DNA of 26,627 nucleotides from a virus, in IMG/VR virus record IMGVR_UViG_3300032322_001730, positions 1-26,627 of that record; one strand, written 5' to 3'. Below the pieces are notes generated by a model. It had not been told where the DNA came from. It made no database searches and was given only the letters and a program-made list of their open reading frames with translations. Position 1 is the stretch's first letter, and each line of letters opens with the position of its first letter. The translations under genes and the position numbers were made by a program. Positions 1 to 26,627 of this stretch are shown in pieces.

Positions 1-1
1 C

Positions 2-52
2 GGGTGTCGGGGGCGAATCAGAGACCTCCGCCGAACCATGAGACCGCGATGA
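2..52 (+). CDS. 3' end of an upstream gene (partial)
   Basis: An open frame enters from the left edge and stops with TGA at 50-52. That stop overlaps the ATG of the next gene (49-51) as ATGA, the same coupling used by many gene pairs in this window. Only about 16 residues are present, rich in Arg and ending MRPR. No function can be assigned. The call rests on the overlap geometry alone, and the frame could be open by chance at this GC content. Confidence 0.35.
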   Translation, partial: GCRGRIRDLRRTMRPR

Positions 53-240
53 CCATCGAGATCACACTGCAGCCCGACGGACGCTACACGCTGCGCGTGG
101 ACGGCGACGTGCTGACGCACAGCATGCGCCTGGACGACGCCTACCGCGCGGCATGGGGCCTCGCCCGCATCAGCACCGAGCCAGTCCAGATCTACCTGCC
201 GCCGATGACCGCCACGTATCCGTCACTGTACGTCGACTGA
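49..240 (+). CDS. Small conserved-looking phage protein, unknown function
   Basis: This is a 63-residue protein starting MTIEITLQPDG. The ATG at 49 was preferred over an in-frame GTG at 4 because it overlaps the preceding stop as ATGA and because the extra N-terminus is low-complexity. The predicted protein alternates short hydrophobic strands (IEITLQ, YTLRVDG, VQIYLPP) with a helical centre (DDAYRAAWGLARI), consistent with a small alpha/beta domain. There is no signal peptide, membrane segment or cysteine. It is the first complete gene of the early run and lies 13 nt before the next start. The family is not recognised. Confidence 0.6.
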   Translation: MTIEITLQPDGRYTLRVDGDVLTHSMRLDDAYRAAWGLARISTEPVQIYLPPMTATYPSLYVD

Positions 241-253
241 GAGGAGCCGCATC

Positions 254-1060
254 ATGACGCACGACATCAACGATCTGAGTACGTTCGCCACCGCCTACCA
301 GGACAACGCGCCGCAGGGCGACGGGCTGTGCCGCATCAACTGGCTGAACGGCGACCCGGGCAGCAGGACGCCCGGCGCATTCTTCGTGACGCGCCGGCGC
401 ATCGAGGACCACGGCGTCACGGTCGAGGGCTCGCCGTGGCGCGAGATCGACCGGACGTTCCGCAGCGGCAGCAGCGAGTCGGGCTACGAGGCCCGGGCGC
501 TGAAGGTCGCCGTGCTGGGCGTGCGGCAGCACGACGTGACCATCGACACCGACGGCGTGATGACGTACATCCCGCGCCCGCCACGCGGCGCGCCGAAGCC
601 CGCCGGGTGGTCGCTGTACGTCGAGGTGCTGGTGATGGCGCAGGGCCTCGACACGCCGGTGGTGTGGGCCAGCAAGCGCATCAAGACGAGCATGGGGCTG
701 GTCTCGATGCTGCGCGAGTACCGCACGGCACTGCTGGAGCCGTTCCGGCGGGAGCGCAAGAACCCCGGCGTGCCCAGCTGGGCGTTCTGGCTGCCGGTGC
801 GCGGCGAGGTCGATGCGCGCAAGCAGCCGGTCTACGAGAAGACGAAGGGCTCGCCGGTGACGCCGCCGAAGCTGATCCTGCCCGACGGCGACGTCGCCAC
901 CATGGCGCGCGCGCTGTACGTCGGCAGGGCGCTGCTCGAGCGCGGCGAGGCGCTGCGCGCCCAGTACGACGCGTGGCTGCGCGAGACGCCGGCGGCGCCG
1001 GCAGCAGCGCCGGCCACGCCGCCGGTCAGCGAGGACGACCCCTACGCCGAGCCGTTCTAG
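254..1060 (+). CDS. Conserved phage protein with SSB-like acidic C-terminal tail
   Basis: The product is 268 residues, starting at ATG 254 behind a strong GAGAGGAG site. The body (about 1-240) contains short beta-rich segments, including INWLNGDPGSRTPGAFFV, WSLYVEVLVMAQG and SWAFWLPVRGE. It then has an Ala/Pro linker (APAAAPATPP) and an acidic tail ending EDDPYAEPF. That layout of folded domain, flexible linker and acidic tip ending in Pro-Phe resembles bacterial and phage ssDNA-binding proteins, whose tip recruits replication partners. The gene lies immediately upstream of a sliding clamp, which fits a replication role. I infer an SSB-like function from tail and context only; the core fold was not confirmed, and it could be another recombination or replication accessory. 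Confidence 0.55.
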   Translation: MTHDINDLSTFATAYQDNAPQGDGLCRINWLNGDPGSRTPGAFFVTRRRIEDHGVTVEGSPWREIDRTFRSGSSESGYEARALKVAVLGVRQHDVTIDTDGVMTYIPRPPRGAPKPAGWSLYVEVLVMAQGLDTPVVWASKRIKTSMGLVSMLREYRTALLEPFRRERKNPGVPSWAFWLPVRGEVDARKQPVYEKTKGSPVTPPKLILPDGDVATMARALYVGRALLERGEALRAQYDAWLRETPAAPAAAPATPPVSEDDPYAEPF

Positions 1061-1120
1061 TCGATCGTGGCGCGCCTGGCACCGTGCTGGGCGCGCCTGA
1101 GCACACGAGGAGACCAGACC

Positions 1121-2296
1121 ATGCGGATCACCACGAACGTCAAGACGCTCCGCGACCGCCTCGCCATCGTCGGCCGTGTCGCAGTGAAGAAGCCGCCAGT
1201 CCCGACCCTCGCCGGCGTGCTGCTGGTGTGGGATGAGAACGCCGCCGCATCGGCGTCGCTGCGCTATGCCGAGTGCACCAGCCTGGACATGACGGTGCGC
1301 TGCGGCCAGGTTGGCACCGGCATCAGCACGGTGGTCGACCACGAGCTCATGAGCAAGACGATCGCGGCGCTGCCGGCGAGCGTGCAGGAGATCGAGGTCG
1401 AGATCAGCGCCCCGCCGTACCGCGCCGTCGAGGCTGGCAGCCTGATGACGATCAGCGCCGGACGCGTCACGGCGTCGCTGCCGATGATGGACGCCGCCGA
1501 GTGGCCGGAGGCGCGCCGGGCGCCGGACGGCATGACGCCAGTGCCCGCGGCGTTCCTGTCGCGGGCATTGGCGGCCACGCTGCTGTCGGCAGCGACCGAC
1601 ACCGGGCGCCCGGCGCTGGCCGGCGTGCACGTCGTGGTCGACGACGACGACGTGACGCTCGAGTCGAGCGACGGCTACCGCGCGCATCGCGCCAGCCTGA
1701 CGCAGACCGGCGACGATGTCGTCGGCCATCGCCTGGACGTGATCGTGCCGCGCGCGGCGTGCGTCGTGCTGGCCACGCTGCCGATCGAGCAGATCGGCGT
1801 CATGGACGGCGTGCTGTGCGCCGTGGGCGGCGATGTGACGATGTGGACGCGCACGATCCACGGGGCGTTCCCGCAGCTCGAGCGCGTGCTGCAGCCGTCG
1901 CGCGAGTCGCCGAACCGCTGCCGGATCACCGGCGACGCGCTGGCCACGCTGCAGAGCGCTGTGCGGCTGGGGCAGCTGTACAGCGCGCCGAAGGGCGCGT
2001 CGACGACGCCGTGCGCGCGGTTCGTGCTGGGCGCCGACGGACTGCTGGTCACCGCGCAGCACGAAGGGCGGCAGGTGAGCGTGCCGATCGCCGTGCAGGA
2101 CGGCGCAGGCAGCGGCGAGGCGCTGCTGAACCTGGCCTACGTCGCCGACGCGCTGAAGGCGTGCGGCGGCGACGTGGTGCTCACGATGGGCACGGCGACC
2201 ATGCCGCCGTACCTGTCGGCGATCATGTGGGACGCTGACGCACAACCGCGGGCCAGCGCGTGCATCGAGGCCGTGATCATGCCGATGACGAGGTGA
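1121..2296 (+). CDS. dnaN: DNA polymerase III beta subunit (sliding clamp)
   Basis: This 391-residue protein is a bacterial-type beta clamp, the ring that tethers a replicative polymerase to DNA. It starts MRITTNVKTLRDRLAIVGR, has the three-domain length of the family (E. coli beta is 366 aa) and ends VIMPMTR, matching the MPM of the family's C-terminal partner-binding cleft. Other family-like segments are DGYRAHRASL near the middle and FPQLERVLQ at the domain 2/3 boundary. The ATG at 1121 was chosen because GAGGAG lies 8 nt upstream; an in-frame GTG at 1067 would add a poor 18-residue N-terminus. No clamp loader or polymerase gene is in the window, so it probably works with host or distant phage replication proteins. 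Carriage by a phage is uncommon. Confidence 0.93.
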   Translation: MRITTNVKTLRDRLAIVGRVAVKKPPVPTLAGVLLVWDENAAASASLRYAECTSLDMTVRCGQVGTGISTVVDHELMSKTIAALPASVQEIEVEISAPPYRAVEAGSLMTISAGRVTASLPMMDAAEWPEARRAPDGMTPVPAAFLSRALAATLLSAATDTGRPALAGVHVVVDDDDVTLESSDGYRAHRASLTQTGDDVVGHRLDVIVPRAACVVLATLPIEQIGVMDGVLCAVGGDVTMWTRTIHGAFPQLERVLQPSRESPNRCRITGDALATLQSAVRLGQLYSAPKGASTTPCARFVLGADGLLVTAQHEGRQVSVPIAVQDGAGSGEALLNLAYVADALKACGGDVVLTMGTATMPPYLSAIMWDADAQPRASACIEAVIMPMTR

Positions 2297-2303
2297 GGGC
2301 ATC

Positions 2304-2777
2304 ATGCGCCGCAAACACACGAACGAGGACCTGTTTCCGCCGACGATGGGGGCGCCAGCGCCCCCAGCCTACCGCGTGCGCTGCGTGGTCTGCGGCCAGG
2401 CGCGCCCGCGCGTGTTCCTCGACGGCATCGACCTGTGCGAGCCGTGCGCTGCGGACACCACGCAGCGCGCCATCGCGCAGCAGGCCATGGCCGAGCTGGT
2501 GGCGCAGATCGAGCTTCAGTCGCAGCGGTGGCTGGCGCTGATCGCCGAGCTGCCGCAGGAGCACCTCGAGCGCTGGCAGCGCGTGACGACGGCCGTGATG
2601 CTGGGCTCCGATGAGGCCCGGCTGCGCGCCACGATGCGCGCGCACGTCGAGCTGCGCCCGTACTACGACGGCCTGCGCGAGTGGCTGGCCATGACGCAGC
2701 GCCACGACGACGCCCTGCTGCGCTATCGCCGGATCATCGACTCGTATGACTGGATGGAGGAGAACCGTGAATCGTGA
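2304..2777 (+). CDS. Small zinc-finger protein, unknown function
   Basis: The product is 157 residues. An N-terminal zinc ribbon is visible: C27-V-V-C30 and C45-E-P-C48, separated by 14 residues, a spacing typical of treble-clef or rubredoxin-like knuckles. The rest (about 50-157) is helical, with a Gln-rich amphipathic stretch (QRAIAQQAMAELVAQIELQSQRW), and ends acidic. The start is ATG 2304 with AGGTGAGG just upstream, 7 nt after the dnaN stop. The 3' end overlaps the next gene. Position and zinc ribbon suggest a nucleic-acid-binding or replication accessory role, but no family is recognised. Confidence 0.65.
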   Translation: MRRKHTNEDLFPPTMGAPAPPAYRVRCVVCGQARPRVFLDGIDLCEPCAADTTQRAIAQQAMAELVAQIELQSQRWLALIAELPQEHLERWQRVTTAVMLGSDEARLRATMRAHVELRPYYDGLREWLAMTQRHDDALLRYRRIIDSYDWMEENRES

Positions 2778-3096
2778 CATGACCGACGCCGAGGCGCTGC
2801 GCCTGTATCGCGGCGGGATCGCCGCGCAGCGCATCGCCCAGGCCTGGGGCATCAGCCGACAGGCCACCATGTACCGCATGCAGCGCGAGTCGCTCCGCGC
2901 GGGCATTGCGTGGGCCGACGTGTACGAGGATCGGCGCGTCTCGACGACGCGCCAGTCGCCCGAGGTGGTGCAGGACGTGCTGCACCAGCATCGCCTCGGC
3001 GTCTCGACGCGCCGCATCGCCGCGAACCTGCAGATCCACCGCGCCACCGTGGTGCGGATCGTGCGACAGCTCGGGGAGGTCGACCGTGCATCATGA
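2767..3096 (+). CDS. Double helix-turn-helix DNA-binding protein
   Basis: This 109-residue protein consists largely of two HTH units. The first is at about 8-40 (ALRLYRGGIAAQRIAQAWGI, then SRQATMYRM). The second is at about 64-104 (VLHQHRLGVSTRRIAANLQI, then HRATVVRIV). Both resemble the Hin/resolvase-type HTH of recombinases and transposases, but no catalytic domain is attached. The start is taken as GTG 2767 because GGAGGAG ends 5 nt upstream; ATG 2779 lies too far from that site. It overlaps the preceding gene by 11 nt and the following gene by 11 nt. A role as a sequence-specific regulator is likely; the target is unknown. Confidence 0.7.
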   Translation: MNRDMTDAEALRLYRGGIAAQRIAQAWGISRQATMYRMQRESLRAGIAWADVYEDRRVSTTRQSPEVVQDVLHQHRLGVSTRRIAANLQIHRATVVRIVRQLGEVDRAS

Positions 3097-3505
3097 GCGC
3101 ATCGAGATTGCCCTGATGGGCATGGAGGACTGGAAGGGCCGCGGCGATCCCGCCGACGCCCTGACGCTGCTGCGCCGGCAGAAGCTGCCCAGCGTCGGGA
3201 CGCTCGACGAGTGCTACCACGTGCTCGGGCGCTGGGCCATCGCCCGGCTGCGCGGCGTCGATGCGTGGGATCGGCAGGGCCTGATCGATCTGCTGCTGCT
3301 GCGGCGGGCGCAGTACGGGCCCGTGAACCAGCAGTGGCACGGGCAGCTGGGGATCGTCGTGCGCATCAGCGACAAGGCCGCGCGGCTCGACACGCTGAGC
3401 CGCGTCGAGCCCAGCCGCGTCACGCACGACGCGATCGTCGACACGCTGCGCGACCTGGTCGGCTACTGTGTGCTGGGATCGATGATGCTGGGAGGTGTCG
3501 TATGA
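3086..3505 (+). CDS. DUF1599/Nmad1-like protein (putative nucleotide-modification associated)
   Basis: The product is 139 residues, starting at GTG 3086 with GGGGAGGT 5 nt upstream. The C-terminal half shows the pattern I associate with DUF1599 (nucleotide modification associated domain 1). It has RAQYGPVNQQWHGQLGIVVR, then an ISDKAARLDTL segment, then HDAIVDTLRDLVGYCVLGSM, i.e. a conserved Asp-Lys-x-x-Arg-Leu segment followed by a Glu/Asp-rich helix with DTLxDLxGY. This is a MazG-like all-alpha fold in phages that handle modified or free nucleotides. No thymidylate-type enzyme is seen nearby. It is sandwiched between two HTH proteins with overlapping ends, so it is likely co-expressed. The family call is from memory of the motif. 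Confidence 0.6.
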   Translation: MHHERIEIALMGMEDWKGRGDPADALTLLRRQKLPSVGTLDECYHVLGRWAIARLRGVDAWDRQGLIDLLLLRRAQYGPVNQQWHGQLGIVVRISDKAARLDTLSRVEPSRVTHDAIVDTLRDLVGYCVLGSMMLGGVV

Positions 3506-4107
3506 CGTGGGAGCTGCCGAGCGCATACCAGCGCTACCGCGCCGAGAAGGACGCCGCCGAGGCCGTCGAGCGCGCCGAGTCCGCGGCGGCAGGCGTGCGG
3601 CCACCGAGCCGGCGGCGCAGTTCGCCACCGCTGTCGCAGGCAACGCGCGATCGAATCGCCCAGATGGCCGACGACGGCATCGGCTGCGCCGAGATCGCCC
3701 GAACGCTGGGCATCGGGTTCTCGACGGTCAAGCGGTGGCGCCGGCCCGTCGCGCCACGACAGCCGAACGACCGGGGCGGACGCAAACCGCGCGTGACCGC
3801 CGCGCAGACGGCGCAGATCCGCCAGATGGCCCTCGACGGCGTGCGCGTGGTCGACATCGCGGCGGCGGTCCAGCGCCATCCGGCGACGATCTACGACGTC
3901 CTGCGCCGTCTGGGGCTGAAGGCGGAGCGCCAGCCCACCATTGGCCCACGCGACGGGACGCTCGAGCGCGTGCGCCAGTGGATGGCGCTGCGCGAGGAGG
4001 GCGCGACGTGGTCCGACATCGCGCGCCAGTATGGCTGCCAGCCCGAGAATGTCCTGCTGCTGTGCCAGCGCTGGGGCAAATTGGCGGAGGAATCCGACGA
4101 GTTTTGA
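3502..4107 (+). CDS. Triple helix-turn-helix DNA-binding protein
   Basis: The product is 201 residues, starting at ATG 3502 in an ATGA overlap with the previous stop, behind GGAGGTG. Three HTH units follow a basic/Ala-rich N-terminus: about 45-80 (RIAQMADDGIGCAEIARTLG, then FSTVKRW), about 98-135 (QIRQMALDGVRVVDIAAAVQ, then HPATIYDVL) and about 150-190 (RQWMALREEGATWSDIARQY). No recombinase, nuclease or sensor domain is present. Three reading heads in one chain suggest binding to an extended or repeated DNA site. The stop codon lies inside a 19-bp palindrome just upstream of a strong promoter, so autoregulation or control of the downstream cassettes is a reasonable hypothesis. Confidence 0.7.
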   Translation: MTWELPSAYQRYRAEKDAAEAVERAESAAAGVRPPSRRRSSPPLSQATRDRIAQMADDGIGCAEIARTLGIGFSTVKRWRRPVAPRQPNDRGGRKPRVTAAQTAQIRQMALDGVRVVDIAAAVQRHPATIYDVLRRLGLKAERQPTIGPRDGTLERVRQWMALREEGATWSDIARQYGCQPENVLLLCQRWGKLAEESDEF

Positions 4108-4115
4108 AAACTCGT
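4097..4115. promoter_or_regulatory. 19-bp perfect palindrome, copy 1 (putative operator)
   Basis: ACGAGTTTT and AAAACTCGT flank a single central G, giving perfect 9-bp arms. The stop codon of the triple-HTH gene (4105-4107) lies inside it. It sits 33 nt upstream of the -35 hexamer at 4149. An identical copy occurs at 4914-4932. No T-tract follows, so a terminator is unlikely; a protein-binding site is the better reading. Confidence 0.6.
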
Positions 4116-4148
4116 GGAAAATTCCCCCAAAATCCCCCCTAAACCCTA

Positions 4149-4177
4149 TTGACAATCGTGTACCAGTCTGGTATTCT
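4149..4177 (+). promoter_or_regulatory. Sigma70-type promoter with palindromic operator in the spacer, copy 1
   Basis: A consensus -35 TTGACA (4149-4154) and an extended -10, TGG plus TATTCT (4172-4177), are separated by the optimal 17 nt. The spacer and the start of the -10 contain a perfect 13-bp palindrome, TACCAG-T-CTGGTA (4161-4173), so a dimeric repressor bound there would cover the -10. Transcription would start near 4183-4185 and read into the gene at 4228. C-tracts (TTCCCCC, TCCCCCC) lie just upstream. The whole unit recurs at 4955-4983. Confidence 0.8.
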
Positions 4178-4180
4178 TCT

Positions 4181-4213
4181 GGTGTCGGGGCGAGAGAGAG
4201 ACCCCGGGGCACC
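4181..4213 (+). other. 5'-UTR stem-loop, copy 1
   Basis: GGTGTCGGGG (4181-4190) pairs with CCCC and then GGCACC (4202-4213) with a 2-nt bulge, closing an 11-nt purine loop CGAGAGAGAGA. The hairpin begins at or next to the predicted transcription start and ends just before the GGAGGG ribosome binding site. A 5'-terminal hairpin of this kind could protect the mRNA or tune translation. The same 33 nt occur at 4987-5019. Confidence 0.6.
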
Positions 4214-4227
4214 TGGAGGGCACAGCC

Positions 4228-4596
4228 ATGACGACGAAGATCACCGCCACGCACACGATCCGCACCACGATGACCGAGACGGAGATCCGCACCTGGATCG
4301 CGCAGATGGAGACGACGCTGGCAGCGACGCGCAGCGCGCTCGACGAGATGCCGGACAACGACGATCTGCCAGAGGTCAAGGCGGCGTTCGCGCAGATCTT
4401 CTGGTGCGAGGATCAGATCCGCGCGGCGACCCACGCGCTGCCGGCGCGCACCAGCACGAACCTCGCCGCCGCCGAGCTGGCATGGGCCCGCGAGCTGGAG
4501 CGCCGCCGCCGCGAGGACTGCGACGTGGCGAGCATCAAGCGCGCCGATCGCGCCGCAGACGTCGCCTTCGCCCGCGAAGGCCGCCGGTTCCGCTGA
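4228..4596 (+). CDS. Small cassette protein 1, unknown function
   Basis: The product is 122 residues from ATG 4228, with GGAGGG upstream, and is the first gene of promoter copy 1. The N-terminus is Thr-rich (MTTKITATHTIRTTMTETE). It is followed by helices with charged faces (IRTWIAQMETTLAATRSALD; AELAWARELERRRREDCD) and a basic end RRFR. It looks soluble and largely alpha-helical, perhaps coiled-coil. No family is recognised. It ends in the CGC-TGA that begins the first 68-bp intergenic module. Confidence 0.65.
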   Translation: MTTKITATHTIRTTMTETEIRTWIAQMETTLAATRSALDEMPDNDDLPEVKAAFAQIFWCEDQIRAATHALPARTSTNLAAAELAWARELERRRREDCDVASIKRADRAADVAFAREGRRFR

Positions 4597-4658
4597 CCAC
4601 CGCCGCGACAGGGGCGCCGCTGTGGCGCCCCACGCACCACGAGAGGAGCACCGCCATG
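4591..4658 (+). repeat. 68-bp intergenic module R1 with hairpin and RBS
   Basis: This is the first of three full copies (R1, R3, R4) of one 68-bp sequence; R2 is a partial copy. It begins with the last Arg codon and TGA of the upstream gene and ends with the ATG of the next. The hairpin GGGGCGCC-gctgt-GGCGCCCC (4611-4631) has a perfect 8-bp stem and a 5-nt loop. GAGAGGAG follows at 4641-4648. No U-tract follows the stem. Confidence 0.8.
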
Positions 4659-4859
4659 ACGACCATCACGACCGCCGCGATCATCATCACCGCGCCGACC
4701 ACGCACGCCGCCGCCAGCTCGACCATCACCGCCGAGATGATCTGCAATGAGCTGCTGCAGCGCCGCACCCGCGCCGACGGCCAGCTGCCGGCGCTGCCGC
4801 AGACGCCGGAGGCCAGCGATGACAGCCACGAGCGCCGCAGCCGATGCTACTGGTGGTGA
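4656..4859 (+). CDS. Small cassette protein 2, unknown function
   Basis: The product is 67 residues from ATG 4656, with GAGAGGAG 7 nt upstream supplied by module R1. The first 30 residues are Thr/Ala/Ile-rich low complexity (MTTITTAAIIITAPTTHAAA). A short helix (AEMICNELLQRRTRADG) and a charged tail ending CYWW follow. Nothing identifies a family. The well-formed RBS and flanking modules support translation, but length and composition leave some doubt. The Thr-rich start resembles those of the cassette genes at 4228 and 5917. Confidence 0.5.
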   Translation: MTTITTAAIIITAPTTHAAASSTITAEMICNELLQRRTRADGQLPALPQTPEASDDSHERRSRCYWW

Positions 4860-4910
4860 GGACCACCGCCGCGACAGGGGCGCCGCTGTGGCGCCCCACG
4901 CACCACGAAC
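4857..4910 (+). repeat. Partial intergenic module R2 with hairpin
   Basis: This copy of the module runs from the TGA of the preceding gene through the hairpin GGGGCGCC-gctgt-GGCGCCCC (4877-4897) to CACCACGAA. It is then interrupted: the RBS/ATG end is replaced by the second palindrome-promoter unit, which starts at 4914. The junction marks where the promoter unit and the cassette module were joined. Confidence 0.75.
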
Positions 4911-4913
4911 CTG

Positions 4914-4932
4914 ACGAGTTTTGAAAACTCGT
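4914..4932. promoter_or_regulatory. 19-bp perfect palindrome, copy 2
   Basis: The sequence is identical to 4097-4115 (9-bp arms around a central G). Here it is not overlapped by a gene and lies 22 nt upstream of the -35 hexamer at 4955. That is 11 nt closer than in copy 1, about one helical turn. Conservation in a non-coding position argues that the palindrome itself is functional rather than an accident of coding sequence. Confidence 0.65.
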
Positions 4933-4954
4933 GGAAAATCCCCCCTAAACCCTA

Positions 4955-4983
4955 TTGACAATGATGTACCAGTCTGGTATTCT
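4955..4983 (+). promoter_or_regulatory. Sigma70-type promoter with palindromic operator, copy 2
   Basis: TTGACA (4955-4960), a 17-nt spacer and TGG-TATTCT (4978-4983) repeat promoter copy 1. The 13-bp palindrome (4967-4979) is unchanged. The only spacer differences from copy 1 are two bases just downstream of the -35 (ATCGTG versus ATGATG). It would drive the gene at 5034 and the two cassettes after it, adding to read-through from copy 1. Confidence 0.8.
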
Positions 4984-4986
4984 TCT

Positions 4987-5019
4987 GGTGTCGGGGCGAG
5001 AGAGAGACCCCGGGGCACC
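4987..5019 (+). other. 5'-UTR stem-loop, copy 2
   Basis: The stem, bulge and 11-nt GA-repeat loop are the same as at 4181-4213. The hairpin again starts near the predicted transcription start and precedes GGAGGG and the ATG at 5034. The identical distance from the -10 to the ATG in both copies shows that the leader was duplicated as one unit. Confidence 0.6.
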
Positions 5020-5033
5020 TGGAGGGCACAGCC

Positions 5034-5510
5034 ATGAGCAGCACGACGCAGACGATCATCGACGGCACGCTGGACATCGTTCGACAGGAACTCGCCGCGG
5101 CATCCGCCGCCGAGCTGGACGCGCTGTACGCGATCGAGCGCGCCGCCGCGATCGTCGCCGACAGCCTGACGCGCAGCGCCGCGATGGACCAGGCGAACCG
5201 CCAGCTGCGCCGCGCCCGCCTGGCGCAGACGCAGCTCACCGCGACGTACCTGCAGCTGCTGGCGCAGCTGGAGGTCACGGTCGCCCCGATCGCCGAGCCA
5301 GTCGCCGCGCCGGTCGTCGCCGCCGCGCCGGTCGCCTACGATGTGCGCCTGCCGAGCCCGGCGCTGCCGCGGCGCCGCGCCGCCCGCGCCCCGGCCCCCC
5401 CGGTGGTGAGCAGCGCGCAGCGCAGCGCTCCCGCCCCGGTCGCCGCGCCGGTCGCCTACGATGTCCGCCTGCCGAACCCGCCGATGCCGCGCCGCCGCAC
5501 CGCCCGCTGA
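5034..5510 (+). CDS. Small cassette protein 3 with C-terminal tandem Pro/Arg motif
   Basis: The product is 158 residues from ATG 5034, with GGAGGG upstream, directly behind promoter copy 2. Residues 1-82 are strongly helical and Ala/Gln/Leu-rich (coiled-coil-like). A Pro/Ala/Val linker then carries two 21-residue repeats, at 98-118 and 138-158. Both have the form APVAYDVRLP-x-P-x-x-PRRR-x-AR, and the second ends the protein. The two copies are also close in DNA (5325-5387 and 5445-5507), so the duplication is fairly recent. The basic Pro/Arg motif could bind nucleic acid or a partner protein. No family is recognised. Confidence 0.65.
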   Translation: MSSTTQTIIDGTLDIVRQELAAASAAELDALYAIERAAAIVADSLTRSAAMDQANRQLRRARLAQTQLTATYLQLLAQLEVTVAPIAEPVAAPVVAAAPVAYDVRLPSPALPRRRAARAPAPPVVSSAQRSAPAPVAAPVAYDVRLPNPPMPRRRTAR

Positions 5511-5572
5511 CCACCGCCGCGAGAGGGGCGCCGCTGTGGCGCCCCACGCACCACGAGAGGAGCACCGCCATG
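5505..5572 (+). repeat. 68-bp intergenic module R3 with hairpin and RBS
   Basis: This is a full-length copy from the terminal CGC-TGA of the preceding gene to the ATG at 5570. Its hairpin GGGGCGCC-gctgt-GGCGCCCC is at 5525-5545 and is followed by GAGAGGAG. It differs from R1 by one base before the hairpin (GCGAGAG for GCGACAG). Confidence 0.8.
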
Positions 5573-5857
5573 ACGCAGGATATCGTTCAGGACGCCATGT
5601 ACCGCCTGTGGGCAGACCCCGAGGATCGAGCCGCGATGGAGATCATCATCGACGAGCTCGAGGAGTCGACCCTGGTGCCGCGCCGGTATATCGTCGACTA
5701 CCTGGTGAAGCTGCCGTGGACGCTGAAGCCATGGCTGACGATCGACATCGTGCGGCACGGGCTCGTGGGCGACTACAACGATCCCGACCCGGTCGCCGAT
5801 GACGATCGCGAGTACCGCTGGCAGGTCGGCAACGATCTGCAGTACCTGAACCGCTGA
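5570..5857 (+). CDS. Small cassette protein 4, unknown function
   Basis: The product is 95 residues from ATG 5570, with GAGAGGAG 7 nt upstream. The sequence is well mixed and looks like a folded acidic protein. It has a helix at about 3-30 (MYRLWADPEDRAAMEIIIDE), then PRRYIVDYLVKLPWTLKPWL, and an acidic tail with DPDPVADDDREYRW. There is no Cys motif, membrane segment or signal peptide. Small acidic early phage proteins often act on host proteins, but nothing specific is seen here. It ends CGC-TGA inside module R4. Confidence 0.65.
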   Translation: MTQDIVQDAMYRLWADPEDRAAMEIIIDELEESTLVPRRYIVDYLVKLPWTLKPWLTIDIVRHGLVGDYNDPDPVADDDREYRWQVGNDLQYLNR

Positions 5858-5919
5858 CCACCTTCGCGAGAGGGGCGCCGCTGTGGCGCCCCACGCACCA
5901 CGAGAGGAGCACCGCCATG
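5852..5919 (+). repeat. 68-bp intergenic module R4 with hairpin and RBS
   Basis: This full-length copy joins the genes at 5570 and 5917. The hairpin is at 5872-5892 with unchanged stem and loop and is followed by GAGAGGAG. The few differences from R1/R3 lie before the stem (ACCTTCGCGAG for ACCGCCGCGAG), leaving hairpin and RBS intact. Confidence 0.8.
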
Positions 5920-6306
5920 ACGACCACGACCACCAGCAGCACGCAGATCGTCCCGGACTGGCAGCTGATCGCCACCATCACCGTGACCACGTGGCGCCCG
6001 TGGACCGACGCCGAGGCCAACTCGATGAGCACTGCCGTCCTCGCCACCTGCCTGGGCGCGATGCCGGGCGATGCGACGTGGGACCGCGTCGTGGTCGAGC
6101 TGCCGCGCCAGCGCCTGGCGCTGATCCGCGACATGCTGCGCGAGCGCTGGGGCATCCTCGGCTGGCGCAACGCCCGCAGCGGCGACATCCGCACGGTGTC
6201 GCTGAGCCTGCCGGAGCCCGAGGCGCGGGCGCTGTACGAGGTGCTGCGCGCGGTGCCGCTCAACTGGCGCGTCGAGATCCACGTGCGCCGCCCCGTGCGG
6301 ATGTGA
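5917..6306 (+). CDS. Small cassette protein 5, unknown function
   Basis: The product is 129 residues from ATG 5917, behind module R4. After a Thr/Ser-rich start (MTTTTTSSTQ) it looks like a compact alpha/beta domain: WQLIATITVTTWRPW, a helix, WDRVVVELPRQRLALIRDML, RTVSLSLPEPEARALYEVL, then WRVEIHVRRPVRM. Alternating strand/helix segments of this size suggest a ferredoxin-like or similar small fold. The family is not recognised. It is the last cassette; the following gap holds two different hairpins rather than the 68-bp module. Confidence 0.65.
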   Translation: MTTTTTSSTQIVPDWQLIATITVTTWRPWTDAEANSMSTAVLATCLGAMPGDATWDRVVVELPRQRLALIRDMLRERWGILGWRNARSGDIRTVSLSLPEPEARALYEVLRAVPLNWRVEIHVRRPVRM

Positions 6307-6321
6307 GCGCCACGCTGCCAG

Positions 6322-6345
6322 AGCCCGGGCATGATCGCCCGGGCT
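6322..6345 (+). terminator. Strong hairpin, possible intrinsic terminator or attenuator
   Basis: AGCCCGGGC (6322-6330) pairs perfectly with GCCCGGGCT (6337-6345) around ATGATC. It lies 15 nt after the stop of the last cassette gene. Only a weak T-containing stretch follows (TCACCGTTTCGTC), so termination may be partial. It is placed to end or attenuate transcription from the two upstream promoters. Confidence 0.5.
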
Positions 6346-6364
6346 TCACCGTTTCGTCGATCCT

Positions 6365-6382
6365 GGGCCGTCTGAGCGGCCC
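6365..6382 (+). other. Short hairpin before an RBS
   Basis: GGGCCG and CGGCCC (6-bp arms) flank TCTGAG. The hairpin ends 8 nt before the GGAGGAG site of the gene at 6402. It repeats the hairpin-then-RBS layout of the cassette region with an unrelated sequence. Confidence 0.35.
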
Positions 6383-6401
6383 TACAGCCCGGAGGAGCAT
6401 C

Positions 6402-6725
6402 ATGGTTCCACCCCCGCCGCCGCCCGCCGAAGTCCGCACCGTCGACCAGCTCGACGTGTGGTGGACGCTGGCCATCGCCGGGCGCGAGAGCGAGTACCCG
6501 TGCCTCGACGCGATCATCGAGCGCGAGTCGCGCTGGGTGCCGCAGGCGCTCGGCGATGCCGGCGCGAGCGTCGGCCTGGCGCAGCGCCACATGCCGACGC
6601 ACGGGGCACCACCACGGCCGTGGATGGTGCCAGACCAGACCCGATGGTTCATGGACTACGCCGATCGCCGCTACGGCGACCTGTGCGCCGCGTGGCGCGC
6701 ATGGCAGCGACAAGGCTGGTGGTGA
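6402..6725 (+). CDS. Small lytic-transglycosylase/lysozyme-like protein
   Basis: The product is 107 residues from ATG 6402 behind GGAGGAG. After a Pro-rich start it shows an SLT-like peptidoglycan lyase signature. The Glu of IIERESRW (E42) is the likely catalytic acid, followed by PQALGDAGASVGLAQ, which matches the A-x-G-x-x-G-A-x-G-L-x-Q consensus. Near the C-terminus is YGDLCAAWRAWQRQGWW, like the closing motif of phage transglycosylase domains. It has no signal peptide or membrane segment and is short for an endolysin, so it may need a holin or act in the virion. Its place among early genes, 1 nt before a nuclease gene, is odd for a lysis enzyme. Confidence 0.65.
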   Translation: MVPPPPPPAEVRTVDQLDVWWTLAIAGRESEYPCLDAIIERESRWVPQALGDAGASVGLAQRHMPTHGAPPRPWMVPDQTRWFMDYADRRYGDLCAAWRAWQRQGWW

Positions 6726-6726
6726 C

Positions 6727-7098
6727 ATGATCCCGACCGAAGACGCCGAGCAGCTCGCCGTGGTGGCGTGGTGCGAAGGATATGCGCTCGCCGACGCGCG
6801 CGCCAGGCTGCTGCTGCACGTGCCGAACGGCGGCCAGCGGCACATCGCAACGGCCGCGCGACTGCGCCGCCTCGGCGTGCGCCCCGGCGTGCCCGATCTG
6901 CTGCTGCCCGTGGCCGTGGCGCCGTACCACGGCCTGTGGATCGAGATGAAGCGCCGCAAGGGCGGCCAGGTCAGTGCCGACCAGCACGGCTGGATGGACG
7001 CGCTGCGCGCCGAGGGCTACGCCGTCGCCGTGGCGCGTGGCGCCGACGAGGCGATCGAGATCATCATCGCCTACCTGGGAGGCACGTATGCCCAGTAA
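6727..7098 (+). CDS. VRR-NUC domain nuclease
   Basis: The product is 123 residues. It matches VRR-NUC endonucleases (PD-(D/E)xK superfamily; Holliday-junction-resolvase-like enzymes of phages). The expected motifs appear in order: E6/E8 near the N-terminus (TEDAEQLAV), HVPNGGQRH, GVRPGVPDLLLPV (catalytic Asp in PD), then GLWIEMKRRKGGQVSADQ (E-x-K core plus the Q-x-x-x-Q-like element). Length is normal for the stand-alone phage form. A role in processing branched replication or recombination intermediates fits the nearby clamp and SSB-like genes. The 3' end overlaps the next gene by 11 nt. Confidence 0.88.
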   Translation: MIPTEDAEQLAVVAWCEGYALADARARLLLHVPNGGQRHIATAARLRRLGVRPGVPDLLLPVAVAPYHGLWIEMKRRKGGQVSADQHGWMDALRAEGYAVAVARGADEAIEIIIAYLGGTYAQ

Positions 7099-8233
7099 GT
7101 CGCCGACGATCGCGCCGCGGCAGTGTATCCGCTGCGGCGTGCAGTTCACGCCACGCGCGCGCAACGGCGTGCGCTGCGCCGGCTGCAGGAACCGCTACAA
7201 GCCCCTGCGCCGCTGTCGCGTGTGCGACACGCCGCTCTACCGGCAGAAGTGCCCGCAGCGCGTGGTCTGCGGGCCGTGCCACGAGCGTCTGCGGGCGCAG
7301 AACCGCGTCTACTGCCGCACCTGCGGCCAGATCGGCGTGCTGCGGCGGGACACCACCGTCCCGCTGAACCCGAAGCGCTCGATCGCGCGCTGCTACGACT
7401 GCGCCATGCGCACCCAGCGCCCCTACCAGCGCCAGCGCTACGAGCTGCGCAAGAGCGCCGGGATCAAGGCGCCGCGGACGCTGCCGGTGTATCGCCATCA
7501 GACCGACGCCGAGCGCACGCGCATCGCGGCGCTGCTCGACAGCGGCCTGACGCAGCGGCAGGTCGCCGCCAAGCTTCGCCTCAACGTCCTGCGCGTGCGT
7601 CACGTCGTGCGACGTGGTGCCGCCGTGTCACTGAAGGGTAGAGCCGATGGGTCGTCATGGTCGGAGTGGTTGACCCAGAAGGAGCTGATCCGGATCTTCG
7701 AGCACGCCACGGTCATGCGCGTGGCGATGTGGCGCAGCTATGGATTCCCGATGCGCCGCTACGGCACGGATCATGCCAGCGGGCAGGCGTACATGTGGGT
7801 GATCCACGAGGACGATCTGGAGACGTGGATTCAGGATCGCAACTCGTGGGTGCTGTGGGACATGGACGACATCGTGGACGACTGGTGGCGGGCCATCGCG
7901 CTCGCGGCCCGGCCACCGGGCAGCCCCGGCTGGCTGCCGATCGGCGTGGCCGCGAGCCTCTGGGGACTGGCGCGCTCCGGCGCTGCGCGACGGGTCACCG
8001 ACAGACGCTACACGGGCCGCGTCCTGACGATGCGCTCCACCAGGTGGCTGTGGAGCGAGGACGTGGTCGCCCACGCCCTGCAGCACGACGGCCGTGTCAT
8101 CGTGGCCCCGACCGTGCCGCGCAACGCCACGCGGTATGGCACGAGCAACACCAACCTCGGCGCCTATCAGAACCGGCGGCGATCACGGCAGATCGCAGGT
8201 GATGCACTCCGGGCCGTCCCAGTGGCCCGCTGA
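7088..8233 (+). CDS. Multi-domain zinc-ribbon/HTH protein, unknown function
   Basis: The product is 381 residues from ATG 7088, behind GGGAGG inside the nuclease gene. Three successive CxxC...CxxC zinc ribbons fill residues 13-105: C13/C16-C30/C33, C43/C46-C61/C64 and C76/C79-C102/C105. A Hin-like HTH follows at about 140-176 (RIAALLDSGLTQRQVAAKLR). The C-terminal half holds two segments that look like excisionase-type winged helices: WLTQKELIRIF to HEDDLETWIQDR, and WLPIGVAASLW to WLWSEDVVAHAL. No catalytic motif is visible. An elaborate nucleic-acid-binding protein, perhaps a late-gene regulator since it is the last early gene, is the best guess. Its last 51 nt overlap the 3' end of the opposing gene. 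Confidence 0.65.
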   Translation: MPSKSPTIAPRQCIRCGVQFTPRARNGVRCAGCRNRYKPLRRCRVCDTPLYRQKCPQRVVCGPCHERLRAQNRVYCRTCGQIGVLRRDTTVPLNPKRSIARCYDCAMRTQRPYQRQRYELRKSAGIKAPRTLPVYRHQTDAERTRIAALLDSGLTQRQVAAKLRLNVLRVRHVVRRGAAVSLKGRADGSSWSEWLTQKELIRIFEHATVMRVAMWRSYGFPMRRYGTDHASGQAYMWVIHEDDLETWIQDRNSWVLWDMDDIVDDWWRAIALAARPPGSPGWLPIGVAASLWGLARSGAARRVTDRRYTGRVLTMRSTRWLWSEDVVAHALQHDGRVIVAPTVPRNATRYGTSNTNLGAYQNRRRSRQIAGDALRAVPVAR

Positions 8234-8416
8234 TGGCGTCAGGCTGCCCTGCGCCGGCCACTGGGGGGCGGTGGCCGGCGTCGGCAGCGGGGTCAGCGTC
8301 GGCGCGGCGACGATCGGCAGATGCTGCCGGTACACTGCTGGCGAATAAGTCGCGCGCGCCGTCGCCAGCCACAGCGCCGCCGTCAGCAGTATCGCACACA
8401 CGACGAGCCGCCTCAT
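8183..8416 (-). CDS. Short secreted protein with Pro/Thr-rich tract
   Basis: The product is 77 residues, starting at ATG 8416 in an ATGA overlap with the preceding tail gene. An N-terminal signal peptide is clear: MRR, a hydrophobic core VVCAILLTAALWLA, and a likely cut after ATARA. The mature part has HLPIVAAPTLTPLPTPATAP, a Pro/Thr spacer style common in Chloroflexota exported proteins, and a CITC pair near the end. It is the last late gene and could be a spanin-like or surface protein, but there is no lipobox. Its 3' end runs 51 nt into the convergent early gene. Confidence 0.55.
   Translation of the reverse strand: MRRLVVCAILLTAALWLATARATYSPAVYRQHLPIVAAPTLTPLPTPATAPQWPAQGSLTPSAGHWDGPECITCDLP
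8252..8280. terminator. 10-bp-stem hairpin at the convergent junction
   Basis: CGCCGGCCAC (8252-8261) and GTGGCCGGCG (8271-8280) form a perfect stem around a 9-nt loop. It begins 19 nt after the stop of the plus-strand block and lies inside the opposing 77-residue gene. The site suits termination of early transcription before it enters the late block, but no T-tract follows on either strand. Confidence 0.4.
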
Positions 8417-9924
8417 GGCCGCACCACGTCCTGCAGCCGGGGCGGCGCCTTCTCGGGCACGATCTCGATGCGATCGGTGATCGCGTCGTAGCGGGTCTCG
8501 ATCACGCGGAACTGGCGCAGGCGCGCCAGGCCGTCGACGCCGATGAAGGGCAAGCTGAGGAGCTGCACGGCGTCGCCGGCGCGCACGCGGTAGGGCTCGA
8601 CGATCGCGCCGAGCAGCGTCACGCGCGATGGCACGATGGCGATCTCCGGGATCGGTGTTGATGCGTTGTCGAGCTCGGTCCTGACCACGTCATCGATGAA
8701 CGTACTGGCGGGCGACTCGATGAATGTCTGCCTCGTCAGGTCGAGCTGTGTGACACTATCGGCGTTCGTGAGCGTGGTGCTGCGCGTCTGGCGGCCATCA
8801 ATGGCGGTCTGCAGTGCGTAGCCGCTGTTGAACACGTTGGTGTTCAGCCGATCCATGGTCATGGTGTCGAGCTCGATCTGCCACGTGCGCTGCACCTCGG
8901 TGGCATCGCGAATGAACACGACGCGCTGATGGTCGACGCCCCACACGAACGGCACAATCCCATTGCCTGGCCGTGTCAGCTCGTCCATGATGTCGCCGGG
9001 GCGTTGATCGAGATACACAATGGTTTCGGGGTACGCCACCTCGCTGATGATGTCCATCTGATCGGCGCTCGGCACCAGCTGGCCCGGGTTCAGCGCGTTG
9101 ATGCTGGAGATCAGATCCGTCGGGATCTCGATGGGGTTCGTACCGCCCTGAGCCCACGACACGGCAAAAAACCCCGACATGCGCACGTAAAACTCGTCGG
9201 TGCTGGCGACGGTGACGGTGCTCGTCGGCACCAGCCCGGCATAGACCACCGTAACGCCATCGGATGGCAGCACGGTGAACAGCGAGATGACGCTCACATC
9301 AGTGGCAGGCCCGGCGATGGTCGTAACCGTCGTCTCGACGCCACCGACGCTCTGCGCATGACTGACGCGCACACTGATGCCCGCTGGTATGTTGTACTCG
9401 AGAATCACGCGCGCCTCAGTGATCGAGCGCGAGGATCGGCTCGGCGTCACGTAGCGCCAGCGTCCGCGCATGGACGTGGTGTAGCGTCGCGCCTGCATCG
9501 AGACGCCGATCTCGGCGTCGTTGCTGATGCGATTGTACAGATCCATGCGCTCGCCGCTGCCGCCGTCCAGCGGCACCCATTCGGTAAGCCGCTGGTCTCG
9601 CCACATTGCCGTGTACAGCGTGTCGTACATCGCCGTGCGGTAGCCCAGCGCCTGTATGCGTACGCTCGTCGCGCTCTCGACGCTGACGCCAGCGCCGGTG
9701 ACGCGTCCCTGCCACAGGACCTCGCCGCCCCGCGATACCCGCACGTGCAGGATGTCGCGCCGGTCGAACAGGCTCATCGCGTCGCGCGGCGCCACCAGCG
9801 CCGTGTAGGTCAGGTCCTTGTCTCCACCGGTGTCTGTCGCCCACTGCAGCTGCGTGATCATCGCCGTGTGGTCGGCGACCAGCGCGCCCGTCGGTGACTC
9901 GTAGAGGCCAACCTGGTAGTTCAT
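8413..9924 (-). CDS. Tail tip protein (hub/Tal-like, Gp37-like)
   Basis: The product is 503 residues from ATG 9924, in an ATGA overlap with the Dit-like gene. The N-terminus (MNYQVGLYESPTGALVADHT, then ITQLQWATDTGGDKDLTYTA) and the following FDRRDILHVRVSRGGEVLWQ resemble the beta-rich entry domain of siphovirus tail-tip hub proteins (gpD/Gp37 or Tal-type). These sit under the Dit ring and start tail assembly. A central Ser/Thr-rich beta region (about 190-270) probably forms an inserted domain. The C-terminus (VRAGDAVQLLSLPFIGVDGL, RVIETRYD) again looks like hub folds. Order after tape measure and Dit supports the role. Confidence 0.65.
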   Translation of the reverse strand: MNYQVGLYESPTGALVADHTAMITQLQWATDTGGDKDLTYTALVAPRDAMSLFDRRDILHVRVSRGGEVLWQGRVTGAGVSVESATSVRIQALGYRTAMYDTLYTAMWRDQRLTEWVPLDGGSGERMDLYNRISNDAEIGVSMQARRYTTSMRGRWRYVTPSRSSRSITEARVILEYNIPAGISVRVSHAQSVGGVETTVTTIAGPATDVSVISLFTVLPSDGVTVVYAGLVPTSTVTVASTDEFYVRMSGFFAVSWAQGGTNPIEIPTDLISSINALNPGQLVPSADQMDIISEVAYPETIVYLDQRPGDIMDELTRPGNGIVPFVWGVDHQRVVFIRDATEVQRTWQIELDTMTMDRLNTNVFNSGYALQTAIDGRQTRSTTLTNADSVTQLDLTRQTFIESPASTFIDDVVRTELDNASTPIPEIAIVPSRVTLLGAIVEPYRVRAGDAVQLLSLPFIGVDGLARLRQFRVIETRYDAITDRIEIVPEKAPPRLQDVVRP

Positions 9925-11342
9925 TCGGGCACCACGTAGGCTGCGCGCCGTCGCACCGACCAGTTCTGCGTGACGGCGACATACTGGATGGAGCTGGAGA
10001 TAAACGTGCCGTAGATGCTGCCCGTCGCCGGCGCCTGGTGGACAGCGAGGTCCCCGTAGGCGAGCGTCGCCGGATACTGCAGCGCGTCAGCGCTGGTGCG
10101 GATGTCCGCCGTCGGCCGTGGCGTCACGGTGGGGCGGTGGTACGTGACCACGCTGTCCCCGCTGTAGCCGGTGGTGTAGCCGTCGAGGTAGATCGCCGCG
10201 TTGTACTGGCGCGGGTAGAACGCATACAGCGCCGCGATGTCGATGATGTCGCCGATGGTGCTCGTGCCGCGCGAGATCGTCAGACGTATGCGTGTGAAGT
10301 TTCCGCGCAGCGGGAAGTACCCCATATGCACGACATACACCTGATTGGTTGATACTGCTGCGATCTCGATGGGCACCGGCGGGCCCTCGACCTCCCACGT
10401 CGTGCCGCTGGGGCCGAGCAGTGTCACCTGCAGCGTCCACGGCTCGGTCGACGACGACACCAGCGCGGTGGCGATCGTGAGGTACAGATCGAACCCGCCG
10501 GCCAGCGGCGTGCCCAGCGTGAGCGTGATGCTGTCACCATAGACGCTGGTGTTCGTCTGCGTGAAGCGCAGGAAATTGATCGAGATGCCCGGCGGGAACG
10601 CGTAGGTGCCGATGGCCACGGTGCCCATCGCCATGCCTGGCGGCAGCGCGGTGTAGATCGCCGTGCTGCCCGTGGTGAAGTCCCCGTCTGTGCCAGTCGC
10701 CGCTCCGAACGTCGAGGCGTCGATCGTGACCAGATCCGCCGTCGCGGCGTGCATCAGCAGCAGGCCACGTACGCGCGGCTTCGGGCCGGTGACGGGCGTC
10801 AGCGCGACCTCGATCGGCGACGGCGTGTGGTGCGAGCCGATCGCAAACGCCGTCGTGGTGCGCGCCGCCACGTTCGAGGCCGTCACCGCCGTGCTGGTCG
10901 GGTTCAGCCACAGGCCTCGCCGGCGGAATGCGATCGTGATCGCCGAGATCTCGTTGATCAGCAGCAGGTCGGCCCAGTCTGCCGGCAGGCCACCGCCGCC
11001 GCCGTCGGGGCCGAGGATCGCCGCGTGCAGCACGACGCCCGCCGTCAGCGTGCTGCCATCGATGCGGATGCGCAGCGTCACGGCCGTCACGTCCTCGCCA
11101 CGTGCCCAGCGCCGCGCCTGGTCGAGCAGCCGCAGCGTGTTGCGCAGGTCGGGGATCGCGTTGGCGCCGGTCGCGGTCACCGTGATGGTCTCGGTCACGT
11201 CATCGTACGGGCCACGTCCGCCGAGGTCGCTGATCTGCGGCGGCGAGACGGCCAGTGGCCAGCCACCGGCGGCCAGGTACAGCGCGTTACCGGAGATCAG
11301 GTTGACCGTCGTCGTGCCGTCGGAGATCGACAGGGTCTGCAT
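9921..11342 (-). CDS. Distal tail (Dit-like) protein with large beta C-terminal region
   Basis: The product is 473 residues from ATG 11342, overlapping the tape-measure stop as TGATG. The N-terminal 150 residues (SISDGTTTVNLISG, DVTETITVTATG, LLDQARRWARGEDVTAVTLR) resemble the phage proteins following tape measures that form the distal tail ring joining tube and tip. The remainder is nearly all predicted beta strand with Ser/Thr-rich turns (PLAGGFDLYLTIATALVSSS; GDIIDIAALYAFYPRQYN), as in carbohydrate-binding or jelly-roll modules often grafted onto Dit. The fusion could give host-surface contact. The assignment is mainly positional. Confidence 0.6.
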   Translation of the reverse strand: MQTLSISDGTTTVNLISGNALYLAAGGWPLAVSPPQISDLGGRGPYDDVTETITVTATGANAIPDLRNTLRLLDQARRWARGEDVTAVTLRIRIDGSTLTAGVVLHAAILGPDGGGGGLPADWADLLLINEISAITIAFRRRGLWLNPTSTAVTASNVAARTTTAFAIGSHHTPSPIEVALTPVTGPKPRVRGLLLMHAATADLVTIDASTFGAATGTDGDFTTGSTAIYTALPPGMAMGTVAIGTYAFPPGISINFLRFTQTNTSVYGDSITLTLGTPLAGGFDLYLTIATALVSSSTEPWTLQVTLLGPSGTTWEVEGPPVPIEIAAVSTNQVYVVHMGYFPLRGNFTRIRLTISRGTSTIGDIIDIAALYAFYPRQYNAAIYLDGYTTGYSGDSVVTYHRPTVTPRPTADIRTSADALQYPATLAYGDLAVHQAPATGSIYGTFISSSIQYVAVTQNWSVRRRAAYVVPE

Positions 11343-14300
11343 CAGATACCTCGCGGAAGCTGCGACTGCACGATGCCGCGTCGCGCGGCCTCGCTCATGC
11401 CACGCGTTACGGCGCGCTCGATGGCGTCGATGTCGCGCTGGTCACGCACTGAGCCGATGGTGATGTTGATCGTAACGCCGGTACGCCCTGGCAGCTCGCC
11501 CAGGGTGGCGATGCCTGCGCGACCGCCCGGTGGCATCACACTGCCTGGGCCCAGCGCTGGCGGCGGCGCCGGCGGCTTCGGTGGCTTCGGTGGCGGCTTC
11601 GCTGGACTCGGTAGCTTGAGGCCGTCTCGAATCCACTGCGGCAGCGCGGCGGAGGCGGCAGCGATGACGGCATTCAGCGCATCGCCAACAGCTTTGACTC
11701 CGGCGCTAATGCCTTTGCCGATTCCATCGACGATGGACTTTCCAAGGTCGCCTGGAATACTGCCCCAGCTGAACGTCTTTTTCAGCCACGTTTTGACGCC
11801 TTCCATCGCATTCACCACGCTCGTGTAGATGTTCCCCAGTGGTGCGGTGATGCCGCTCGCGGCGTCCTTGATCGCGTTGATGATGCCGGTCTTGATGTTG
11901 GCGAGGTTGCCGGTGATGCCATTCCACGCGTCCCTGATCGTGCTGGTGATGCGATCCCTGATGTTGGCGAGATACCCGGTGATGCCGTTCCACGCATCGT
12001 TGATCGCGTTGATGATCCCGTTCCGGATGTTGGCGAGGTTACCGGTGATGCCATTCCAGGCGTCTCTGATCGTGCTGGTGATGCGATCCCGGATGTTGGC
12101 GAGATACCCGGTGATGCCGTTCCACGCATCACCGATCGCGTTGACGATCCCATTCTTGATGTTGGCGAGGTTGCCGGTGATGCCATTCCACGCATCGTTG
12201 ATCGCGTTGACGATGCCGTTCTTGATGTTGGCGAGGTTGCCGGTGATACCGTTCCACGCATCGTTGATGGCGTTGACGATGCCGTTCTTGATGTTGGCGA
12301 GATACCCGGTGATACCGTTCCACGCATCGTTGATCGCGCTGACGATCCCATTCTTGATGTTGGCGAGGTTGCCGGTGATCCCGTTCCACGCGTTGCGCAG
12401 CGCATCGATGATGCCCTGCCGAATGTTGGTCAGGTTGCCGGTGATGCCGTTCCACGCGTTGCGCAGCGCATCGATGATGCCGTTCTTGATGTTGGCGAGG
12501 TTGCCAGTGATGCCATTCCACGCGTTGCGCAGTGCATCGATGATGCCCTGCCGAATGAACGTGAGAAACCCGGTGATCCCGTTCCACGCGTTGCGCAGCG
12601 CATCGATGATGCCCTGCCGAATGTTGGCGAGATGTGGCTTGATCCCGTTCCATGCCGCACTCAGCCCGCCCATGATGCCGTTCTTGATGACGTCGATGAT
12701 CGGGCCTACGATGGTCCACAGCAGCTTGAAGCCGAGCTCCTGACCCTTGACGAACAGATCGGTGATCTTCTTCAGCCCATCGCTGAATGCAGTCCAGTCG
12801 CCACGGATCAGCGCGAGCGCGGTGTCGACCACCGCACGGATCATCTGCATCGCGTTCTGGAAGAGATTACCGATGACGCCAAACGCGGCGACGACCGTCT
12901 TCATGATGCCGTCGCCGTTGTCAGCCCAGAACTGCTGTAACGCCTTGAGCGTCTCGCTGACGATGACGCTGATGCCGTGCATCACCGTCTGGATGGTGGC
13001 CTGCACCTCGATCATCGCCATGTCGACCACGGCCTGCACCTGTGGGAACCTGGTGCTGATCTCCTGCCAGAACTTCTGGGCAGCCATCACGGCGGCAAAC
13101 AGCCCGGCCACAAAGAGCGACGTCACCAGCACGATCTTGGCGATTGGCGCGGCGATCGCCACGAACGCCGCGACCAGCGCCACGCCGATCACGGCGGCCA
13201 GCGCAATGACGATCGGTACCAGATTGTCTTTGACCAGCTGGATGAACGGCTGCAGCTGGCGCGAGATCTCGGCGCCCTGGCCGGCGAACTGCTCGAAGCC
13301 CGGGATGAGCTCGACCACCTTGTCGATGAGCGTGGCGAGCGGATCCTCGGCGCTCATGACCGAATTGACGACGCCGAGAATCAGATCGCTGACCGGCAGC
13401 AGCGCCAGCGAGAACTTGTCGAAGATCATCGCCGGGACTTCGCCGAGCGACTGGATCGTCGCGCGCTCGGTGTCGGCCACGTCGCCCAGTGTGCTCAGGC
13501 TGTCGCCGGCCATGGTCATGGCGGTCATGGCCTCGGGGCCGAGGTCCTCCCACTGCGTGCCGAACAACTTGACTCCGGCGGCGTTGCGCTCGACCTCGCT
13601 CTCGATGCCGGCCAACGCGGGCATGATGATCTTGAACGCGTCCGCTGTGTCGATCGCCCCGCTCTGCAGGCCCTCATACAGGTTAACCTTGACCTCGTCG
13701 GTGAGGTCGGTGAAGTACAGCGCGTCCTCCAGATCACTGACGAACCGCTCGGCCATCTGGCCCGGCTCGCCACCGATCACCGGCTTGAGCACGACGTCGC
13801 CCTCGCCAGTTGTCAGCTCGCTGAGCCTGATCCCGAACTCCTTGAAGGCATCGGCCGCCTTGTCGGTGCCCAGCACGCCGCCAGCCATCCCGCTCTCCAG
13901 CATCGAGAAAAACTCGGTCGCGCTGGCGCCATTGTCGGCGAACAGGTTGCTGTACTCGCCGATGGAGTCCAGGAAGTCGCCGCTCGCATCGAGGCCTCGA
14001 GCGAAGCCGGACGCGATCACGTCCGTGGCCTCCGCGCTGGTGAGGCCGAACTCCTCCATGAGCGTGCGCGTGGCAGCGATCACAGATGTCACGTCCGTGC
14101 CGTATCGTCGCGCCAGCAGCTGCGCGTCGTCGAGGACGGCCGTGAGGTCGACATCGTTCAGGCCCTGCAGCACCGTGCGTGCGGTACTGGCCTGATCGCC
14201 GATGTTGATCAGCCCCGCGCCGATCGCAGCGATGCCGCCCACCGCCGCCGCCGCCGCGCCCTTGCCCAGCCCGACGAGCCCGGTGTTCAGATCGCCGAGC

Positions 14301-14353
14301 GCCTTCTGGGCCTCGTTGCGGAGCTTGACGATGATTTCGAGATTGAAGGCCAC
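11342..14353 (-). CDS. Tape measure protein
   Basis: The product is 1003 residues, by far the longest gene, and sets tail length. It starts at GTG 14353, whose G is the last base of the GT chaperone stop (TAGTG), with GGAG 7 nt upstream. The N-terminus is a Gly/Ala hydrophobic stretch (AAAAAVGGIAAIGAGL) followed by a TMP-family domain (about 50-330: LARRYGTDVTSVIAATRTLM and others). A membrane-type hydrophobic region spans about 378-425. Residues 566-851 are thirteen 22-residue repeats. The C-terminus is Pro-rich (PAKPPPKPPKPPAPPP). Position between the chaperones and Dit is classical. At roughly 0.15 nm per residue, the tail would be near 150 nm. Confidence 0.93.
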   Translation of the reverse strand: MAFNLEIIVKLRNEAQKALGDLNTGLVGLGKGAAAAAVGGIAAIGAGLINIGDQASTARTVLQGLNDVDLTAVLDDAQLLARRYGTDVTSVIAATRTLMEEFGLTSAEATDVIASGFARGLDASGDFLDSIGEYSNLFADNGASATEFFSMLESGMAGGVLGTDKAADAFKEFGIRLSELTTGEGDVVLKPVIGGEPGQMAERFVSDLEDALYFTDLTDEVKVNLYEGLQSGAIDTADAFKIIMPALAGIESEVERNAAGVKLFGTQWEDLGPEAMTAMTMAGDSLSTLGDVADTERATIQSLGEVPAMIFDKFSLALLPVSDLILGVVNSVMSAEDPLATLIDKVVELIPGFEQFAGQGAEISRQLQPFIQLVKDNLVPIVIALAAVIGVALVAAFVAIAAPIAKIVLVTSLFVAGLFAAVMAAQKFWQEISTRFPQVQAVVDMAMIEVQATIQTVMHGISVIVSETLKALQQFWADNGDGIMKTVVAAFGVIGNLFQNAMQMIRAVVDTALALIRGDWTAFSDGLKKITDLFVKGQELGFKLLWTIVGPIIDVIKNGIMGGLSAAWNGIKPHLANIRQGIIDALRNAWNGITGFLTFIRQGIIDALRNAWNGITGNLANIKNGIIDALRNAWNGITGNLTNIRQGIIDALRNAWNGITGNLANIKNGIVSAINDAWNGITGYLANIKNGIVNAINDAWNGITGNLANIKNGIVNAINDAWNGITGNLANIKNGIVNAIGDAWNGITGYLANIRDRITSTIRDAWNGITGNLANIRNGIINAINDAWNGITGYLANIRDRITSTIRDAWNGITGNLANIKTGIINAIKDAASGITAPLGNIYTSVVNAMEGVKTWLKKTFSWGSIPGDLGKSIVDGIGKGISAGVKAVGDALNAVIAAASAALPQWIRDGLKLPSPAKPPPKPPKPPAPPPALGPGSVMPPGGRAGIATLGELPGRTGVTINITIGSVRDQRDIDAIERAVTRGMSEAARRGIVQSQLPRGI
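11801..12658 (-). repeat. Thirteen tandem 66-bp repeats in the tape measure gene
   Basis: The repeats encode 22-residue units of the form DAWNGITG-x-LANI-x-x-x-I-x-x-AI-x. Units 1-4 share RQGIIDALR or KNGIIDALR endings, units 5-8 share KNGIV(N/S)AI endings, and unit 13 is diverged (DAASGITAPLG). Units 9 and 11 are identical in protein and differ in DNA only at synonymous sites, pointing to a 132-bp two-unit duplication. The heptad-like Trp/Ile spacing suits a long helical rod. Unit gain or loss would change tail length in about 3-nm steps. Confidence 0.9.
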
Positions 14354-14945
14354 TATCGTCTCCGCTCTGCGCGCTTCTGCTCGGCCTCGCGCTCCTCGTG
14401 ACGTGCCTCGTATGCTGCCATGATCTCGTCGAGCGCGTCGGGATCGAGATCGTCGACGTCGGCCAGGTTCAGCCTGGCCACGTCCATCAGCAGCAGCGAG
14501 ATGTGGGCATCATACTGCCCGGCGCTGACCGCGCGGCCCTTGATCCGGCTGCGCCATCGCGTGGTCAGCTCCCGGCGTTTGGGCTTCGGCGGCTGTTGCG
14601 ATCGCTGATCTCCTGCAGCACGCGCTGCACCAGCGGCTCCAGCGGGTCGAGGTCGCCGACGTTCTCGGCAGTGCAGGGCACGCCGGCGAACGCCGGACCC
14701 TGCCACGACAGGATGTTCTGCCGCAGCAGCGCGATCTGGTAGAGGCCAACGTCGATCTCGACATCCGGCGTTCCTGTGCGACCGTTGACGCGGCTGGTCG
14801 AGACACTGGTGGCCTCGCTCTGCACCGCCTGCTGCACGGCGACGCTCATGCGCGAGCGGATCCAGATCACGTCCATGTCGGGGGTGATGGCGGCCTCGGC
14901 GATCTCTCCGTGCTGAGTGATCGCCGACTTTCCTCGAGCGAACAT
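14353..14945 (-). CDS. Tail assembly chaperone GT (made by -1 frameshift)
   Basis: The long chaperone form is made by reading from ATG 14945 to the slippery site at 14577-14583, shifting -1, and continuing to TAG at 14353-14355. With one base read twice this gives 197 residues, and the length arithmetic is exact (594 nt). The added T part is Lys/Arg-rich and then acidic-helical (LLLMDVARLNLADVDDLDPD; DEIMAAYEARHEEREAEQ), typical of T domains that bind tape measure protein. G and GT coat the tape measure before tube polymerisation. The gene pair lies exactly between tail tube and tape measure, as in lambda and HK97-like phages. Confidence 0.8.
14565..14945 (-). CDS. Tail assembly chaperone G
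   Basis: The short in-frame product is 126 residues from ATG 14945, with AAGGAG 7 nt upstream, to TGA at 14565. The protein opens MFARGKSAITQHGEIAEAAI and has a mixed middle (PDVEIDVGLYQIALLRQNIL). Its C-terminal helix (LEPLVQRVLQEISDRNSRR) leads into the slippery codons. Most ribosomes should make this form, with a minority shifting to GT. It has no membrane segment and is not expected in the mature virion. It begins 12 nt after the tail tube stop. Confidence 0.8.
   Translation of the reverse strand: MFARGKSAITQHGEIAEAAITPDMDVIWIRSRMSVAVQQAVQSEATSVSTSRVNGRTGTPDVEIDVGLYQIALLRQNILSWQGPAFAGVPCTAENVGDLDPLEPLVQRVLQEISDRNSRRSPNAGS
14577..14583 (-). promoter_or_regulatory. -1 ribosomal slippery heptamer CCCAAAC
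   Basis: On the minus strand the G frame reads AGC CCA AAC GCC. The heptamer C-CCA-AAC fits X-XXY-YYZ and allows both tRNAs to re-pair as CCC-AAA after a -1 slip. The shifted frame then continues KRRELTTRW into the T domain. The G stop follows 9 nt after the heptamer, so the slip must occur here or just upstream. Confidence 0.8.
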
Positions 14946-14956
14946 GGCGAAACTCC

Positions 14957-15967
14957 TTACAGTGCGGTCCGCGCGTTGCGCACCACGATCTGGCAGTCGC
15001 TGGTCAGTGTGGAGTCGTAGGTGCCCTCGATGGTCAGCTCGACCGTGCGGTTGCTGTCGGCGTTGGTGCCCCAGCTCAGCGCCTCGAACGGACCGGCGGT
15101 GTCGACCTGGACGTAGTGGTTGAAGCCGCTCTCGATCACCGCGCCGTTGTGCCGGACGCGCACCTTCACGGTGTCGTGGGCCAGCCACTGGTCGTACTGC
15201 GTGAAGTCGGGCAGCTCCATCACGATCGTGGTGGTGATGCCGATGACGCGGCTGCGCCCGGTGCGCGAGAAGTCGAGCGTCGCGGTATCGCCGCCGCCGA
15301 GGTACTTGAAGGTGACGCCGGTGCGCAGCGTGTGCGACGCGCTCACCAGTCGCCCGGTGACGGCCGTGGTGCCGAACGCCGAGCTGGTGTCGATCCACAG
15401 CGACATCATCTGGCCCGGGAGCATCGCGCCGGCGATCGCCGCCGGGGCCGAGTCCGCCGGGCTGTTCGTCGCCAACTTGCGGCACTCGCCGTTGCCGCTG
15501 AAGGTCAAGACGCCGTCTTCAGCAGACGCATCGTTGGACAGCGTCGCCTCGAGGAACATCGCGTAGGCGCCGATGAGCTGCCGTACCGCGCTGTCACCGA
15601 ACCAGAGCGTGTACGACTCCAGATTGTCGCTGGCCATGGTGCGCACAAAGGCCCAGTCTCGCGTGTTCGTTGCGCCGCTTGGGGTGGTCGCCGCCGTGAC
15701 GTTGCCGTCGAGGATCCCGTTGAGCAGGAACGGCAGCATCGACGTGTCGATGGGGCCCTCGGTGATCTCGAACGTGGCGCCGGTGCGCGTCATGACGGTG
15801 CGGAACGCCTCGGCGAGGACGCCGCGCGACTCCGCCGGACGGTTGAGGCTCTTCGTGGGCGTCACCGAGCCGCCCAGGTGAATCAGGTGCGTCGGCGCTG
15901 CGATCGCCGTGCCCCGCGTGGATTCGATCGACGCCAGCAGCGTCTCAAAGGCTAGCTCGACGGCCAT
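14957..15967 (-). CDS. Major tail (tube) protein
   Basis: The product is 336 residues from ATG 15967, behind GGAGGATC. It opens MAVELAFETLLASIESTRGT and continues with THLIHLGGSVTPTKSLNRPA, a pattern typical of tail tube proteins of this siphovirus type. The interior is beta-rich with FKYLGGGDTATLDFSRTGRS and AHDTVKVRVRHNGAVIESGF, ending TYDSTLTSDCQIVVRNA. Each ring of the tail tube would be built from this subunit. The position immediately upstream of G/GT is conserved in such phages. The length allows an additional surface domain besides the tube fold. Confidence 0.8.
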   Translation of the reverse strand: MAVELAFETLLASIESTRGTAIAAPTHLIHLGGSVTPTKSLNRPAESRGVLAEAFRTVMTRTGATFEITEGPIDTSMLPFLLNGILDGNVTAATTPSGATNTRDWAFVRTMASDNLESYTLWFGDSAVRQLIGAYAMFLEATLSNDASAEDGVLTFSGNGECRKLATNSPADSAPAAIAGAMLPGQMMSLWIDTSSAFGTTAVTGRLVSASHTLRTGVTFKYLGGGDTATLDFSRTGRSRVIGITTTIVMELPDFTQYDQWLAHDTVKVRVRHNGAVIESGFNHYVQVDTAGPFEALSWGTNADSNRTVELTIEGTYDSTLTSDCQIVVRNARTAL

Positions 15968-15985
15968 GTGATGATCCTCCTACGA

Positions 15986-16792
15986 TTACCAGCGGGTGAT
16001 GCTCATGGTAAATGCGCCAGTGGTCGCTCCACTGCCTGTTGGGACTTGAAGACCCAGGGCGATGTACGGGTATGGCATCCCGAACTCTGGCACGTTATAG
16101 CGCCATTCGTTGTTGGTATTGATGGTCAGCGCTGCAGTGTTGAGCGCATACGGAATTGTCGCGCCATTGTGCGCTCCCAGAATCAACGCGACAGTCTGTC
16201 CGGAGCTGATTGTTGCTGTACCCAGAAATTGACCGGCAAGTCCTGGCACAGCAATGGCTGTGTAGCCACGTACCGCTGATGCGGCGTTGAATGCCGTACC
16301 ACCCAGGCCGTTGTTCCAGCCTGTACCGATCATGACAATGCAGTTGGTATAGCCAGCAACGCCGAACGGAATGTACAGCCAGTGGATACTGGCATCGCGG
16401 ATTGCCAGATCTCCGCCGACAATTGCGCCACCGGAGTCGTTGGTGATATCGCTGCCCGATGGCACCGGCGCAGCGGATGTCAGATACAGCTGCGAGTAGC
16501 CGTTGGGGCGCACATACAGTCGGCCACGGTCGTCGATGGTCGGCATGGCGTAGTCGCCGGCAGTGCTGCTGGTGGCCAGCGGCGTCGCGCGCACCACGCC
16601 GAGGATCGGGATGCCCGGGTCTGCCGTCGTGTGCGCCGAGTCCTCAGCCTTCGGCACGACCGCGCCGGCTGTATCGACCAGCACCGCCGCCCCGGCGAGG
16701 TTGCCGCTGCCCACGTCGATGGCCCGCACCGTGCGTGTGGTCGTGCCCGACGGGGCCGACGTGGGCTCCAGGATGTCGTAGTTGTCTGGCAT
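15986..16792 (-). CDS. Virion-associated beta protein with low-GC C-terminal half
   Basis: The product is 268 residues from ATG 16792, 1 nt after the tail terminator stop. The N-terminal part (about 1-110: VRAIDVGSGNLAGAAVLVDT, PILGVVRATPLATSSTAGDY) looks like a small virion anchoring domain. The C-terminal part (PFGVAGYTNCIVMIGTGWNN, FLGTATISSGQTVALILGAH, TNTNNEWRYNVPEFGMPYPY) is predicted beta sandwich. The DNA of the C-terminal half (about 15986-16400) is clearly poorer in GC than its surroundings, which suggests recent acquisition. A decoration or adhesin role on the tail is inferred; no family is recognised. Confidence 0.55.
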   Translation of the reverse strand: MPDNYDILEPTSAPSGTTTRTVRAIDVGSGNLAGAAVLVDTAGAVVPKAEDSAHTTADPGIPILGVVRATPLATSSTAGDYAMPTIDDRGRLYVRPNGYSQLYLTSAAPVPSGSDITNDSGGAIVGGDLAIRDASIHWLYIPFGVAGYTNCIVMIGTGWNNGLGGTAFNAASAVRGYTAIAVPGLAGQFLGTATISSGQTVALILGAHNGATIPYALNTAALTINTNNEWRYNVPEFGMPYPYIALGLQVPTGSGATTGAFTMSITRW

Positions 16793-16793
16793 G

Positions 16794-17240
16794 CTACCCC
16801 CTCAGCCGCTTGTCATGCACGTTGGTGGCGATGTCGACGGTGCGATACTCGCTGCCGTCGGCGACGATCCAGCCGGTCGTGATCGTGTCGATGGTCGCGC
16901 CGCTGCCGGCAGTGATCAGCCCGGCCAGCGTCCGGTTGGTGTCGACGTCCATCAGATCGAGCGCCGCGCTCACGTAGTACCGCACATCGCGCTCGGCCTG
17001 CTCAGTGTCGCGCCACGACAGCATTATACGGGTGATCAGCCGATACCGCACGGCCACGAGGCGCGTGTTGCTGCCCGCGCTGGTCGTCGCGTCGGTGCGC
17101 TCGACGCTGTCCAGCAGGGTGTACAGCATCGGCGGCGCCTGCACGGCGCGTGGCTCGTAGGCCAGCGTCGCCGTGATGCCCGTCATCGTCGACCACACGT
17201 GGTTCAGATTGGCGACGATGTCCTCGAGGCGATAGCTCAT
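16794..17240 (-). CDS. Tail terminator/completion protein
   Basis: The product is 148 residues from ATG 17240, in an ATGA overlap with the gp10-like gene. It starts MSYRLEDIVANLNHVWSTM, followed by AYEPRAVQAPPMLYTLLD and then TRLVAVRYRLITRIML, DTEQAERDVRYYVSAALDLM and GWIVADGSEYRTVDIATN. This order of strand, long helix and strand matches small tail terminator proteins that cap the tube and join it to the head. Position after the gp10-like protein and before the tail tube is the usual one. The assignment is by fold pattern and synteny. Confidence 0.65.
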   Translation of the reverse strand: MSYRLEDIVANLNHVWSTMTGITATLAYEPRAVQAPPMLYTLLDSVERTDATTSAGSNTRLVAVRYRLITRIMLSWRDTEQAERDVRYYVSAALDLMDVDTNRTLAGLITAGSGATIDTITTGWIVADGSEYRTVDIATNVHDKRLRG

Positions 17241-17656
17241 GCGCCACCCACGATGGCCTTGCCGGCCTTGTCGATCTCGCCGCGGATCTTGTCCTGGCTG
17301 TCCTCGAGCGCCCACACGAGGAACGGGCGATGCTTGTGCACGTACTTGCCATAGACCACGTTGGTGCCCACGATGCCGCGCTGCTCCGAGCGCTGCACCT
17401 GGCTGGTGATCGATCGCCGCAGGTTGCCGGTGAGCACCGGCGTGTAGCGCCCCGACGTCATGTCGCGCGAGACGCGCCCGCCAGCGTACCGGATCGGGCG
17501 TGGTCTGGCAGTGCGCGGCCCAGCCTCCTTCGTGCGCGCCAGCACGAGCGCTGTGGCGCGCGTGAGCAGGCGAGTCAGGATCTCCTCCTGCCGCGCCGGA
17601 TCGAGGTTGGCCAGCAGGCGATCGAGCCCGTCGATGGTGATGCGATCGGCGGTCAC
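17237..17656 (-). CDS. HK97 gp10-like head-closure/minor tail protein
   Basis: The product is 139 residues from GTG 17656, overlapping the connector stop as GTGA with GAGGTGG upstream. A much longer frame exists upstream, but it is antisense-like Arg/Ala composition and overlaps the connector gene, so the short start was chosen. Features of the HK97-gp10 family are seen: an N-terminal DGLDRLLANLDPARQEEILT helix, the TPVLTGNLRRSITS core, IVGTNVVYGKYVHKHRPFLV, and a closing helix ALEDSQDKIRGEIDKAGKAI. The family helps connect head and tail. Confidence is high from the GNLRRSI and VxYGxYV pattern. Confidence 0.82.
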   Translation of the reverse strand: MTADRITIDGLDRLLANLDPARQEEILTRLLTRATALVLARTKEAGPRTARPRPIRYAGGRVSRDMTSGRYTPVLTGNLRRSITSQVQRSEQRGIVGTNVVYGKYVHKHRPFLVWALEDSQDKIRGEIDKAGKAIVGGA

Positions 17657-18531
17657 GTCACCACCTCGCGCCACTGCGCCCGCGCACGGTGGATGACCAT
17701 GCGCTGCGTCGCGTTGATGCCGCCCACGTAGCTGACAGCGCCGCCGCCCTCGACGCCCTGCACCTCGCTGTACAGCCCGCGGTCGCGCTGGCGCCACGCG
17801 TTGACGGCCAGCTCGAGCGCGACCTGCTGCACGTCTGCCGGCGCCGGGCCGTAGCCCCACACTGCCGTGATGCGATACGCCGCATGCGCGCGCCACCGTG
17901 TCTCGGCGTCGGCGGCGATCAGGTAGCCGGCCTTCTGCACGTAGTCGTCGGGATCGATCGTCGTGCCGGTCGTCGACGTGAGCTTGGCCACCTCGACGAC
18001 GGCCGTGACGCTGCCGTGCTGGTGCGCCGGCAGGCGCATGTAGGTCGTGCGATACGGCTCGCTGCGCACGACCTCGGCGGAGGCCGCGCCGTACGCTGCG
18101 TACTCGACGGGCAGCAGCGCGCTCTCAACCATCGCGCAGGCCCGATCGAGGATATCCTGCAGCAGCGCATCGAGCGCCACCGCGACGGTGACCGACGGCG
18201 TGGTGCCGCCGGTGAGGCTGTTGGTGCCCAGCGTGAGCGGCGACGCGATCCGGGCAGATCGCGCCGACCACACCACCAGGTAGGGCCCGCCCGCCGAGCC
18301 GTACACCGTGACCGGTGCCGCATCGCCGGACGTCGCGGCCACCGTCGTGATCGCCGCCTGCACCGTCGCCGGCGTGGCGTTGTATGCGATCGCGACGGTG
18401 GCCGTGCCCTGGTAGACCAGCGTGTAGGTGCCGCCCGTCGGCGCCCCGGTGACCGTGACGCGCTGCGCGGCGCGATCCGGCACCTGGTCGAGATACTCGC
18501 GCAAGTCCGTCACGGTCAGTCCGAGTGCCAT
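17653..18531 (-). CDS. gp6-like head-tail connector with inserted beta domain
   Basis: The product is 292 residues from ATG 18531. The connector part is split. Residues 1-20 (LTVTDLREYLDQV) and 118-292 (DALLQDILDRACAMVESALL; DPDDYVQKAGYLIAAD; VQQVALELAVNAWRQRDRGL) fit the gp6-like adaptor that binds the portal. Residues 22-118 are a foreign-looking beta domain: VTVTGAPTGGTYTLVYQGTA, AIAYNATPATVQAAI and NSLTGGTTPSVTV. That pattern is a module known from many phage structural proteins. It would project from the connector ring. The usual family length is about 100-200 residues, so the insertion explains the excess. Confidence 0.75.
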   Translation of the reverse strand: MALGLTVTDLREYLDQVPDRAAQRVTVTGAPTGGTYTLVYQGTATVAIAYNATPATVQAAITTVAATSGDAAPVTVYGSAGGPYLVVWSARSARIASPLTLGTNSLTGGTTPSVTVAVALDALLQDILDRACAMVESALLPVEYAAYGAASAEVVRSEPYRTTYMRLPAHQHGSVTAVVEVAKLTSTTGTTIDPDDYVQKAGYLIAADAETRWRAHAAYRITAVWGYGPAPADVQQVALELAVNAWRQRDRGLYSEVQGVEGGGAVSYVGGINATQRMVIHRARAQWREVVT

Positions 18532-18532
18532 G

Positions 18533-18802
18533 TCAGAACTCCATGATCGTGACGCGAATGGCGTGCGTCGACGACGGCACAATGCCGTACAGCGTCTCGC
18601 CGGGCGGGATCTGGATCTCCGTCATGACCTTCGATGACGAGGTCAGCGTGAACCCGGCGCCGGCCACGACGGTTGCCGGGCCGAGCGTCACGTCCTGCCC
18701 GCCGCTGTCGCTGAACAGGTGGATGTGGCAGCCATTGCTGGCCGCCGTGTGGATCGCTGTCGGGCTCGTGGTGATCGTGACCGACTTCGCCGTGATCGGC
18801 AT
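18533..18802 (-). CDS. Small virion protein, putative capsid decoration
   Basis: The product is 89 residues from ATG 18802, with GGAGGG upstream. It is almost entirely beta strand: SVTITTSPTAIHT, CHIHLFSDSGGQDVTLGP, GAGFTLTSSSKVMTEIQIPP and ETLYGIVPSSTHAIRVTI. Small beta proteins with this look commonly sit between capsid and connector genes and decorate heads or form fibres. There is no signal peptide or catalytic motif. It ends 1 nt before the connector start. Confidence 0.6.
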   Translation of the reverse strand: MPITAKSVTITTSPTAIHTAASNGCHIHLFSDSGGQDVTLGPATVVAGAGFTLTSSSKVMTEIQIPPGETLYGIVPSSTHAIRVTIMEF

Positions 18803-18813
18803 GGCGCCCTCCG

Positions 18814-19308
18814 TCAGACCAGCGACCAGCTGATGTACGCGTTGCCGACCAGCCCCGCCGATGCGCCGCTGGCCACCGAGCCGGTGACGAACTGCGTCGA
18901 CGTGACCTTGCGCGACATCGAGCCGTTGGTGCCGGCGTTGGTGGCGCTGTTCAGCACCTTCGCCGCCGTGGCCAGCGACTGCCCGTCAAGCAGCGTGTCG
19001 TTCAGCGTGGTGGCGTTCGCCGCGACGCCGACATCGATGGTGCATGCGCCGGTGGTGAACGTCGTCACGTCGAGGATCACCGAGTGCACGATGATCGCCG
19101 CGCCCGCCGGGTTCGCCCACGCGAAGACGCCGCCCGCGGTGTCGACGGCCGCCAGCGCGACCTTGTCGACGCGGATCAGGCCGTTGAGCGTCGCGCCGCT
19201 GGCCGCCAGTGTGCCGGAGACGGTGAGCGTACCACTCACCGTCTGGCTGCCACCGACGACCCACGACTCCCCGCCCTGCTCCTGGTAGTTGGAGCTGTTG
19301 TAGGTCAT
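18814..19308 (-). CDS. Virion protein, putative head fibre/decoration
   Basis: The product is 164 residues from ATG 19308, with AAGGAGG upstream. Low-complexity Ser/Gly/Thr repeats near the N-terminus (SQTVSGTLTVSGTLAASGAT) look like a short beta-helical or fibre shaft. They lead to a beta domain (VHSVILDVTTFTTGACTIDV, LLDGQSLATAAKVLNS) and end NAYISWSLV. Such a shaft plus globular head is typical of small phage fibre or decoration proteins. Only 11 nt separate it from each neighbour, so it belongs to the head gene run. Confidence 0.6.
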   Translation of the reverse strand: MTYNSSNYQEQGGESWVVGGSQTVSGTLTVSGTLAASGATLNGLIRVDKVALAAVDTAGGVFAWANPAGAAIIVHSVILDVTTFTTGACTIDVGVAANATTLNDTLLDGQSLATAAKVLNSATNAGTNGSMSRKVTSTQFVTGSVASGASAGLVGNAYISWSLV

Positions 19309-19319
19309 CGTAGTCCTCC

Positions 19320-19772
19320 TTACGCGCCGCTGACGACCTCAGCCGCCGCCGCCGCCGTGCTCGAGAGCGCCGCCGGGGCCAGGCGCGGGCCGTACCGGAT
19401 CGCGATGACCTCCCCGAACGCGATGTTGGCCGTGGCGCTGGTGCGCACCGCCTGCACGTACCGCTGGCGCGGCTCGCGCACATCGACGATCAGGATCTTG
19501 CCGTTGACGTCGTCGTTCACCGCGCAGGTGACCGCCGCCGATGCGCCGGTGATCAGCGCCATGCCGGTGTCGCTGTCCGCGGTGTTCTGCTCGACCTTCA
19601 GCGTCGCGACGCCCGTCGCTGCGCTGTCGGTGATCGTGGTGACGAACAGGACGCCGTCCCAGCCCTGCATGTCCAGCCGGGTCGAGTTGCTGTCGGTGTT
19701 GTTCGCGTTGGAGATCGCCGCGCCGACGTACGCGACCTCGACGTTCTCGTTGAGCTGCCCGATGTGTGCCAT
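19320..19772 (-). CDS. Virion protein, putative capsid decoration (jelly-roll-like)
   Basis: The product is 150 residues from ATG 19772, with GAGGAGG upstream, directly after the major capsid gene. It is predicted beta-rich: MAHIGQLNENVEVAYVG, RLDMQGWDGVLFVTTITDSA, VDVREPRQRYVQAVR and FGEVIAIRYGPRLAP. The central motif, with a surface-exposed WDGVLF followed by strands and a RYV segment, recalls small head proteins encoded after HK97-type capsid genes. An Ala/Ser-rich tail closes it. Capsid decoration or stabilisation is the likely role, from position and fold. Confidence 0.6.
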   Translation of the reverse strand: MAHIGQLNENVEVAYVGAAISNANNTDSNSTRLDMQGWDGVLFVTTITDSAATGVATLKVEQNTADSDTGMALITGASAAVTCAVNDDVNGKILIVDVREPRQRYVQAVRTSATANIAFGEVIAIRYGPRLAPAALSSTAAAAAEVVSGA

Positions 19773-19782
19773 GGGTTCCTCC

Positions 19783-21006
19783 TCAGGCCAGCTTCAGGCG
19801 CTGGAATGCCTCGGCGAGCACGGGCTGCCCGTCGACGTACGTGCGACCGATGTAGCCGATCTGATCGGTGCTGGCGTAGAGCTCGGCGAGCACCTGCAGC
19901 TCGTAGCGCCCCGTCTCGGCGATGTAGTAGTACGAGAAGTCACCGATGATGGCGACATACAGGCCGGTGGTGTAGGTGTTCGGCGCGTACTCGCTGACCA
20001 GGTACGGCACGTCCGCGATGGTCGGCGGCAGGCCCTGCGTGATGCCACCGCCCGGTCCAAGCCCCGGCGACCACAGGTAGTTGCCCGAGCCGTCCTTCAG
20101 CTTGCGGATCCGCGCGATGGTGTCGCGGTGCATCACCCAGCGCGTCGCCGGGCGCGACCAGTAGGCCGCCTTCAGCGCGTGCTTGGTGTCCAGGATGTTG
20201 TCCGCGGTGAACGACGTGGTCGCCGACGCCGTGGTGTCCCGCGTGGTCGGGATGCCCTGCACCGACGCGGTGAACACGCCGAGCGGCTGGCCGCTGGCCC
20301 CGGTGCCGGTCAGGAACGCCTTCTCCTCGGTGATGCCGAACTTGTAGGCGAGCCGGGCCTGCACCCACTGCTCGATGTTGACGCGCGACTGGTTCACCAG
20401 CGTGCGGCTGATCTTGACTTCCTTGCTGAGCCGCGTAGGCCGCAGCGTGCGGAGGCCGGTGCGCATCGCCGTGTCGGTGGTCACGCTCGCCACCTCGGTG
20501 AGCCAGTCGGCGTCAGCCGGATCGGCGTCCCACGTCGGGGCGATCAGCTCGGTGCCGACGTCCATCGGGATCACCGTTGCCAGACGGCGCAGGTACACCT
20601 CGTCGTCGATGAACTTGATGATGCCGTTGGCCAGCACCGCCGGCGCGACGAGGTAGCCGCCCTGCGCATCGACGCCGGCGGAGAGGTCCTTGCGCTCGGC
20701 GGCGCTCAGCATGCCGCCCTTGAACCAGTTGCGCACGAGCTGCAGCTGGCGCTGCTCCACGTCGCTGCCCGACGCGGTGCCGCCGATGCCGAGGCGCTGC
20801 TGCGGCGCGCTCAGCTGGGCCATCGCCGACGCTGCCGCCGCATCGCGCTCCAGGCGCTTGGCGTCGGCCATCTTGGCGTCGAACTGCTCCATGATGCGGT
20901 CGTACTGGGCCGAGTCATCCGCGCTCAGCCCCTTCGGGTTCTCCAGCAGCGATCGCGCGCGGCCGTAGAGCTCCGTCGCCTCGTTGTACAGGCTCTGGGT
21001 GTTCAT
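19783..21006 (-). CDS. Major capsid protein, HK97 fold (gp5-like)
   Basis: The product is 407 residues from ATG 21006, in an ATGA overlap with the protease gene. Residues 1-95 form a charged coiled-coil delta domain (ATELYGRARSLLENP, YDRIMEQFDAKMADAKRLER), the usual built-in scaffold removed by the prohead protease. The mature HK97 fold follows: GGYLVAPAVLANGIIKFIDD, RRLATVIPMDVGTELIAPTW (E-loop region), LSKEVKISRTLVNQS, LTGTGASGQPLGVF, and a late RYELQVLAELYASTDQIGYI segment. Length and order match the family. Confidence 0.95.
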   Translation of the reverse strand: MNTQSLYNEATELYGRARSLLENPKGLSADDSAQYDRIMEQFDAKMADAKRLERDAAAASAMAQLSAPQQRLGIGGTASGSDVEQRQLQLVRNWFKGGMLSAAERKDLSAGVDAQGGYLVAPAVLANGIIKFIDDEVYLRRLATVIPMDVGTELIAPTWDADPADADWLTEVASVTTDTAMRTGLRTLRPTRLSKEVKISRTLVNQSRVNIEQWVQARLAYKFGITEEKAFLTGTGASGQPLGVFTASVQGIPTTRDTTASATTSFTADNILDTKHALKAAYWSRPATRWVMHRDTIARIRKLKDGSGNYLWSPGLGPGGGITQGLPPTIADVPYLVSEYAPNTYTTGLYVAIIGDFSYYYIAETGRYELQVLAELYASTDQIGYIGRTYVDGQPVLAEAFQRLKLA

Positions 21007-22544
21007 GAGGTTCTCCCACTCCGCAGCAGCGCCAGTGCCGCCGCTGCTACCCGCAGTTGGCGTTCTCGACCATCCACCGGCAGAGCGGGTGCGACACGCG
21101 CGGCGCGCTCCTCGTCGGGATCAGGCTGATTGATCAGGCGCACACTGGTGGCGCCGAGCTCGATCGCCGCCTCGGCGATCTGGTTGATAAGCTGTGTGTC
21201 GCGCGTCGAGTGCCGTGCCCCGGCCTTCATCGCCGCCCGCAGCGCGTGCAGCAGTGTGCCCAGCGGCATCGTCGTGCTCCGCGCCTTCGCCGCGACCGTG
21301 GCGCTGTTCGCGCCCCAGTTGACGTCGCTGGTCTCGTAGAGCTTCAGCTCGCGCAGGTTGCGGATCACGCCGAGCGGGCTGCTGGCGTTCTCCTCGAAGT
21401 CGAACCGCACGGCGTCGAAGGCGAAGCTCATCTCGAGCGGCGCGCCGCTGCGGATCGCCGTCAGCACCTCGTTGGCGCGCGGCGTGTCGAGGTACGTCCG
21501 CGTCACCTCGGCGCCGCCCGTCGCCGTCGGGGCGCGCATCAGCACCTCCGCCGGCAGCGCCTGGCGCGGCACCTCGCGGATCGAGTCGATCAGCGCGATC
21601 GGCGGCGCGTCCATGTCGTGCTGCCACAGATGCAGCACGCGCCCGGCACGCTCCGACAGCGTCTTCGAGAACGCGCCGTTGTGGATGATGTCGGCGTAGC
21701 TGTCCATGTTGCCGAACACCGAGAAGATGCCGGTCACCGTGCGATCATTGATCGACGACGGCATCAGGAAGCCCGCCTTGCGCTCGTGGCGCGACGCGCG
21801 GGACCGCTGCGATCGTTCCATGCTGGCCACCTGCTCCTCCGCCCAGCGCTGCGCCCGCTCCGACTGGCGCCGCGTGCCACCGCCCCACAGCGCGTGTGCG
21901 ACGACGCCCGGCGACGGGTAGTCCTCGTGGTCCGGGTTCGCCGCCGGCGCGTCGAGGTCGGCCATGTGCCGCGCGAACCACGCCGCCATCCGGACGGCCT
22001 TGTCCTCGCTCACGAACCCGTCGGCCATCTGCCGCGCCTCGCGGATCGTGCGCTCGACCACGCCGTCGCCCGACAGGCCGTCGCGGTGCCACTCGAGGCC
22101 CCGCCGCGCGTTCGCGCGCAGCCAGGCCGGCGCGTCGACCTTCGTCTCGGGCACGGGCGGCGCGACCTTGCGTCGCTCCTCGTCGTCGTCGTCGTCCTCG
22201 TCGTCCATCTCGGCCACGTAGTAGTCGATGATGGCCCGCGCCTCGTTGACGATGTCCTCGTCGAGGTCAGCGGTCTGTGGCAGGCGCGACGCCGCGGCGC
22301 GCAGGCCGCTCGACAGCACGTACAGCTCGCCGTCGATCACGTCGGCGATGCCGAGCTTATAGCTGCCGCGCAGCTCGGGCCGCTCGTCGTCGTACACGAG
22401 GAACGCCCGCCGCGCCAGCTCGTAGTCGGGCTCGTCGCTGTCGAACATGGCCAGCTCGAAGACGCGCCGCGCCGCGCCCGGGCCGTCCCAGCGCAGCGTC
22501 TCGTTCAGTGGCAGATCCGTGTCTGCGCCGATGACCCATGCCAT
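21003..22544 (-). CDS. Prohead protease fused to N-terminal accessory domains
   Basis: The product is 513 residues from ATG 22544, behind AGGAGG. The C-terminal part (about 262-470) is an HK97-type (U35/S78) prohead protease. It has TGIFSVFGNMDSYADIIHNG, LWQHD with likely catalytic His309, and EMSFAFD with likely catalytic Ser373, then YETSDVNWGANSATV. In front lie two modules. Residues 20-110 (RRAFLVYDDERPELRGSYKL) recall the domain often attached to phage proteases. Residues 138-222 (ANARRGLEWHRDGL to PSPGVVAHALWGG) recall a second one. They are joined by an acidic Asp/Glu linker at 112-123. The protease matures the capsid protein encoded next. Confidence 0.85.
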   Translation of the reverse strand: MAWVIGADTDLPLNETLRWDGPGAARRVFELAMFDSDEPDYELARRAFLVYDDERPELRGSYKLGIADVIDGELYVLSSGLRAAASRLPQTADLDEDIVNEARAIIDYYVAEMDDEDDDDDEERRKVAPPVPETKVDAPAWLRANARRGLEWHRDGLSGDGVVERTIREARQMADGFVSEDKAVRMAAWFARHMADLDAPAANPDHEDYPSPGVVAHALWGGGTRRQSERAQRWAEEQVASMERSQRSRASRHERKAGFLMPSSINDRTVTGIFSVFGNMDSYADIIHNGAFSKTLSERAGRVLHLWQHDMDAPPIALIDSIREVPRQALPAEVLMRAPTATGGAEVTRTYLDTPRANEVLTAIRSGAPLEMSFAFDAVRFDFEENASSPLGVIRNLRELKLYETSDVNWGANSATVAAKARSTTMPLGTLLHALRAAMKAGARHSTRDTQLINQIAEAAIELGATSVRLINQPDPDEERAARVAPALPVDGRERQLRVAAAALALLRSGRTS

Positions 22545-22574
22545 GTCGCACCTCCTGCTGCGTGACAGTATACA

Positions 22575-23195
22575 CTACAGCCCATCGCTCAGCACCGGGC
22601 TGAGCGTACACCGACAGTTGGGATGCGCCGGCACCTCGATGCCGTTCTCGAATGGCGAACCGAGCGCGACGATGCGCCCGTTCAGCGCGTTGCACACGGG
22701 GCAGGCCGTCGTCTCCGCGACCCACTGCATCCGGTCGACGTCCCCGCTCTCCTGCCACGCCAGCACCTGGCCGCGGCTGTACGCGTACGCCGCCTCCGTC
22801 ACCGCGACCATGAAGGCGCGGTACGGCGCATCGAACGGCCGTACGGTCGTGCCGTCGGGCAGCGTCTCGGTCACGCCGCGCAGCAGCTGCGCCGCCTGGT
22901 TGTAGCTGATGCCCTCGGCATCGACGAGCGCCATCACGCGCCGCACGTCGTCGCGCGTCGTGTCGGCCACGCGGCGCACCTTCTGCGCCAGTCCGGCGAT
23001 CGTCTCCTGCACGCGCGGGTTGCGCAGGTCGAACGCCGTGCCCAGCTGCACCTGCTCCCCGGCGCGCTCCCAGGCGCGCTCGAGCAGCAGCGGGTAGAAC
23101 GCCCGCATGATCGTCGCGATCTCGGTGCCGTCGTCGAGCGCGCCGACCACGGTCTCGACCTGCGTCGGCGTCGGTGGCGTGTAGTCGTCGCTCAT
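22575..23195 (-). CDS. Phage Mu gpF-like head morphogenesis protein
   Basis: The product is 206 residues from ATG 23195, in an ATGA overlap with the portal gene. The diagnostic C-terminal motif of the Mu gpF/SPP1 gp7 family is present: WVAETTACPVCNALNGRIVA followed by EVPAHPNCRCTLSPVL, i.e. CxxC plus HPNCRC. The upstream part is helical (RVADTTRDDVRRVMALVDAE; YRAFMVAVTEAAYAYSRGQV). Family members bind the portal and enter the head as minor proteins. Position between portal and protease is the normal one. Confidence 0.88.
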   Translation of the reverse strand: MSDDYTPPTPTQVETVVGALDDGTEIATIMRAFYPLLLERAWERAGEQVQLGTAFDLRNPRVQETIAGLAQKVRRVADTTRDDVRRVMALVDAEGISYNQAAQLLRGVTETLPDGTTVRPFDAPYRAFMVAVTEAAYAYSRGQVLAWQESGDVDRMQWVAETTACPVCNALNGRIVALGSPFENGIEVPAHPNCRCTLSPVLSDGL

Positions 23196-24679
23196 ACGTT
23201 GCGCGCCTGCTCCTCGGCAGCGCGGCGCTCGGCGATCGCGTCGATCTCCTGCGCTGCCGTGCGGTACTGATCGGTGACGTAGCGGCGCAGCCGCCGGAAC
23301 ATCGACTCGGCCACGTCGTCGATCGGCGGTGGCACGTAGTCGGCCACCGGATGCGGCGAGCGCGCCGGCGCCTTCAGCGCGCGCGTCTCGACTGGCGTGT
23401 CGTCCGCCGGTGCCGCGGCGGGCGGCGGCGCCAGCGTCGGCATGCCGATGACCGGGCTGTGCTGCGCGTCGAGCAGCTGCACGCTCGTCGGCAGCGCATA
23501 CACGTCGCCGGCATCATCGATCGGCAGCGCCAGCGCCTTGCGCGCCTCGTTGCGCGTCATGATGCCCGCGTTCCACGCGTTGATGGTGCGCTCGACGCGC
23601 GCCGCCTGGTCCTCCTGCAGCGCGGCGACCGTCGACAGGTCGTAGCGCACCACGACGCCGAAGAGGTCACCCAGCGCCGCCTGTATCTCGCCTTCCCACA
23701 TGCGCCACAGCGGCACCAGCGTCTGCTGCGTGTAGCTGATGCGCGCCTCGGCGTAGTTGCTGTACGTCGAGCGGTCGAGGCCGATGCCGAGCCCGGCGAC
23801 GATCGCCGGCACGCGGAACGCCGCGGCGATGTGCGCCTCGGGCACGCGCATCAGCGCGTCGAACGCCAGCTCGGCCATCGACATGCCGATGCGCGACACC
23901 GTCACGCCCTCCTCGAGCACCGCGACGCCGCCGCGCTGGTCGCCGCCGTAGCGCTCGCCCCACTGGCCCTTCATGCGGTTCACGGCCGTGTCGTCGAGGA
24001 TCGTGCCGACCGGCGTGGTCAGCACCACGCGCGGCATCGCGTCGTTCTTCAGCAGCGCCCGGACGTAGCGCATCGCCTCGTTGGTGGCGTCGACCTCCGC
24101 GGCGACGGCGACGAGCGGCGGCAGCGCGACCCACGGCTGCTCGAGGTCGACCGACGGCCAGCGGATCTGGATGACGTCCTCGACCGGCACCGGCAGCTCC
24201 GTGCCGTCCGCGTTGACGTAGTCGTAGCGCGCGATCCACATGCGCGCATTGGGATCACTTGCGGGCACCGGCACCATCTGCCCGGCGTGGTACGGCCACA
24301 GCTCGACCGGCGTGCCGCGCCGATCGCGCACGACGTGGATGTAGGCGCTGCCGCCGACCGCAGCGTACACCGCCAGCAGCGTCCAGAACTCGCGCTGCGA
24401 GTGCATCGCGTTCGGTCGCGCCAGCAGTCGCGCCAGCGGCGAGCTGCCCATCTCCTCGCCCTGCTCGTTGTAGCAGCGCATCGCTGGCTCGACGAGATCG
24501 AAGGCGAGCGTCGAGACGCACGAGAACACCGCGGCGTTGCGCCGGTAGCCGTCGCGCGACAGCGCGCGCCACGACGGCTCCAGCACCGTGCTGTCCAGCC
24601 AGCGCGGAACGATGCTCAGGCCGCCGGCGCGCAGCAGCCACCGCGCCAGACCGTGGCGAACTCTCGATGTGATCGACAT
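23192..24679 (-). CDS. Portal protein (HK97 family)
   Basis: The product is 495 residues from ATG 24679, overlapping the terminase stop as TGATG. A GTG one codon upstream is possible, but spacing from GGGGG favours the ATG. Family segments include NAAVFSCVSTLAFDLVEPAM, LARLLARPNAMHSQREFWTL, GSAYIHVVRDRRGTPVELWP and VIQIRWPSVDLEQPWVALPP. The hallmark region YSNYAEARISYTQQTLVPLW and then GIMTRNEARKALALPI follow. A Pro-rich tail and a charged terminal helix end it. Twelve copies would form the DNA entry ring, with terminase, connector and gpF-like protein as partners. Confidence 0.92.
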   Translation of the reverse strand: MSITSRVRHGLARWLLRAGGLSIVPRWLDSTVLEPSWRALSRDGYRRNAAVFSCVSTLAFDLVEPAMRCYNEQGEEMGSSPLARLLARPNAMHSQREFWTLLAVYAAVGGSAYIHVVRDRRGTPVELWPYHAGQMVPVPASDPNARMWIARYDYVNADGTELPVPVEDVIQIRWPSVDLEQPWVALPPLVAVAAEVDATNEAMRYVRALLKNDAMPRVVLTTPVGTILDDTAVNRMKGQWGERYGGDQRGGVAVLEEGVTVSRIGMSMAELAFDALMRVPEAHIAAAFRVPAIVAGLGIGLDRSTYSNYAEARISYTQQTLVPLWRMWEGEIQAALGDLFGVVVRYDLSTVAALQEDQAARVERTINAWNAGIMTRNEARKALALPIDDAGDVYALPTSVQLLDAQHSPVIGMPTLAPPPAAAPADDTPVETRALKAPARSPHPVADYVPPPIDDVAESMFRRLRRYVTDQYRTAAQEIDAIAERRAAEEQARNV

Positions 24680-25869
24680 CACCGTACCCCCTGATAGGTC
24701 GCCGCCCGCAGCAGCGGGATTGCGCCACTCACGCTATCGACCTGGTCGTCGTGTGGCCCAGCTGGGAACGCTGTGGCCTCGTCGATGAACTCCCGCACCC
24801 ACGGCCCGGCGACGAGCGCGACCTTGCCGGCCTCGGCCCGCGCCGCCCACGGCATCGCGCGCTGGATCTTGTCGCCGCGAGGCGCGACGCCGCGCAGCGT
24901 GACGCCCGCGAGCTCGCGATCGCGGCGCAGCTCCTGCAGCGCGGCCAGGCCGTGCATGGCCTGCTCGACGGCGTGGATCGTCTGCGGCTCGCGCAGCATG
25001 GTCTGCACCATCACGCCGCGCGCGTCGGGCCACTCCCAGCGGCCCCGCACCATGTCGCGCACGTACAGCGTGCCGTCGTCGGCCATCGCCACCGCAGCGC
25101 TGGCGGTGTAGTCGGCGCTGCTCTTCGTCGACGCGGCGAGGTCCCAGTACCGCACCCAGCGCAGCCCCGGCGGCGCGGCGTCGATCACGCGGAACCACGC
25201 CCGGCGGAACATCGCGCCGTCGGGCTCGACGAACTCCCCGCCGATCTCCTGCGCCGCGAAGGTGCTGGTGTACGACGCCTCGAGCGTGGCCACGAAGTCC
25301 GACGGCAGGTAGGGGTTATCGCGCGAGCTGCTGCGGATCAGCGCGTAGTCCGGGCCCGCCGCCTGCCACGTCTGCCACACCCAGTTACGTCCGCGCGGCG
25401 TCGTGGTGATCCACGCACGGCCGGGGGCGACGCGCAGTCGGCCCAGCATGATCAGCCACACGTCGTGCGGCATCATCGCCGCCTCGTCGAGCCAGAACCA
25501 CGACAGGTTGGGGCCGCGCAGTCGGTCGGGATCATCGGCGCTGCGGAACAGGATGGTGAGCCCGTTGATGAGCTCCATGCGCATCTCGGTGCGATGCCAC
25601 GACTTGACGATGTTCCCGCGCTGCGCCAGGTCGGCGACGCTGCGCAGCGTCGCGTCGCGCAGCATCGGGTAGGTCGGCGCCAGCACCATGCCCACGCCGG
25701 GCGGCTGGCGCAGCGCCTCGACGGCGCCGGCGCGGGACTTGCCGCTGCCCACGCCGCCGACGAACGCGCGGTACCGCGCCGGCGATCGCCAGAACGTCCG
25801 CTGCGGGCCGGTGGCGCTGCTGTGCCGCAGCACCACCTCACGGTGTGTCGTCGCCGATGTCGATGACAA
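24679..25869 (-). CDS. Terminase large subunit
   Basis: The product is up to 396 residues. The ATPase shows Walker A GGVGSGKS (38-45), Walker B FWLDEA (D128, E129) and a coupling segment ITTTPRG (154-160). The RNase-H-like nuclease has YWDLAAS (D243), an acidic centre near E302 and HDDQVDS (D374-D378). It cuts and packages DNA through the portal. The start is uncertain: TTG 25869 lies 32 nt inside the small terminase gene without a good RBS, while in-frame GTG codons at 25836 and 25833 follow that gene's stop. The protein is rather short for the family but keeps all motifs. Confidence 0.92.
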   Translation of the reverse strand: MSSTSATTHREVVLRHSSATGPQRTFWRSPARYRAFVGGVGSGKSRAGAVEALRQPPGVGMVLAPTYPMLRDATLRSVADLAQRGNIVKSWHRTEMRMELINGLTILFRSADDPDRLRGPNLSWFWLDEAAMMPHDVWLIMLGRLRVAPGRAWITTTPRGRNWVWQTWQAAGPDYALIRSSSRDNPYLPSDFVATLEASYTSTFAAQEIGGEFVEPDGAMFRRAWFRVIDAAPPGLRWVRYWDLAASTKSSADYTASAAVAMADDGTLYVRDMVRGRWEWPDARGVMVQTMLREPQTIHAVEQAMHGLAALQELRRDRELAGVTLRGVAPRGDKIQRAMPWAARAEAGKVALVAGPWVREFIDEATAFPAGPHDDQVDSVSGAIPLLRAATYQGVR

Positions 25870-26161
25870 TCTTCGTCTCGCTGTGTACCGTCTGCTCGAT
25901 GTGCTCGCGCTGGCCGAGCACGCACTTGCCCAGCCAGATCAGCATCGTGTCGCTGCCGTCGCGGGCGCGCTGCAGCTGCAGCGTGCGGATCTGCTGGTGC
26001 AGCTCGGCACGCCCCAGCTTTAAATAGGCGCCATAACGGCGCAGCAAGGTGTTCTCAGACACGCCGGCCAGCACCGCGATGATGCTATCGCTGTGGCCGA
26101 GCGACGCCAGCTGCTGCACCTGCTCCTCGTCCAGTTTCAAAGGCTTGCGTGGTCGAGCCAT
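25838..26161 (-). CDS. Terminase small subunit (putative)
   Basis: The product is 107 residues from ATG 26161, with AGGA upstream; a longer frame to 26209 is possible but has no better signal. It opens MARPRKPLKLDEEQVQQLAS and has an HTH-like segment (GHSDSIIAVLAGVSENTLLR). The helical core RYGAYLKLGRAELHQQIRTL, then DTMLIWLGKCVLGQREHIEQ, matches small terminases that have an HTH followed by a GRAxxxxxx...IFWLK-like helix. It should recognise packaging DNA and recruit the large subunit encoded directly after it. Confidence 0.75.
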   Translation of the reverse strand: MARPRKPLKLDEEQVQQLASLGHSDSIIAVLAGVSENTLLRRYGAYLKLGRAELHQQIRTLQLQRARDGSDTMLIWLGKCVLGQREHIEQTVHSETKIVIDIGDDTP

Positions 26162-26274
26162 GATGTCCTCGCGTTCCTGATCCCATGCCACGCGCGCAGT
26201 GATGAGCACGCCCGCGCCGTGTCCTCACGATATCCCCGGCCATGAGATCGGGGCGGTCTTGGTTGAGCACGGTC

Positions 26275-26571
26275 TCACGGATCTGCGCGATGCGTCGCGT
26301 CGATGCGCGCCAGATCGGCGCGCTGCATGGTGCGCGTCAGGCCCGCCGCCGCTGCCGCTGCGGCGATGCCCTCGAGGATGCGCGTGGCGATCCCGGCGGC
26401 GTCGAGCGGCGCGCCGCTTGCCGTCGCGATCAGGAACGCCGACAGGATACCGGCAGTCAGCGACACCAGCACCACCAGCCAGGGTTCGATGTCAGGGATG
26501 GCCAGCTTCGCGAGCTCGACGAGATACCCGGTGACCAGCGCCGCGCTGCTGGCGGCGATCACGCTCTCCAT
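26275..26571 (-). CDS. Holin-like small membrane protein
   Basis: The product is 98 residues from ATG 26571, with GGAGGA upstream. Two hydrophobic helices are evident: SAALVTGYLVELAKLA (about 9-24) and WLVVLVSLTAGILSAFLIAT (about 31-50). An Ala-rich third segment (ILEGIAAAAAAAGLTRTM) and a charged tail with several Asp/Arg follow. Size, topology and charged C-terminus fit a holin that releases an endolysin through the inner membrane, but other small phage membrane proteins look alike. No endolysin is next to it in the window; more lysis genes may lie to the right. The 113 nt between it and the small terminase show nothing convincing. Confidence 0.55.
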   Translation of the reverse strand: MESVIAASSAALVTGYLVELAKLAIPDIEPWLVVLVSLTAGILSAFLIATASGAPLDAAGIATRILEGIAAAAAAAGLTRTMQRADLARIDATHRADP

Positions 26572-26580
26572 GACGTCCTC

Positions 26581-26625
26581 CTACGGGATCAGCCAGCGCA
26601 GCAGCGCCGTCAGGACGATCGGCAT
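26581..26625 (-). CDS. End of a gene cut by the right window edge
   Basis: On the minus strand a frame ends with TAG at 26581-26583, 9 nt before the holin-like start. The visible residues (MPIVLTALLRWLIP) are hydrophobic, so the C-terminus may be a membrane segment. An ATG is present at 26625, but whether it is the start or an internal Met cannot be decided because the window ends there. Confidence 0.35.
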   Translation of the reverse strand: MPIVLTALLRWLIP

Positions 26626-26627
26626 GA

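Follow-up and report, generated by a model that had tools for sequence, protein, structure and literature searches.

The locus described here raises the question of how a series of small genes without any resemblance to each other could come to stand behind almost the same leader sequence, and what each leader, which combines a hairpin with an SD sequence, might do for the gene that follows. It lies in the window, i.e. the whole stretch of DNA that was analysed, which is a virus record of 26,627 bases (69% GC) and carries tailed-phage genes for capsid, portal, terminase and tape measure. From our point of view, the most probable answer (roughly two chances in three) is that the locus represents a promoter-headed operon in which every small gene has its own leader of hairpin and SD, and in which homologous recombination between the repeated modules adds, deletes and swaps genes.

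Architecture of the array

A cassette-like array of modules, as observed in the initial annotation, is confirmed at 4591-5919 (Table 1). The three complete copies, R1, R3 and R4, span CGC-TGA to ATG and are about 93-98% identical to each other, so that both their lengths and their likeness agree with the earlier description as near-identical elements of 68 bp. The order of parts in the window is CGC-TGA, the hairpin GGGGCGCC-GCTGT-GGCGCCCC, then CACGAGAGGAGCACCGCC and finally the ATG, with 14 nt between stop and stem and 24 nt between stem and ATG. R2, which had been read as the same element interrupted by a second promoter unit, indeed breaks off after ...CACCACGA and is followed by a 115-bp duplicated promoter unit. 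Stem, loop and GAGAGGAG had been called invariant; this applies to R1, R3 and R4 but not to R2, from which GAGAGGAG has been lost. Exact copies of the 21-nt hairpin occur four times in the window, all on the + strand, and with up to three mismatches eight matches were observed against 0.01 expected by chance, all real matches being located in the array. These correspond to four per strand because the hairpin is near-palindromic. The shared sequence often extends into the coding region, as the module-preceded genes of the window and its close relatives begin with ATGACG.

Table 1. Positions of the array features in the window
Feature	Positions	Strand	Remarks
Palindrome ACGAGTTTTGAAAACTCGT	4097-4115	+	upstream of the array promoter
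Sigma70-type array promoter	4149-4177	+	TTGACA-17-TATTCT, TG before -10; promoter scan
Operator-like dyad TACCAGTCTGGTA	4161-4173	+	in the promoter spacer
Cassette gene A	4228-4596	+	122 aa, no family
Module R1	4591-4658	+	68 bp; Arg codon-TGA-hairpin (4611-4631)-SD-ATG
Cassette gene B	4656-4859	+	67 aa, no family
Truncated module R2	4861-4908	+	hairpin 4877-4897; SD lost
Second promoter-unit copy	4923-5037	+	94% identical to 4117-4231; precedes gene C
Second promoter	4955-4983	+	with second operator (4967-4979), inside the duplicate promoter unit
Cassette gene C	5034-5510	+	158 aa
Module R3	5505-5572	+	68 bp; hairpin 5525-5545
Cassette gene D	5570-5857	+	95 aa
Module R4	5852-5919	+	68 bp; hairpin 5872-5892
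Last gene E	5917-6306	+	129 aa; sole array gene common to the sister lineage (53-55% aa)
Terminator-like hairpin AGCCCGGGC...GCCCGGGCTT	6321-6346	+	after E; without long T run

According to the promoter scan, consensus promoters are present only in the two promoter units and in none of the modules. The right half of the upstream palindrome, AAAACTCGT(G/C)G, precedes the array promoter in each of the three lineages described below, in every record that covers the region, and is perhaps a regulator site. The full palindrome stands twice in the window, the second time at 4914-4932, and overlaps the stop codon of the gene before it. Among the records read, the dyad form TACCAN3TGGTA is confined to array promoters; in the sister phage G007 the promoter dyad reads TACCACCATGGTA, with the arms kept and a new centre. 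The hairpin after gene E was not called by a scan for consensus terminators.

The genes between the modules had been described as wholly different, and in BLASTP none of A, B, C, D and E matched another. For none of the slot genes scanned against Pfam, PHROGs and PADLOC did a convincing protein family emerge. A match of gene D to AbiEii (E 0.003) was taken as chance, and the AlphaFold model of gene E (mean pLDDT 60) was too weak for a structure search. Gene C contains an internal repeat with 120-bp spacing that reaches the 5' flank of the module (5306-5534), and the tape measure gene carries 66-bp (22-residue) tandem repeats (11739-12698). A VRR-NUC gene (6727-7098) and a sliding clamp gene (1109-2296) are situated near the array. 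Among the part of the genes that was scanned, no single-strand annealing protein or other phage recombinase was recognised, and no integrase or integron integrase was found among the scanned genes around the array. The nearest terminases and capsids are distant and come from mixed hosts.

Slot content and module conservation in three phage lineages

The two viral-contig relatives of the window, G001 and G002, which make up lineage 1 together with it, are about 98% identical to it, and their arrays differ by whole genes. With P for the promoter unit, M for the module and M* for its truncated form, the order is P-A-M-B-M*-P-C-M-D-M-E in the window, P-C-M-X-M-D-M-E in G001 and C-M-D-M-E in G002. 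Gene X (110 aa) is placed exactly between two modules at the R3 site of G001 and is absent from both the window and G002, and within lineage 1 the genes A and B occur in the window only. The array is not the only variable locus, an idea that was rejected, but one of several. G001 carries an extra lipoprotein-like gene (L005, reverse strand, 7406-7854) at the site where, in the window, one gene ends at 240 and the next starts at 254; it is flanked by a repeat of ~19 bp, CTGA(G/C)AGGAGCCGCATCATGA (stop-SD-ATG), of which the window has a single copy (236-257). Gene Y (219 aa; G001, L005, reverse strand, 13910-14569) is likewise absent from the window (at 6729), and a relative of it follows the array in some sister phages.

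These sister phages, which constitute lineage 2, were found by a terminase search (79% identity); five of them carry the module in 2-4 copies each, in the form TGACACCGACGACGACGACCGGGCGCCGCTGTGGCGCCCGGCACTGACCAGACAGGAGACACGACCATG with small variations. Their arrays share the promoter design and end with gene E (53-55% aa), and in BLASTP none of their slot genes a, b, c, d, f and g matched A, B, C, D or X. The orders are a-b-c-E in G003 and G005, a-b-d-E in G004, f-b-c'-E in G007 and g-a-b-c-E in G008. As such, gene a occupies slot 1 in G003-G005 and slot 2 in G008 and is absent in G007, and its junction CAGGAGACACCGACC-ATGCAG is identical after the promoter leader (G003) and after a module (G008). 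Other genes appear to be composites: c' of G007 is chimeric, with a module and the first codons of b joined to the body of c, and f of G007 equals g plus an extra fused N-terminal domain. Gene d (G004, slot 3) is related both to g (G008, slot 1) and to the C-terminal part of f, and the d-E junction of G004 is without a module.

Lineage 3 is represented by records with 47% G+C and a terminase of 55% identity, and shows the same layout in another sequence. Its module, TAAGACTCGCAAGCAA-TGGTGCCAG-7 nt-CTGGCACCA-CACAGAAAGGAAACGACC-ATG, measures 56-58 nt from stop over hairpin and SD to ATG; G009 has four copies of it and G010 has two. Behind the promoter G009 has h-i-j-k-last and G010 has h-k-last, i.e. 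the genes i and j, which lie between modules in G009, are missing from G010. The stems of lineage 3 and of lineages 1 and 2 both contain GGYGCC...GGCRCC, and the SD parts are alike, whereas the arrays have different neighbours upstream and end in unrelated genes. Across the lineages, the module spans 56-66 nt and consists of a stop, 14-19 nt, a hairpin of 8-9 bp, 21-27 nt with a strong SD and the start codon. Outside the array, a conserved gene (27% identical to window 254-1060) is preceded by three different hairpins in three lineage-3 records (L035 619-667; L037 3680-3726, minus; L064 near 170-215, minus), and the stem in L037 is the same as in array module 2 of G009.

The module appears to be specific to these arrays. 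Its 19-mer core GGGCGCCGCTGTGGYGCCC was found, among 2.9 million viral contigs, in only seven records related to the window and always within the array, which together with the window gives eight records of two lineages. The full module pattern had no match in 84,980 genomes (species), gene E was found in none of them, and the DNA of the three arrays had no match among 50,697 phage records. Two viral contigs with an SD-only pattern (L010 and L011), without hairpin or synteny, were set aside as chance matches. Module copies within a lineage are on average 91-97% alike, in contrast to 69% when lineages 1 and 2 are compared at the junction they share, before E, which implies that copies spread or were homogenised after the split. 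Within lineage 2, copies of the same genome (0.963) and of the same junction (0.970) are nearly equally similar, and ongoing conversion is therefore not claimed.

The proposals of the initial annotation can be judged on this basis. The module extends beyond one tandem duplication, as it is shared by two lineages and the third has the same layout; slot number and slot content vary among ~98% identical genomes as well as within lineages 2 and 3; and instead of a fixed gene order without module conservation, the slots differ and the module is conserved.

Explanations for the module and its hairpin

The loop GCTGT is invariant in 18 hairpin copies of lineages 1 and 2, and the outer stem pair is G-C in lineage 1 and C-G in lineage 2, with a G-U wobble in two copies of G008. 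One stem pair of lineage 3 is U-A, C-G or U-G and thus paired throughout, and the loop there varies freely while the stem is kept. Every hairpin has the same orientation as the genes around it, and in lineages 1 and 2 all of them belong to a single operon and a single strand. The predicted lineage 1 fold scores little better than shuffled sequence of equal GC (z -1.3 to -1.8); with a folding energy this ordinary, the support for the hairpin is its conservation. Compensatory changes amount to one pair per comparison with non-significant shuffle controls, and Rfam 15 covariance models gave no match with E up to 1. Taken together, the stem-pair changes and the differing hairpins of lineage 3, though small in count, favour RNA hairpins over a fixed DNA site; a protein-bound DNA dyad, however, would likewise preserve symmetry.

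A clearly less probable view is that the hairpin serves mainly to bind a protein or an antitermination factor, as RNA hairpin or DNA dyad, and so coordinates expression, with gene turnover being incidental. The constant loop of two lineages and the constant position of the hairpin would fit such a role, and related actinophage repeats (ESAS, cluster O/EG) have been interpreted as binding sites (PMC3203893, PMC4351075). The freedom of the loop in lineage 3 and the restriction of the sites to one operon and strand in lineages 1 and 2 argue against it, and the exchange of slots at modules is documented whatever the function of the site. That the hairpins represent weak intrinsic terminators or attenuators, which grade expression along the operon, seems unlikely. 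A stable GC stem does directly follow each stop codon, and U-poor terminators have been proposed in GC-rich bacteria, but no T run follows the stem, the terminator scan called none of the hairpins, and lineage 3 is also without a T run, which would be easy to form at 47% G+C.

All records compared are metagenomic, repeats of 65 bp can mislead assemblers and the promoter unit of the window is duplicated, from which one could suspect local tandem duplication or assembly error without any real cassette exchange. We consider this very improbable, since the slot genes are mutually unrelated, differing slot genes are found in records from different metagenomes and in three lineages, and X is missing from two separate records, the window and G002. 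Even less credible is site-specific, integron-like recombination at the hairpin: a row of small genes bordered by hairpin-bearing repeats would be expected from it, yet these repeats include an SD and a start codon and do not resemble attC, lineage 3 has a different module, no integrase stands near the array among the scanned genes, and the inferred crossovers fall at differing points. Junctions 5' of the hairpin, in the SD and in the first codons, together with the module-less gene gain in G001, fit general homologous recombination instead. As that gain happened at a stop-SD-ATG repeat without module, the module is maybe not special for recombination.

According to the explanation we prefer, the locus would be an accessory-gene operon of HK97-type tailed phages, organised as a cassette array. 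The sigma70-type promoter with its dyad operator would drive a variable chain of small genes, whose end in lineages 1 and 2 is marked by a conserved gene followed by a terminator-like hairpin. Each gene would be translated from its own SD regardless of the sequence upstream, and the hairpin in the transcript most likely separates the cistrons, either by blocking translational coupling or by protecting 3' ends. Because the same module is present at most junctions, homologous recombination of cassettes is possible; it may take place inside one phage or between phages that co-infect, the crossovers falling in the module or in the first codons, so that cassettes could be inserted, deleted, swapped or fused in frame with a working leader. 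The earlier suggestion that recombination between modules could shuffle or add genes that arrive with a ready leader is thereby supported by the slot variation, the recombination itself being read from its footprints. One could speculate further, and this is tentative, that the stop-hairpin-SD-start module, which has no promoter, serves as a dedicated leader for gene acquisition, of which at least three lineages (66-69% and 47% G+C) keep their own versions for single-operon arrays of exchangeable small genes, perhaps for counter-defence or takeover, and which would be an analogue of integron cassettes that works by homologous recombination alone.

The array bears on how tailed phages pick up individual small genes and express them immediately. 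Genomes that are nearly identical differ by whole genes at the leader module, which makes the array a case where signals for translation coincide with homology for recombination. It also offers testable units, namely module, slot, promoter and last gene, as well as a simple sequence signature to find accessory, possibly counter-defence, genes in uncultured phages.

Relation to known systems

Integron arrays consist of linear small genes with intervening repeats, variable content and a common head promoter, and the same is true here; unlike in integrons, no integrase was found among the scanned genes, attC features are lacking and the inferred crossovers occupy several positions. Other comparable cases are the boundary sequences of lambdoid phages and gene gain at short direct repeats. 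In an example of such a gain, gene 14 of Corndog, a gene of one phage only, lies between copies of a direct repeat of which relatives have just one (PMC4351075). Compared to both, the repeat described here is a longer leader and is reused at nearly every junction of the operon.

Short dyads in small intergenic gaps are also found as inverted repeats in cluster O mycobacteriophages and cluster EG Microbacterium phages (PMC4351075, PMC7302621). Those of cluster EG precede start codons by 14-22 bp and are retained even where the genes vary (PMC7302621), and those of cluster O also occur within genes and without meaningful orientation (PMC4351075). Unlike here, neither an SD unit nor slot exchange is described with these dyads (PMC4351075, PMC7302621). 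The SAS/ESAS of cluster K mycobacteriophages and cluster EF Microbacterium phages, similar to our module, combine a conserved sequence at the SD position with an upstream element before genes of different families (PMC3203893, PMC7302621). The comparison with cluster K drawn in the initial annotation is fair in principle, as an inverted repeat upstream of a conserved SD (PMC3203893) is present here as well, but the sequence differs: the 13-bp GGGATAGGAGCCC at cluster K starts is absent, and the SD unit is CACGAGAGGAGCACCGCC or CAGACAGGAGACACGACC. Moreover, the inverted repeats of cluster K are about 17 bp, imperfect and not consistent with RNA hairpins (PMC3203893), whereas the stems of the present modules measure 8-9 bp, are kept through paired or wobble changes and belong to a repeat that spans stop to start. 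SAS/ESAS copies are furthermore spread over many genes, while the modules of lineages 1 and 2 reside in one operon and bound exchangeable slots.

The T4-type PeSLs, promoter early stem-loop cassettes (Arbiol 2010; Comeau 2014; as cited in PMC4503421, PMC3950731), share with the array a repeated stem-loop in the gaps of a variable small-gene region and a proposed homology-based modular shuffling. Each PeSL holds an early promoter, whereas the modules here provide SD and start codon, are promoter-less and lie inside one operon; the phages and the sequences are different as well, since the records of ~30 kb, with PHROGs matches for capsid, portal, terminase and tape measure, are far below T4 size. 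The arrangement had been considered a possibly undescribed one, which needs to be tempered given that shuffling cassettes (the PeSLs) and start-associated repeats (clusters K, EF and EG) were described before. Overall, what is distinct here is the promoter-less module that runs from stop to start, its confinement to one operon in lineages 1 and 2, and the direct slot variation in three lineages.
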